Origin: Bemisia tabaci
Taxonomy: Eukaryota; Arthropoda; Insecta; Hemiptera; Aleyrodidae
Assembly: GCF_918797505.1 (NCBI RefSeq)
Contig: NC_092800.1
Location: forward strand, 8,086,631-8,150,630
Reading direction: 5' to 3'
DNA length: 64,000 bases
A model generated the notes under the pieces. It worked only from the letters and a program-made list of their open reading frames with translations. It made no database searches and was not told where the DNA came from. This document shows positions 1 through 64,000 of this stretch, piece by piece; position 1 is the stretch's first letter, and the number at the start of each line of letters is the position of its first letter. The translations under genes and the position numbers were made by a program.

Positions 1-421
1 CAAAGGTACCGGACCGCCTAGCTTGGGGTATTGGAAAGGTAAAAAGGTGCTAAAAGGAAAAGATAAAAGATTAATAGGTAAGACAGGCGCTAGGCTAATG
101 GATAGAGATAGATATGAAAAGGAAACATGGCATGGCATCGTACTAAGGTATAGGTAGGAACACCACAGGACGATTAGTGGCAATTTTCCAAAGAACGGAG
201 GCTTCTTTCAATGAATGTTCCGATCAGAAGCTTCTGAGCCCGTTTTCTCAAAAAATCATTTTTGCACCAACTGCTCTCTTCGTTATCACGGCAAATATTA
301 TGTTAATCCGCTCGTTTCTTGGGACAAGTGCAGGAAAAAACTCCGCGCATGAAATCTCCTCTTTGTCCGTGGACGGTTGAGAAGAGAGGTAGATCTATAA
401 GATTCAGCTACTAAACGAGTA

Positions 422-706
422 CACGGAGAAAAAAAGAACACGGTTATTCGACGGTTACCACGGTAATAATGTCACTCGGGATTCCATGGTAGTGGAACCG
501 TGGATTTTGGTAATATTATTGATGAGCAAAGTAGCATAACCATTCTCATAATAGTATGTCTGTGCCCACAGTAATATTACGGTGAACACGGTCATGTGAA
601 CGTGCTCATCGTTACAAGAATCGAAATCCACGGTTCTACTACCGTGGAATCCCGTGTGACATTACTACCGTTGTAAAGGTGGAATAACTATGTTTTTTTC
701 TCGGTG
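422..706. repeat. Foldback MITE with long inverted arms
   Basis: The first ~110 bases (CACGGAGAAAAAAAGAACAC...) recur as reverse complement at ~600-706. Both arms carry the CCACGGT...GTGACATTA block. No ORF. The ends fit a small non-autonomous palindromic element; family unknown. Confidence 0.65.
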
Positions 707-748
707 ATAATCTGTAACTTTGGTAGCTGATCGGACTGCTCAAATATC

Positions 749-911
749 CAGTGGCGTGGCGTCCTATGCGATATATCGATTAATCTGTCATTTAAATCTA
801 TGGAAAAGGATCGCTTATCAAGGTGTTCGCAGCGAACACCTTAATAATCGATATTTTACTATAGATTCAATGAGGACATATCGATAATCGATCATTCACG
901 CCACGCCACTG
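749..911. mobile_element. MITE family C, copy 1 (hAT-type, 8-bp TSD)
   Basis: A 163-bp near-palindrome runs from CAGTGGCGTGGCG to CGCCACGCCACTG, with CGATATATCGAT motifs in both arms. It is flanked by a perfect 8-bp duplication CAAATATC (741-748 and 912-919). CA...TG ends and an 8-bp TSD are the hAT signature. No coding capacity. Confidence 0.88.
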
Positions 912-1265
912 CAAATATCAGCGAGCTGATTATTAGAATTTATTGATAGATAAAACTATATAGACAAAGAAGACAGATGTTTGCCATATGGATTAGGAGA
1001 AACCACAAGACACAAGTTAAAATCTTCGTGAAGAACAAGGAGAGTGCTTGAGCTGCGGGATTTTATGGTAAAATTAAGTGCTGATTGACTGAACCACCAA
1101 ATTTCTAACTAATACCGATGTTAAGAAAGTCATACAGTAAGAATAGGAAATTTCTCGAAGTACTCTTACGTTATTGACCCGGAGTTATTAAAACCCCACA
1201 TCTACCGGGCTGATTTACGGTTGGTAAATGAAAAATCAGTTTCGGCAAGTTTAGACTGTGTTACC

Positions 1266-1640
1266 CAGTGTTCGAAACTCACCTTTGAGTTTTAGGAGCC
1301 ATGTGGCGCATCAAGCCTGATTTTTAGGCGCCATTGAAGATTTTTTAGGGGCCAAATTGACTTTTTGCCTATATATTACGGCACATTTAGTGAAAAATTA
1401 GACGCAAGATGTTTTCGTAATAGAACTAGTAAGTAGCTGTAACTTGGGGAAGACAAAAGCACAAATGATGAAATCGTGAAGAATAGAAAAAACTTTCACT
1501 TGTAGTGCTGAAAATTTGGAATAATCACCTAATATGAAAATTCAGATTTTTAAGGGGCAATTTTTGGGGGCCACGTAGGCGCAGAGCCTTCATTTTTTAG
1601 GCGCATTTGGCGCGTTGGTGCCTGTGAGTTTCGAACACTG
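1266..1640. mobile_element. hAT-type non-autonomous element, 375 bp
   Basis: The terminal inverted repeat is CAGTGTTCGAAACTCAC / GTGAGTTTCGAACACTG. A perfect 8-bp target duplication GTGTTACC lies at 1258-1265 and 1641-1648. The interior has repeated TTTTTAGGCGC motifs and no ORF. Confidence 0.9.
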
Positions 1641-1729
1641 GTGTTACCCATACATTGTGAGATTTATGATAATTTGTTGAATTTTGTATTTGCAACAGAG
1701 ACGTTTTCGGAAAAAAGAGAAGTTAGGCA

Positions 1730-2265
1730 TATTTTGTCGTCTCCTTCACGAAAGAACGTAACTGCATATCAAGGTTGCCGACTTCTTTCCGCAAATCGCA
1801 TTTTTACCAGCGGGGCGATTATTGAAACTGATAGACAAAGCTATAGACAAAAACGACAAAAGGGATTTGGAGGGATCCTATTGGTGGAAACGGGTGGTTG
1901 CAATGGACAAAGGAGGTAGGTAATAGACTAACTAACGGCAACCCACGAGAGACCCGACAGTTAGTCTATCATTTTCCCCCTTAGTCTATGAGAACCAACT
2001 ATGTCAACCAATAGGATCGCTCCATACTCCCTATGTCATCTTTGTCTATCGCTTTGTCTATCAGTTTCAATAATCGCCCCGCCGGAGAATCCTGGGAATT
2101 TCTGACTGAAAAATTATTTAATTAACCTCTGATCTCATGCAAAACTCAGAATGATTCTGGACGACAATCGCACGGTTACATTCTCGTGAAAAATTGAATT
2201 GTTTGGGTCAATTTGGCAACCTTGGAATGGAGTTAAGGTCCTCCGTGCGTACAAAACAACGATTT
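1730..2265. mobile_element. MITE family M, copy 1, interrupted
   Basis: The left part (TTTTGTCGTCTCCTTCACGA) and right part (CAATTTGGCAACCTTGG... to AAAACAACGATTT) match the uninterrupted copy at 20718-20981. They are separated by an inserted foldback at 1810-2082. Confidence 0.65.
1810..2082. repeat. Foldback element nested in family M
   Basis: GCGGGGCGATTATTGAAACT at the left recurs reverse-complemented at the right end. About 95-bp arms contain repeated TAGACAAAG / CTTTGTCTA motifs. It sits inside an older MITE. Confidence 0.75.
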
Positions 2266-2342
2266 ATGGTGAAAGGAAATTATTTGAATCGGAGTTTGTG
2301 TGAAACATTGCTCGTTTTTCGAACACTAAACTCAGTTGCGAG

Positions 2343-3024
2343 TAGGCCTGCCACATCCCATCTCGGGCCCTGGTATCAGTCTTCTGGCCCGGGCCCCTAG
2401 CACAGAGGGGGGTCCGGGGGGCCTCCCCCGGGAAATTTTTGAAATTTTAAATCTATTTGGACGCATTTTGAAGCTCTTATGATGGAGATTTTCCATCAAT
2501 TTCTGCAGAATAATTATATTACGGCCTTTTTTTTTACTTTCAGCACCAAATGCTTTCGAATTGTTGCATTCAAAACATCTATAAATTTTTTTTTTGAGGG
2601 GGCAGATGATACTTTTCAATTCTAGGGGGAGCTGGGCCCCCCTGGACTCCCCTGTCGTACGTCTATGGCAAGTGAGTTGAGCCATTGAAGTCCTGGATGC
2701 CCAGACAGGAGCCTCTTAGCATCCGACAACGGAAGAAAATGAAACGCAGTTACTAAAAATATCATTCTACATATACTCAAAATCTTGAAAATAGATAGAA
2801 ATCTCTAGAAAAGTAAGAAAAATTTTATAGTGCCCTAGCGTGTTTTTGAAACTTTATTCACCTTTTGCGGAATTTTTAGCGTAATATTTTCACTTTTCTT
2901 TACGAGACAAGGGTTACACATGAATTCTTAGTGGTTTGTTACCTGCGCCACGGGCCCTTCCAGGGCCCGGGCCCCGGTACCAAGGACCCAGTATCCCCCC
3001 CCCCCCCCCCTTGTGGCGGGCCTG
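2343..3024. mobile_element. hAT-type element, 682 bp
   Basis: Ends are TAGGCCTGCCACA and TGTGGCGGGCCTG, with a perfect 8-bp duplication GTTGCGAG at 2335-2342 and 3025-3032. The interior has GC-rich subterminal blocks (GGGCCCGGGCC) and homopolymers. ORFs on the minus strand are low-complexity and not credible genes. Confidence 0.85.
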
Positions 3025-3032
3025 GTTGCGAG

Positions 3033-3683
3033 TTGCAAGGTGTCTAATTCCCGTCCTTTTGAATGAGCGGATGGAGTAATAAGTTACAGATAAATCCCCT
3101 CTGAATTGAAAAAAGCGCTGAAGTCTGCATTCAATCGTGCGATCCACTGGGTTGGATCAGTCAATAGGTATGTCAATGTCGCAGGCAATTAGGCAAATCA
3201 GGCATTTTATCAAATGACTAGGCAGAGAGTCAAATGTTGACAGTTTATGAAAATTTGTAAATTTACGGCGAAGAGCTAACGAGTTTTCAATACTTTGAGA
3301 AAAATATATCATCAAAAATACGAACTCTTCTTGTTTCTTCCTCTTCAAATGCCTCTCATATATTTACATTTTAAAATTCTGTCTTTTATGACATGCTGAT
3401 AACTTCAAGATGAATGTTCATTCAGGAACTAAAAATCGTTTGAAATATTAATGCACGATCAAAATTTTTACAGAAAATCCTTATTTACTGGAGCAATTAA
3501 CCATTTTTCATAAAATTAGGAAAGGAATCAGAATCGTATTCTACGGAAGAATTTTTGACTATTTGTCTAGGCGCTTGACAAAATGGCTGATTTTACTATC
3601 TGCCTGAGACATCTTCACAATATCCAAGCTGATTTGGGGTGGCGTAGAGGCTGAATCCTTGTTTGACTTACATAAGTATCATT
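3033..3683. other. Unassigned AT-rich stretch
   Basis: No ORF, inverted repeat or recurring family was recognised between the hAT element and MITE N. Confidence 0.5.
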
Positions 3684-3940
3684 TGAACTGCGTTAAGCAG
3701 AAAGGAACCAAGCCACATCAGCTATTGCCAAATTTAATCGATGAATTTAATTCTTTATATGAAATCGGTTGTGCGGATTTTCGTGCAAATTTCAGTGAAT
3801 TTTCTATACATCGTGCAAAGCAAATTCCATAAAATTTTCAAAGAAATCCGCTCAAACGTTCCCTCGTAAAAAATTAAATTGCCGAGGGAAATTTGGCAAT
3901 AGCTGATGTGGCTTGGTTCCTTTCTGTTTAACGCGGTCCA
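3684..3940. mobile_element. MITE N, 257 bp
   Basis: The terminal inverted repeat (TGAACTGCGTTAAGCAGAAA at the left, degenerate complement ending ACGCGGTCCA at the right) extends ~50 bp through GGAACCAAGCCACATCAGC. The interior is AT-rich and non-coding. Confidence 0.8.
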
Positions 3941-4522
3941 TTTATTAAGGAAGTTTGGGCGAATTTATTAGATACAATTTACTTCGAATATGACTCGCCC
4001 TATTGCGATGAATATTTAAATGATCTTGCTTTGTATTGTTTCAATATAATCTTTGAAATCTGTATTTTATTGTTAAGATTTCTTTATTTGTTCAATGAAT
4101 TTAAAAAATTAAATCCCATATTTGTATGTTTCCTCCCCATCCTGTGATTGGGATTGGGAGGAGGGTAGGATTGTAAGAGTCAAAGATGTTCTGACAACAC
4201 CGTCCTCAGACAGTACTGCCGTGCTAAGCAAAAACGCCGTATGAACCCTCTGACGTTGCCAAATGTCCTTTGATAAAATACGAATTTACAGAGCAATTTG
4301 TGAATATTTTCCCTCCAAATTCTCAGATAATCTCATTCGCAGCTAGTTCTAAATGGACTGCATTTGCATTTGGACTATAATCTGGCTCATCTGAAAAACA
4401 CTTATGTGCATAGGGAACTAATGCACTACGATGTTTTTAACCGGGCCAGAATTTATAGTGCCAAATTGCAAAACGCAGTCCAAATCATCTGCAAATTTCA
4501 AGAGAAAATATTCATACACACA

Positions 4523-4884
4523 AATAAAGAATAAGGAGAGAATTAAAATATGGGTAAACTAGGCCAAAACATTAAAAACACTAAAAGGCAGGACGTTTCG
4601 AGCTGTTACCAGCTCATTTTCAGCTGCAAAAACACATAAAAACAAGTAAAAATTGAGTGGCGACCGGACCCCAGCCGTTATCTCATAACCACTAACACAC
4701 GGCGGGGGCGGAGTGGTAACGTGATAACGGCTGGGGTCAGGTCGCCACTCAATTTTTTACTTGTTTTCATGTGTTATTGCAGCTGAAAATGAGTTGGTAA
4801 CAGCTCAAAACGTCCTGCCTTTTAGTGTTTTTAATGTTTTAGCCTTGTTTACCCATAGTTTTAATTCTCTCCTTATTCTTTATT
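4523..4884. repeat. Foldback element Q
   Basis: Arms of ~160 bp (AATAAAGAATAAGGAGAGAA at the left, complement at the right) flank a short GC-rich loop (GGCGGGGGCGG). The arms include the GGCAGGACGTTTYGAGCTGTT block. ORFs across it are palindrome artefacts. Confidence 0.8.
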
Positions 4885-4924
4885 CGTATATATTTGGGCT
4901 ATGCTTTTGTGCTTTATCGTTTCA

Positions 4925-5165
4925 TACATACAGTAAGTCGCTTTCACAGCGTAGCCTCGCGCTCTTCGACGCCCAATCACCATTGCCCCCTATCCTCCCA
5001 GAGACCATCAGGCAATTGGCACCTTCTAATCTCCTCCTCCACCCCTTGTCGCCAACCTTTCACAGGACGTCCACGCCGTCGCCTTCCGGGAGGAACCCAA
5101 TTGAAAACCTGCCTGGGCAACCGATCGTCTGCCATCCTTCGCACATGTCCGTACCAGACCAAGAA
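4925..5165 (-). pseudogene. Non-LTR retrotransposon ORF2 C-terminal fragment
   Basis: The minus-strand translation reads LVWYGHVRRMADDRLPRQVF then WVPPGRRRRGRP and RCQLPDGLWEDR, the conserved region downstream of reverse transcriptase in many insect LINEs. A second fragment of the same type lies at 43269-43690. A stop follows the GQW residues, where the other copy reads through to LGVEE-like sequence. It is a dead 3' relic lodged in MITE A copy 1. Confidence 0.75.
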
Positions 5166-5399
5166 AATATTCATAAATATTCTAAAAAATGATCATTTTA
5201 TCGGAGGAAATTTGGCAACTCTCGAATGTTCATATGGCGTTTTTCTTTAGCACAGCAGTGTAGAAGGGAAGGTTGGGAGGTAGTGGAGGGCGAGATCAAT
5301 AAGATTTTATTTGGATCAACCGAATGTTTATTGACGGAACTTTTTTATAAATCACAATTTAGAATAAAAATCGTTAAAGAGTTACATTCGCATGTTATA

Positions 5400-5546
5400 A
5401 TTCATTACATTACATTACATTCAGTTACATTGCATCAGATTACAAAATTCGTTGATCATTGCGGGCTGCATAACCTGCGTTTGGAAGGCTTACGTTCATT
5501 GCAAATTTGTCTAATAGCTGCTCTAAAAGATGCACTGAGTGAATAA
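5400..5546 (+). pseudogene. Decayed 3' end of the 7247-7876 gene family
   Basis: Plus-strand sequence from ~5480 aligns to the last codons of the minus-strand exon at 7247. The next block (GCTCTAAAAGATGCACTGAG then TGAATAAA) matches that gene's 3'UTR and polyA signal base for base over ~25 nt. The coding part is too eroded to show a reading frame. The assignment rests mostly on the UTR. Confidence 0.45.
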
Positions 5547-5835
5547 AAAAAACCCGTGTTTTAGAGGTAAAAATGAAATATACATGTGAAAAGTGAAGTT
5601 ATGTAAACATATACCCAGTTTCGTGGTAGTATGTACTTGAGTCTGTATCGAATGTGATTTAGGTACAGTTCGTCCCTCATCAATTCAAAGTACGCGTTTA
5701 TAATATTTTCCTGGTTTTCATTGGTCTCGGATAGAAACTGTTCCAACCCTGGTTCTAGACAGTAATCTATTGAATGTGTTGAGAATGGACAGAGTTAATC
5801 ACAAACTTATTAGAACTGCTCATTATGAAAAAATG
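5519..5835 (+). repeat. Inverted duplicate of 6655-6835 plus 7100-7246
   Basis: The reverse complement of this block matches 7246-7100 and then 6835-6655, skipping MITE J copy 2 (6836-7095). It therefore represents the state before that insertion. The minus strand keeps a short open stretch (FLSETNENQENIINAYFELM) that is broken by a stop in the other copy. Confidence 0.7.
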
Positions 5836-6386
5836 ATTAGCTCCTGGCTGCATACGAACTTGATATCGAATAATATTTTGGCTCACTCTGCTGTACCCTA
5901 AAAATATTTTTTTGCCTCGGATCATGGCCTCAAATGAGAGTGACTTTCAAATGTTGCTTGAGACCTCAGAACCTGAGGGTCATATCACAAGTTTTGATGA
6001 CGATGACTCTGATTATTGGGCCAGTGATTCATCAGAATCAGAGGTAGATGATCAATTGGATTACATTATTCAATTCGAAACTACAATTTCTGGCTCATCG
6101 GTGAAAACACTTATGTGCAGAGGGAAACTAATAGAACTTACATTGTTTCTAAGCTGAGAAAAAAATTGTGGTTCCGAACTGAAAAATGTAGTCCAAACTG
6201 ATCAAGAAACAACGACCAATGATGTTGATCAGCCAGCTGCTCCTGACAATCTTCCTGACACAAATTGGTCACTCTCATTTAAGGCCATGATCTGAGGCAT
6301 AAAAATATTTATAACAGCTGCAGGGCACAGCAGAATGAGCCAAAATATTATTCGATATCAAGTCGGTATGCAGCTAGAAGCTAATT
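5833..6386. mobile_element. TIR element W with a short acidic ORF
   Basis: Inverted ends of ~110 bp contain TTGATATCGAATAATATTTT and CCTCRGATCATGGCC. Between them an ORF starting at 5924 (ATG within CGGATCATGGCC) encodes ~77 residues rich in Asp/Glu/Ser (ITSFDDDDSDYWASDSSESE). Acidic N-termini of this kind occur in several transposase families, but nothing catalytic remains. The family is unknown. Confidence 0.55.
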
Positions 6387-6652
6387 AGATTGCATTCTGC
6401 AATTCTGCGAAAAGGAATCACGAGCATTCCAATGTCGCTAAGATTGTGCAACTTTTTTCACCCTGAAAATCTAAACTGTTCCCTTAAATAACTTTCATTT
6501 TTACTTCCAATAAACTGTAAATTCAGGCCAAAACTTAATTTTGTAAATTTACTTTTTTGCATGATTTCAGTGATGATATAGCAAAAAATGTAAGTTGCAC
6601 AATCCTAGCAACACTGGAATGCTATTGGTTCCTTCTTGCAAAATGCTATCCA
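6387..6652. mobile_element. MITE family J, copy 1
   Basis: Ends are degenerate GATTGCATTYTGC and GCAAAATGCTATCC. Shared internal blocks are GAGCATTCCAATGT, AATAAACT and TTTTGCATGATTTCAG. Abuts element W. Confidence 0.7.
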
Positions 6653-6835
6653 ATTATTTTTCCATAACAAGCAGTTCTGATAAGTTGGTGATTACATTGC
6701 AAAGAACCCTGTCCATTCTCAAAACATTCAAAAGATTACTGTCAAGAACCAGGGTTGGAGCAATTTTTGTCCAAGACCAGTGATAACCAATAAAAATATT
6801 ATAAACGCTTACTTTGAATGGACGAGGGACAAACT

Positions 6836-7095
6836 GGATTGCATTTTCCAAAAAGGCACCAAGAGCATTCCAGTGTTGCTAAGCTTGTGCAACTTACATT
6901 CCTTGCAATAAAATTATTGAACCTTGCAAAAAATTAAATTCACAAGGATAATTTTCGAATCGAATTTATAGTTTATTGGGAGTAGAGATAAAACTTGTAC
7001 AGATGATCAGTTTATATTTGCAAGGTAAAAACAATTGCACAGTCTTAGCGACATCGGAACGCTTGAGGTTCCTTTTCGCAAAATACAATGCAACC
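6836..7095. mobile_element. MITE family J, copy 2
   Basis: GGATTGCATTTTCCAAAAAG to CGCAAAATACAATGC. The inverted duplicate at 5519-5835 lacks it, which gives an independent empty-site comparison for its boundaries. Confidence 0.75.
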
Positions 7096-7217
7096 ATGCC
7101 TAAATCACATTCAATTCAGACTCAAGTATACTTACAACCGCGAAACTGGGTACATGTCTACATAACTTCATTTTTTTCATTTACATTTCATTGTATCTCT
7201 AAAGTACTGTCTTTTTG

Positions 7218-7223
7218 TTTATT
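7218..7223 (-). promoter_or_regulatory. PolyA signal AATAAA for the 7247-7876 gene
   Basis: AATAAA on the minus strand lies 24 nt past the TAA stop at 7247. The same signal and flanks are preserved in the relic at 5541-5546. Confidence 0.6.
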
Positions 7224-7246
7224 CACTCAGTGCACCTTTTAGAGCA

Positions 7247-7876
7247 TTACATGAATTCGCAAAGGAAACGGAAAACCTTGTCATCCGGAAGACCCTTAGC
7301 AAATTCACAAATAGCATCCCGCGCCTCCTGCAAAAAACACTTCTTCTCCCCGAACGTAACGCAGGGAAGTTTCGACGTAAATGACCCTACTTTTTCAAGG
7401 TAAATGCATTCGACTTTCTTGTACCAAGGTCCTGCTTTGACTGAGTCCGCATCGAGTCTGATCGGGAGACCCAGGTTAAACCATTTTGGATTCTTCAGGT
7501 ATTGACGGTTGAAGTATTCAACCGAATAAAACTCCTGGAGGATTTGCTCGCGCATTATGTGGTCTTCTCGAACCTGCAAACTATCTTGGAAAAACTTGTC
7601 GAATACGACCAGGAACATTGCGTAGTCCTCGATGTCGGACAGGACTTCGTGGATCATGATCAGATGTTCTTGGAGCATGGCCCGGCATCGAGCGATGCAG
7701 AGGTGCTGCGGATCATCGAAAATCGTTGCCAATCGATAGACTTGCATAAGACTGCGACCGCTTTTGGCAGTTTCCTTTACGCACTTAAAGTGCGGGATTT
7801 TGTAGAAAATGGCCTGAGCTAGAATCTTGAAGGTCTTAATTTTGACCTCCATTTGACGAGCTAGTTTCTCAACGCA
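7247..7876 (-). CDS. Uncharacterised protein, probable terminal exon (host gene)
   Basis: This is the only convincing non-transposon coding exon. From the ATG at 7852 it encodes 201 residues ending FRFLCEFM before TAA. The frame stays open upstream to 7876, where CTGTTTCAG looks like a 3' splice acceptor (RC of 7877-7885), adding eight codons (CVEKLARQ). The true start is therefore probably in an upstream exon not seen here. The protein is soluble-looking, with no signal peptide or membrane helix. It is rich in Cys and Phe, with segments such as DDPQHLCIARCRAMLQEH, REDHIMREQILQEFYSVEYF and NLGLPIRLDADSVKAGPWY. I do not recognise the family. Coding status is supported by the relic at 8976-9302, whose differences in this frame are conservative (LDADSVKAGP versus INADSIEAGP). 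The opposite-strand ORF here is a shadow. Confidence 0.6.
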   Translation of the reverse strand, partial: CVEKLARQMEVKIKTFKILAQAIFYKIPHFKCVKETAKSGRSLMQVYRLATIFDDPQHLCIARCRAMLQEHLIMIHEVLSDIEDYAMFLVVFDKFFQDSLQVREDHIMREQILQEFYSVEYFNRQYLKNPKWFNLGLPIRLDADSVKAGPWYKKVECIYLEKVGSFTSKLPCVTFGEKKCFLQEARDAICEFAKGLPDDKVFRFLCEFM

Positions 7877-7934
7877 CTGAAACAGAATCGATGCAAAAAC
7901 AGTCTTAATCTAAGACTAAACAGCAACATTAATA

Positions 7935-8185
7935 CTGTCGTGCCAAGGAAGAACGCCGTATGAACATTCGAGAGTTGCCAAATTTCTTTCGATGAAGCGT
8001 TCATTGTTAAGGAAATTAATTCATATTTTTCTTTGACATTTTCAGGAACTTTAAGTGAAAGTGCGAACAAAATGATGAAAAATTAGAAGAAAAACATCCA
8101 AAAGTTTACCATGAAATTCGAGTTTTATCAAAGGAAATTTGGCAACGCGTGAAGGTTCCTACGGCGTTTTTCATCAGCATGGCAG
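7935..8185. mobile_element. MITE family A, copy 2
   Basis: CTGTCGTGCCAAGGAAGAAC...GGCGTTTTTCATCAGCATGGCAG. The inner part of the inverted repeat is GTTGCCAAATTTC / GAAATTTGGCAAC. Confidence 0.85.
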
Positions 8186-8240
8186 AATAGAAATTAATTG
8201 TGAAAGGAAACGTGCTTATCTATCCTTTGATAAATATTAG

Positions 8241-8958
8241 ATATAGACGGTGAAAGTACCAGACTACATATCTCGGTTTGTGACATTAGACTTCCTGCCA
8301 TACTCCATTTAATAAATGGAAAACTATAATCAACGTCAATTCTTGAAAACTTCCGCGTTCTCTTCTCTCTGTGCGAAGAGTACTGTGAAAATTTCAAGAA
8401 ATGATATTGAGTTGTTCTCCTTCAAAAAAATAAAATTGAAAATTTTGCGGAAATTTTGAAACACCGCAAACGAGATACGTGGTCTAGTATCAGTGGTGTC
8501 AGTAGCCATGTTTGCAGACGAGTGACTCTTCCAGTTTGAGATTGAGAGAAAGTGACTATGTTTTTGTTTTTGATGGGCAGTCAGCGTACATCCGCCGAAG
8601 TGTTTCCTGTTTTTCCTCGGTAATATTCTCCTCCACCCCCCTTTTTCTGCCCCCCCCCCCCCATTTTTCTGTAAAGGAAGTTTCGTTTAATGTTTTTAAA
8701 AAAAGCAATGGTATATTTTCATGAGAAAATTTCTTCGGTGGAAATGGAGACAAAACATCTGATTTGAGCCTCAAATTACCGGGAAAGCCCCTCAAACCCC
8801 CCCCCCCGCACCCCCTGGAACGAGTCCGCGCACACCCCCTAAAAATCCGCGGCTGTTTTGAGCGGGAGGGATGCAAAGTAATGAAATGGGGGGGGGGAGG
8901 GAGCTCATCGAGTACCTAGGGGGGGAATGACACCACTGAGTAGTTTAACCATCAATAT
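8241..8958. mobile_element. MITE family E, copy 1, interrupted
   Basis: ATAGACGGTGAAAGTACC at the left and, after an insertion at 8491-8938, AGTAGTTTAACCATCAATAT at the right. Copies 21684-21944 and 47637-47885 show the continuous form. Confidence 0.75.
8491..8938. mobile_element. TIR element inserted in family E
   Basis: CAGTGGTGTCA...TGACACCACTG terminal inverted repeats. The interior has long C and G runs and CCCCTGGAACG-like GC-rich blocks. An 8-bp duplication is not evident, so hAT membership is only suggested by the ends. Confidence 0.65.
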
Positions 8959-8975
8959 GTTACCTACAGCTCGCA

Positions 8976-9302
8976 TGTTGCGGAGCATCACATCATGTGC
9001 GAGTAAATCCTATCGGAGTTCTGTGCCATTGAATACTATAATCGTAAATTTCTGGAGAAGCTTAGCTCGTTAAACCTGGGTCTCCCGACCAGAATCAATG
9101 CAGATTCAATTGAAGCGGGTCCTCAGTACAACAAAGTCGAATACAGTTACCATTAAATAGTATGGTCATGTCCGTCAAAACTTTCCTACATTACGTTCTG
9201 GGAGAAGAAGTGTTTTTTGTAACAGGCGCGGAGCACTATTTGGGGTCCGTCAGGGGTCTTCCGGATGACAAGGTTTTCCGTTTTTTTTGCGAATTTATGT
9301 AA
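8976..9302 (+). pseudogene. Pseudogene of the 7247-7876 exon
   Basis: Plus-strand translation matches residues ~95-201 of the minus-strand exon: EHHIMCE, then a TAA where the intact gene has CAA, then FCAIEYYNRKFLEKL, LNLGLPTRINADSIEAGP, and TFWEKKCFL followed by frame damage. It ends at the same TAA (ATGTAATTC). It is in inverted orientation and truncated at its 5' end. MITE A copy 2 and family E lie between it and the intact exon. Confidence 0.75.
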
Positions 9303-9404
9303 TTCGCACCTCTGATTTTTTTTCACGAATTGAACTTAAATTTGCCATCGTGTTAATCAATGAAAAGTTTAATCAAAAACTTCAGTGTCAATTGAAATCA
9401 TTTG

Positions 9405-9910
9405 AGGGGCTTGGAGGACAAGGCGCATACGTGCACTGCCGTGCTAAGGAAAAACGCCGTATGAACCTGCAGACGTTGCCAAATTTCCTTTGATAAAACA
9501 CGAATTTCCTAGTGAACTTATAAATATTCCCCCCCCCCCCAGTTTTTCAGATAATTTTGTTCGCAATTTAACCTATAAAGTCCCTGAAAATTTAAATGAA
9601 AAATGTTCATATCGATCCTCAAACCTGAACAATTTATCGAAGAAAATTTGGCATCTCTCGAATGTTCATACGGCGTTTTTCCTTAACACGGCAGTACAGT
9701 TTTTGCTATTCCGAGAAATACGTGTTTGAAGTTTGGATATTACATGGACCTCATGGCGGAAAGAAAGTTCGAACTGACTTATTGATGCTTGACAATTGGA
9801 ATTTGGGAGCGAGTTTTTCACAGAATATGCACTAAGACTAGTCTTACATGAAATCATTAGCATAACAATTTTTTCAAAAACTGCACTTATGCACCCTGTC
9901 CTCGAAGCCC
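9405..9910. mobile_element. Element I, copy 1, carrying MITE A
   Basis: GGGCTTGGAGGACAAGGC at the left and GTCCTCGAAGCCC at the right. The interior (TTGCTATTCCGAGAAATACG...) matches 54386-54628, which lacks the MITE A at 9436-9694. Confidence 0.75.
9436..9694. mobile_element. MITE family A, copy 3
   Basis: CTGCCGTGCTAAGGAAAAAC...CCTTAACACGGCAG, inserted in element I. One of the best preserved copies. Confidence 0.88.
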
Positions 9911-10164
9911 TTCATTTGTAATGCAATCCAATTTTGTAATCTCGTACATTGTAACTTAATGACATGTAATGTAGTGGATTGTAACGTGTACAAGTAGATC
10001 TTCAATGATTATTATTCTAAAGTGTAATGTGATGTCATAACTCGTCTCATGAAACGAGCAACGTCATTGGTCAACCGTAGTGAGGACACGTGGTCCCCTG
10101 AATGGGTAGACAACATTGCAACAAAGTAACAAGAGCAGAGGCACACATTTCTGCACAATACAGA

Positions 10165-10670
10165 ATGGAGATGTTGCATGTGTGAGGAATTTGCGATTTG
10201 ACTATGGATTTTCATGTACAAGTTCGCGAGAAACACGATGGTGCCACTGGTTTTCCCTGAAATCAACTCCCAAGCTCAAAAAAAGCTCTCAAAGTTGAGG
10301 CAAAATGGAGGCGATATCCCACGCTATCTTGAGAGTCCACCTCTACATCAAGACAAACTCTCCGTGCAAAGATAGGGAGCAAATACATTGACAGGGCTGC
10401 CACTTGATTTGGGGAATCTAAAACTGAAAACACGGCAACCCTGCTAATGTATTTGCTCCCTATCTTTGCATGGAGAGTTTGTCTTGATATGGAGGTGGAC
10501 TCTCAGAATGTCGTGGGATATCCCCTCCATTCTGCCTCAACTTTGAGAGCTTTTTTTGAGCTTGGAAGTTGATTTTAGGAAAAATCAGTGCTACTATCGT
10601 ATTTCTCGCGAACTCTTTCGTGAGATTCAATAGTCAAATCGCAAATTCCTCACGCATGCAACATCTCCAT
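10165..10670. repeat. Foldback family B, copy 1
   Basis: A ~506-bp palindrome from ATGGAGATGTTGCATGTGTG to its complement. Shared blocks are AAAGATAGGGAGCAAATACA and CACGATGGTGCCACTGG, with a ~50-bp loop (GGGCTGCCACTT...). Confidence 0.88.
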
Positions 10671-11378
10671 TCGCAGGTGCGTTTGAAATTTGATGAATTT
10701 CGTGTTTATGTGGAAACTACTGAGTGAACAGAACACGAGGATACCCTTGGTTCACGAATTGAACAATTATTGGAGAAAATATGACAAAATGATCTAATCT
10801 GCTAAAATACGTGTGTTTAAATGCGAAATGCCGTCAGATGACGTCACTAGACGGTGCATTTTCTCACTTTCAAATATGCCTATATACTTTTTCCCACATC
10901 AGAAAAAAATTATAAAAAATACTCTGAAATCAGCTCTTTAAGCACTTTCAGATGAAGTGTTAAACAATTTGCATGAAAATTCTCCATTTGGAGTAGCATA
11001 TGTTGGAATTTTCATAGCAAAGTTAATAAGAATGTACACATAATCACGACCAAAAGTAGGAAAGAGTTCGTATTTTGCAAGGGAAAATGCTATTCGTAAC
11101 GCGTAGGTAGTAATACGAGACGTCACATATCGCCGTCCTCTGACGTAAAAACGTACCTCAATTTCCACAAGGGCCTTTTTCTACATGTAAACACATGCTT
11201 TTTGGGGCTCATATTAAAATTGAGATACGCGCTAACCTCAGAGAAGAGACGATTATCCAACTGACTGTGAAGTAAGTCGCAAAAAGAGAGTTTGTAAAAG
11301 TACAAGCCGTGCATCTAGCTGCACAGAAAACCAATGCATCGCATTGTTGCTTAATCTCTTAAAAAAAGGAAATTAGTA
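10671..11378. other. Unassigned AT-rich stretch
   Basis: No credible gene, repeat family or structured element was recognised; short ORFs only. Confidence 0.5.
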
Positions 11379-11386
11379 CCGAGATG

Positions 11387-12935
11387 CAGGCTCGGACTGG
11401 CCATGAGACCAATCTGCCATTGACAGATACGCCCCCTAAAGCGCGCCGCAAACGCGCCCCTCTAACAGATCGCAAAATAAGAAGAGAAAAAAAATTACGA
11501 CCAAGCATGTATGCGAAAAATTGCTTAAATGAACCGAAGAAGAGAGAGTTAGGGGTAAAAGAAGGTGCTTTTACGCATGACAGTGGTGAACAGAGGCCCA
11601 AGAACTACTTTTTCAAGCGTAAACACTTTTCTGTGAAATGTTCACCTTTCTGTTGACATACAGGCGCTTTATCATCCACCTCCTTCATTTGCTATGTGTA
11701 ACTCCCTTGGAAGCGATGGTCGGTTCAATTTTTAGACACACGCACCCTTCATAGACCTCTTGAGAGACCTTTAAACATAGTTCTTCCTTTCCAAAATGAC
11801 TATTGATTTTGACATACCATAGCATATCTCGGGCAAACTTAACCTTAATTTATCTCGAAATTCAAAATTAAGAGGCATATGAAGTGTAAACGCGATACAA
11901 CTATTCGCGCAAGATGGATGTCCACATTGCATATGAAAAATGTAAGACGCGATGGCGTGAGTTGTAAGCTCGCATAGCTCTGCTCTATGCTACTAGTTTA
12001 AAGCACCATTACGAATGAGACAAACGGAAACAAACACAATATGGAAAGAAAGCTAGGGACAGGATGAGCGTTAACGACGGCGCAGAGATACAACTATTCG
12101 TACTTGATGGACGTCCGTGCTGCATCTAAAAAATTGAAGGCGCGATAACGCGAAGCGTGATCTCTCAATGCTCTGCTATATGCTGTCAATGAGGTGTCGC
12201 TCAGATTCGGAAGAAAAGTTAAAGAAGAGACCCGAACACATCTCTCCTACCTTCGTCTGTGTTACTCACGTAAAGCTTGAAGTACAATTACGAATAAGAC
12301 AAACGCAAACAAACACAATATGGAAATAGAGGGAGGGAAAGGATATGCGCGTTTACGACGGCGCAGAGATACAACTATTCGTACTCGATGAACGTCCGTG
12401 CTGCATCTGAAAAATTGAAGGCGCGATGACGCGAAACGTGAGCTCTCAATGCCCTGCTATATAGTGTCAATGAGGTGTTACTCAGATTTGGGAGAAAAGT
12501 TAAAAAAGAGGCCCGAATACGTCTTCCCTGTCTTCAGCTGTGTTGATACTCGTTCTTTCTTCTATTTCTGTGTCTTGTCTGATTCTTTTTTAGGATGGAT
12601 TTGCAGACCCACCTCTAAGGCTCGTATAAACCGCAGCACTGGCTCGGTTCTTTTGGGAATAATGGTGCTTGGATACGTCCTAGTGGCTTTAATTTGTTAT
12701 GTTTTCTTTAATTTCAGAAATCTGTCGGTTACTTCAATACGTTCAATTTTGCAAGTTTTACTCCTTGCGATTACATAATAAACTTTGAACCTGAAAATAG
12801 TGTAAATTTGTGCTGCTTTGCCAAAATTTTCTGAACCCCTCTCCACGAAGGGGATGCCCCATCAGGAAATATCACATTACGCCCCTTTAACCAGCCAAGG
12901 GTCTACGCCCTCAGATGCGAGCCAGTCCGACCCTG
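11387..12935 (+). mobile_element. hAT-type non-autonomous element, 1549 bp, copy 1
   Basis: Ends are CAGGCTCGGACTGGCC and AGCCAGTCCGACCCTG, with a perfect 8-bp duplication CCGAGATG at 11379-11386 and 12936-12943. The interior holds three diverged ~260-bp tandem units from ~11890 to ~12650. Each has GATACAACTATTCG, a CGTCCGTGCTGCATCT-like block and CTCAATGCYCTGCTATAT. A second copy lies in the opposite orientation at 62025-63270. No transposase ORF; the 109-codon ORF near 12449 has no recognisable content. Confidence 0.92.
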
Positions 12936-12980
12936 CCGAGATGTAGTATGTATGGATGTACCGGTATATTCAATAGTGGA

Positions 12981-13077
12981 AGCAAAACAAGAAAACAGTG
13001 GAAACAAGGCTAAAAGGACCACATGGCCTGGAAACAAGGCTTTTTTTAGCCGTGTTTCCACTGTTTCCTTGTTTTGC
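12981..13077. repeat. Foldback family P, copy 1 (short)
   Basis: AGCAAAACAAGAAAACAGTG...CACTGTTTCCTTGTTTTGC with GAAACAAGGC repeated. A longer copy is at 27347-27573. Confidence 0.75.
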
Positions 13078-13734
13078 GTCTACTAGTTCCGTTTTTGGCT
13101 GCCTGTGTAGTGTGCACCTGTATCTTTGTTTTATGTATGGTGTTAGTAGTGTAAATTTTCACTGAAATTAGTACATGGTAACATAATATTGTTACCAGGC
13201 CTACTGAGAAATTCACTAAAAATACCACCTGCCCAACGCATAAGATAATTCTGCACGATTTTACAACATCTGTTCTTAAATCCCCGTATTCCTACTACGT
13301 AAATCGTCATTGACGTAAGGCAGACAACAATCAATTGCAAACTGACACTTCCTGTCTGAACTTAATGTCAACATACAATTGGACTATGAAATTTGCAAAC
13401 ATTTAGACCGAGGTATTCTCATACGCGAACCGTGAAGGATCTATCTCAAAAAAGCAAACAACAGAGGCAGCATGGGTTCTCTATCATCTGGAGGTAAGTA
13501 TGCTCATACAGATAAGTCACTTTGAATACACTTCCCCCACAGCATAGTGAATTAAAAGCCCATATTTTATTTTATTTCCTTATTTTTTCATTATTTATAA
13601 CCCCAAGAGGAGGACAAGATAGTCGTCTTCCGCCCGTCTAGAAATCGGTGGTGCAATGAGTATTGTAAAATACCCAGGAAATAAATTTTGTAAGTATCGT
13701 TATCCGACGAAATGGTTATTTTTGAGGAGAGTTA
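13078..13734. other. Unassigned stretch
   Basis: No gene or repeat recognised. Confidence 0.45.
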
Positions 13735-13898
13735 TGAATATTTTATCGTCCAATTTTCAGATAATTTAGATCTAATTACAAAGAAAATTATCTGGAAAAA
13801 CGGAAAATATTCAGGAGTTATCCTCAAAATTCGTATTTGATCGAAGGCTATCTGGCAACTGGCGGATGTTCATACGGCGTTTTTTCTTAGCACGGCAG
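13735..13898. mobile_element. MITE family A, copy 4 (5'-truncated)
   Basis: Only the right two-thirds remains: TTTTCAGATAATTTAG...GGATGTTCATACGGCG...AGCACGGCAG. Confidence 0.7.
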
Positions 13899-14217
13899 AA
13901 TAGTAGTGTAAGTATAGCCTGGCCGGAAAAAAGCAATCCAACTTGCTGGGTAAGTCAATTCTGTCAAAACTCCGTCAAAGTTGACTGGAATAATTTAAAG
14001 CATGTGTTTCATTACTTGAAACAAACAGAGGAGTTCTCGCTCAAGTTTGAAAAAACGGAGAAGCTACAGAAATTTACGCGGTCTCTGATTGAGCTAATGA
14101 TAAATCACACGTCAATTCTATTTCAGGAATCGTTTTTACTTTAGCTCGAGGAGCCATTATTTAACGAATTAGAGAACTGAAATGTGGAGAATCATTAACC
14201 ACTCACGTTGAGTGCAT

Positions 14218-15180
14218 GGTCCGCATTTAGCAAAAAAGAACCAGCGCATACAGTGTTCTCAAAATCGTGCAACTTCTTTTTTTCTTATAAAAATACTCAA
14301 TATATACACAGTATCAAAATGTGCACAGTTATTTTCCTCTAGGTGGAAAATTATACTTATTCGCATATTGCATCTATTATCATGATTAAGAATGCAGAAA
14401 TGGTTGGCCAAATATGCATATTTTATTTTTGATTTTTATATAATAGCTAATGCATTTTGGAACTCATCCCATCTCCAGAGCATTACATTTGATGGACATG
14501 ATTGAAATACCTATCTAGCACATCAAGAATAAATCAGATAAATATCCTTTACAGTTAATACTTTTTTGGTGGGAAGCAAAAACTATGTGCGCTATTCTAA
14601 GAGGTTTTTTTAGATAATGGAGATGTTGCATGTGTGAGGGATTTGCGATTTGATCATTGATTCTTATGTAAAAGTAACACGATGGTGCCACTGGTTTTCT
14701 CTCAAATCATCTCCCAAGCTCGAAAAAAGCTCTCAAAGTGAGGCCAAAATGGAGGGGATATCCCACCCTACCCTGAGAGTGCACCTCTACATCAAAACAA
14801 ACTCTCCAAGCAAAGATAGGGAGCAAATACATTAGCAGGGTTGCCACTTTATTTGAGGACTCCAAAACTGTAAACACGGCAACCCTGCTAATGTATTTGC
14901 TCCCTATATCTTTGCTTGGAGAGTTTGTTTTGATGTAGAGGTGCACTCTCAGGATAGGGTGGGATATCCCGTCCATTTTGGCCTCACTTTGAGAGCTTTT
15001 TTTGAGCTTGGGAGATGATTTGAGAGAAAACCAGTGGCCCCATCGTGTTTTCCGCGAACTTTTACATAAGAATCAATGGTCAAACCGCAAATCCCTCACA
15101 CATGCAACATCTCCATTTTGAGGGAACACCATTTTTACAACACTGTTATCGTGCTGGGTCTTTTTTGCTAAATGCGATCC
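14218..15180. mobile_element. Element J-prime, copy 1, split by foldback B
   Basis: GGTCCGCATTTAGCAAAAAA at the left and TTTTGCTAAATGCGATCC at the right, with the family B palindrome 14617-15116 between them. A second copy is at 56261-56518. Confidence 0.7.
14617..15116. repeat. Foldback family B, copy 2
   Basis: ATGGAGATGTTGCATGTGTG... to ...CATGCAACATCTCCAT. About 500 bp with very similar arms around a loop near 14855. Confidence 0.88.
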
Positions 15181-15467
15181 ACAAAGCAATGTGTGAGGCA
15201 GCTGCAGAGATCGAGTGGACAATGGAACTTTTAAATTACTACCTCAAATGAATTCGAATTGGAAAAACACGAAACCGCGAACACTGAACCTGGAGGACAA
15301 GAGGAAAAATCGTGATGACCTCGATACTGCGATGGAAAAACAACCTCGATTATAGACCGGATTGCATTTTGCAAAAAATTACTAAGAGCTCAGATCGTGC
15401 AACGTTTTTTACATTGCAAGTTTAAACTGGTCATCTAAACAAGTTTTATCTTTACTCCCAATAAACT

Positions 15468-15724
15468 GGATTGCATTTTGCGAAAAGGAACCACAAGTAT
15501 GCCAATGTTGCTAAGATTGTGCAACCTTTTTTCACTTTGCAAATAGAAACTGATCATCTAAAAAAGTTTTGTCTTCACTTCCAATAAATTATGAATTCAA
15601 GACGAAAATCACCTTTGTAAATTTAATTTTTTGCATGATTTCTGTAATTTTTTGCAAAGCATTCAAGTTATTCAATCCTAGCAACATTGGAATGCTCTTG
15701 GTTCTCTTTTGCAAAATGCAATCC
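15468..15724. mobile_element. MITE family J, copy 4, nested
   Basis: GGATTGCATTTTGCGAAAAG...CTTTTGCAAAATGCAATCC, flanked by AACT at 15464-15467 and 15725-15728 (possible TSD). Confidence 0.8.
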
Positions 15725-15750
15725 AACTATAAATTCAGGACTAGAACAGA

Positions 15751-15905
15751 GGTGGATCCAACAATTTGGCAACGCCGGATTTCCTCCATTTAAACCTATG
15801 CTAAGTAATCGATTCTTGTCGGAGCACCTAGCCCCTCCAAGAATCGATACATTTCCATCGGTTTAGATGGAGAAAAGACAATGTTGCCAATTTGCTGGAT
15901 CCGCC
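15751..15905. repeat. Foldback G, nested
   Basis: GGTGGATCCAACAATTTGGC / GCCAATTTGCTGGATCCGCC ends with arms containing TTTAAACCTATG-like and ATCGATTC motifs reminiscent of family C interiors. Confidence 0.75.
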
Positions 15906-16236
15906 AATGGACGAGAATTACCTTGGTGAATTTAATTTTGTGCATGATTTCAGTAATTTTACCGCAAAGAATGAAAGTTGCACAATCCTAGCAGCATTGG
16001 AATGCTCTTATTTCCTTTCCGCAAAATGCAATTCAACTAAACTCGGTTACCTCGCTCATGAATATACTACTTCAGCGCTTTTCGCAATCGACTTCTTGGA
16101 GGTTCGATCGTGTCAGATGACCGAGTTGGAAATGCAGCATTGCGTCCATAATATTGGAATCCATGCTTTTCCTTAAAATGCTCGGTCCCTCATCGCGTCT
16201 GAGACCTTTGAAATCCATACTCAATTGAACGAAGAC

Positions 16237-16242
<6 letters not shown>

Positions 16243-16269
<27 letters not shown>
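16243..16269. repeat. Poly-T run, ~27 nt
   Basis: Homopolymer; may be a retrotranscript tail on the minus strand or simply a microsatellite. Confidence 0.7.
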
Positions 16270-16270
<1 letters not shown>

Positions 16271-16410
16271 AAGAAACTTAGTGAGCATAGCGTCCAAAAT
16301 CCGATATTGTCTGACATTAGACGAGCATAGAGTCCAACATTTTATCCAAAAAATGTTGGGGAGGTAGAGACGAAAACTATGTGTTCTCGTAAAAAATGTT
16401 GCCTTGGTTA

Positions 16411-16432
16411 GGTTAGGTTAGGAATAGGGTAG
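16411..16432. repeat. Short TTAGG tract
   Basis: TTAGGTTAGGTTAGG occurs internally. It is the insect telomere unit, here only about three copies and interstitial. Confidence 0.7.
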
Positions 16433-16643
16433 GTAGACAAAATTCCTGATTTTATTTTATGCCGGCGAAAAATGCATGGAGTTTTATATTTAATTTAATT
16501 TTAATTAAAATAGAACTATATGTAGGACTATTTCTTTAATGCAATCATTCTTTAGCCTTTTATAAGATTCAAGAGTTTCTTCATCCACCCTCAAAAAATG
16601 ACTGTTGAATGAAAATAAAGATGACAAATTAACAAGAGTTATA

Positions 16644-17069
16644 CCGCCGTGCTAAGGAAAAACTCCGTGCGAACATTCGAGAGTTTTCAAATTTCCTCCA
16701 ACAAAACGTTTATTTTCAAGGAAACTAATGAATACTTCGGCGTGAAATGAAGCAGTCAACTCTAGTGACTTTCTTCCGCAAACCATAGGTGAATGTAAGC
16801 ATTTTTCATTTGACATGTCCCCTAACCCTTCATTTTCCATGAGACCAATGCCCCCGTATCCGCGAATTCGGTATCCGCGGGGTTTTCGCGGAACGTAACC
16901 CTCGCGGATACCGGGGTCGTACAGTATTTTATCTTGCAATTTTCAGATAATTTAGATTCAGAAATTCGAAATTCCAGAAAAATATTCTCAGATTTTCCTG
17001 AAAATTCGAATTTTAGCAGAAGAAATTTGGCAACGTCTGAAGGCTCATACGGCGTTCTAGCAAGGCGGG
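16644..17069. mobile_element. MITE family A, copy 5, with internal insertion
   Basis: CCGCCGTGCTAAGGAAAAAC at the left and GGCGTTCTAGCAAGGCGGG at the right. About 170 bp of foreign sequence with CGCGGATACC-like repeats lies near 16740-16920. Confidence 0.7.
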
Positions 17070-17274
17070 ATAGTATGAGCATTATTCGTGGCCAGAGAGT
17101 TTCCGTAATCAACCCTCGTTCCTGGCGCCGAACAGTCGCGGATACGCCTCAGGAGTCAGATTAAATTGGCCCAGGGGCTCGGGAGCATAACTTCCCACCC
17201 TCAAAGTAATGGCTAAACCGGGATGAGTCACACTCGTAATCATTTTTACTACCCTATCTAAGCTGTTGTCACAC

Positions 17275-17438
17275 CAGTGGCGTGGCGTGCTTTGCGATAT
17301 ATCGATACTTCCCCATTTGAAGCTATGGTAAAGAATCGATCATTAAGGTGTTCGCTGCGGACACCCTGTTTATCGATCCTTTTCCATTGGTTTAAATGGT
17401 AGATCAATCGATATATCGCAAATCACGCCACGCCACTG
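17275..17438. mobile_element. MITE family C, copy 2
   Basis: CAGTGGCGTGGCGTGCTTTG...CACGCCACGCCACTG, with a perfect 8-bp duplication TGTCACAC on both sides (17267-17274 and 17439-17446). Confidence 0.92.
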
Positions 17439-17446
17439 TGTCACAC

Positions 17447-18374
17447 GCGCAGTCTGACTGTGCACAAACGGGAGCATGCCCACTTTGTCAGACTGTGTGA
17501 TCGGGCTGTTGGTACTGCGCTAGTGTGATTGCTTAATTTTAATTTTTCACACGAATAACACTGGATACAATAACAAGTTGCAAATTAAACCATACTGATT
17601 GTTTCCTTCACGCGTAATAAAATTTGTTCTACGATAATCGTGGAAAGAAACTCCTGGCAAAGATATCGACGCTTTTCTACGGTTAAATTCTAACTTTCCG
17701 CTCGTAGAAAAAAAAGTATGTGCTTGAAATAAATCGCACCCTAAACATTACCGTGACAGTCTTTGTAGCATGAAAATACAACAACCCGGTGCAATGCAAA
17801 CATTGCGTTTCTGCATTTTGGCAACACTGTTTCCTGCATTGAAATCCTTAAAAAATATCGATTCAGTAATGCAGGTGCCTCGCCAAGAATCGTCGACACA
17901 CTGATCAACGAGCATATAGGTTGATCGTATGTATGTAAGTACATACCAACCAACTATGGAGCATCGGCGAGAAGATGACAGTATGCGCGTAGCGCTATGT
18001 TTGTGGCCTACCCACTGTTTTGAAGGCGTTTTTCAGATCGATCGTTTTTCACGGGCTTTGATTGAATCGATGGTGCTAGAAAGTCGCGGTTTACTAAATT
18101 AGATGAAGACGCTTAAGCTGACTTAGGCATGCGTTTCAGGGTGGAGAAGGAGTCTACTGAATTAAAAATTTGTGAGAAAAAGAGACGGGGTAGAACTAGA
18201 AGGGGGAAATATGATAATGGTGAGGAATGAGGATCAGAAAGAAGACGAGGGAAAACAAGATGGTGAGGAAAGGAGATGAAGAGGCATGAGCTTGAAAAAA
18301 TGAAAAAGTAGATGACGACTTCTTAAGAGGAGAAAAAAAGTCAATTATTTTTCGGATAGACTATACTGTAAGCT
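17447..18374. other. Unassigned stretch with a purine-rich segment
   Basis: No gene seen. From ~18130 to 18330 the plus strand is strongly A/G rich (GGTGAGGAAAGGAGATGAAG and similar). Confidence 0.45.
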
Positions 18375-19035
18375 CCAAGACCTCCTAAATTTGCGTATCT
18401 GGTGACGCTTAGTTCCAGCGTTCTACCGCGGGCCGATGTTCATGATTTTTGCGGCTATCGACAGGCAATTGTCTCTAGATGAACCCGTTTTATTTAGATT
18501 TTGAAAATATGACCCAGGTTTTTTTTACATTACGTGGTAAAGTTGCGAATTCTCCCATTTTAACAATGTAAATTTGCATTTTTTGTCATAGTTCGTTTGA
18601 GCGTTCTCCTGAGCCGATTGCAATTTAATGATTCTTGCGGTTATCGACAGCTGATTTGTAGATAGCCCGCTTCAATCAGAATTTGAAAATAGGACCCAGG
18701 TTTTTTAATATTAGAGGATACCAGAAAGCTTGGAAAGGGGGCAAAATTTGAAATTTCCACCAATGAAAAATGGCGGGAATTTCAAAGTTAGCGGGAAATG
18801 CTGAATCTTGGTCTGATTTTAGTAGGGTAAGGTAAGCAAATTGAAAGGTATGCTCCATTGGATACAGACTGTATCCAAGAGCGACGAAACGTTCTGTGCC
18901 GTTTGTTCCGTTTCGTTTCAGTATTTTTTGGTTGTTCTTTTGTCGAAGCGAGCCTACGGGAGCGCAAAGCGCCCTCTGGGGGTTGAGCCGCGCAGCGGCC
19001 AGGGGTCGTAGCCCGTAGCCTCCTAGGAATGTAAT
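18375..19035 (+). repeat. Repeat family H, copy 1
   Basis: It matches the reverse complement of 47890-48960. Two internal direct repeats (~18430 and ~18610) share TTTTTGCGGCTATCGACAG-like and GGACCCAGGTTTTTT blocks. It ends with GGGGGTTGAGCCGCGCAGCG. No ORF of note. Confidence 0.7.
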
Positions 19036-19363
19036 AAAGCGCGCAATGGACTGAAGTGACTTCTAGCGTGATGCTGATCAGAAATAGGACGGAAAATAGA
19101 ACTCGCGGAACCTACGTCTTAGAAAATTTTACGCTTACCAAAAACTAGAGTACTTTTGTATCATGATGAGGGGGAAACGGGCAGGAAAAATCCTGGTGTG
19201 TCGGTCGGTATTCGAAGAAATTTTGGAACGATCCATCTCCTCCTTCCGACACAAAATAATTATCCCATATTTAATGAAAAAATACATTAATAAATAAAAT
19301 GGACCAATTCTAGCACTGATGGGCCGATGCTCCCGGTCCAAGCCCCCCTGATTATGATAAATT

Positions 19364-19625
19364 GGATTGCACATTGCAAAAAGGAATCAGTACCATTCCA
19401 ACGTTGCTGATGGAATTGTGGAACGTACATTATTCGCAATTAGTTACTGAAATCGTATGAACAATTAAATTTACAAAGGTAATTTTCGTCTTGAATTTAT
19501 AGTGTATCGGGAATGAAGATAAAACTTGTTTACATGAGCAATTTATATTTGCATGGTAAAAAAAGTTGCACTGTTTTAGCAACATCGTCGGAATGCTCTT
19601 GGTTCCTTTTCGCAAAATGCAATCC
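19364..19625. mobile_element. MITE family J, copy 5
   Basis: GGATTGCACATTGCAAAAAG...TTCGCAAAATGCAATCC with the family J interior (AATTTACAAAGGTAATTTTC). Confidence 0.8.
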
Positions 19626-20141
19626 GATTGGCGGCAAGTGAACGAGAGAATATGAATAAACAGAAAAATTCTAACCTGGTTTTGAGAAAATTTACTCATT
19701 TTATCACTTGAATTAAGAAATAGATCAGCTTGAATGTGCTGACAATGAATTGCGGCGTAGAGACGCACTAGTGGCTCACAAGGGATATCACTGAACACTG
19801 AACACTGACGCTACCCCGCGCCTACCGAACGCGGCGCGATAAGGCATCAAGCGACACTCGCGCACTCTGCACACCAGTTTGCCACATTGCGCGGTTTTAA
19901 AAAACGCGTTTTTGGACATTCTCTGGCATCTGAAAACGATACTTTTCTACGCAGCGTGATAACTCCGAAATTACATCATCTTCCTTAGCTCCGCCTCCTA
20001 CCCTTCCTCCTCTCTACGAATCACGCATCACCCACAGGTGGCTGTAATGTTAAGGATACGCAAGCGTGATTAAATAAATCAAGTCGAAGTTGTGAGCGTC
20101 CATGGTCAATGCCTCGTAGTCTCCTTAATTCGTATTATTTA
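19626..20141. other. Unassigned stretch
   Basis: No convincing gene or repeat; moderately GC-rich around 19800-19900. Confidence 0.45.
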
Positions 20142-20666
20142 CAGGGACGGATTTCCCACAAGGCAGACCTAGGCAGCTGCCTAGGGGCGCAAAGTTTTGA
20201 GGGGCGCAAAATTTTGAGACACATGCATACTTTTTTAAGGGTTGTAGAATTGAAATCAGTAAAAAAAAATTAAGGACGAAAAAAGAGGCGTGCGAAAAGA
20301 AGAATATCTGTGAATCTGTCCTTGTCTACTAATAAGGTTCGTAAAACCCGCGCCCCCTCTGCATTAATGAGTAAAATTTTCTTTTTACATTTTCCAACCT
20401 TTTCTCGCATTTGTTTAGTTTTGCTTTGTTTTAATTCCCTATGCCTTTTGAAAATTATGGTAGCACAAGAGTCATCTCTCAGCCACCAAATTTTTCTGTT
20501 AAAGAACCTAAAAGTAGCTTAAATTGCGTTAATCAAATGCCCGATTTTAAAAAATTTCCGGGGGAGGACCCCCGAACCCCCCAGACTCCCCTCACAGTCG
20601 TCTGTTCTGTGAGGGGCGCGACTATAAGATTTGCCTAGAAGCACTAAAAAGGTAAATCCATCCCTG
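20142..20666. mobile_element. hAT-type element, 525 bp
   Basis: CAGGGACGGATTT...AAATCCATCCCTG ends with a perfect 8-bp duplication ATTATTTA (20134-20141 and 20667-20674). It resembles the 2343 element in its GGGGGAGGACCCCCGAACCC block. No transposase. Confidence 0.9.
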
Positions 20667-20717
20667 ATTATTTATGCTGTTCTGTTCTTCATCTACTTCT
20701 CCCGCGCCCGATGGCAC

Positions 20718-20981
20718 ATTTCGTCGTCTTCCGCACGAAGGAACGTAACTTCAATCCAAGGTTGCCAAATTGACTCCAACAATTAATTTATTTTACAAAA
20801 ATGTAAGTGTGCAATTTATATCCAAATTTGTCTAATTTTTGCATGAAATCGGAAGAAAAATCAGTGAAATTTTCAGTTAGAAATGCCCAATACTTTTCTG
20901 GTTAAAATGCAATTTACGAAAGGAAATTTGGCAACATTGAAATGTAGTTACGTTCTTACGTGAGGAAAACGACGATTTGTC
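20718..20981. mobile_element. MITE family M, copy 2 (uninterrupted)
   Basis: TTTCGTCGTCTTCCGCACGA...GTGAGGAAAACGACGATTT with GGTTGCCAAATT / AATTTGGCAAC internal arms. Confidence 0.75.
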
Positions 20982-21049
20982 AAGTGCGTTTCGAGTCAAC
21001 GAAAAGTTCGATGAGGCTCCACTGCCAAATTCGAACGTCGCGATGACCG

Positions 21050-21420
21050 TGTGTGTACGCATACGCGCGGTGCATGCCCCATGATGAGCAATTTTTCAAT
21101 GTATGACTGGATAGAGTACTCTAGAGTACAAATGTTGAAGGAGTCGATTTTCTGGGTCAAAAATAGACGTTTTTGTGCGGTAAACTTTTTTTCCGGAAAC
21201 GCTTTCCCTGGGGGCCATCCCCCTTCCCCACCCCCTTCGCGCCCACCCGCGCTCCATTCAGTCCCTATTTTCCGGAATATGATGGACCATAGCGGAAAAA
21301 CGCAAGACACATTTTCTCAATATTTTTCAACGCTGAATTAAGTGGTGCCGTCAAAAATCATTTTTGTCGCTGGAAACATTGATTTTGGGCACGTATAGGT
21401 TCGATACACCCCCCCCCCCT
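21050..21420. repeat. Repeat R, inverted relative to 22060-22215
   Basis: AAGGAGTCGATTTTCTGGGT and following ~80 bp match the reverse complement of ~22085-22180. GC-rich CCCTGGGGGCC block. Origin unknown. Confidence 0.5.
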
Positions 21421-21465
21421 CAAAATGCATTGTTGAAGAAATTAAGAAATGATTTAGTTCCGGAA

Positions 21466-21672
21466 TAGAATTTATTCAGTTTTACAGCACTGAGACGAAC
21501 ACGGTGCAAAGCTACAGGGAAGGGTCTGAACTGACTGAAGTCAAAGACAAGGGATTGCACCACGCAAGCGTAGGCGTGAGAACGGGGGGACGAGAACCCT
21601 CGTAAAGTCTTGAAGGGTGCGACTGTGTTTTATAGTTTTTCAGGGTGAGCGCGGAGATGCTGCGTTCTCAGA
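21466..21672 (-). repeat. Repeat F, copy 1 (LTR-like)
   Basis: Shares GAATTTATTCAGTTTTACAG and CCTCGTAAATTCTTGAAGGG-like blocks with 23621-23815. On the minus strand it ends GTGCTGTAAAACTGAATAAA, resembling an R/U5 region with polyA signal. A solo LTR is possible but the ends were not resolved. Confidence 0.45.
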
Positions 21673-21683
21673 TTAATTATTGC

Positions 21684-21944
21684 ATATCGACGGTGAAACT
21701 ACCAAACCACGTATCTCGTTTGCGGTGTTTAAAAATCTACGCTCGCATTTTATTTTTTTGAAGTAGACCAAATCAATATCATTCCTTGAAATTTTCACAG
21801 AATTTTCTCCGCACGAAGAGGAAAAATCACAGAAATTTTCAAGACTGGACGTTAAGTAGTTTTTCATTTAAAAAATAAAGTATGACAGGAAGTCTGCGAC
21901 GTCGCAAACCGAGATACGTGGTTTGGTAGTTTCACCGTCGATAT
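21684..21944. mobile_element. MITE family E, copy 2
   Basis: ATATCGACGGTGAAACTACC...GGTAGTTTCACCGTCGATAT, with GAGATACGTGGTTTGG inner arms. Complete. Confidence 0.88.
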
Positions 21945-22436
21945 CTCGTATCTCCAACAGTTGTCTCTCTTTTGGAGGTCAAAAATGAAAAAACCGCTAA
22001 AAAGTACCCCCATTTACCAATTTTCATTAATATTGGTTGAAAAGCATTGTCACAGTGTTTGAAAGACGATTTTTTCCTCCATTTTTGAGGGGCCGTGGCC
22101 CCGAAGGAAAGCTTTTTTGGAAAAAAAAGTGATCCCACAAAAACGTCTTTTTTGACCCAAAGAATCAACTCCTTCGCAATATTCGTACGTACTTGATCCT
22201 GGGACACCCTGTATACGGGAGAGTATATTACCATCTTCGTGTCGCTCTCTGATTGGTTCATCAGTTCCGCTATCATGGTGCTCCAAAGTTGGCCCGATAA
22301 CCCGACCTGGAGGAACACGTATTATCGGCTGAGGAATGAAAGATAATCACACTCAAAGCTTTTTCGGTAAAAATATCCATATATGGAGTTCGATCCGAAC
22401 TCAATTCAGGAGTTGATTATAAAATACGAGGGCTGT

Positions 22437-23409
22437 CCCAAAAGTAACCGGACTTTAGTCAAAGAAGGCGAACCAAGCGTCGTAATGAAGTTTTCTTGAG
22501 CTTGTTTGAAAGCTGATAAGCTACTGAAAATGCTTGTTTTTACAGAATGCAAAAATTCGTCTTGGTAAGGAAACTACGCGCTTTGGAATAAAGGAAAGTC
22601 AAACTCGAGTTGCGATTTTTGTCTTTATTTCCAGAAAAATTTAGATACAACTTTAAAAAAACCCAGGTTTTAAGTTAAAAATTCGTTGCTCTCTTATTCA
22701 AATGCTTGAAAATAAGGAAATTAACATTTTAAGCAGCTTACCGAGTCATAACCTATCCCCTTCAAAATACTTGCCAGCTTTGTCGATGCATTTTTTTCCA
22801 CCGTTTCTTCAACTGGGAGAAACACTGTTGGAAATCCTCAGGTTTGAAGTATCGCAATTCCTTCAAGGTGACCTAACCTGACTCCGTGTGATTTTTTCTT
22901 ATTTCCACGACTTAAATCTGCCTTGAAAGGTCGACGTTTTCAAACCATTCCGGAAATCCAAGAGAACACCTTGTAGGAATTGCGATCATTCAAATCTGAG
23001 GATTTCCAACAGTGTTTCTCCCAGTTGAAGAAACGGTGGCAAATATGCATCGACAAAGCTGGCGAGTATTTTGAAGGGGATAGGTGATGACTTGGTAAGC
23101 TGCTTAAAATGTTAATTTCCTTATTTTCAAGCATTTGAATAAGAGAGCAACGAATTTTTAACTTAAAACCTGGGTTTTTTTAAAGTTGTATCTAAATTTT
23201 TCTGGAAATAAAGACAAAAATCGCAACTCGAGTTTGACTTTCCTTTATTCCAAAGCGTCTAGTTTCCTTACCAATACGAATTTTTGCATTCTGTAAAAAC
23301 AAGCATCTTTAGTAGCTTATCAGCTTTCAAACAAGCCCAAGAAAACTTCATTACAACGCTCGGTTCGCCTTCTATGACAAAAGTCCGGTTTCTTTTGGGA
23401 CAGCCCTCG
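22437..23409. mobile_element. Mariner-like foldback with duplicated transposase 3' end
   Basis: CGAGGGCTGTCCCAAAAGTA at the left and its near complement ending TTTTGGGACAGCCCTCG at the right, at a TA on each side (22435-22436 and 23410-23411). The right arm encodes, on the plus strand, FSQLKKRWQICIDKAGEYFE then GDR and a stop, typical of the C-terminus of mariner transposases. The left arm carries the same segment inverted and degenerate. The N-terminal and catalytic parts are absent. Confidence 0.8.
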
Positions 23410-24459
23410 TAATTTCCGTCCGTCCAAAATCACGTCTAGAACTTACAATCGGATGGAAAAGTTAGAGCTCAGAAACAACAATAAATTGAGAATAAATTAA
23501 TTCCGAAAGTAATAAAAAGAAACATATTTTAAAGAAGAGAAGATATATTTTTGGGGATAGGAAGGGTAAAGAAGGCAAGGGAAAATGATATAGATAGGTA
23601 AAGGAATAAGATATGCTTTACGACATAGAATTTATTCAGTTTTACAGCACTGAGACGGACACGGCGTAGAGCTACAGAGAAGGATCAGAACTGTTGGCGC
23701 CGACTGATTTTGCTTGGGTGTGTGAACGCGGGGGTCGAGACCCTCGTAAATTCTTGAAGGGTGCATCTGTTGATCGTTTTCAGGGTAAAACGGAGAAGCT
23801 GTGTTATCAGAGTTTGACATCTACTCTTTGATCCAAGCCTCGTGACCATTTTCCCCGAATAACCGTCTGGAACACGGGATTTTGAGCTAATTTTTCCAAC
23901 GATATTTCGACGTCCATGGAATTTTTTTTAATTTCGATCCGAGAAAGATAAAAACGCGTCATAAATAATAGGGCACATGCGCCTCATCGAGAGAGGACCT
24001 TTTTGAAAACATAATCTAGGAAGAATCTCCAACATCACAAGATGGTTAAACGCCGAAAACCGACAAAAAATCACATTTAAAGGATAATTTTGAACCGCTG
24101 AAAAAACTTGGATCACCGTTCCCACACTTACGCGAGCTACGTTTCAGGTGCCGAACAGATTATATTCGATAAAGGTTCGATGTGTCGTTTGGTTCGAAAC
24201 AATGGGAGAACACCTCGCTCGGTCAAAAATTTTAGGATTTAAGTTCGAGAAGCTGAAAATGAGAAAGCTCCTGACAATTTCACGCTTTATTGCCAAACGG
24301 CACTCAAAATGATAAAGAAATCTATCACAAAAAACCCGTTCCCTAAGATTTCTCAATAGAATCAAAAGATTCTATGTCTATTTGTTTAACCAATCGATAT
24401 CGATACTATCTCACCTGTTGGATGTATCGAACACGATCCATTTTCTAAGTCCTTCTGCC
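23410..24459. other. Mostly unassigned; LTR-like repeat F copy 2 at 23621-23815
   Basis: Apart from the F copy (GAATTTATTCAGTTTTACAG then GGGTCGAGACCCTCGTAAAT), nothing was recognised. Confidence 0.45.
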
Positions 24460-24695
24460 GCACAGTGGATCGAGTCAATCGAAGAGGTCGAATCGGACAT
24501 AAAATTCTTGACTAAAACTGCAAATTTTGATGTTTATTTCGTCACATTTTAAATTCCAAAGGGTGCCTCAACGAGAAAATCTCACGGGAAACCAATGGAA
24601 CCACTTTTAGAATCTCAACGTTTTGCATAAACGGAGTTATAAGCGTTTGAAGTATCCAAATGTCCGATTTTTCCCATTGGCTCGATCCACTGTGC
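24460..24695. mobile_element. MITE O, 236 bp
   Basis: GCACAGTGGATCGAG...CTCGATCCACTGTGC inverted ends. Interior AT-rich and non-coding. Confidence 0.75.
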
Positions 24696-24768
24696 GCCGG
24701 CATGCCTCGACTGCACTTAAGTCCATTCAAGCGCCTCTGATTGGTCATTATATGCAGCATCGACGGTG

Positions 24769-24808
24769 GCATGGCGTGCTTTGCGATATATCGATTTATC
24801 GGCCATTT
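24769..24808. mobile_element. MITE family C fragment
   Basis: GGTGGCATGGCGTGCTTTGC then GATATATCGATTTATCGGCC; only the left third survives. Confidence 0.65.
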
Positions 24809-25030
24809 AAATAATTATTAAATATATGAATATATGTGTTAAGTTGAAATGTTTAGTATGAAATATCACTAAAATGCGTCAAATTTGTAAAGTCACCGCG
24901 AAACTGCTCGAGTAATAGCAAATGCTTGACTTGTCTCCCATCATTTTTATCTATACTCTAATTGACTTAACACCAACCTTGAAGTTAGTGGATTAATGAA
25001 TAAAACAGCTGAACCGACCTTATATACATA

Positions 25031-26241
25031 CAGGGTGTCCCAAAAGTCCCTTCCACCCCCTCTAAAATTTTACCTAATTAATATTTTGAAACGAAACTTT
25101 GGGGATGTTCATCGATCAATGTTAGCTACTTTTGGGGCCCCCCAAAATTTTCGGGCCCCCCCCCGTGGGGAGGGGCTGCGGACCCCAACTTTTTTTTTTC
25201 AAATAGCGACCCCTATCTTGTGATACCTCATTCAAAAGAGCATAAAAAACTAAGAATTTTAGCGCAAACCGCAGATCAATATCTTAATTTTTGACCGAGT
25301 TATGATAGGTCAAAGGTCAAATTTGACCTATTTTCAAAAAATCATAACTCCGTTTCAAATTATCGTAATGAAAAAAATGAAACGGGAAAATTTACCAAAT
25401 TGTAAGCACTTTTAAGTAAAAATCACATAAATTACTTCAAACTAATTTTAAGGGGGGTTTCGGACCCCCAAATACGTCAATTCAAAGGTCATTCAATTTT
25501 CCCGCGAAATAAGTCAATTTCCCCCAGATTTGCCTCCACATTAGTTCAGTAAGGTCAAAATCAGTTCAACATTACGTTGGCAAGTCCCCAAATTTTGGGA
25601 AAAGTTTAAAAAAAAAAATTTTAACGGTCAAATTTAATCACCTTAAATTTCGTTTTTTTTTAAACTTTTCCCGAAATTTGGGGACTTGCCAACGTAATTT
25701 TGAACTGATTTTGACCTTACTGAACTAATGTGGAGGCAAATCTGGGGGAAATTGACTTATTTCGCGGGAAAATTGAATGACCTTTGAATTGACGTATTTG
25801 GGGGTCCGAAACCCCCCTTAAAATTAGTTTGAAGTAATTTATGTGATTTTTACTTAAAAGTGCTTACAATTTGGTAAATTTTCCCGTTTCATTTTTTTCA
25901 TTACGATAATTTGAAACGGAGTTATGATTTTTTGAAAATAGGTCAAATTTGACCTTTGACCTATCATAACTCGGTCAAAAATTAAGATATTGATCTGCGG
26001 TTTGCGCTAAAATTCTTAGTTTTTTATGCTCTTTTGAATGAGGTATCACAAGATAGGGGTCGCTATTTGAAAAAAAAAAGTTGGGGTCCGCAGCCCCTCC
26101 CCACGGGGGGGGGGGGCCCGAAAATTTTGGGGGGCCCCAAAAGTAGCTAACATTGATCGATGAACATCCCCAAAGTTTCGTTTCAAAATATTAATTAGGT
26201 AAAATTTTAGAGGGGGTGGAAGGGACTTTTGGGACACCCTG
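25031..26241. repeat. 1.2 kb near-perfect palindrome
   Basis: Ends are CAGGGTGTCCCAAAAGTCCC and complement. The arms of ~575 bp appear almost identical, with mismatches seen only at a G run near 26105 and one or two centre-proximal positions. A ~60-bp centre is near 25610-25665. The identical short ORFs at each end (beginning YRVSQKSLPPPL) are inside the arms and mirror each other. Such symmetry implies a recent foldback or an ongoing conversion process. Confidence 0.92.
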
Positions 26242-27346
26242 TATACATGGATCATGTGTGAGTTTAAACTTTAATGCTAGAAATCGTCCTGTTTTGCACA
26301 GATATTCCACATATTTTATGTATCCGGACTGAAATAGTGTGAGCATCTGTTGCTCCTTTTTTTCTTTGTTTTCTTCATTGTATCAACACTAAATATCACT
26401 GCTAATTAATTTTCACGACTAAACTGCCCCCCCAAGGACATCTTCAACTTGGTTTTTTTCCTGAAACATTTAAAAATGGGGGGAAGAAGCTGTTCTCGGA
26501 ATTTTTGAGTGGAATCAATGTTTCCGAGGGAACTTGTATAGAACTAATAATTATTGAACACTCCATTGAGTCCACCTTGAAATGTCTTATTTAATGCCTG
26601 AAATGACTTAATTGCTTTTCAACTCTGTCCTGTAGTTGACTTCTTCACCGCTAAGGCTAGAAATAGAGAGGAACTAACTGCGTTTTGAAACTCTAAGTAA
26701 GAAAATAAATGTGTGATTTTTAAGTTGAAGACAGGGATGCACAGGTGTGATAAAAAAAAATCAAAATATCCAAATATCCGTTCAGTATTCAATGAAATTT
26801 CAAGCAGCCGCCAAAAGAAGGCAATTATTGCACATATTTTCAGGGGCTGGGTATGCAACACGCGCCAAAAAAACGAAGGAGTACCATCTTGATGCGATAT
26901 TGCCAAACCTCGTTTCTCCAATTTGCGACGTTGCCAAATTCCTGTCCTTTTTAATTGTCTTTTCTCCGAAAATTAGGAAACGTCGCGTATTCTGAGACGC
27001 TCCTCCCTTTTATTTTTGTGTATGCAGAAACTTTTGTGTGTGTATCAAGAAAATAAAACGGCATGTTTCCCTTTAAAAAAATAGAGCAAAAACGGAAATT
27101 TTGAAACACCGCTACGGAGATACTTCGTTTCTCACCTTGGCCATTGATCAATCTCTCATTTAAATTAAAAAATTATTCTTCCATACCTTCTATTATTTTC
27201 TAAAAGCTCTTGAAATATTCCGTATAAAAATTATATTTTTTTTTTTCCAAAAAAAATGGCAACCCTGGACGAAGAGTCTGAAACGAGCTTTTACCGCGCT
27301 ACTTTTTGAACAAAAACAAAAGTACACAGGCAGCCCAAAACAAATA
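26242..27346. other. Mostly unassigned; family E fragment at 27075-27140
   Basis: AAATTTTGAAACACCGCTAC and GAGATACTTCG match family E. No gene recognised. Confidence 0.45.
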
Positions 27347-27573
27347 TAGTAAAAGCAAAACAAGAAAACAGTGGAAACAAGGCTAAAATACATAAAAATA
27401 CAGCCTTCCTGCAATCTTTCATCACCATGTAACGCCGTGCTGGTCTCTTTTGATTTGAATTTATTTTTTATTTTTGTACTTTTTTAGCGGTTGATAATGG
27501 TATCAACGTGTATCCCGTGTATTGTCATGTATTTTAGCCTTGTTTCCACTGTTCCCTTGTTTTGCTTTTACTA
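27347..27573. repeat. Foldback family P, copy 2
   Basis: TAGTAAAAGCAAAACAAGAA...TTGTTTTGCTTTTACTA, with GGAAACAAGGCTAAAATACA in both arms. Confidence 0.8.
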
Positions 27574-28079
27574 TTTTGAACAATTACTGTTACTATACAC
27601 AATCACTATTTGAACAAATTTATATTGTGGCCGCGGAGTAAATTAAACAGGTGTAAATTAATGTACATTTCTCACTCAAGTAGTATGAAAATGGCGACTT
27701 GAGAACAGTAAATTATCCAACAGCGTTGCATGATTGTGCAGAAAAATAGGAATTAAATTACAGCGTTGTATAGGGATTATTGTTCAATATGGCAACGCTG
27801 TAAGGAAGAAAGTATTGCATGTTGCCCCTTCAATATGCGGGTTATGCAATCGTGTATTAATGCCCCTTCATTTTTCGGGTTATGCAATGGTGTATTTTTC
27901 AAGATGGCGCAGCAGTGTTGCCGAACGGGGCACGTAAATAAATGATTTATTTATTGGTGAAATTTTGCAACATTGCATTTTACAGTGTTGCCAGGTGGGG
28001 CGAGAAATTAGTTGATTTTTCCGTACACTGTTGCCAGATTGTGCAAAAAATTCGGATTTTCGGACTTGTAAAAATTTTC

Positions 28080-28375
28080 GGTTTCGAGAGACCGTATCTT
28101 GCAGTATGGGTCGGTATCAGATACTGTAGATTAGGGTCTGATTCGGTAAAATTGAAAATTTTCGGAAAATCACCCTCGTCCGATCCGCCGCGGATCGATT
28201 CGATTCTTTTCCATAATCGAAGATCGGAAAACTGTACGGACCGAATTTCGATACGAGTTTTGGTTTTCGAGATTTCGGACTTGTAAAATTTTTCGGTTTC
28301 GAAAGACCGTATCTTGCAGTATGGGCCTGGTATCTGATACTGTAGATTAGGGTCTGATTCGGTAATTTCAAATTT
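28080..28375. repeat. Internal direct repeats in the left TIR
   Basis: Two ~90-bp copies about 200 bp apart share CGGTTTCGARAGACCGTATC and GATACTGTAGATTAGGGTCT. They are mirrored at ~42095-42400 in the right arm. Function unknown; position between integrase and terminus suggests subterminal protein-binding or replication sequence (inference). Confidence 0.7.
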
Positions 28376-28433
28376 TGTACTAGTGTGCGCTTGGAATGGA
28401 TATTGCAATGTTCCGTTTGACGAATCAAAAATT

Positions 28434-28439
28434 TTTATT
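28434..28439 (-). promoter_or_regulatory. PolyA signal for left integrase
   Basis: AATAAA on the minus strand ~165 nt after the integrase stop, mirrored by 42017-42022. Confidence 0.55.
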
Positions 28440-28478
28440 GGATATTTACAGTTACAGTTACAGTTTCAAACAGTTCGC

Positions 28479-28596
28479 GTTTAGAAAACGCAAACACGTT
28501 TTGAAAACGCAAACACGTTTAAAAAACGCAAACACGTTTAGAAAACGTAAACACGTTTAAAAAACGCAAACACGTTTAGAAAACGCAAACACGTTG
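28479..28596. repeat. 19-bp minisatellite, six units (left TIR)
   Basis: Unit ACGCAAACACGTTTAGAAA with small changes, just beyond the integrase stop. Confidence 0.85.
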
Positions 28597-28604
28597 CATA
28601 TTAT

Positions 28605-29549
28605 TTATACGAAATCCTTACTATCGATCCAACTATTGTGACTCGCGTCCAGACCCAACCATTTGACAAAGACCTGGTTTTTCTTGCGACGCAGAATTTT
28701 TTCCACCAGGAACGTATCTTTATAGTTGGTGGGTTGGAGTTCTTCGCGGTAGAATTTTCCTTTGATGATCGTATCGTGTGCGTCTTTCAGATCGTACGTG
28801 ATCGGAACGGTGGGATTGACGCTGACAATCTTGAAAATTTCCGTGCTCCAATTCGGTGTGTATCCTTTCTCGAACATGGCTTTGAGTCTCGAGATCCGGA
28901 CGTGATCACCGACATTCAGTTTTCGTCTGGCCAGACGTCTCTTTTCATTTTTACTCAGCGGCGGTCCACGAAGCTTTTGCAGGATCATCGGTACATCCTT
29001 TTCGGTGACATCGATTGGTTTCATACCGATGGTGCGATGAACGCTCCCGTTATATTCACGGATGAGTTTCGGTAATAGATCTACCCACTTGTACGATCCT
29101 TGCGCGCTGAACTCTTTCCACATCTTCGTTTTGAGCGTTCGATTGAATCGCTCCACAATAGAGGCTTTGGTTGTCGAGTACGAGCTGTACATATTGATAT
29201 GGTGACGCTTCATCAATGCCTGACATTTGGAGTTGTAGAATTCCGAGCCCATATCGACTTGTAAATGTTTCGGTGACTTTCCGGCTGCTTTGAGAACGCG
29301 TTGCAGAGCAAGAGTGACATCGGTGGCCGTTTTTGATTTGAGCGGTTCGGCCCACGCCTTTTTCGAGCACGCGTCGATGACGGTGAGGAGATATCTGTAT
29401 CCTTTGTTGACCGAGGCGTACGGTTGCATCTCGACGAGATCGGCTTGCCATAAATCGAACAATCCGAGAATCCGTACTTTACGACGCGGATAGTTTCGTC
29501 GTGCAGGTTTATGTAGCTCCTCGACGATCCCACGTTTTTCTGCCGACAT
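28605..29549 (-). CDS. Polinton integrase (DDE, chromodomain-like tail), left copy
   Basis: Encodes 314 residues starting MSAEKRG. It would catalyse strand transfer of element ends into host DNA, giving the observed 6-bp duplication. The retroviral-type core shows DLWQADL (Asp37), QVDMGSEF (Asp99) and ASIVERFNR (Glu133), a D,D(33)E arrangement, with the conserved ERFNRTLK and NGSVHRTIGMKP blocks after it. The last ~40 residues (FLVEKILRRKKNQVFVKWLG...SWIDSKDF) resemble a chromodomain, seen in Polinton and some LTR-element integrases and thought to guide target choice. No frameshift or stop; only a few residues differ from the right copy (LALQ/FALQ, WLGLD/WLSLD). Reads outward toward the left terminus. 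Confidence 0.93.
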   Translation of the reverse strand: MSAEKRGIVEELHKPARRNYPRRKVRILGLFDLWQADLVEMQPYASVNKGYRYLLTVIDACSKKAWAEPLKSKTATDVTLALQRVLKAAGKSPKHLQVDMGSEFYNSKCQALMKRHHINMYSSYSTTKASIVERFNRTLKTKMWKEFSAQGSYKWVDLLPKLIREYNGSVHRTIGMKPIDVTEKDVPMILQKLRGPPLSKNEKRRLARRKLNVGDHVRISRLKAMFEKGYTPNWSTEIFKIVSVNPTVPITYDLKDAHDTIIKGKFYREELQPTNYKDTFLVEKILRRKKNQVFVKWLGLDASHNSWIDSKDFV

Positions 29550-29554
29550 GATAA

Positions 29555-29860
29555 TTAACGTCGACGTCGTCCGCTCTCTCGATTCAAATGCTGTTTCGTT
29601 GCTACTATTTTAACCAGACGATTGTAAGATTGCTGAAGTTGGTGGATACGCTCCAGACAGTGTTGAGCTAATTTCATGGCTTCCTTCCACTTCCGTTCGG
29701 ACCATTGTTTGTTCACCGCGTCCTCATCGCTTTCGGGATCTTGCACTTGACGAATCCGTTTGTTCGATACGATATAATTTCCGTCGGAATCCAGTGAGAA
29801 TCCGTCACCTTTTGGACCGCGGCGGAATTTCGATCGGCCAAAACCGTCCGTGTGACTCAC
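29555..29860 (-). CDS. Small Polinton protein, paralogue 2, left copy (start lost)
   Basis: 101 codons, nearly identical to 40555-40860, but the start is GTG (GCGGTGAGTCAC) where the right copy has ATG. Normal initiation is therefore doubtful. Residues GDGFSLDSDGNYIVSNKRIR followed by QDPESDEDAVNKQW recall the GNxDxxxxRIxxxxDPxxxxDAVNK motif of viral and phage fibre-type proteins (resemblance only). The C-terminal half is helical and basic. Confidence 0.7.
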   Translation of the reverse strand: MSHTDGFGRSKFRRGPKGDGFSLDSDGNYIVSNKRIRQVQDPESDEDAVNKQWSERKWKEAMKLAQHCLERIHQLQQSYNRLVKIVATKQHLNRESGRRRR

Positions 29861-29867
29861 CGCAACA

Positions 29868-30203
29868 CTATTTTCCTTTCATTCGATTCACAACCTCTAA
29901 TTGACTGATTCTATTTTCCAGTCGTGATAATTTCGTCTCGAGTCGTTGCGCGATACTTTTGTATTCTTCCATTTTCTCCAAACAAAGCTGTGTCGAATTC
30001 ATAGCTTCCGTCCACCTCGAGTCTGTCCATTGTTTGTTCACAGCGTCGGTATCCTCTTCGGGATCTTGCAGTTGTCGGATCCGTTTGTTGGATACGAGAT
30101 AATTTCCGTCCGGATCCAGTAAGAAACCGTCACCTTTGAGACCTTGCTTCGTGTTGCGAACGTAAGTTCCTTTCGATCTTCCAAACCGGTCGGTGTGACT
30201 CAT
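29868..30203 (-). CDS. Small Polinton protein, paralogue 1, left copy
   Basis: 111 residues from ATG at 30203 (MSHTDRFGRSKG). It contains GDGFLLDPDGNYLVSNKRIR and DPEEDTDAVNKQW, then a coiled-coil-like tail (KLSRLENRISQLEVVNRM). Paralogous to the next gene downstream, from which it is separated by 7 nt. Function unknown; structural role plausible. Confidence 0.8.
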   Translation of the reverse strand: MSHTDRFGRSKGTYVRNTKQGLKGDGFLLDPDGNYLVSNKRIRQLQDPEEDTDAVNKQWTDSRWTEAMNSTQLCLEKMEEYKSIAQRLETKLSRLENRISQLEVVNRMKGK

Positions 30204-30222
30204 TTTTGTGCGGAACCTATAT

Positions 30223-31254
30223 TTAGTGGATGTAATCCGCTTCACGAAGCTCTTCGACGATACTCAGAATTTCACGATCGTGATCGGTGTGACCAGCTTG
30301 TTTCGAAGCTACAAGTAAAACGAGACGTTGGACCAATTCGTTCGGATCGTCCCAATAGACGAGTTCCCGTTTCGCACGGTGAATTTTGATACCGGAGCCT
30401 TTCTTCAGTTTTTTACGCGATGACTTCCTCGTTGATCTCGGAGTAGATGTAGCGAACAAAGGTTTGATGAGATCGCGGTATTTTTGACTGCGGTTCGAGT
30501 TGGGTCTACCGTGTGGATGGTGATTCCTCCAATGCGCATTGGTGAGCGTAACTACTCGTTGGAAATTAGCACGATCATCTGCTGTGTAATTACGCGGATG
30601 TTTCTTGAAAATGAGCTCCAAGAACCCGGGTGTCGGTTCGAACACCTCATCGCCACCGTCCAAGATTAGTCGTCCGTCCGAATCGAAACTTATGGTTCGG
30701 TTTCCGATAAGATAGTTTCCGTTGATCGCTTTCCGCACACCATACGTGGTATCGGATTGTTTCGGTTGTTTCTCCAGATCGTCCAAGTAGAACTGTACGT
30801 GCGGGGCAGTGATTGTGTTTCGAGAATCGACGTCGTCGTCTTCTGTGCGACTCGTTGTTTGTTCTTTACCCGTTGCATCTTGGAACGATTCATCATCATC
30901 ATCATCATCATCATCCTCCTTTGAATCGTCATCATCATCATCATCATCGTTGTTTATATTTTTCGGTGATCCGAACGAAGCAAATAAACTATCAACAAAC
31001 GTTGTTCCATCTTTCGTTTCCGATTTTGAAGCTTCGATCTTGGTTTTCTTTTCCTGAGGAGCAGCGACAAGTGCGGGAGTTGACGATGTCGACACAGTTT
31101 TCTGCAACGCTGCGAGCGGATCTGTCAACGGTTTGAAAACTTTCTTCAACGTCACCTGAGCGTCCGCCTCTCCGGTGCGAATGGTATTTAACTTCCGTTT
31201 GATATCTTGACGGATTTTATCGATACTACCGTATTTCTGAGCGATCGTCGACAA
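30223..31254 (-). pseudogene. Conserved Asp-rich Polinton protein, left copy lacking its ATG
   Basis: Aligns to residues 6-348 of the right copy with isolated substitutions (STSST/SSSST, GGDE/GGAE). The TIR ends at 31261, so the initiating ATG and first codons are absent. Upstream in frame, a TGA is met within five codons. The open frame begins with TTG. Best read as a 5'-truncated duplicate created by the arm duplication. An alternative in-frame initiation codon is not obvious. Confidence 0.82.
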
Positions 31255-31261
31255 CGATAAG

Positions 31262-31543
31262 AGTCCTCAAATTCTGCTGTTTCAAAAGATTCAACTGAAT
31301 AAATAAATATTACGTCGATTAATTCGTGGCCAAAACTGTTGAGAAGAAATCAGAGGAAGGGCATGAAGGTTGGACGGAGATGAGAGACTACCTGAGCCGA
31401 GCCGGTGCGGAGGAGTCTCGGACCCGCACAAGGGGCTTCGGTTGGGGTCTAAACGGGATTTCACAATCCACGCGGGGTTTGGGAATATGCGCCCCGGCTA
31501 TCAGAGCAAGGAGTACCAAATTTTGAAAAGGATAACAGGGGTA
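31262..31543. other. Unique segment between left TIR and inner inverted repeat
   Basis: Overlapping ORFs on both strands (for example a plus-strand frame reading GFGNMRPGYQSKEYQILKRI) have no recognised relatives. It may be a remnant of the lost left-hand genes or of an insertion. Confidence 0.4.
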
Positions 31544-31934
31544 TGGAGATCTGTCAAAGCAACGTTTTAAACAAAACGAAGAAGTGAAATTCTCATTCAA
31601 CGAGTGCCGACGTGATCAGCCATCCTCGAATCAGTTCGCTTGCTTCTGCTTATATGTGCATATTTTAAATCAGCGCGTCGCATTCTAAGGTTTTTTTAAG
31701 AAAAACCAAGTAACGTAGACTCTGGGTATTCATTACACATAAACTAGAGAGCCCCAGAATGAGAAACAACTTTAAATCATGATTATTGACGGATAAATAA
31801 ACTTTTTACACGCTTTTGAAAATCTCAGAAGTTCGCGGTAGTCACTTTTCGGTAAGGAACTAAGGGACTCGGTTATTGTATCGAGTGGGGGGTCGAAACG
31901 ATCGCAAAGGCGGTATACTACGTATACGCGCCAA
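31544..31934. repeat. Inner inverted repeat, left arm (391 bp)
   Basis: Reverse complement of 33413-33803 with scattered differences. Begins TGGAGATCTGTC and ends GTATACGCGCCAA. The mirrored arm contains a TATATAA box (CATATATAAGCAGAAGC), so the arms may be promoter-bearing, for example an LTR or transposon end. Confidence 0.85.
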
Positions 31935-33412
31935 AAATGGCAACTTAGGAAGCACATAGGTCACTTTATGATGCGTATTCGGGCATATGCGTAGAGTAAA
32001 AATATCATACTTTACGCCGAAAAAACGAAACTGAAAGTTAAATGCGTTAACTTCCAAAAACCATACATAATCAAACGAAAATAAATAATTGGTAAATAAC
32101 AGCTTTCTTGTATGCAAAGAAAAAAAATTAAAAATGTTAAAAAAGAGATGTCGACACAAAAAAACATAGCCCCTTCAATTCTGAAGATACTACAAACGAA
32201 CTGTACCTTAAAATTTTCATATCCCAGAAGCAAAAGTTCCCATGACGAATATTGCTATCGCTAGCGATTGCAAAAACCAACTTGTTCTGTTTTTAATGCA
32301 ATTTACTTACTGAACACCTTTTATAAATTATATTTTCTAAAATGTTCAACATGAAATAGGTGTAATTTTCTTCTTTCGTTTGAAATCTTTGAGCATGCAG
32401 TGCTTGCCTTGTTTATCCGGACCGCACGGCACTGCGATGCACAAAAAAAGTAATCACTGTATGTCCCCCTACCGTAGCAATAAGAGAGTTTGAAAAAAAT
32501 TCGTGTCTACGCGCTCTCTATAATAACTCGTCCAGGGAAGCAAATAATCTTTGCGACAAAAGGGTTATGCCAAGCTTTAAAAATCTTATTTTTTACAGAA
32601 CGCAGACATCGTCTAATTGGATATATAGCGCACCATCGCCAACTCCGGCGACTTTTCAATGTTTAAACCATCAAGCCGACAACGTCGGCGAGTCAATCAC
32701 GCTGTTTGGTAGCGGGGTGGTTCACTTGCCGTTCGGTTGCGACTTGATGGGCGAATCATTATAATTAGACGCGATGGAAGCTTTCACAACAGGGGATGAT
32801 ACACATCTCCGTCCTGAGGGTGACGAAATGAGCGTTTTCGATATCTTTCGGGATAGACCGTAGCGTCGTAAAAAACCCACAAAACAACCCTGTCTCCACA
32901 GCTCCAGCTCATAAAAGCACCTGTCTCGCGACGGTTTACAAACCGAGAGGGTCGCGCTCGCCCTCGTCCGGCAGTGAGCCCTGCTACGCTACATTCTTAT
33001 GGGTCTCGGGGCTCATATCTTCATGCACATAGTTCTATTTGACACAAATACGACCAAGTCTACGGCAGTCATTTTTATGATCAAAAGTTAACCGTTCAGG
33101 GTTAGCTGGGAACTCATTTAATTTTTAATCAATAATTTAAAAACAGTCGAGGGTTCAGGTGCTTTACGCCTTTGGTCGTATCCCTCAGAACTCAGATCTT
33201 GAAAAGAATTTACGACCTGATGGCTGTGACACAGAGCAGGTAGGAAGTAAAAGTTGACCTATCCAATTAATTAACGTGCACTTCGAATCTACCGTGGTTA
33301 GAGGTTTATTATGAGAAAGGAGATGCTGATATTGATATCATCGAAGAACAGTGTTGCAGCATGTAAGAACATTGACGGACAAAATTGTGATCGGAGAGGA
33401 TCTGAATCTATC
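31935..33412. other. Spacer of the inner inverted repeat (1478 bp)
   Basis: Apart from the possible Env fragment, no gene was identified. AT-rich on the left, with a GC-richer part near 32870-33020 containing no clear ORF. Confidence 0.5.
32567..32764 (+). pseudogene. Possible Env/F-type glycoprotein fragment
   Basis: A 65-codon frame contains SSNWIYSAPSPTPATFQC, a ~17-residue gap, then LFGSGVVHLPFGCDLMGE. The W-I-Y...C...GSG...LP.GC spacing resembles the C-terminal ectodomain of baculovirus-F-like Env proteins of insect retroelements. There is no membrane anchor, fusion peptide or upstream homology. The stretch TTATTTTTTACAG before residue TQTSS could be a splice acceptor. Recognition is from pattern only. 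Confidence 0.35.
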
Positions 33413-33803
33413 TTGGCGCGTATACGTAGTATACCGCCTTTGCGATCGTTTCGAACCCCGCTCGATACAATAACCGAGTCCCTTAGTTCCTTACCGAAAA
33501 GTGACTACCGCGAACTTCTGAGAGTTTCCAAAGCATGTAAAAAGTTTATTTATCCGTCAATAATTATGATTTAAAGTTGTTTCTGATTCTGGGGCTTTCT
33601 AGTTTATGTGCAGTGAATACCAAGAGTCTACGTTACTTTGTTTTTTTAAAAAAAGCCTAAGAGTACGACGCGCTGATTTAAAATATGCATATATAAGCAG
33701 AAGCAAGCGAACTGATTCCAGGATGACTGACCAGTTCGGCACTTTAAGAATGAGAATTTCACTCACTCCGTTTTGTTCAAAACGTTGCTCTGACAGATCT
33801 CCA
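33413..33803. repeat. Inner inverted repeat, right arm (391 bp)
   Basis: TTGGCGCGTATACG...GACAGATCTCCA, abutting the start of the 164-bp satellite. Contains CATATATAAGCAG at ~33690. Confidence 0.85.
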
Positions 33804-33812
33804 CACGGAAAC

Positions 33813-36800
33813 AAAAACGAACGGAGAGCGAGAGTGGGAAATCCCTCGTATAGTCCAGCGTTCGTTAGCGTTACCAGGCATAACGTGCAAGCGACACTGC
33901 GCGACATTGTGAAAACTGGCCCTAATCATAGGGTAGGCTCCTGCATGGCGGTCAGAAGCCTTTCGAAGGGACGAACAGAAACGAACGGAGAGCGAGAGTG
34001 GGAAATCCCTCGTATAGTCCAGCGTTCGTTAGCGTTACCAGGCATAACGTGCAAGCGACACTGCGCGACATTGTGAAAACTGGCCCTAATCATAGGGTAG
34101 GCTCCTGCATGGCGGTCAGAAGCCTTTCGAAGGGACGAACAGAAACGAACGGAGAGCGAGAGTGGGAAATCCCTCGTATAGTCCAGCGTTCGTTAGCGTT
34201 ACCAGGCATAACGTGCAAGCGACACTGCGCGACATTGTGAAAACTGGCCCTAATCATAGGGTAGGCTCCTGCATGGCGGTCAGAAGCCTTTCGAAGGGAC
34301 GAACAGAAACGAACGGAGAGCGAGAGTGGGAAATCCCTCGTATAGTCCAGCGTTCGTTAGCGTTACCAGGCATAACGTGCAAGCGACACTGCGCGACATT
34401 GTGAAAACTGGCCCTAATCATAGGGTAGGCTCCTGCATGGCGGTCAGAAGCCTTTCGAAGGGACGAACAGAAACGAACGGAGAGCGAGAGTGGGAAATCC
34501 CTCGTATAGTCCAGCGTTCGTTAGCGTTACCAGGCATAACGTGCAAGCGACACTGCGCGACATTGTGAAAACTGGCCCTAATCATAGGGTAGGCTCCTGC
34601 ATGGCGGTCAGAAGCCTTTCGAAGGGACGAACAGAAACGAACGGAGAGCGAGAGTGGGAAATCCCTCGTATAGTCCAGCGTTCGTTAGCGTTACCAGGCA
34701 TAACGTGCAAGCGACACTGCGCGACATTGTGAAAACTGGCCCTAATCATAGGGTAGGCTCCTGCATGGCGGTCAGAAGCCTTTCGAAGGGACGAACAGAA
34801 ACGAACGGAGAGCGAGAGTGGGAAATCCCTCGTATAGTCCAGCGTTCGTTAGCGTTACCAGGGCATAACGTGCAAGCGACACTGCGCGACATTGTGAAAA
34901 CTGGCCCTAATCATAGGGTAGGCTCCTGCATGGCGGTCAGAAGCCTTTCGAAGGGACGAACAGAAACGAACGGAGAGCGAGAGTGGGAAATCCCTCGTAT
35001 AGTCCAGCGTTCGTTAGCGTTACCAGGCATAACGTGCAAGCGACACTGCGCGACATTGTGAAAACTGGCCCTAATCATAGGGTAGGCTCCTGCATGGCGG
35101 TCAGAAGCCTTTCGAAGGGACGAACAGAAACGAACGGAGAGCGAGAGTGGGAAATCCCTCGTATAGTCCAGCGTTCGTTAGCGTTACCAGGCATAACGTG
35201 CAAGCGACACTGCGCGACATTGTGAAAACTGGCCCTAATCATAGGGTAGGCTCCTGCATGGCGGTCAGAAGCCTTTCGAAGGGACGAACAGAAACGAACG
35301 GAGAGCGAGAGTGGGAAATCCCTCGTATAGTCCAGCGTTCGTTAGCGTTACCAGGCATAACGTGCAAGCGACACTGCGCGACATTGTGAAAACTGGCCCT
35401 AATCATAGGGTAGGCTCCTGCATGGCGGTCAGAAGCCTTTCGAAGGGACGAACAGAAACGAACGGAGAGCGAGAGTGGGAAATCCCTCGTATAGTCCAGC
35501 GTTCGTTAGCGTTACCAGGCATAACGTGCAAGCGACACTGCGCGACATTGTGAAAACTGGCCCTAATCATAGGGTAGGCTCCTGCATGGCGGTCAGAAGC
35601 CTTTCGAAGGGACGAACAGAAACGAACGGAGAGCGAGAGTGGGAAATCCCTCGTATAGTCCAGCGTTCGTTAGCGTTACCAGGCATAACGTGCAAGCGAC
35701 ACTGCGCGACATTGTGAAAACTGGCCCTAATCATAGGGTAGGCTCCTGCATGGCGGTCAGAAGCCTTTCGAAGGGACGAACAGAAACGAACGGAGAGCGA
35801 GAGTGGGAAATCCCTCGTATAGTCCAGCGTTCGTTAGCGTTACCAGGCATAACGTGCAAGCGACACTGCGCGACATTGTGAAAACTGGCCCTAATCATAG
35901 GGTAGGCTCCTGCATGGCGGTCAGAAGCCTTTCGAAGGGACGAACAGAAACGAACGGAGAGCGAGAGTGGGAAATCCCTCGTATAGTCCAGCGTTCGTTA
36001 GCGTTACCAGGCATAACGTGCAAGCGACACTGCGCGACATTGTGAAAACTGGCCCTAATCATAGGGTAGGCTCCTGCATGGCGGTCAGAAGCCTTTCGAA
36101 GGGACGAACAGAAACGAACGGAGAGCGAGAGTGGGAAATCCCTCGTATAGTCCAGCGTTCGTTAGCGTTACCAGGCATAACGTGCAAGCGACACTGCGCG
36201 ACATTGTGAAAACTGGCCCTAATCATAGGGTAGGCTCCTGCATGGCGGTCAGAAGCCTTTCGAAGGGACGAACAGAAACGAACGGAGAGCGAGAGTGGGA
36301 AATCCCTCGTATAGTCCAGCGTTCGTTAGCGTTACCAGGCATAACGTGCAAGCGACACTGCGCGACATTGTGAAAACTGGCCCTAATCATAGGGTAGGCT
36401 CCTGCATGGCGGTCAGAAGCCTTTCGAAGGGACGAACAGAAACGAACGGAGAGCGAGAGTGGGAAATCCCTCGTATAGTCCAGCGTTCGTTAGCGTTACC
36501 AGGCATAACGTGCAAGCGACACTGCGCGACATTGTGAAAACTGGCCCTAATCATAGGGTAGGCTCCTGCATGGCGGTCAGAAGCCTTTCGAAGGGACGAA
36601 CAGAAACGAACGGAGAGCGAGAGTGGGAAATCCCTCGTATAGTCCAGCGTTCGTTAGCGTTACCAGGCATAACGTGCAAGCGACACTGCGCGACATTGTG
36701 AAAACTGGCCCTAATCATAGGGTAGGCTCCTGCATGGCGGTCAGAAGCCTTTCGAAGGGACGAACAGAAACGAACGGAGAGCGAGAGTGGGAAATCCCTC

Positions 36801-37244
36801 GTATAGTCCAGCGTTCGTTAGCGTTACCAGGCATAACGTGCAAGCGACACTGCGCGACATTGTGAAAACTGGCCCTAATCATAGGGTAGGCTCCTGCATG
36901 GCGGTCAGAAGCCTTTCGAAGGGACGAACAGAAACGAACGGAGAGCGAGAGTGGGAAATCCCTCGTATAGTCCAGCGTTCGTTAGCGTTACCAGGGCATA
37001 ACGTGCAAGCGACACTGCGCGACATTGTGAAAACTGGCCCTAATCATAGGGTAGGCTCCTGCATGGCGGTCAGAAGCCTTTCGAAGGGACGAACAGAAAC
37101 GAACGGAGAGCGAGAGTGGGAAATCCCTCGTATAGTCCAGCGTTCGTTAGCGTTACCAGGCATAACGTGCAAGCGACACTGCGCGACATTGTGAAAACTG
37201 GCCCTAATCATAGGGTAGGCTCCTGCATGGCGGTCAGAAGCCTT
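33813..37244 (+). repeat. Satellite array, ~21 copies of a 164-bp unit
   Basis: The block AGAGTGGGAAATCCCTCGTA recurs at 164-bp steps from ~33828 to ~37110. Units look essentially identical to the eye. Two units (starting near 34818 and 36951) carry the same extra G (CCAGGGCAT instead of CCAGGCAT) and are exactly 13 units apart. The 80-codon frames repeated across the array end in each unit because 164 is not a multiple of three; they are not genes. The array ends in GAAGCCTT, fused directly to the 3' end of the protease gene. Confidence 0.96.
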
Positions 37245-37598
37245 GTACGAGCCATTCTAAACATCGTTTCCCGCAGACGCTCGAGTTGAAATTTTGTTCG
37301 CTATCATAATTGTATCCTATTGTCGTCGTTGAGCTACCGCGTGAGCGTAAAATGTATCGCGTAATTTCAACGGGTGGTGGTAAATCACCGAAGCTGTCGT
37401 AGTACAATGCATTGCCGCTCTTTGAAATCCGGTATGCTGTCCAATGTGTACCGACTCCATCGCTTCGGTCCAGATTGATGATACCACACTCGGGACGTTT
37501 GGGTTTCTTGGTCGCCAATTCATCGATCATGAACACACCTGGAAATGCGGGATTCGTAATTGTTCTGTCGCAGCGATGCTCAACTCAACATCCGTCAT
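37234..37598 (-). pseudogene. Adenain-like cysteine protease, frameshifted and 3'-truncated
   Basis: In Polintons this protease is thought to process capsid precursors. The catalytic frame (37536-37234) shows GTHWTAY (His), YYDSFGDLPPP (Asp), a Gln in DSEQNFN and SVCGKRCLEW (Cys), i.e. the whole C5-family set. Two breaks are visible. The N-terminal part, starting with an ATG at 37598 and 23 nt past the PLA2 gene stop, is in a different frame and runs into a stop near 37530, implying a 1-nt frameshift around 37540. At the 3' end the gene runs into the 164-bp satellite, which supplies the stop a few codons after the catalytic Cys, removing the usual C-terminal region. Probably inactive. Confidence 0.85.
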
Positions 37599-37621
37599 CG
37601 CTCGGCGCGGTAGCTCACGGA

Positions 37622-38371
37622 TCAGTTTAAATTCTTACGGTAAGGTCTCAAGTAAAGTCCGTAACCTTTACGGTACGGTCGCAAGTACAATCCTTCACCG
37701 AGGTGTACGTTCTTCTTCAAAGATCCGTCGATGACAGTCTTGATCATTTTCGCTACCGGTGTGATTGTTCGCGCGGCCAGACCGATACTCGTCAGGAGAT
37801 TCTTGACTCCGGCACCCGTCTTCGGGATAGCCAAGATTCGCTCCGCCGGTTTCTTCTTCTTCTTCTTCGACGCTCCGGCACCCATCTTTGGGAGAGCCAA
37901 GATTCGTTCGATCGACCGCTCCACCGGTTTCGTCTTCTTCTTCGACGCTCTCTTCTTCTTCTTCTTGGGTTTCGGTTTTTTCGCTGCCACCGTCTTGTTT
38001 AGTCCCATTCCGAGTTTGGCTTTGAGTTTCATAGCGTTCGTTACGGCGTATGCTGCCGCTCTTTCACCCAACGATGAGTCGGACGCTTTCACACGTTCCC
38101 AAGCTCTGTCGGCAAGTATGAGATCGGCTTTGTTCCTCTCGGTGGTGTCTTTGGTCTTACTGTAAGCGATGTCGTGGGACTTGCAAGCTTCGTCGAGCGG
38201 ATTTATACCCGGATCTCCGCGTTTCAATCGTTCTGCGAGGCGAGTGCCCGGTCCGCAGTACCTGTAGTCGCCCGGTAAGTGTAGTTCGAACGGTAGTGAA
38301 TTTATCAACGAGTTTAACAGTCCACGTCCTCGATTGGTTTTGCTGCAAGTTGATGTTCTTCTCGGTGACAT
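37622..38371 (-). CDS. PLA2-domain structural-type protein
   Basis: 249 residues from ATG 38371. Residues ~33-75 hold a parvovirus VP1-like phospholipase A2 signature: Ca-binding loop YCGPGT (38-43), GINPLDEACK, then catalytic His-Asp in SHDIAY (66-67). Such domains help particles breach membranes in parvoviruses; here the role is inferred. Next comes a helical stretch (AAAYAVTNAMKLKAKLGMG), a very basic region (KKPKPKKKKKRASKKK, likely nuclear/DNA-binding), two copies of RILA(L/I)PK(M/T)GAG, a hydrophobic helix (LLTSIGLAARTITPVAKM) and a duplicated tail motif GLYLRPYRK. Divergent from the ATPase gene across 77 bp. Intact. Confidence 0.88.
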   Translation of the reverse strand: MSPRRTSTCSKTNRGRGLLNSLINSLPFELHLPGDYRYCGPGTRLAERLKRGDPGINPLDEACKSHDIAYSKTKDTTERNKADLILADRAWERVKASDSSLGERAAAYAVTNAMKLKAKLGMGLNKTVAAKKPKPKKKKKRASKKKTKPVERSIERILALPKMGAGASKKKKKKPAERILAIPKTGAGVKNLLTSIGLAARTITPVAKMIKTVIDGSLKKNVHLGEGLYLRPYRKGYGLYLRPYRKNLN

Positions 38372-38448
38372 ACTCTGACGAAAATCTCCATACTATTTAT
38401 ACGGAGAAGTAAAAAAATAACTGTCCGATAAAATAGGGAACGAATACG
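38372..38448. promoter_or_regulatory. Divergent promoter region, 77 bp
   Basis: Lies between the starts of the PLA2 gene (minus) and ATPase gene (plus). Contains TACTATTTATACGG, a TATA-like sequence readable on the plus strand near 38390. Must serve both transcription units unless there are upstream exons. Confidence 0.5.
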
Positions 38449-39153
38449 ATGCGACTCGTCAAGCAAAGAAAGTCACTGCGAGTCCGGAACCTCGACAAAC
38501 GGAAGAAGCAAAATGAAAACCGACGACAACGACGACGACACAGTGAACTGTTACCGAACAGTATCCGTTGCATTGTCGTTGGACCGTCCAACTGCGGTAA
38601 AACAAACGTGATGGTTTGCTTGCTACAACATCCGAACGGATTGAAGTTCCGCAACGTGTACTTGTACTCCAAGACACCGTTCCAACCCAAGTACGAAGAA
38701 CTGCGTCAGATATTCGACGGAATCGACGGTCTCGGATACAACGTCTATTCGGACACGGCCGAGATTGTTCCACCCAACGATGCCGCATCAGACTCGGTCT
38801 TCATTTTCGATGATGTCGCTTGTGACAAACAAAATGCGATGCGGGAATATTTCAGTATGGGAAGACACAGCTCGGTCGACAGTTTCTACTTGTGTCAAAC
38901 TTATTCTCGCATACCGAAACAATTGATTCGCGATAACGCTAACCTGCTCGTAGTTTTCAAACAGGACAATGCAAACTTGCGACACATCTACGACGATCAC
39001 GTCAACACAGATTTCACGTTCGAAGATTTCAGACACATCTGCTCGGTGTGCTGGCAGGACAAGTACGGGTTTTTAGTCATCGATAAAGATAGTAATAAGA
39101 ACGAGGGAAGGTACCGGAAAGGCTTCGATACTTTTATTGAACAAGATGGATAA
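38449..39153 (+). CDS. Genome-packaging ATPase (FtsK/HerA, A32-like)
   Basis: 234 residues; uses ATP hydrolysis to move DNA into capsids in related viruses. The basic N-terminus (KRKKQNENRRQRRR) is followed by Walker A GPSNCGKT (45-52), the PNGLKFRNVYLYSKT block, Walker B SVFIFDD (116-122) and the sensor-like FYLCQTYSRIPKQLIRDNAN. Length fits the family. Intact. Its last codons overlap the next gene (ATG at 39146) by 8 nt, and the right TIR begins immediately after its stop. It is thus the only replication/packaging-type gene in the unique region that is clearly complete. Confidence 0.93.
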   Translation: MRLVKQRKSLRVRNLDKRKKQNENRRQRRRHSELLPNSIRCIVVGPSNCGKTNVMVCLLQHPNGLKFRNVYLYSKTPFQPKYEELRQIFDGIDGLGYNVYSDTAEIVPPNDAASDSVFIFDDVACDKQNAMREYFSMGRHSSVDSFYLCQTYSRIPKQLIRDNANLLVVFKQDNANLRHIYDDHVNTDFTFEDFRHICSVCWQDKYGFLVIDKDSNKNEGRYRKGFDTFIEQDG

Positions 39154-40192
39154 CTTATCGTTGTCGACGATCGCTCAGAAATACGGTAGTATCGATAAAA
39201 TCCGTCAAGATATCAAACGGAAGTTAAATACCATTCGCACCGGAGAGGCGGACGCTCAGGTGACGTTGAAGAAAGTTTTCAAACCGTTGACAGATCCGCT
39301 CGCAGCGTTGCAGAAAACTGTGTCGTCGTCGTCAACTCCCGCACTTGTTGCTGCTCCTCAGGAAAAGAAAACCAAGATCGAAGCTTCAAAATCGGAAACG
39401 AAAGATGGAACAACGTTTGTTGATAGTTTATTTGCTTCGTTCGGATCACCGAAAAATATAAACAACGATGATGATGATGATGATGACGATTCAAAGGAGG
39501 ATGATGATGATGATGACGATGATGAATCGTTCCAAGATGCAACGGGTAAAGAACAAACAACGAGTCACACTGAAGACGACGACGTCGATTCTCGAAACAC
39601 AATCACTGCCCCGCACGTACAGTTCTACTTGGACGATCTGGAGAAACAACCGAAACAATCCGATACCACGTATGGTGTGCGGAAAGCGATCAACGGAAAC
39701 TATCTTATCGGAAACCGAACCATAAGTTTCGATTCGGACGGACGACTAATCTTGGACGGTGGCGCTGAGGTGTTCGAACCGACACCCGGGTTCTTGGAGC
39801 TCATTTTTAAGAAACATCCGCGTAATTACACAGCAGATGATCGTGCTAATTTCCAACGAGTAGTTACGCTCACCAATGCGCATTGGAGGAATCACCATCC
39901 ACACGGTAGACCCAACTCGAACCGCAGTCAAAAATACCGCGATCTCATCAAACCTTTGTTCGCTACATCTACTCCGAGATCAACGAGGAAGTCATCGCGT
40001 AAAAAACTGAAGAAAGGCTCCGGTATCAAAATTCACCGTGCGAAACGGGAACTCGTCTATTGGGACGATCCGAACGAATTGGTCCAACGTCTCGTTTTAC
40101 TTGTAGCTTCGAAACAAGCTGGTCACACCGATCACGATCGTGAAATTCTGAGTATCGTCGAAGAGCTTCGCGAAGCAGATTACATCCACTAA
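39146..40192 (+). CDS. Conserved Asp-rich Polinton protein, right copy (intact)
   Basis: 348 residues from ATG 39146 (MDNLSLSTIAQKYG). The N-terminal third is helical (KIRQDIKRKLNTIRTGEA). The centre has two runs of eight Asp encoded by GATGAT repeats (~39465-39530). The C-terminal half contains YGVRKAINGNYLIGNRTISF, TPGFLELIFKKHPRNYT, a basic stretch (RSTRKSSRKKLKKGSG) and YWDDPNELVQRLVLLVASKQ...IVEELREADYI. These blocks are common in uncharacterised arthropod Polinton proteins (recollection, not searched); biochemical role unknown. The GAT repeats make it prone to length change, yet both arms have the same length. Confidence 0.85.
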   Translation: MDNLSLSTIAQKYGSIDKIRQDIKRKLNTIRTGEADAQVTLKKVFKPLTDPLAALQKTVSSSSTPALVAAPQEKKTKIEASKSETKDGTTFVDSLFASFGSPKNINNDDDDDDDDSKEDDDDDDDDESFQDATGKEQTTSHTEDDDVDSRNTITAPHVQFYLDDLEKQPKQSDTTYGVRKAINGNYLIGNRTISFDSDGRLILDGGAEVFEPTPGFLELIFKKHPRNYTADDRANFQRVVTLTNAHWRNHHPHGRPNSNRSQKYRDLIKPLFATSTPRSTRKSSRKKLKKGSGIKIHRAKRELVYWDDPNELVQRLVLLVASKQAGHTDHDREILSIVEELREADYIH

Positions 40193-40211
40193 ATATAGGT
40201 TCCGCACAAAA

Positions 40212-40547
40212 ATGAGTCACACCGACCGGTTTGGAAGATCGAAAGGGACTTACGTTCGCAACACGAAGCAAGGTCTCAAAGGAGACGGTTTCTTACTGGA
40301 TCCCGACGGAAATTATCTCGTATCCAACAAACGGATCCGACAACTGCAAGATCCCGAAGAGGATACCGACGCCGTGAACAAACAATGGACAGACTCGAGG
40401 TGGACGGAAGCTATGAATTTAGCACAGCTTTGTTTGGAGAGAATGGAAGAATACAAAAGTATCGCGCAACGACTCGAGACGAAATTAACACGACTGGAAA
40501 ATAGAATCAGTCAACTAGAGGTTGTGAATCGAATGAAAGGAAAATAG
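40212..40547 (+). CDS. Small Polinton protein, paralogue 1, right copy
   Basis: 111 residues with ATG at 40212, 19 nt after the previous stop. N-terminal GDGFLLDPDGNYLVSNKRIR and DAVNKQW motif, C-terminal coiled coil (LETKLTRLENRISQLE). Related to the next gene; both begin MSHTD.FGRSK, indicating tandem duplication within the element lineage. Confidence 0.85.
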   Translation: MSHTDRFGRSKGTYVRNTKQGLKGDGFLLDPDGNYLVSNKRIRQLQDPEEDTDAVNKQWTDSRWTEAMNLAQLCLERMEEYKSIAQRLETKLTRLENRISQLEVVNRMKGK

Positions 40548-40554
40548 TGTTGAG

Positions 40555-40860
40555 ATGAGTCACACGGACGGTTTTGGCCGATCGAAATTCCGCCGCGGTC
40601 CAAAAGGTGACGGATTCTCACTGGATTCCGACGGAAATTATATCGTATCGAACAAACGGATTCGTCAAGTGCAAGATCCCGAAAGCGATGAGGATGCGGT
40701 GAACAAACAATGGTCCGAACGGAAGTGGAAGGAAGCCATGAAATTAGCTCAACACTGTCTGGAGCGTATCCACCAACTTCAGCAATCTTACAATCGTCTG
40801 GTTAAAATAGTAGCAACGAAACAGCATTTGAATCGAGAGAGCGGACGACGTCGATGGTAA
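40555..40860 (+). CDS. Small Polinton protein, paralogue 2, right copy
   Basis: 101 residues with a proper ATG at 40555 (the left copy has GTG). Same motif series as paralogue 1 but with a shorter, basic C-terminus ending RRRW. Its end lies within the 5' end of the integrase reading frame (ATG possible at 40854). Confidence 0.85.
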   Translation: MSHTDGFGRSKFRRGPKGDGFSLDSDGNYIVSNKRIRQVQDPESDEDAVNKQWSERKWKEAMKLAQHCLERIHQLQQSYNRLVKIVATKQHLNRESGRRRW

Positions 40861-40865
40861 TTATC

Positions 40866-41810
40866 ATGTCGGCAGAAAAACGTGGGATCGTTGAGGAGCT
40901 ACATAAACCTGCACGACGAAACTATCCGCGTCGTAAAGTACGGATTCTCGGATTGTTCGATTTATGGCAAGCCGATCTCGTCGAGATGCAACCGTACGCC
41001 TCGGTCAACAAAGGATACAGATATCTCCTCACCGTCATCGACGCGTGCTCGAAAAAGGCGTGGGCCGAACCGCTCAAATCAAAAACGGCCACCGATGTCA
41101 CTTTTGCTCTGCAACGCGTTCTCAAAGCAGCCGGAAAGTCACCGAAACATTTACAAGTCGACATGGGCTCGGAATTCTACAACTCCAAATGTCAGGCATT
41201 GATGAAGCGTCACCATATCAATATGTACAGCTCGTACTCGACAACCAAAGCCTCTATTGTGGAGCGATTCAACCGAACGCTCAAAACGAAGATGTGGAAA
41301 GAGTTCAGCGCGCAAGGATCTTACAAGTGGGTAGATCTATTACCGAAACTCATCCGTGAATATAACGGGAGCGTTCATCGCACAATCGGGATGAAACCAA
41401 TCGATGTCACCGAAAAGGATGTACCGATGATCCTGCAAAAGCTTCGTGGACCGCCGCTGAGTAAAAATGAAAAGAGACGTCTGGCCAGACGAAAACTGAA
41501 TGTCGGTGATCACGTCCGGATCTCGAGACTCAAAGCCATGTTCGAGAAAGGATACACACCGAATTGGAGCACGGAAATTTTCAAGATTGTCAGCGTCAAT
41601 CCCACCGTTCCGATCACGTACGATCTGAAAGACGCACACGATACGATCATCAAAGGAAAATTCTACCGCGAAGAACTCCAACCCACCAACTATAAAGATA
41701 CGTTCCTGGTGGAGAAAATTCTGCGTCGCAAGAAAAACCAGGTCTTTGTCAAATGGTTGAGTCTGGACGCGAGTCACAATAGTTGGATCGATAGTAAGGA
41801 TTTCGTATAA
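40866..41810 (+). CDS. Polinton integrase (DDE, chromodomain-like tail), right copy
   Basis: 314 residues from the ATG shared with the left copy (40866); an upstream in-frame ATG at 40854 would add MVII. Asp37, Asp99 and Glu133 catalytic residues are all present, as is the C-terminal chromodomain-like block. Uninterrupted. Last of a tightly spaced plus-strand series starting with the ATPase, with gaps or overlaps of under 20 nt, and followed by a polyA signal at 42017. Confidence 0.94.
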   Translation: MSAEKRGIVEELHKPARRNYPRRKVRILGLFDLWQADLVEMQPYASVNKGYRYLLTVIDACSKKAWAEPLKSKTATDVTFALQRVLKAAGKSPKHLQVDMGSEFYNSKCQALMKRHHINMYSSYSTTKASIVERFNRTLKTKMWKEFSAQGSYKWVDLLPKLIREYNGSVHRTIGMKPIDVTEKDVPMILQKLRGPPLSKNEKRRLARRKLNVGDHVRISRLKAMFEKGYTPNWSTEIFKIVSVNPTVPITYDLKDAHDTIIKGKFYREELQPTNYKDTFLVEKILRRKKNQVFVKWLSLDASHNSWIDSKDFV

Positions 41811-41822
41811 ATAATAATATGC

Positions 41823-41976
41823 AACGTGTTTGCGTTTTCGAAACGTGTTTGCGTTTTCAAAACGTGTTTGCGTTTTCGAAACGTGTTTGCGTTTTCGAAA
41901 CGTGTTTGCATTTTCGAAACGTGTTTGCGTTTTCGAAACGTGTTTGCGTTTTCGAAACGTGTTTGCGTTTTCTAAA
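41823..41976. repeat. 19-bp minisatellite, eight units (right TIR)
   Basis: Unit CGTGTTTGCGTTTTCGAAA, starting ~12 nt after the integrase stop. The unit resembles the left-arm unit but differs at shared positions, so the repeats have been homogenised separately in each arm. Confidence 0.88.
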
Positions 41977-42016
41977 CGCGAACTGTTTGAAACTGTAACT
42001 GTAACTGTAAATATCC

Positions 42017-42022
42017 AATAAA
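42017..42022 (+). promoter_or_regulatory. PolyA signal for right integrase
   Basis: CCAATAAAAATTTTTG ~207 nt after the stop; same sequence as in the left arm. Confidence 0.55.
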
Positions 42023-42789
42023 AATTTTTGATTCGTCAAACTGTTGAACATTGCAATATCCATTCCAAGCGCACACTAGTACAAAATTTGAAATTACCGA
42101 ATCAGACCCTAATCTACAGTATCAGATACCAGGCCCATACTGCAAGATACGGTCTTTCGAAACCGAAAAATTTTACAAGTCCGAAATCTCGAAAACCAAA
42201 ACTCGTATCGAAATTCGGTCCGTACAGTTTTCCGATCTTCGATAGCGTAAAAGAATCGCATCGGTCCGCGCCGAATCGGACGAGGGTGATTTTCCGAAAA
42301 TTTTCCAATTTCCCGAATCAGACCCTAATCTTCAGTATCCGATACCGACACATACTGCAAGATACGGTCTCTCGAAACTGAAAAATTTTACAAGTCCGAA
42401 AATCCGAATTTATCGCACAATCTGGCAACAGTGTACGGAAAAATCAACTAATTTCTCGCCCCACCTGGCAACACTGTAAAATGCAATGTTGCAAAATTTC
42501 ACCAATAAATAAATCATTTATTTACGTGCCCCGTTCGGCAACACTGCTGCGCCATCTTGAAAAATACACCATTGCATAACCCGAAAAATGAAGGGGCATT
42601 AATACACGATTGCATAACCCGCATATTGAAGGGGCAACATGCAATACTTTCTTCCTTACAGCGTTGCCATATTGAACAATAATCCCTATACAACGCTGTA
42701 ATTTAATTCCTATTTTTCTGCACAATCATGCAACGCTGTTGGATAATTTACTGTTCTCAAGTCGCCATTTTCATACTACTCACTCACAA

Positions 42790-42922
42790 ATGAAGATCTT
42801 GCACTGAAGCCACCAGACCCAAAATCTCGAAGGGAGCAACTGCACCTTTCACTCTTTCACGAAGGAAGATCTCGCACTGAAGCCATCAGACTCAAAATCT
42901 CGAAGGGAGCAAAGTTCCCCCT
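42790..42922 (+). repeat. Tandem duplication, ~75 bp unit
   Basis: GAAGATCTTGCACTGAAGCC then AAAATCTCGAAGGGAGCAA occurs twice just outside the right Polinton end. Host-side sequence. Confidence 0.75.
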
Positions 42923-43268
42923 TGGTCACATGCTTTCTGCGTACACCAGCACAACCAGCCGCTGGTTGTGTCGACTACCCTATTTTTTTCCGTGTAGGCT
43001 TCGACTTGGTGTAAAATTTGTCAAAATAATGAAGAAATATAAGGAAACGGGATAGGTGCGACGGTGAAAAGGCATCCGCTCGTTGTGCGTCCTCGCCTGG
43101 CGACAGCGCCTATAAAGATTTAACAGCTTCGCACCCCTGGAGTGACTTCGACCACATGGCCAATGCGCTCGAGCAGTTCTCGAGCGGCCGAATTCTGATT
43201 TTCACGACGGAGATTTTTCTTCTCTGCTCCTATTTTTTCGTGGATGTATGTGTATGTAAGAGCCGCTT

Positions 43269-43690
43269 TTACGGCGCGCTAGGGCGCTCTGCGACACCTA
43301 TTCTCCACAGGAATCTGTCATGGTAGAGATCTTCCGGAAGCTGGCATCTCTCCATCTCTTCACGGATGCCCTCTACCCACCGTTTGGCTGGACGCCCTCT
43401 CCGTCGCCTACCTGGGGGGACCCACTCCAACACCTTCTTCGGCAACCTGGTATCAGCCATTCTCTGCACATGCCCATACCATACCAATTGCTTGGTCATG
43501 ATATCGTGCACAATCGTCCCCTCAACGCCCATTATCTCTCGGACACGTTCATTCCTGACACGTTCTCTCCTCGAGATTCCAGCCGATCTTCGCCAGAAAT
43601 CCATCTCGGTCGCCTTGAGCATTTCTTGGGTCCGCTTCTTCAACTGCCACACTTCACTGCCATAGGTGATAATAGGCTTGACATGTATGG
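43269..43690 (-). pseudogene. Non-LTR retrotransposon ORF2 C-terminal fragment
   Basis: Reads KPIITYGSEVWQLKKRTQEM, DFWRRSAGISRRERVRNERV, KQLVWYGHVQRMADTRLPKK, WVPPGRRRRGRPAKRW and RCQLPEDLYHDRFLWRIGVA, ending RPSAP and a stop. This is the end of the reverse transcriptase domain and its C-terminal extension, open over 127 codons from 43652 and in frame upstream to ~43690. The catalytic RT core is absent. Confidence 0.85.
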
Positions 43691-43699
43691 GGGACTGTA

Positions 43700-44051
43700 C
43701 TCCCGACCGTACATCCCGTATGGGGGACTGTACTCAGTATTGTCACAGGTTTAGCAATCCTGCGGACCCCAGCTGGTAGCCCCTGCCTCAAAGGGGTGTG
43801 GAGATGGTCACCGGCTTCATGGCGTATGAACCACTCATCAGAGGGGCAGACAGGGCTCATAGCTGTGGTGAAAGCAGCCTGTCTAGGAGACGGTACTCCA
43901 AAATCAAACCCTGGTCCTCCAGGTTGGGGGTTGGGGCATTGGGCTAACTCCCCGATACCCGGAAAAAACTTAATGTTAAAAAGCCTAATAAAGATAGCCT
44001 CGGTGATAATAAAAAAAACGGATTTTGCGACACAAACTACGGAAAAGGACG
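43700..44051 (+). other. LINE 5'UTR-like sequence
   Basis: Leads directly into the endonuclease-like reading frame at 44052. Contains a short direct repeat (GTATGGGGGACTGTACTC twice near 43686-43735) and no coding signal. Confidence 0.45.
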
Positions 44052-44367
44052 ATGGTTTTTGGGACATGGAATGTACAGGGCATTTTTAATAAATTGACAG
44101 AGGTTATATCGGAGGTAAAAAAGTATAATGTGGATGTCGCCGTGTTATCAGAAACGAAAAAGAAAGGCACATGATCAGAAAACTTAGGATTTTATGATCT
44201 GTTCTATAGTGGTGTCAGTAAAGATCAACGCGCACAGCAAGGAGTCGCCATACTTATGCGGAAAAGTTTGCGTCCGTCTATAACTACTTGGGAAGCAGAA
44301 GACCAGCGGATCATCAGAATGCACCTTACACTGCATGGTCACAAGGTGACCCTGTTAGGAGTATACA
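44052..44367 (+). pseudogene. LINE apurinic-like endonuclease domain, 5' part
   Basis: From ATG 44052: GTWNVQGIFNKLTEVISEVK, VDVAVLSETKKKG, an in-frame TGA at ~44167, then FYDLFYSGV and QQGVAILMRKSLRPSI. These are the first motifs of the EEP endonuclease of non-LTR elements. It stops where another repeat starts (TATACAGGGTGTTTCAGACC). Confidence 0.82.
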
Positions 44368-45112
44368 GGGTGTTTCAGACCACCCGTACCAGGCCTTTTT
44401 CTCGGTTGGTATTGGTCGTACGAAGCCAGTGACCGCGGGATTGAATAGGGAATTGACCCCAAGGAATCCGAATTTCGTGGTCCCGAAACCCCCCCCCCCC
44501 CACTTCCCCTTGGGGGGTAAAGGGGGGGTCACGATGCTAAAAGTCACGGTTCCCGACCGAATTGCGGATCGATCGCATCAGAATTGAAAAGCACGGAGAA
44601 TTTCACGTGGAATTGACCCCTAAAAATCCAAAATCGGACCATCCAAGGCCCAAAAATGACCCCCTAAAGAGGGGACCAATACCCCCCTCCATAATTTCTA
44701 TTTGGTCTCAAAATTGACGTAAATTCTCCAGAAAAAGACGGTTTTCCAGGTAATCGACCTCGAGAAATCCAAATTTCATGGTCCCGAAGCTCCTCTAGGC
44801 CCCCTTGGGGAGAAAACGGGGGGGCCGAATTTTGAAAATCGGGGCTCCTTTCCGAATCGCAAATTGATTGCATCCAAATTGAGGAGCAGAATACATTTAC
44901 ATCTTAAGTGACTCCTCTAAGAGTTCTTATAGACCCCCTGAACGGCAGAAAGCAACCCCTTGAGGAGGGGGGCTTCGCCCCCGCCAAAAATTTCTCAATA
45001 TTCCTCTTTGGTCGCAAAATTGACGTCGATTCTCCAGAAAAAGACGGTCTCCCATGTAATCGACCCTGAGGACTCTAAATTTCATGTTCCCTGAGCTCCT
45101 CGTGCTACCTCA
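44368..45112. repeat. Repeat with GGGTGTTTC end and alternating GC-rich blocks
   Basis: Two or three diverged ~300-bp tandem segments share CCCGAARCYCCYC and AATTGACCCCWARRAATCC. Truncates the LINE endonuclease. Class not determined. Confidence 0.5.
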
Positions 45113-45790
45113 AAACCGGTATTTTTACTGTTTTTTTTTTCAGGTAAGAATACCACTTTTATTGGTAATCAATTCCCGGTAACTTTGCCATTTTATCTCG
45201 GTAACTCTACCACAGTCGATAAAAAATATTGGCGTTTTTACCAAGGTCCAGTAAAATTACCGAGAAAGTTCAGTAGTTTTATCGAGGTTTCTCGGTAAAA
45301 TTGTCAATTCCATAGATGGTGATTTTACCAAAAAAAAACTGGGATCAAATAGAACCCTGAATTCTTGGTAATTCTACCCTTTTCTTAGTAAATACACCGA
45401 GATTTGTTTTTCAGCGCGCTTCTCTGAAGTAAGGACGTATCATAGTCTCCACGTGAGCCCCGTGCCTTGTATAAGGCTACACTGAAAAAAAAAATCTCGG
45501 TGTATTTACTAAGAAAAGGGTAAAATTACCAAGAATTCAGGGTTCTATTTGATCCCAGTATTTTCTTGGTAAAATTACCATTTATGGAATTGGTAATTTT
45601 ACCGAGAAATCTCGGTAAGATTATTGACTTTCTCGATAATTTTACTGGACCCCGGTAAAAACGCCAATATTTTTTATCGACTGTGGTAGAATTACCGAGA
45701 TAAAATGGCAAAGTTACCGGGAATTGATCGCCAATAAAAGTGGTATTCTTACCTGAAAAAAACAGTAAAAATACCGGTTTTTAGGTAAGC
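45113..45790. repeat. Inverted repeat, ~300-bp arms
   Basis: CCGGTATTTTTACTG at the left matches CAGTAAAAATACCGG at the right. Arms 45113-45413 and 45486-45790 are rich in GGTAAAATTACC palindromes. The loop holds GCGCGCTTCTCTGAAG. Confidence 0.8.
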
Positions 45791-45896
45791 TTACCAGTCT
45801 GCCTTGGTAAAATTACCAATAATTGGTAAAAAAAGTGAGATGGTAAAGGTACCAACGTACCTTGGTAAAAACGTCGAGAATTTTTTTTCAGTGTAT
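45479..45896. mobile_element. CACTGAAAAAA-ended element overlapping the inverted repeat
   Basis: ACACTGAAAAAAAAAATCTC at the left and TTTTTTTTCAGTGT at the right give inverted ends. It shares its right arm with the preceding feature. Confidence 0.5.
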
Positions 45897-46638
45897 GCTT
45901 TACCGGGCTCATCCTGAAATTAACATGCTCAGGCACTGGACCTGAGCGTTCATTTGAGCAAGTTTCAATAAACTTAGGGTCCTTGGGCTCATGTGGAAGT
46001 AGAGCTAGGCCATGTCGTCAGATTTATTAAAGGAAGTGAAATTTAGAAACGTTCCGGATGGTCTCAGATATCTCTGCAAGGTCCTTGAACATTTTGGTTG
46101 TTTTGGTTTCAAAGCTATCTTGAGCCATTTCGCGAAAATATCGGCAGGTCGGTGGTCTTAAGCACGCACTGCGAAGATTTATAAACGTCCCATCATGTAT
46201 TAAATTTCTTAAAATTATTAATTGGCATGTGATTCTCGACAATATAAAATTTAATCTTCATCTTTGATTCGGGAAGTTAATTTTCCCCTGCATATGCGCA
46301 GCTTCTTGCTGTGAAGAACATTTTGGCGCTGAAATGAAAGGTATTAGTCGGTAATCCATCCAATACCTTTTTTTGAGTGACGCCAGATAATCGTCTGATA
46401 TAGTGAAGATAGATGTTAATGAGCTGGTTGGATGATTTCCGAACAGTCCGGAAATGATTTCTTGTACGGTCAATTACTGGGTTACCAATAAGGCTGACTA
46501 TGACGTGGTGCCAGAAATCTGTTAGAGGTGCACCGTACGAATAGTTGCATACTTTTCGGGCGTTTTAAAAACCATCGTTGGAAGCCAGCCAACTGCGACC
46601 AGGGTCATGAATGATTCCACGCGGTGCTGATTGCATTG
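45897..46638. other. Unassigned stretch
   Basis: No credible gene or repeat family recognised. Confidence 0.45.
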
Positions 46639-46891
46639 CTGCCGTGCTAAGGAAAAACGCTGTATGAGCATTCTGTCGATGCCATATGTCCTTCAATAAA
46701 AAACGAATTTACTGGAAAAATTCGGTATATTTTTCCTCTGATTTTTCAGACATTATTGTTCCCAGTTCAATCTAAAATATTTGAGGATTTCAAGGAGAAA
46801 TACGCACGGCTTTTTAAAAAAATACATGTTTTATTCGGGGAAATTTGGCAACTCTTGAATGTCCATACGGCGTTCTTCCTTAGCTCGACAA
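46639..46891. mobile_element. MITE family A, copy 6
   Basis: CTGCCGTGCTAAGGAAAAAC...TACGGCGTTCTTCCTTAGC, right terminus slightly degraded (TCGACAAGG). Confidence 0.83.
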
Positions 46892-47636
46892 GGATTGATC
46901 GAGTAGTTTCCTCTCCTCAAGCACACAATTCTTCGCAGCTCATCGTGGATTTGCGAATCAAAAATGAAGAACCCTGAATCATTTGTGAGGGTTTGAATGT
47001 AGGTAATTGGTCTGACAATATACATTAGTCACAAGACGATAACAAGAAATATTACTCGATCTAGGAATTAACGGAAATAATATTTCCGTCATTTACCAAT
47101 TTGCCTAATATTCATCGAATTTTAGTCTGAATTATTTTCCGTTATAAACATTAGCATAATATTATAAATTAATACGAGATTTTGCTCCTCTAAAATATGA
47201 AAAAGAATGTAAAGAGTTGATAATTGTCATACTCATATGTTCCGCCACCATATAAGTGCTGAACTAGTAAACTTGATTTTATTCCAAACACCGCTCAACA
47301 CCAATACAATTGCTCCTCATGAAAATGTACATAAAATACGATGAAAACAAAAACATTCCAACATCAACACTTTATTGACAGTACAGTATTTTCGAATTTA
47401 TCGCACTAATACTTCTCCACCGGAGGATATGGATTCGAATTGATCGGAAAGTATAAACGTGCATTGATCGACGTGAACTGATCGAAATGACTCCTGAGAC
47501 CCGAGATGCTCATCTTCTTTTCGAATTTCAAAAGGATGTGCATTCTATGAAAAAAGCCTGGAGTATGGATGTGCCGAAAATCCCTCTGATATCAACGGAC
47601 TTAGTAAAGATCTATAATAAACACATACCGACGGTG
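46892..47636. other. Unassigned AT-rich stretch
   Basis: Nothing recognised; a 72-codon plus-strand ORF near 47487 has no identifiable motif and runs into MITE E. Confidence 0.45.
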
Positions 47637-47885
47637 AAACTACCAAACCACGTATCTCGGTTTGCGACGTCGCAGACTTCCTGTCATACTTTATTTTTTA
47701 AATGAAAAACTACTCAACATCCAGTCTTGAAAATTCCTGTGATTTTTCCTCTTTATGCTGAGAAAATTCCGTGAAAATTTCAAGGAACGATATTGATTTG
47801 GTCTACTTCAAAAAAATAAAATGTGAGCGTAGATTTTTAAACACCGCAAACGAGATACGTGGTTTGGTAGTTTCATCGTCGATAT
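47637..47885. mobile_element. MITE family E, copy 3
   Basis: CCGACGGTGAAACTACCAAA...GGTAGTTTCATCGTCGATAT; complete and uninterrupted. Confidence 0.85.
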
Positions 47886-47889
47886 GTCT

Positions 47890-48960
47890 TTACTAGGGAG
47901 CTATGCCCCCTGGCTGCTACGCAGCCCAACCCCCAGGTACCCCCCAGGCCTCGTGCTCCCTTAGGCCCGCGTTGACCAAAAAAAATGAAAATATTTTCGT
48001 ACCCGACTCTCATTTTGTCACCCCTCTGCCGTAAGAGCGTATCTCTAATTCCACTTGAGCCCCGGATAGCATAGACTTATACGGAGAGCAGGGCTCACTT
48101 GGAAATCGAGTTACGCCCTTGCGTCAGAGAAGCGACGATTTGAACTTCATTTTGCAATTAGGAACCACAATTTCTGACTCATTTGTAGAATCACGTCTAT
48201 GCATATAGAAACGAATGGCACATACGGTGTTCCTAAAGTGAGCTGGAAATTTTAGTTCCTATAATTGCGAAATGCTGTCCATTTGTCCAATCTCCCTCTG
48301 GATGGGAGCGATTGAACTAATGAGAATCGAATGAAAAAATCGGCATTTATTTCAAAATTCACGTCAATACTGGAACGAAACGGAACGAAGCGTTCCGTTG
48401 CTTTTCGATAGTCTGTTTCAAAGGAGCGTGTCTTCAATTCACTTGCACTACTAACAGACCAAGATTCAACATCTGCCGCTTAGTTCAATTTTCCGCTGAA
48501 TTTGAAAAAAAAATTTATTTGAAATAAATTAGCGGGAATTTCAAACCACCGCCCTTCCTAAGCTCTCTGGTTTACTCATACATATGTATACAAAAATGTA
48601 CATATGTATGTAAATATGTATAGAAAAAAACCTGGGTCCTATTTTAAAATTCTGATTACGGCGGGCTCATCTAGGGATTATCACCTGTCAATAGCCGCAA
48701 AAATCATGGAAATTGGCCCAGGAGAACACTCAAACGAACTGTGACAAAAAAATTCAAATTTACATTGTTTAAATGGGGGAATTCGCAACTTTACCGCGTA
48801 ATATAAAAAACCTAGGTCATATTTTCGAAATCTGAATTTAGCGAGCTCATTTAGAGACAAGTGCCTGTCGATAGCCGCAAAAATCATGAAAATAGGCCCG
48901 GTAAAACGCTGGAACTAGGCGTTACCAAATATGCAAATTTAAGAGGTGTGTGAACTTATA
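47890..48960 (-). repeat. Repeat family H, copy 2 (inverted)
   Basis: Reverse complement of 18375-19035 over most of its length, starting GGGAGCTATGCCCCCTGGCT. It carries two tandem segments with AATAGCCGCAAAAATCATG and an extra ~150 bp (48000-48140) related to the 55525 foldback. Confidence 0.65.
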
Positions 48961-49140
48961 ATATAGATAGAAGATAATTAAATTGCACAAAAAAATTGAT
49001 AGGTAGGAAACGAGTTGGAAATGACAAAAAGAATACTCTTTTTAAAATTTGTACTGTGCGCTATAAAAATGAATTAAATACTTTCCTGTAAAATTCCATC
49101 TCGGCTCCTGTTCGATCGATTTTTGTGAAACTCGGCAATA

Positions 49141-49904
49141 CTGCCGTACTAAATGAGAACGCCGTATGAACTTTCAGGCGTTGCCAAATTTCCTTTGATA
49201 AAAACCGAATTTACTAGGAAAATTGCGAATATTATTTTCCAAAATTTTCAGACAATTTTATACGCAATTTAATCTAAAACATCTGAAAATGGAGATGTTG
49301 CAAGTGTGAGGAATTTGCGATTTGACTGTTGATTCTTATGCAAAAGTTCGCGAGAAACACGATGGTGCCATTGGTTTTCTCTGAAATCAACTCCCAAGCT
49401 AAAAAAGCTCTCAAGTTGAGGCCAAAATGGAGGGGATATCCCACGCTATCCTGGGAGTCCACATCTACATCGAGACAAACTCTCCATGCAAAGATAGGGA
49501 GCATATACATTGACAGGGCTGCTACTTTATTTGGGGACTCCAAAACTGAAAACACGGCAACCCTGCTAATGTATTTGTTCCCTATCTTTGCGACGATGCT
49601 CTAGAGTTTGTCTCGATGTAGAGGTGGGCTTTCAGGATAGCGTGGGATATCCCCTCTATCTTGCCTCAACTTTGAGAGCTTTTTTTGAGCTTGGGAGTTA
49701 ATTTCAGAGAAAACCAGTGGCACCATCGTGCTTCTCGCGAACTTTTACATAAGAATCAACAGTCAAATAGCAAATCCCTCACACATGCAACATCTCCATT
49801 CCAGAGAAAAATATGCACGAATGTGGTGAAAAATACACGCTTTATCAAGGGAAATTTGGCAACTCTCGAATGTCCATATACGGCGTTCTTCCTTAGCACG
49901 GCAG
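49141..49904. mobile_element. MITE family A, copy 7, split by foldback B
   Basis: CTGCCGTACTAAATGAGAAC at the left and CCTTAGCACGGCAG at the right. The family B palindrome 49289-49799 sits in the middle of the AT-rich interior. Confidence 0.85.
49289..49799. repeat. Foldback family B, copy 3
   Basis: ATGGAGATGTTGCAAGTGTG to its complement, with the shared AAGATAGGGAGCATATACAT-type arm and CACGGCAACCCTGC loop region. Confidence 0.88.
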
Positions 49905-50350
49905 GATAAGCAGTATTTTTCGACGGGAACTCGAACCTCCAGTGACTTTTTCAAAACTCGAAAATCTAAGGCGACAGACGTCGCCTAAAACGCTACCTCG
50001 GCTCTTGTTAATTAGAATAAATCTTGTCTCTGGGTAGGGGATGGTAGTGGTGGGAAACCAGACACCCCCCGCCCCGTAGCTCCGTCACCTTTATGTACTC
50101 CAGATTCTCATCCTGACTACCTGAGTGGAGTTTGACATATTTATGAGGATATATTCGTGAACACTTGTTCGAGGGAAAGGAAGAGGGTGCAGACTGACTG
50201 TTGCATTTTGTTTGAATCCGACAATAAAGTACAACTAGCATGACATCTCTTCGGCTCGATGAGACAGCTCTTCGGAACACGTGCATGTTCAGTGGCGAGG
50301 CGTGTGAATGTTCGAATCGATGAACGATATTACTCCCTTTTAACCTATTG
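49905..50350. other. Unassigned stretch
   Basis: Nothing recognised beyond short ORFs without motifs. Confidence 0.4.
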
Positions 50351-50762
50351 GGCCTTGTCTCTACGGGACGTTTTCATGGGATTTGTCCCAAGTTTGAATC
50401 GCAGGAATGAAACTTCTGGGATTTTTCCCAGTTACCGTCTCCACGGGACGGGGCTCATACAGTCCTGCGACTAGTTTTCGCGGGAAGATAAATTGGTTAA
50501 AGTCGAGTATTTAACCGGATTAAAATAATAATTGCACTCAATTGACAATTAGACACATTATTTTAACTAAACAAACATTAACAATGTAGTAATGAATAAA
50601 TATCGCACAGTTCGTTTCATTCTTCTTCTTCTCTCAGTGGGTCCTAGGGTACAAGACCATACTGGTACTGGAAAAATATTGATTAACTCAATATTTTCCC
50701 AACTTCGTAAGTGGGATTTTTCCTGGGACAAATCTCGTGAAACGGCTCGTGGAGACAAGGCC
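50351..50762. mobile_element. TIR element U, 412 bp
   Basis: GGCCTTGTCTCTACGGGACG...CGGCTCGTGGAGACAAGGCC ends, ~45-bp inverted repeats including GGGATTTGTCCCA. No ORF. Confidence 0.75.
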
Positions 50763-50880
50763 TTGCAAAGAATCGATTATTAATTTCTCGATGCGAACGC
50801 TCTGTTTATCGATTCTTTTCCATAGGTTTGAATGACAGCTCGATCGATGTATCGCATATTGCCCCACACCATTGCACGTG
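50763..50880. mobile_element. MITE family C fragment
   Basis: AAGAATCGATTATTAATTTC...GATCGATGTATCGCATATTG; the left end is missing, adjoining element U. Confidence 0.6.
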
Positions 50881-51062
50881 TTCCTCTCTCGGCCTGGAGA
50901 CGCAGCAAGCGACTCAATTCCAGGACTTTTCGGAGCCACCATCGATGGATGAACAATACATTTCATTTTTATTTTAAAAACAAAATAACCCTATCCTTAA
51001 GTTGAAAATTTCAAGACAAAGTGCCGGGTAGTTTTCTTTGAAGAAATTTAGTAAAAAATGAT

Positions 51063-51802
51063 GGAGGGTATGGATTCGATCGACATGAATCGATCGAAAA
51101 ATGAAAACGTGAATCGATCGACATGAATCGATCGACAAATTGGTAAAAAACCGGTGTCGATTCGATCGACATGAATCGATCGAAAAATGAAAACGTGAAT
51201 CGATCGACGTGAATCGATCGACACCGATTCGATCGACAAATTATTAAAAAACCGGTGTCGATTCGATCGACATGAATCGATCGAAAAATGAAAACGTGAA
51301 TCGATCGACACCGATTCGATCGACAGTTAATTCAAAAACACCCGGATCGATTCGATCGACATGAATGGATCGAAAAATCAAAACGTGAATCGATCGACGT
51401 GAATCGATCGACACCGATTCGATCGACAACCGTGAATGGATCGACAAAAGCCGTGAATCGATCGACAAGCCCGTGAATCGATCGACAAGCCCGTGAATCG
51501 ATCGACAAGCCCGTGAATCGGATCGACAAGCCCGTGAATGGATCGACAAACCCGTGAATGGATCGACAAACCCGTGAATCGATCGACAAATCCGTGAGTC
51601 GATCGAATTTTGTCGATCGAATCGGTGTCGATCGATTCACGTCGATCGATTCACGTTTGATTTTTCGATCGATTCATGTCGATCGAATCGATCCGGGTGT
51701 TTTTGAATTAACTGTCGATCGAATCGGTGTCGATCGATTCATGTCGATCGATTCACGTTTTCATTTTTCGATCGATTCATGTCGATTGAATCCATACCCT
51801 CC
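51063..51802. repeat. Foldback built of CGATCGA palindromes
   Basis: Ends GGAGGGTATGGATTC / GAATC-CATACCCTCC type (inverted). Inside are dozens of GAATCGATCGACA units. The left part (51063-~51600) reads one way and the right part (~51610-51802) is its inverse, with the turn near TCGAATTTTGTCGATCGA. The run ~51420-51600 has 15-17-bp tandem units (CCGTGAATCGATCGACAAG). ORFs rich in DRFT/SIHS are translation artefacts. Confidence 0.92.
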
Positions 51803-51872
51803 AAAAATGATCAGTGAATACCAACGTTGCAATCGAAAGAATGCATTTTTCCGCAGTCTTGTCGCTCTCTAC

Positions 51873-52027
51873 CACTAGCGTGGCGTGCTTTGCGATACAT
51901 TGATTGATGTACCATTTAAACCTACGGGAAATTATCGATAAACAGGGTGTTCGCCTTAATAATCGATTCTTTACCATGAAATCAAATGGGGAAATATCGA
52001 TAATCGATCCCTCCCGCCTCGCCACTG
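51873..52027. mobile_element. MITE family C, copy 5
   Basis: CACTAGCGTGGCGTGCTTTG...CTCGCCACTG; flanks CTCTCTAC / CTCCATAC match at 6 of 8 positions, consistent with an old TSD. Confidence 0.75.
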
Positions 52028-52154
52028 CTCCATACCAGCCTATTTTCCTAAATTTTTCTTGAAATAGACCTGTGTCTTTTAGTCCGGCTCTAGCACTGCT
52101 AGAAGAAAAGTATTTCATGAAATAATTCGGATGGAGTCCAGGGTATATAATTGG

Positions 52155-52318
52155 CTGTGGCCAGGCGTGAAAGGTCAATTATCGATATTTCCTCATTTGA
52201 AGCTATGGTGAAGAATCGATTATTAAGGTGTTGGTTGCGGACACGCTGTTTATCGATCCTTTTCCATAGGTTTCAATGGCAGATCAATCGATATAACGCA
52301 AAGCAGGTCGCGCCACTG
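52155..52318. mobile_element. MITE family C, copy 6 (degenerate left end)
   Basis: TCAATTATCGATATTTCCTC...GATCAATCGATATAACGCAA then CGCCACTG. Confidence 0.65.
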
Positions 52319-52463
52319 GGCTAGAGCTGTTTGTTTGAAAATCATGAGCCTTTTCAAGTGACGGAAGATTTAGTGTTGTGTATAACTTCGACGTTATTCA
52401 TAACTTTCCTAAAAAATAAACGAAACGAAACGCAACGGCAACCGAAAGGCACGCCTATCAAAC

Positions 52464-52512
52464 GAAAGGCAACTCTTGAATGTTCATACGGCGTTCTTCA
52501 TTAGCACGGCAG
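52464..52512. mobile_element. MITE family A, right-end fragment (copy 8)
   Basis: GGCAACTCTTGAATGTTCAT then CTTCATTAGCACGGCAG. Confidence 0.75.
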
Positions 52513-53224
52513 CGCTGTGAGAGGAGAACCCGCACTGTCGCGTCGGCGACGACTTCGGCTTGGCATTGATTTATCCCGCTCAAGCTGGGGGGGGGGGGGG
52601 GCGTTTAGGCGGCGGGCGGTGGCAGGGGGCGGAGATAGGGTATGTCTCCACAGTTCTCACGATGCGAAAGTGGTCGATCGAGTCACCCCTGTTCTGTTTA
52701 AGGTCGACGTTATTCGTCGCATATCGAAGGGAAAGGCGCCTGACCCCCCCCCCCCCCCTCCCCAAAAGGCGGCCAACGCGCAACAGGCGCAAGTTACGGG
52801 GGAGAGGAAACCGTACATCGTTGCGACTGACCCCCCCCCCCCCCCCCATGTTATCGTTACGTCGTACAGTGGATTGGTTCAGTGGTTTGAGACGGCGGAT
52901 TTAGTTATACATTCATCGTATGAGAAAAAGAAAAGGAAAATCGCTTTTACGGGAAATTGATTTAGAACAGGAGCTCTAACAGGGCGTTTTTGACCTTTCA
53001 ATTGGTCAAAAGAGAATGAGTCATATAAACATTGTATACTTTTCGTTTTTAAACCTTTGAGACTCGATCTGGTTGTAAAAAGGTATTTTACGAAAGCGGG
53101 AGTAGGTGCCTTAGCATCAAAAAGATCCCTTGTTTGATGGAAATAGCTGACAATGAGTAAAAAGCTTGATTCCTCGATGCACGAACCTGAATTTTCATTG
53201 TGAGTGCAAATGATTCCTATTTAG
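52513..53224. other. Unassigned, with GC-rich homopolymer segment
   Basis: 52580-52850 has runs of G and C (up to ~15) and overlapping ORFs on both strands with Pro/Gly-rich translations; no recognised protein. Confidence 0.45.
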
Positions 53225-53375
53225 ACGGCGTGTAAGTCCGCAAATCACATATCTCGTTTGCGGCGTTTGAAAATCTCCGCCTCTATGTTATTTTTTTAAA
53301 GGAGAACAAATCGACATCATCCCTTGGAGTTTTTGCAGAATTTTCTTCGCACAGCGAAGAAAAATCATGGCAGGA
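53225..53375. mobile_element. MITE family E fragment
   Basis: CACATATCTCGTTTGCGGCG then TTATTTTTTTAAAGGAGAAC; right half missing. Confidence 0.6.
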
Positions 53376-53752
53376 CCCATGCCAGAGTAGAACAGCAGGT
53401 AGGGGTGGGTTTACATGGAGAGGGAGGTTATTTTATTTAAAAGAGAATATTTGAATATAGATAAATCAGATAAATGTGATTTCTTTACTTATTTCATAGC
53501 GCACTGGAGACGCTGAAGACGGGTCGAGGAACTGGCTGAAAAGTCAAGATGAGGGGATGCTTCACGCAGACGCAGCTGCGGGGGAGAAACAGAGCCAAAA
53601 AGTCGTAAAATAATCTCAGAGGGGCAAGTGCATTAGGTTCCCTGCGCAAGGTTGCCAGGTCGATTATGAAACATCCACATTTTTACAACAGAGACTTTCC
53701 TGTATAATGGACATGGAGAACAAATAGCTTCCTCTTTTCTCTATTACTGCAA

Positions 53753-54297
53753 TGGACCACTAGACAAGGTACGAATTAAAGGATTCTGATACATGTTTCT
53801 TAACCAAAATTTCACGCAGAACACTATTCGCGCGACGAATATGACTGAAACCAACTCCTAACGAAGATATTAACGTTTTTATTTCACAATGGTTACAAGG
53901 AATTTGAACTGCCCGCTCACAAGAAACTCAAAGCTCTACGCGAGTCAAATCGCGCACTACAACGGTTTCAGCAAGCCTCTCAATCGAGCAATGTTCATTT
54001 TCCACCATGTGTTGTTCAAACTATAAGCAATTTGCTACAGCTGAGCCAAAGCGTCAAGATTGAGGTTGCCAGATTTTTACATCGCCGAGACTGTCACAAT
54101 AACGTTTAGCGCGCGATGTGCGAATCACGTAGAGCATTGAGTTTTCATGAGCGGGTGGTTTGAATTCACGCATCAAGAATCATTAAATAGCTTCGTAAGG
54201 AGTTAATTTCGGTAATTTTCTATGTGCGTTCTACGTGAAATTTTAGTTACGAAACATGTATCAAAATGCTGAAATTCGTACCTTGTCTAGTGGTCCA
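53753..54297. mobile_element. TIR element S, 545 bp
   Basis: TGGACCACTAGACAAGGTAC...GTACCTTGTCTAGTGGTCCA. Terminal arms extend ~75 bp (GATACATGTTTC, AAAATTTCACGYAGAAC). No ORF. Confidence 0.85.
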
Positions 54298-54385
54298 TTC
54301 TATAGATACAATTGGGAGAGAGTAAAATGCGGAAGGAAATTTGGGACACAATGACGGTGCAACTTTGGAATTAATTTCTATATGG

Positions 54386-54628
54386 AGGGCTTGGAGGACA
54401 AGGCATATAAGAGCGGTATTTGCTATTTCGAGAAATACGTGCTTGCAGTTTCGAAATTACATGGATCCTTATGGCGGAGAGAAAGTTCGAACTGACTTTT
54501 TGGTGCTTAAAAATTTTAATTTGGGAGCGAGATTTTCATAAAATATGCATTAAGACTAGTTTTTCTTGAAATCATTAATATCTTAATTTTTTCAAAAATT
54601 GCGCTTATGCGTCTTGCCCTCCAAGCCG
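54386..54628. mobile_element. Element I, copy 2 (no MITE inside)
   Basis: GGGCTTGGAGGACAAGGCAT...GTCTTGCCCTCCAAGCC. Represents the state without the MITE A present at 9436-9694. Confidence 0.8.
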
Positions 54629-55524
54629 AGTAGAATCAAATAAATTTTGCTCTTGGAGCCATCGTTTTTTAAAAAAGTGACTTTAGTTATTTTAAGACCT
54701 CAGCATGTTTCCTGAAGTCCTCATACTCTTGGAAAGTCGATTTTAATAGTGGTCAATCTCCGTTTTCAACAGAAAAATTTTATTGGCCTCTTTTATCACT
54801 GGAAGTTAAATTTTTTGTCCGTACCGTAGACCAACTAAACAGGCTTGTTTTTCTATCAATACGTGCGATAATAATACCGTTTTAAGTTTTTTTGCACTCA
54901 TAGAGCTATATTCTTGTAGAAGAATAAAACAAAATATCCTTCGTGTAACGTGCTTCGGCAACGGTGCTCGGGCATATTCACGCATGTGGTTGAAATTCTG
55001 GATTTGAGGTTAAGATATCAGAGCGTATCAAAACATACCAAAATTCGAAAGTTTGAAGTTATTTATGCATTAAAAAGATAGGTATACGATAAGGACATCC
55101 TAGATGGTCGCTAAACCTAGAAACTCATAACAAACGGTCAAAATTTACTGTTTCATTGCGGGTTTTTTTCCTCTGCTCGGCCTCAGCGTGTGATAGTCAC
55201 GAAAACACAAAAAAAGTAAACAAAGTTCTTCAATGCTGCACTCTAACGGACGAAATTATGCTGAAAACAGGGGGCTACGGTGCAGGACGCGAATCCCGGA
55301 GACGCGGCTGCTTGACGCAGAGACGGTCAATATTTTCACTTATTTGGATGAATAAAACTGAAAATAATAAGTTATGTACTAATTGAGTGTGGATTTACAG
55401 CAGAAGTGGAAGTATTTAGATGCAAGATAATGGTTATGAAGCGTTGAAGTTGCGCACTTGAGTCGGAGACAGGCTACGGTACAGGACATTTCAGCTGTTT
55501 AGGGCCAAAATTCTGATATTAAAT
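54629..55524. other. Unassigned AT-rich stretch
   Basis: No gene or repeat family recognised. Confidence 0.4.
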
Positions 55525-55646
55525 CGTCGCCTACCTGACATAAGGGCGTAACTACACTCTGCAATGAACCCTGTCTTCTATACGTTTTAATGCTTTTCCG
55601 GGCTCATCCCAATGTGTAGTTACGCCCTTATGTCAGCCAAGCGACG
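55525..55646. repeat. Foldback T, ~122 bp
   Basis: CGTCGCCTACCTGACATAAG / CTTATGTCAGCCAAGCGACG, loop CCGGGCTCATCCC. Related half-copies near 45400-45470 and 48010-48140. Confidence 0.7.
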
Positions 55647-56260
55647 AAATGGCAAACACTGCCTAAAACGATGTTACAATCTGATTTAGCGTAATATTTT
55701 GAACAAATTAAAAAAAATAAGGTCAGATTTTTCCATTCTGAAGGGCTAATAAGTCGGGAGACATGGTAGAGCAAAACTTATTTGATTCTACTCAGCCACT
55801 CATGCGTTCCTCAGGTTTTTCAATTGCAATTTGTTAGAATTAGCTTAAGGGGATCCGGCTGCAAGCTAAGCTGATTGGTTCAAAAGCTGTAAACTCTATT
55901 GACGATGGAGGATTTCCTCATGAAGTCTCCGGATTTTGCCGATTTTTATCGTAAGATGTTATACTTCCGTTCTTGACATACCTCCTATTTTGGAAATTGT
56001 AATCGAATAAATTTTTGGGTGAGAGCAGATCGAAAAGTGCTCCGTAGACGACTCAGTTTTTCAAAATTTTCCGAATGTGGCCCTCCGAACCCCTCTTTCA
56101 AGGTAGAGAAGTCCCCCGAACTTTCTTCTGAAAACAGCTTCCGAGACTTTAATAGTGGGGTTTCTTCTTGTGCCCTCGATGAAGACTCCCTTGATGAAGT
56201 GCCCATCTGGCCCCCTTAAGAAAAGTCATTACATAGTTACGTTCATGCACGTACAGCTAA
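55647..56260. other. Unassigned stretch
   Basis: Complementary-strand ORFs near 55985-56219 encode Ser/Glu-rich peptides with no known motif. Confidence 0.4.
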
Positions 56261-56518
56261 GTCGATCGAATTTAGCGAAAAGAAACCAGCGCGATTACGT
56301 TGTTCTCTAAATTGTGCAACTTCTCCTTTTCATTTAAAAACACTTTATATATGTGCAGATTTAAAATCCACACAATTATTTTCATTTAAGATTAACAAGT
56401 TTAAATGAAAGGAGGCAAAAACCATTTGCTATTCTGGGGGATTTTTTAGATAAATGTGCGGAAGCAACATTTTTACAACACTGAAATCGCGCTGCTTCCT
56501 TTTTCCTGAATGCGGTCC
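56261..56518. mobile_element. Element J-prime, copy 2 (uninterrupted)
   Basis: Degenerate GTCGATCGAATTTAGCGAAA at the left, TTTTCCTGAATGCGGTCC at the right. Same interior as 14218-15180 without foldback B. Confidence 0.65.
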
Positions 56519-56527
56519 AAATTGCAG

Positions 56528-56758
56528 TCACTGGAAAAAAAAAGTCGCTTGGATCCAGAGTCCAGACTGTTAATAACATTGACAAGAAAAAAACTCTTGA
56601 TTCAATCTGACTTCTTGGATTGAAGAGCCAAGCTTCTTGATTTAGGCGGATTTCCTTTTGATTCAAGCAAAAAGTCCGATTGAATCAAGAGTATTTTTTC
56701 TTGTCAATGTTTTTGAGAGTCTGGACTCGAGATCCAAGCGACTTTTTTTTCCCAGTGA
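56528..56758. mobile_element. MITE family D, copy 1
   Basis: TCACTGGAAAAAAAAAGTCG...CGACTTTTTTTTCCCAGTGA, with CTTGATTCAATC / GATTGAATCAAG inner repeats and AGAGTCCAGACT. Confidence 0.82.
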
Positions 56759-58061
56759 TCTCTTTGTCTGCTCTTTAACATAAACTCAAACCGCTGTGCG
56801 TCGAAACATCCCCATGTGGCGAAGTCCCAGCGCTCGCATCATTATAGTCGTCGCTTCGAGTTCTCCTGCCCTCAAGCGTCTTTATAGCCCGTGTTGAGAC
56901 CACGGCTCTCAAACTGGCACTAATTTCTCGATTCCTAAGCCATTTCTGAACGAAACTCCTTGAACATTTCAAGATCTGATCTGTGATGTGTCCCAAACAC
57001 GTCGATTACATTCAAAGATCGTCGGGTCGACGATTTTTGAGAGGCAACAGTCAACAGTTCCGTCGATCAGCCTCTTTGAAACCCCTAATTTGAACGTGAG
57101 CTGGATGCTGAACACATCATCAAAATCACTGTCGTGCTACATGTTGGAGAAATGAAATAATTAATCCAACAACGCAGCACAGGGGCCATCCCTACTGCAC
57201 TTGTGCCCTTGAAATTATTTACGACTATTACGACTTTTATTATTTACGACTATTATTTCACGACTTTTCGGGCTATGCGCTTCTCACGCAGCTGCGACTG
57301 CGTGGACCAAACCACTAACCCCTCATCTTGTCTTTGTCTTTAATCAGTCCAGATCAAGACCAATCCACACAGGTAGTCATTCTCGAGGACGAGTTTTCGA
57401 ACTCTACTGCGCAGTGACGTAGTGGATCTCTTTGTTTTTCGGTCCGCTAGTTAATCAATTGCTCCGAGTTCGGCGCATCGTTGTCGGGCCGCCCCCGAAA
57501 TCCACCGGTCACCCGCGCGGCGCCCCCGAAGAGCACCGGAGTTCGGCAGCGATGCTCGATGACTGCGCTTTGGGTCGCTTGACACCCACGAAAAAGGTCC
57601 TTGCCGGAGTCCTAATCAAATTTACCGTGGGAAGCTCACTTTTAATTTCATCTTTTTTCTGCTCTCGGCTCTCCCACTGCGCTTTGTTGCGCCTAATTTA
57701 CTTGACACTCGAGCTGTTTTCACCTTGGTTTTCGGTGTCAATTCCTGGTTTCGCCCGGTGTCGCCCTTTGTTTCGATTGTTTCAGAGTCGGTCTCCCGCT
57801 GCTGGGCTTTAAGTCTTGCGGGTTTGTAGACAAAATTAATAGCGTGTCTGTGAGGGTGGGTACTTGAGCATCTTGAGAGTCACAGGTTGGATTTTGATCC
57901 CTTAGCATCCTATCTTCGACACCAGTGTGCCACCCCCCTCCCCTCGATAAATCAATGGTGAGAAACGACGGCCTTTCGAAAACTCTGACAATTATATAGC
58001 TTTGGTTTTATGCTCAACAGGTTCTGAAGTCCTATGTGTGCTTCAAAGTTAGATTGCAATA
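56759..58061. other. Unassigned; GC-rich portion with a 126-codon ORF
   Basis: 57432-57812 (plus) is open and relatively GC-rich, with a Pro/Arg-rich start and hydrophobic Leu/Ser-rich second half (KFTVGSSLLISSFFCSRLSH). I do not recognise it; it could be a promoter or LTR region as easily as a coding exon. Confidence 0.35.
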
Positions 58062-58314
58062 CTGCCACGCTGAGGAAGAACGCCGTATGAACATTCAACA
58101 GTTGTCAAATTTTCCGTGATAAAACATGCATTATTGAGGAAAGTTATGCTTATTTTCCCTTGAAATTTTCAGATATGTTAGATGAAATTACGAGCAAAAT
58201 TTTCTGAAAAATTTAAGGAAGAATATTCACAATTTTCCCAGTAAATTTGTTTTGTATTGGAGGAAATGTGGCAACGCCTGAAAGCTCATACGGAATTCTT
58301 CCTCAGCACGGAAG
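58062..58314. mobile_element. MITE family A, copy 9
   Basis: CTGCCACGCTGAGGAAGAAC...GGAATTCTTCCTCAGCACGG. Confidence 0.83.
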
Positions 58315-58431
58315 AATAGAGGCGGATAGTTTTTAACTTGCAATGGTGACTCTGGCTCTCCAATTGGATTTATTTCTGCCAAACGAACTATGCACATTAT
58401 GACGTGAGCTCTGTTATGCATATATTCTTAT

Positions 58432-58647
58432 GCACTCAAAAAAAAAACACATTGGATCTAGAGTCCAGACTCTTAAAAACATCGACAAGAAAAAGTACTC
58501 TTGATTCAATCAGAATCTAGCTTAAATCAAGAACCAAAGCCTCTGAATTTAAGCGGATTTCGTTTTGATTCAAGCAAAACTCCGATCGAATCAAGAGTAT
58601 TTTTTTCTTGTCAATGTTTTCAAGAGTCTGGACTCTAGATCCAAAGT

Positions 58648-58681
<34 letters not shown>

Positions 58682-58687
58682 CAGTGT
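58432..58687. mobile_element. MITE family D, copy 2, inserted at the edge of MITE A copy 10
   Basis: GCACTCAAAAAAAAAACACA...poly-T (~32) CAGTGT. Same GATTCAAG repeats as copy 1. Its right end replaces the first bases of the adjoining MITE A. Confidence 0.75.
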
Positions 58688-58941
58688 GAGGAAGAGCGCC
58701 GTATGAGCCTTCAGACGCTGCCATGTTTCCGTCAATTAAAACCTAATTTACAAAGAAAATCGCTAATATTTTCCTTCAATTTTTCAGGCAATTTTGTTCG
58801 CAATTTTATATAAAACGTCTGAAAATTCCAAGGAAATATACGCATAATTTTCTTTAATAATTCATGTTTCATCCGGGGCAATTTGGCAACTCTCGGATGT
58901 TCTCCCTTATAGCCCTCGCTCTCTCTTCGCTATCACGGCAG
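58683..58941. mobile_element. MITE family A, copy 10
   Basis: GAGGAAGAGCGCCGTATGAG...CTTCGCTATCACGGCAG; both ends altered. Confidence 0.75.
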
Positions 58942-59016
58942 AGTAGGTAAGTTAACCGTTGAATGCTGGGGTCCCGAAAGTAAAAGCTACCACCATTGCC
59001 AATCATGATACCAATG

Positions 59017-59265
59017 CTGCCACGCTAAGGAAAAACTCCGTATGAACCTTCAGGCGTTGCCAAATTTCCTTTCATAAAACGCGAATTTCCTGTTACATTT
59101 ATGAATATTTTCCTCCCAATTTTTCAGATAATTTAGTTCACAATTCTACCCAAATATTCTGAAAATTCAAAGGAAATATATTCATAACTTTTCTAAAAAA
59201 TGAACATTTTATCGAAGGAAATTTGGCAACTCTCGCATGTTCATACGGCGTTCTTCCTTAACAGA
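59017..59265. mobile_element. MITE family A, copy 11 (right tip lost)
   Basis: CTGCCACGCTAAGGAAAAAC...ACGGCGTTCTTCCTTAAC, then joined to purine-rich sequence. Confidence 0.82.
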
Positions 59266-59975
59266 GGGTCTCTTGTCTCTGGTTGCGGAGAGAGGGAGAG
59301 CGCTGAGGAGAGTAGGAAGAACGGGTTATGTAGCGGATATAGAGTGGTTTGTCTCTGAGAGTGGTAAACAAGTATGAGGAAAGGGGTGGGAAGACTCCGC
59401 GACCCAATGAGGTCCATCGGCGAAAATAAAAGGCAGTGCAATGATTGGTTGAGCTTAGGAAGTAGAGGAAGATTCGAAGCATCGCGGAATGGAGGAAGAT
59501 GAGCGGGCACTTGAGTGGCGCAGAGAGTTGAGGAGGGAAGAGCGGAGGAGAAATTCCACGGCACAGAGAGAAACAAGTGGTTGGAGTGATGCGATAGGCA
59601 GGGAGCTTTACGAAGCCAGGAGAGGAGAGCTGGAAGAACGGGGCGACGCAACGGACCGACTGCACAAAGTATAGTGGCGCGGAGAGGAGAGGAGAGGAAA
59701 GTAGTAACTCCGCGGCTGAGAGAAAGACGAGAGGATGGAGCGATGCGATTGGCAGGGAGCCTCACGAAACCATGAGAAGAGAGGTAGGGGACGGTGCAAC
59801 GGACAGACGGCACAAAGCGCATTAGGCCCGCGCGTTCGGGGAGCCAACGGGAGGGTTAATACGCGTGTGCATTGAGGTAGGTGGAGCGATAGAAAAAGTT
59901 CGGGAAGAGACAGCATGAAACAGAAAGAGGACGCTAAGAGAATAGGAGGCAGAAGAGATTAACATTAATAAAGTA
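59266..59975 (+). repeat. Purine-rich region with ~150-bp tandem repeats
   Basis: The plus strand is dominated by G and A. Units near 59568-59675 and 59718-59825 share GCGATNGGCAGGGAGC and GCAACGGAC(C/A)GAC blocks followed by GCACAAAG. Minus-strand ORFs of up to 193 codons are Ser/Leu/Pro-rich products of this composition. Confidence 0.75.
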
Positions 59976-60430
59976 ACGTGACAGGTGGCGAATAAGAGAA
60001 TATGCGAAGACAGGATTCGAGAGAACGAGATTGAAAATGGCGAAGCGGAAACGGACCATTGGACAAGTTGCGAATTTAAAATCGAGCGCGAATTCAAATG
60101 ATGGGACAGAATAGATGAACAATGAAGAAACTGACATGACGGGTAGCGAATGAGAGAGAAGGCGAAGACTAGATTCGAGAGAACGAGATTGAAAATGGCG
60201 AAGCGAAACGGGCCATTGGACAAGTTGCGAATTTAAAATCGAACGCGAATTCAAATGATGGGGCGAAATAGATGAACAATGAAGAAAATGACGTGACGGG
60301 TAGCGAATGAGAGAGTGACAGGTGGCGAATAAGAGGGCAGATTGGAGAGAATTAGATAGATAATGGCGGATCGAAAAGAACCCCCCAGCAAGTTGCGAAT
60401 TTCAGTTCGCGGGCCTTTCAAATGATGAGG
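59976..60430 (+). repeat. Tandem array, ~158-bp unit, about 3 copies
   Basis: GAGAACGAGATTGAAAATGG occurs at ~60021 and ~60178; GTGACAGGTGGCGAATAAGA at ~59979 and ~60315. GACAAGTTGCGAATTTAAAA recurs. The last unit is partial. Confidence 0.85.
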
Positions 60431-60993
60431 AAAACGTGTATCAGAATATTTTATACATGTATTCTCTGGTCGTAACAATATCATGTAGCATAACATGCAT
60501 TATAGCGCCGACAATTATCGACTCCAAGTAATGGAACATCGAATCTAATCACGCCGCCACTGGACTGTAATCAGTGCACAATCGAGTGCAGAATTTAACT
60601 CCTGACGGCTGTATTCAACGTTATTCGATGCGTGTATTGTAACCTCCCGCTCGAAGAGAAAGCAAGGGTCGCTTTAAATTTAGGACCGACTGGCAGCCTC
60701 TACTTTTACGAGTCGTTCTTCGTCGAAAATATCTCGAAAACAAGAAAAAATTAATACGTTAAGAAATCAATTTTCCATTATGAATTTTTATGAACATATT
60801 GATGGGTAATACATGACCCTTTTTTCCTCAAACATCGAATGTCATACATGTATTTCAAGTTGAAAAAACAACATTCCAGGTCGAACTATTCGGTGTGTTT
60901 GTGATGTTTGAGAAAAAAGGGTCATGAATTACTCATCAATCTCTACGGATGGTATGATAGTATGAAATTACTTTCCACGAATTTTCGGACCTC

Positions 60994-61029
<36 letters not shown>

Positions 61030-61734
61030 AAATTGAGCTATTCAGGACGAGTTTACGTCACTGCGAGTTTTGCATGACACAAAATAAAAGACCTAAGAGT
61101 CTTTTGAAATTTGCCCTTTTAAACTGATGGTATGAACTTGCTTTTCACAAATTTTTGAATTTTTACTACCATGAGATCCAGGTAACAGTGATCGCGATAA
61201 ATTGCAATTTTACCGGAGAATGTATCGCATTTTATCGATGTCGATTTATTGCAATATCATCGTACAAAGAATCGTGATGAATCTAAATAAAATTTCAATT
61301 TTATCAGGTCATAATGCTAATAGTTCCGTTTGGCAGAAATGCGTCGAATTGATCGCCTTGGTCTGCAGAATTGTGGGTGAAATAAACTGAAAACTAGAAA
61401 ACCTTGCTTGCAGTCCTTGTCTCAGGAATCCAATCGGAAAAAGGACCCTGTGCCAATATTAAATTTCTATAGCAGTAAAATTGGCATTGAATACCGTCCC
61501 AAAGCTATATGAATTTTATATGGTATAGACCAAAACCATGCAAAGTTTGTTAATTTTGATGAGAAATTAAATATTCTTGCAAGATTGGAAGAAAAATCAA
61601 GCCCCAACGTTGAATTCCCCCTGTCACTATGAGATTGAAACAGAAAAGTGGATCCAATGTTGTATCACCAATGAATTTCACCTGCCCCACGAGTCATAAG
61701 TATGTAATTGTGGGCAGTGACGAGCAGTGGCGTG
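60431..61734. other. Mostly unassigned; one small foldback and a poly-A run
   Basis: 60799-60940 is an inverted repeat (ATTGATGGGTAATACATGAC / GTCATGAATTACTCATCAAT). A ~35-nt A run lies at ~60991-61026. No gene recognised. Confidence 0.5.
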
Positions 61735-61889
61735 GCGTGCTTTGCGATATATCGATTGATCTCGCCATTCAAACCTATGAAAAAAGATCGATTGTCAGGG
61801 CGTTCGCAGCGAACACCTTAGTAATCGATTCTTTACCATAGCTTCAAATGGCGATATATCGATAATCGATCCTTCACGCCACGCCACTG
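61735..61889. mobile_element. MITE family C, copy 7
   Basis: CAGTGGCGTGGCGTGCTTTG...CACGCCACGCCACTG with a perfect 8-bp duplication GTGACGAG (61727-61734 and 61890-61897). Confidence 0.93.
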
Positions 61890-61897
61890 GTGACGAG

Positions 61898-63308
61898 GCG
61901 TGAATGATCAATTATCGACATTTCCCCATTTGAAACTATGGTAAATAATCTAATAAAATTGAGGTGTTGGTTGCAATCACCCTGTTTATCGATCCCTTTC
62001 ATGTATTGAAATGGCAGATTGATCCAGGGTCGGACTGGCTCGCATCTGAGGGCGTAGACCCTTGGCTGGTTTAAAGGAGCGTGATGTAATATTTCCTGGT
62101 AGGGCATTCCCTACGTGGAGAGGGGCTCAGAAAATTTTGGCAAATCAACACAAGTTTACGCTATTTTCAGGTTCAAAGTTTATTGATCGCACGGAGTAAA
62201 AATTGCAAAATTGAACGCGAAGCACAGCATTGAGAGCTCACGCTTCGCGTCATCGCGCCTTCAATTTTTCAGATGCAGCACGTACGTCCATCAAGTACGA
62301 ATAGTTGTATCTCTGCGCCGTCGTAAACACGCATCCTTTCCCTCCCTCTTTTTCCATATTGTGTTTGTTTCCGTTTGTCTTATTCGTAATGGTGCTTCAA
62401 GTACTACGTGAGTAATACAGCCGAAGGTAGGAGAGATGTCTTCAGGCCTTTTTTAAACTTTTCTCCCGAATCAGAGCGACGCTTCATTGACAGCATAAAG
62501 CAGAGCATTGAGAGCTTATGGTTCGCGCCTTCAATTTTTCAGATGCAGCACGGACGTCCATCACGTACGAATAGTTGTATCTCTGCGCCGTCGTTAACGC
62601 GCATCCTTTCCCTCGCTTTATTTCCATATTGTGTTTGTTTGCGTTTGTCTTATTTGTAATGTTGCTTCAAACTAGAGCAGAGCATTGTGAGTTCACGACT
62701 CACGGCATCGCGTCTTACATTTTTCAAATGCAATGTGGACATCCATCTTGCTCGAATAGTTGTATCGCGTTTACATTTTAGATGTCTCTTATTTTTGAAT
62801 TTCGAGATAAATTAAGGTTAAGTTTGCGCGAGCTATGCTATGGTATGTCCAAATCAATAGTCATTTGAAAAGGAGGAATATGTTTAAAGGTCTCTTAAGA
62901 GGTCTATGAAGGATGCGTATGTCTAAAAATCGAACCGACCATCGCTTCTACGGGAGTTACTTCTAGCGAATAAAGGAGGGGGATGATAAAGCGCCTGTAT
63001 GTCAAGAAGAAGGTGAAAATTTCACAAAAAATTGTTTACGCTTCAGAAAGTAGTTCTTGGACCTCTGTTCACCACTGTCATGCGTTAAAGCACCTTTATT
63101 TATTCCTAACTCTCACTTATTCCGTTCATTTAAGAAATTTTTCTCACATATTCTCGGTCAGAATTTTTTTCTTCTTCTTATTTTGCTATCTGTAAGAGGG
63201 GCGCGTTTTCGGCGCACAAAGGGGGCGTATCTGCCAATGGCAGATTGGCCTTATGGCCAGTCCGAGCCTGGATTGATCGATTTATCAGAAAGCACTTCAC
63301 GCCACCGG
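61898..63308. mobile_element. MITE family C, copy 8, split by hAT copy 2
   Basis: The left part (GCGTGAATGATCAATTATCG to GGCAGATTGATC) and right part (GATTGATCGATTTATCAGAA to CGCCACCGG) make a family C element when the 1.25 kb hAT and its duplicated GATTGATC are set aside. Confidence 0.75.
62025..63270 (-). mobile_element. hAT-type non-autonomous element, copy 2
   Basis: CAGGGTCGGACTGGCTCGCA...GGCCAGTCCGAGCCTG, i.e. the inverted form of 11387-12935, 1246 bp. It has a perfect 8-bp duplication GATTGATC (62017-62024 and 63271-63278). Shorter than copy 1 chiefly in the internal tandem units. Confidence 0.93.
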
Positions 63309-63361
63309 AGGAAAAGTTGCCTGGAACACGGACAATATGTAGAATGCGCACCAGCGCACCT

Positions 63362-63942
63362 TATATGAATCGGTGAGTTCGAAAACACACCAACTCGGAA
63401 AAAAAATTGTTCAGGAAACACCTAAAACTGCGCAGCGGGCGAGGAAGTTAGTTTAAAAAATCCTTTTTGGTGCCAAAGGACAAGTAATTAGAGACTTTGT
63501 AAAGCACCAAGTTGAAATCGATACACCATGTTTGTTGACAGAGAATTAAGCGTTTAAAAATTTCCGAGTTGGTGCGTTTCCGTTCTCACCGGCTTTCAGA
63601 TACTGATTTTTCATAGTCTGCCTTGAAAAATTTATATTTTTCGACCTGAATAACGCTTGAATATTTATATGACTTGTTGGTACAAGGTATAGCTGAACCG
63701 AAAAAAGGAAACCGCGAAATCGGATGATCACCCGTTTCCCTTGAAATGGCCAAAAATTGGTATTTCCAATGAAATACTTCGATTTTTCCCTTTTCCCGTC
63801 GCTGTTTCGAGCACTTCCGATTGCAATTTCGAAATCTCCTTTTGCGTGCAGATGCTTCTATCCATGAGTGTTACTAAACCGTAAAAAAGTGAAAGTCGAA
63901 AAAAACCCGAGCTGGTGTGTTTTCGATCTCACTGATTCATAT
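63362..63942. mobile_element. TIR element X, ~580 bp
   Basis: ATATGAATCGGTGAGTTCGA (left) pairs with the degenerate complement ending CTCACTGATTCATAT (right); AAAACACACCAACTCGG / CCGAGCTGGTGTGTTTT lies inside. No ORF. Confidence 0.75.
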
Positions 63943-64000
63943 ACGCCTTCAACATCGCAGAAATACTTCAAGCACTACACCATTGCCCATATCGACGCAA

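Follow-up and report, generated by a model that had tools for sequence, protein, structure and literature searches.

A decayed Polinton with two integrase ends in Bemisia tabaci and evidence for mirror genomes in its family

The 64-kb stretch of Bemisia tabaci DNA analysed here (the window) holds what is probably a decayed, chimeric Polinton/Maverick with an integrase end at each terminus, from a family that repeatedly forms mirror genomes by fold-back or strand switch during replication and then integrates them. The first-pass annotation had seen a terminal duplication of the element's own integrase end; the anomalous second integrase end and the occurrence of terminal duplication in this family were borne out by our analysis, while the copying mechanism proposed for the window element itself was not.

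Results and Discussion

Layout of the window element

Two inverted, gene-bearing arms of 3.6 kb each (27679–31261 and 39154–42780) can be aligned over 3627 columns with 65 substitutions and 44 gap columns, so that the arms described by the first-pass annotation are real. Each carries an open integrase (INT) frame, two small paralogues and an Asp-rich gene. The features of the element are:

27673..27678 and 42781..42786: target-site duplication (TSD) CACTCA, left and right, the same 6 bp abutting both termini, perfect (flanks read by eye)
27679..28044: outermost terminal inverted repeat (TIR), left, 366 bp, no difference from the right end
28045..28215: inner TIR stretch, left, 18 substitutions relative to the right arm
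28478..28595: 19-bp tandem repeats, left, 6.2 copies
28605..29549, minus strand: integrase (rve), left copy, open frame
29555..29860, minus strand: small paralogue B, left copy, GTG replacing ATG
29868..30203, minus strand: small paralogue A, left copy
30223..31261, minus strand: Asp-rich gene, left copy, start lost through the joint 31261/31262
31262..33806: host genomic DNA, about 2.5 kb, a mosaic of abundant whitefly repeats and stretches without a match among the other scored candidates
33810..37242: array of a 164-bp unit, ~21 copies
37243..37621, minus strand: protease remnant, C-terminal side cut by the array, frame broken near the N-terminus
37622..38371, minus strand: phospholipase-A2-like protein (PF08398, by Pfam)
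38449..39153, plus strand: packaging ATPase, Pox_A32 type (PF04665, by Pfam, 3.3e-8)
39146..40192, plus strand: Asp-rich gene, right copy
40212..40547, plus strand: small paralogue A, right copy
40555..40860, plus strand: small paralogue B, right copy, ATG start
40854..41810, plus strand: integrase (rve, PF00665), right copy, open frame
41823..41978: 19-bp tandem repeats, right, 8.2 copies
42415..42780: outermost TIR, right, 366-bp match to the left end

Several Polinton/Maverick hallmarks are present in the element: the rve integrase (PF00665, 6.5e-14), the A32-type packaging ATPase, and a 6-bp TSD with AGT..ACT ends (CACTCA and AGTAGTATG ends). No frame for PolB or for the double-jelly-roll capsid protein (MCP) was found within the element among the open reading frames examined; this copy can be classed as a deletion derivative within its family and not as a complete member. 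The protease remnant, which we take to be of adenovirus type from its motif and gene order, gave nothing above a cut-off in a Pfam search, and its longest open stretch is 114 codons vs 134–137 in five sibling loci. A Pfam search with the Asp-rich protein likewise gave nothing above a cut-off; DUF8207 (PF26634) was found in relatives of this protein.

Two details of the earlier description hold. The left starts are damaged: the Asp-rich copy is startless, and the ATG that opens paralogue B in the right arm is GTG in the left. The arm limit does coincide with the ATPase stop codon, for a simple reason: the ATPase and Asp-rich genes overlap, so that a joint lying 8 bp into the latter doubles as the ATPase stop. 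There is no microhomology at the joint between the left arm and host DNA. Strand switching by itself would not predict the 2.5 kb of host DNA in the element.

Standard siblings and family census

The first-pass annotation had predicted that full-length relatives would have short TIRs and PolB on one side, and this proved correct for all five full-length siblings examined, which have TIRs <1 kb and carry INT and PolB at opposite ends; the second INT end of the window element is therefore anomalous. Among 40 INT ends scored, a PolB end was in place for 23, and two inward-facing INT ends were found at three loci, namely the window, C10 and C2. No mirror with two PolB ends turned up among the 36 loci at which PolB ends were scored. 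PolB (PF03175) was matched in L028, L030, L032, L034 and L036, the matches for L030, L032, L034 and L036 coming from C-terminal halves alone, as whole PolB-side frames gave none. The double-jelly-roll capsid protein (PF21738, 6.7e-51) was matched in L031, a standard copy, and also in the C2 mirror. In siblings the 164-bp unit is located at the PolB-end TIR.

A search of phage records gave no match. Viral contigs were rejected as close relatives (eight loci with an integrase alignment of 27–29% identity over 115 residues, and none with the single protein), and two loci in a bacterial MAG, the prokaryotic candidates (36–44% identity), were set aside.

Mirror loci carry matched target-site duplications

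The 6-bp TSDs matched at eight of nine mirror loci tested, which indicates that mirrors integrate as units. The matched sequences were CACTCA (window), TACTCC (C10) and GGTAAA (C2) for the coding mirrors, and GCCATC (C5), TGCGTA (C3), ATAATT (C2 near 47 kb), AGCCAG (C9) and AACTTT (C1) for further ones. In mirrors with matching TSDs both ends agree over the first 36 bases, yet these differ between copies. The exception was C99, and TSDs were also unmatched in four of five standard elements; rearrangement between copies, or assembly joins, are thus common in this family.

Assembly is difficult for palindromes and near-identical repeats, and together with the unmatched TSDs of some standard copies this might suggest mirrored reads or wrongly joined copies. 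However, such an artefact would mirror the flanks too, and here the flanks differ and TSDs match at eight of nine mirror loci; with the substitutions that separate the window arms, this leaves an assembly error with a very small probability. A pair of oppositely oriented insertions that arose independently, each truncated on the side facing the other and separated by native host DNA, would account for the ordinary host repeats between the halves and for arms of differing origin. We regard this as highly improbable, as the outer 6-bp flanks would match by chance once in 4096 and the outermost 366 bases are identical, though the window TIR differs by about 4–8% from the TIRs of most other copies.

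Fold points of the mirror copies C2 and C10

That terminal inversion-duplication occurs in this Polinton family, as the first-pass annotation had supposed, is seen in C2 and C10. The C2 arms (~7.5 kb) are 99.88% identical over one 5047-bp stretch, small gaps and the loss of one block of 19-bp repeats apart. They are sisters with 100/100 support. They fold on an 8-nt inverted repeat (ATATAAAT/ATTTATAT) whose loop is 28 nt in standard copies; the C2 fold would have taken place within one molecule. The C10 arms (4.8 kb) are 2.6 per kb apart and fold on a 7-nt inverted repeat (CGGTAGC/GCTACCG) with a loop of 137 nt. They are weakly grouped as sisters (0.77 in FastTree, with no resolved sister grouping in IQ-TREE), and four of the seven arm differences in the C10 coding block are family polymorphisms; C10 may be an intermolecular product too. 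Among 200,000 random joints simulated on one standard copy, 8 nt was reached in 0.025% and 7 nt in 0.066%, and each of the two fold joints was found once in the genome. Both copies combine near-identical arms and a short loop with a fold at a short inverted repeat that the parent carries, and fold points of this kind are characteristic of snap-back priming when linear DNA replicates by strand displacement.

A coding-free palindromic lineage

A palindromic lineage without coding capacity was paired at 13 loci among the matches listed; Polinton TIRs were checked at six of these loci, and TSDs were examined at six of the 13 listed pairs. It comprises at least six near-identical copies. The non-coding palindrome gave no match to the standard proteins, and its body matched six 10-kb slices of standard loci over one 347-bp stretch only, located in L028 beyond the element end and near another TIR copy. 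We tentatively suggest, as a reading with somewhat less than an even chance of being right, that snap-back genomes are a regular and mobile product of Polinton replication and that the palindromic satellite was spread by the integrase and polymerase of standard elements, like a fixed defective-interfering lineage.

Origin of the two window arms

The first-pass annotation took the left arm for a degenerate copy of the same element's right arm. While the gene order is the same, two starts are lost in the left copies, and a clade of both window arms (winL+winR) was not rejected by an AU test (p 0.15), the two arms show no special closeness when compared with other copies: they are separated by 12.8 per kb, the right arm being 6.8 per kb from L031 and L033 and the left 9.1 per kb from L031. 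In the coding block 34 sites differ between the arms, 21 of which are family polymorphisms; no allele is common to the two arms alone, and private changes number eight on the left and five on the right. The differences are mostly synonymous (dS 0.037 vs dN 0.005, p 1.4e-7). The divergence, the polymorphisms and the synonymous bias all disagree with copying from the right arm followed by decay, which we disfavour as very unlikely. Judging by these sequence comparisons, the left arm most likely derives from another family variant and not from the right arm. Neither does the window element resemble a snap-back product: its arms lie 7.9 kb apart instead of being near-identical around a short loop, and its joints (0–2 nt homology, read by eye) do not fall on a short inverted repeat. 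It is an old chimera with host DNA, lacking PolB and MCP. A simple internal deletion joining the array to the protease gene (PRO) was rejected, as the array runs the opposite way from what the PolB end of the right-hand half should show.

These foreign left-arm alleles could also be explained by conversion after integration, in which a standard element with CACTCA on both sides suffered a break on its PolB side, for whose repair another copy's INT end served as template via TIR homology, with a patch of host repeat DNA added before rejoining at PRO. Such conversion accounts for the matched TSD, for identity limited to the outermost 366 bp, for the blunt host-DNA joint and for the loss of PolB, and exchange between copies seems frequent, given the unmatched TSDs of standard elements. 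However, it needs several steps and leaves unexplained both C2 and C10, whose arms fold at short inverted repeats within the element itself, and the palindromic lineage with its 13 listed pairs; we consider it unlikely, though a serious candidate.

For the preferred reading, formation of mirror genomes during replication, the following route can be proposed. The element would replicate off the chromosome as linear DNA by strand displacement; the 3' end of the displaced strand would then either switch to another copy or snap back at a short inverted repeat, and copying back out to the same end would place an integrase end and TIR at both ends. Integrase would insert the mirror molecule like any other, generating the 6-bp duplication. 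In the window element, ends from two family variants would have been joined, array to PRO, with host DNA and deletions arriving afterwards. The arms, the TSDs, the fold points on inverted repeats and the family polymorphisms that separate the window arms are observed, whereas we infer that the DNA passes through an extrachromosomal stage, that strands switch, and in which order the window element acquired its features.

Comparison with known systems

Foldback transposons, like the whitefly elements, are mobile and have long inverted repeats, but they do not mirror a Polinton integrase end. Inverted-end defective genomes of adenovirus arise in a linear, protein-primed, strand-displacing replication system, have one end duplicated in inverted form, and are not known to integrate as units; the whitefly mirrors likewise duplicate one end inverted, but are integrated as units. 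Adeno-associated virus (AAV) replicates by a rolling hairpin from a single-stranded genome. Unlike in AAV, a TSD flanks the integrated whitefly product, and coding mirrors were found for the integrase end only. Snapback genomes of AAV are double-stranded and carry one parental end, with either end possible, so that the retention of one parental end in a double-stranded fold-back form is shared, as far as the cited portion of that work goes (PMC8235507). Fold-back inverted duplications of human chromosomes have 2–8 bp of inverted microhomology at the joint and an unduplicated spacer, and C2 and C10 share both features; the human cases, in the part of the report drawn on, are chromosome-end events following a break, with spacers of 766–70,466 bp (PMC3907307), whereas the whitefly spacers are 28 and 137 nt and accompanied by a mobile-element TSD. 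Teratorn has long inverted repeats, a piggyBac-like transposase and 18-bp TIRs in the cited extract (PMC6431247); it shares the long inverted repeats with the whitefly elements, but does not mirror a Polinton integrase end.

For vertebrate Polintons/Mavericks, the passages cited give TIRs of 46–1447 bp (mean 402) in intact elements and the terminal motif (AGT)2//(ACT)2 (PMC8097293). The whitefly family resembles them in the rve integrase and A32-type ATPase of the window, the double-jelly-roll capsid protein and PolB of siblings, and the 6-bp TSD, and the window ends AGTAGT/ACTACT fit the motif; unlike those described in that excerpt, it has the integrase end itself duplicated in inverted form, with arms of 3.6–7.5 kb (PMC8097293). 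Among the titles listed in literature searches, none reported mirror Polintons.

Free, linear, virus-like Polinton DNA before integration has so far been deduced mostly from Polinton genes. A mirror genome that has a matched TSD and folds at an inverted repeat of 7–8 nt would be a sequence fossil of the free linear stage, and such fossils can be counted in any long-read assembly. Our results suggest that gene-bearing terminal repeats of several kb could arise in one step, and that a Polinton family is able to carry coding-free palindromes. In addition, if transcripts of gene-bearing mirrors such as C2 run through the fold, they would form long hairpin RNAs, which could feed RNA silencing of the parent.

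Structure and gene content of the window element

The element at 27679-42780 is bounded by inverted arms at the positions proposed in the first-pass annotation, each carrying the integrase end, and can be laid out as follows:

27679-31261: left arm
31491-31937 and 33413-33806: two inverted copies of an abundant whitefly repeat of ~450 bp (3820 first-look candidates in the genome)
33810-37242: array of a 164-bp unit
39154-42780: right arm

The arms align over 3627 columns, 44 of them gapped, with 65 substitutions; identity is complete over the outer 366 bp, an adjoining stretch of 171 bp holds 18 substitutions, and the coding part is ~1.3% different. The 5' start reads AGTAGTATG, the other terminus is its complement, and CACTCA (6 bp) lies directly outside both. 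Independent insertions and assembly error are both unlikely origins for this arrangement given that the target-site duplications (TSDs) match and that the terminal 366 bases are identical.

The element encodes an rve integrase, an A32-type ATPase and a PLA2-like protein, a Polinton gene set, as well as an Asp-rich protein, which has DUF8207-bearing relatives and itself has no Pfam match above cut-off, and what we take, from a familiar motif and gene order, to be a protease remnant; PolB and major capsid frames are absent from it. The arm limit does coincide with the ATPase stop, as had been noted earlier, since the ATPase and Asp-rich genes overlap. The interval between the arms comprises 2.5 kb of host DNA in which abundant repeats are frequent, the 164-bp array and the ATPase-to-protease stretch. 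The array holds ~21 mostly identical copies of a unit found as a handful at the PolB-end terminal inverted repeat (TIR) of sibling elements; it is out of place here and expanded recently. By eye, its joint with the protease has ~2 nt of homology and that between the Asp-rich gene and host DNA has none.

Standard sibling elements

A genome search with the left arm (40 of 664 first-look candidates scored) located 40 integrase ends, distributed over 37 loci, and one with a PolB-end stretch (36 of 309 scored) gave 36 loci. At 23 of the 40 scored integrase ends a PolB end lay within 25 kb in matching orientation, and the other 17 had none. Six of these 17 form inward-facing pairs, one each in the window, at C10:4267643-4277423 and at C2:39936758-39951802.

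The five full-length standard loci compared (L027/28, L029/30, L031/32, L033/34 and L035/36) each have a single integrase end and common TIR matches of ~0.4-0.9 kb, with PolB (PF03175) opposite the integrase end in all five, which is the form, short TIRs with polB on one side, that the first-pass annotation had predicted. For intact vertebrate Mavericks, PMC8097293 gives TIRs of 46-1447 bp. TSDs matched in one of the five; those of L027/L028, L031/L032, L033/L034 and L035/L036 were unmatched, with differing termini, reflecting either copies that often exchange sequence or assembly joins. Among the elements tested that have the same end at both termini (mirror elements), TSDs matched in eight of nine.

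The PolB frames at L030, L032, L034 and L036 have a ~500-residue N-terminal half with weak zinc-finger matches before the polymerase; each whole frame fails the Pfam filters, and the C-terminal halves match PF03175 at ~1e-24. The 164-bp unit also occurs, in mirrored orientation, at integrase-end TIRs (G000:C30:3365-3535 and C9:14141728-14142194), which suggests that the two TIRs within a single element exchange sequence.

Gene-bearing mirror elements and a proposed fold-back model

The C2 mirror is ~15.1 kb long, with TSD GGTAAA on both sides and arms of ~7.5 kb that show 99.88% identity across one 5047-bp stretch, a 19-bp repeat block being lost from the left arm. Each arm carries the integrase, two paralogues, the Asp-rich gene, the ATPase, the PLA2-like protein, the protease region and a frame of capsid length; the left-arm frame is identified as capsid protein. 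The C10 mirror is ~9.8 kb, with 4.8-kb arms and TSD TACTCC. In standard copies the C2 fold point reads ATATAAAT...ATTTATAT with a 28-nt loop; in C10, where the PLA2-like gene meets the protease gene, the fold pairs CGGTAGC...GCTACCG around a 137-nt loop. Both fold joints are unique in the genome, and among 200,000 random joints simulated in one standard copy, inverted homology of ≥7 nt arose in 0.066% and of ≥8 nt in 0.025%.

Polinton PolB is presumably of the protein-primed type, and the favoured view is that Polintons replicate as linear DNA by strand displacement. If the 3' end of a displaced strand folds on a short inverted repeat and is copied back to its own end, the product would have exactly the structure seen at C2 and C10; the integrase would then insert this mirror product, leaving a TSD. 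Defective snap-back genomes occur in adenovirus and AAV. Those of AAV are described in PMC8235507, and PMC3907307 describes fold-back duplications with 2-8 bp of inverted microhomology in human chromosomes. Among the titles listed for polintons with snapback, inverted duplication or palindromes, none reports mirror Polintons.

Origin of the window arms

In a comparison of 14 integrase-to-Asp-rich blocks, drawn from 11 loci, arm-to-arm differences per kb were 1.5 in C2, 2.6 in C10 and 12.8 in the window, and the standard copy L031 is nearer to each window arm (6.8 per kb to the right, 9.1 to the left) than the other arm is. Both alleles occur in other copies at 21 of 34 differing sites; of the rest, eight are private to the left arm and five to the right, and no allele is common to the two window arms alone among the compared copies. 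Coding codons show 21 synonymous and 11 non-synonymous differences (dS 0.037, dN 0.005, p 1.4e-7); with start codons included, the polymorphic sites divide 15 synonymous to 5 non-synonymous and the private sites 6 to 7. Given this allele sharing and synonymous excess, most of the differences would have arisen before the arms joined, in lineages under coding constraint. The earlier proposal that the left arm was copied from its own right arm is not supported, the 21 shared sites being family polymorphisms. The tree test weighs the other way: forcing the arms together costs 12.5 log-likelihood units, yet at p-AU 0.15 the AU test does not reject that grouping.

The window fits an intermolecular version of copy-back, in which synthesis would have switched between two variants and decay followed later. 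A strong competing explanation for the window element is one-end conversion within the chromosome, since signs of exchange are common among standard copies, only one of five having matched TSDs.

A coding-free palindromic lineage

Scoring all 39 candidates from a search with the 164-bp unit revealed two palindromes, one at C5 and one at C99. That at C5 carries Polinton TIRs and TSD GCCATC, and its 7072-bp arms, 99.94% identical, are separated by a 677-bp spacer; no stop-to-stop frame in its left half exceeds 172 codons, and the element gave no protein match to the standard Polinton genes tested. Among the matches listed for its body (26 of 9062 candidates scored), inverted pairs occur at at least 13 loci, one of them a C12 pair whose copies lie 17.5 kb from each other, and at least three loci hold a single copy. 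Six of the listed pairs match the query at full length with 99-100% identity, the other seven being diverged, and all six have Polinton TIRs. The TSD results cover these six near-identical pairs: TSDs matched on both sides at C3 (TGCGTA), the separate coding-free C2 copy (ATAATT), C9 (AGCCAG) and C1 (AACTTT) as well, and were unmatched at C99. In copies with matching TSDs (termini L039/L040 and L045-L052) the first 36 bases vary between copies and are the same at both ends of each, as if equalised at each replication, and we infer that the lineage has moved as a palindrome.

Relatives filed outside the whitefly

One DUF8207 protein (P0125), 78% identical to that of the window, is assigned to Capsicum chinense; the 1715-bp contig that encodes it is probably whitefly DNA within a pepper assembly. 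Two integrase relatives (L001 and L002, 36-44% identical) lie in MAG contigs filed as Ignavibacteria, possibly eukaryotic contamination.
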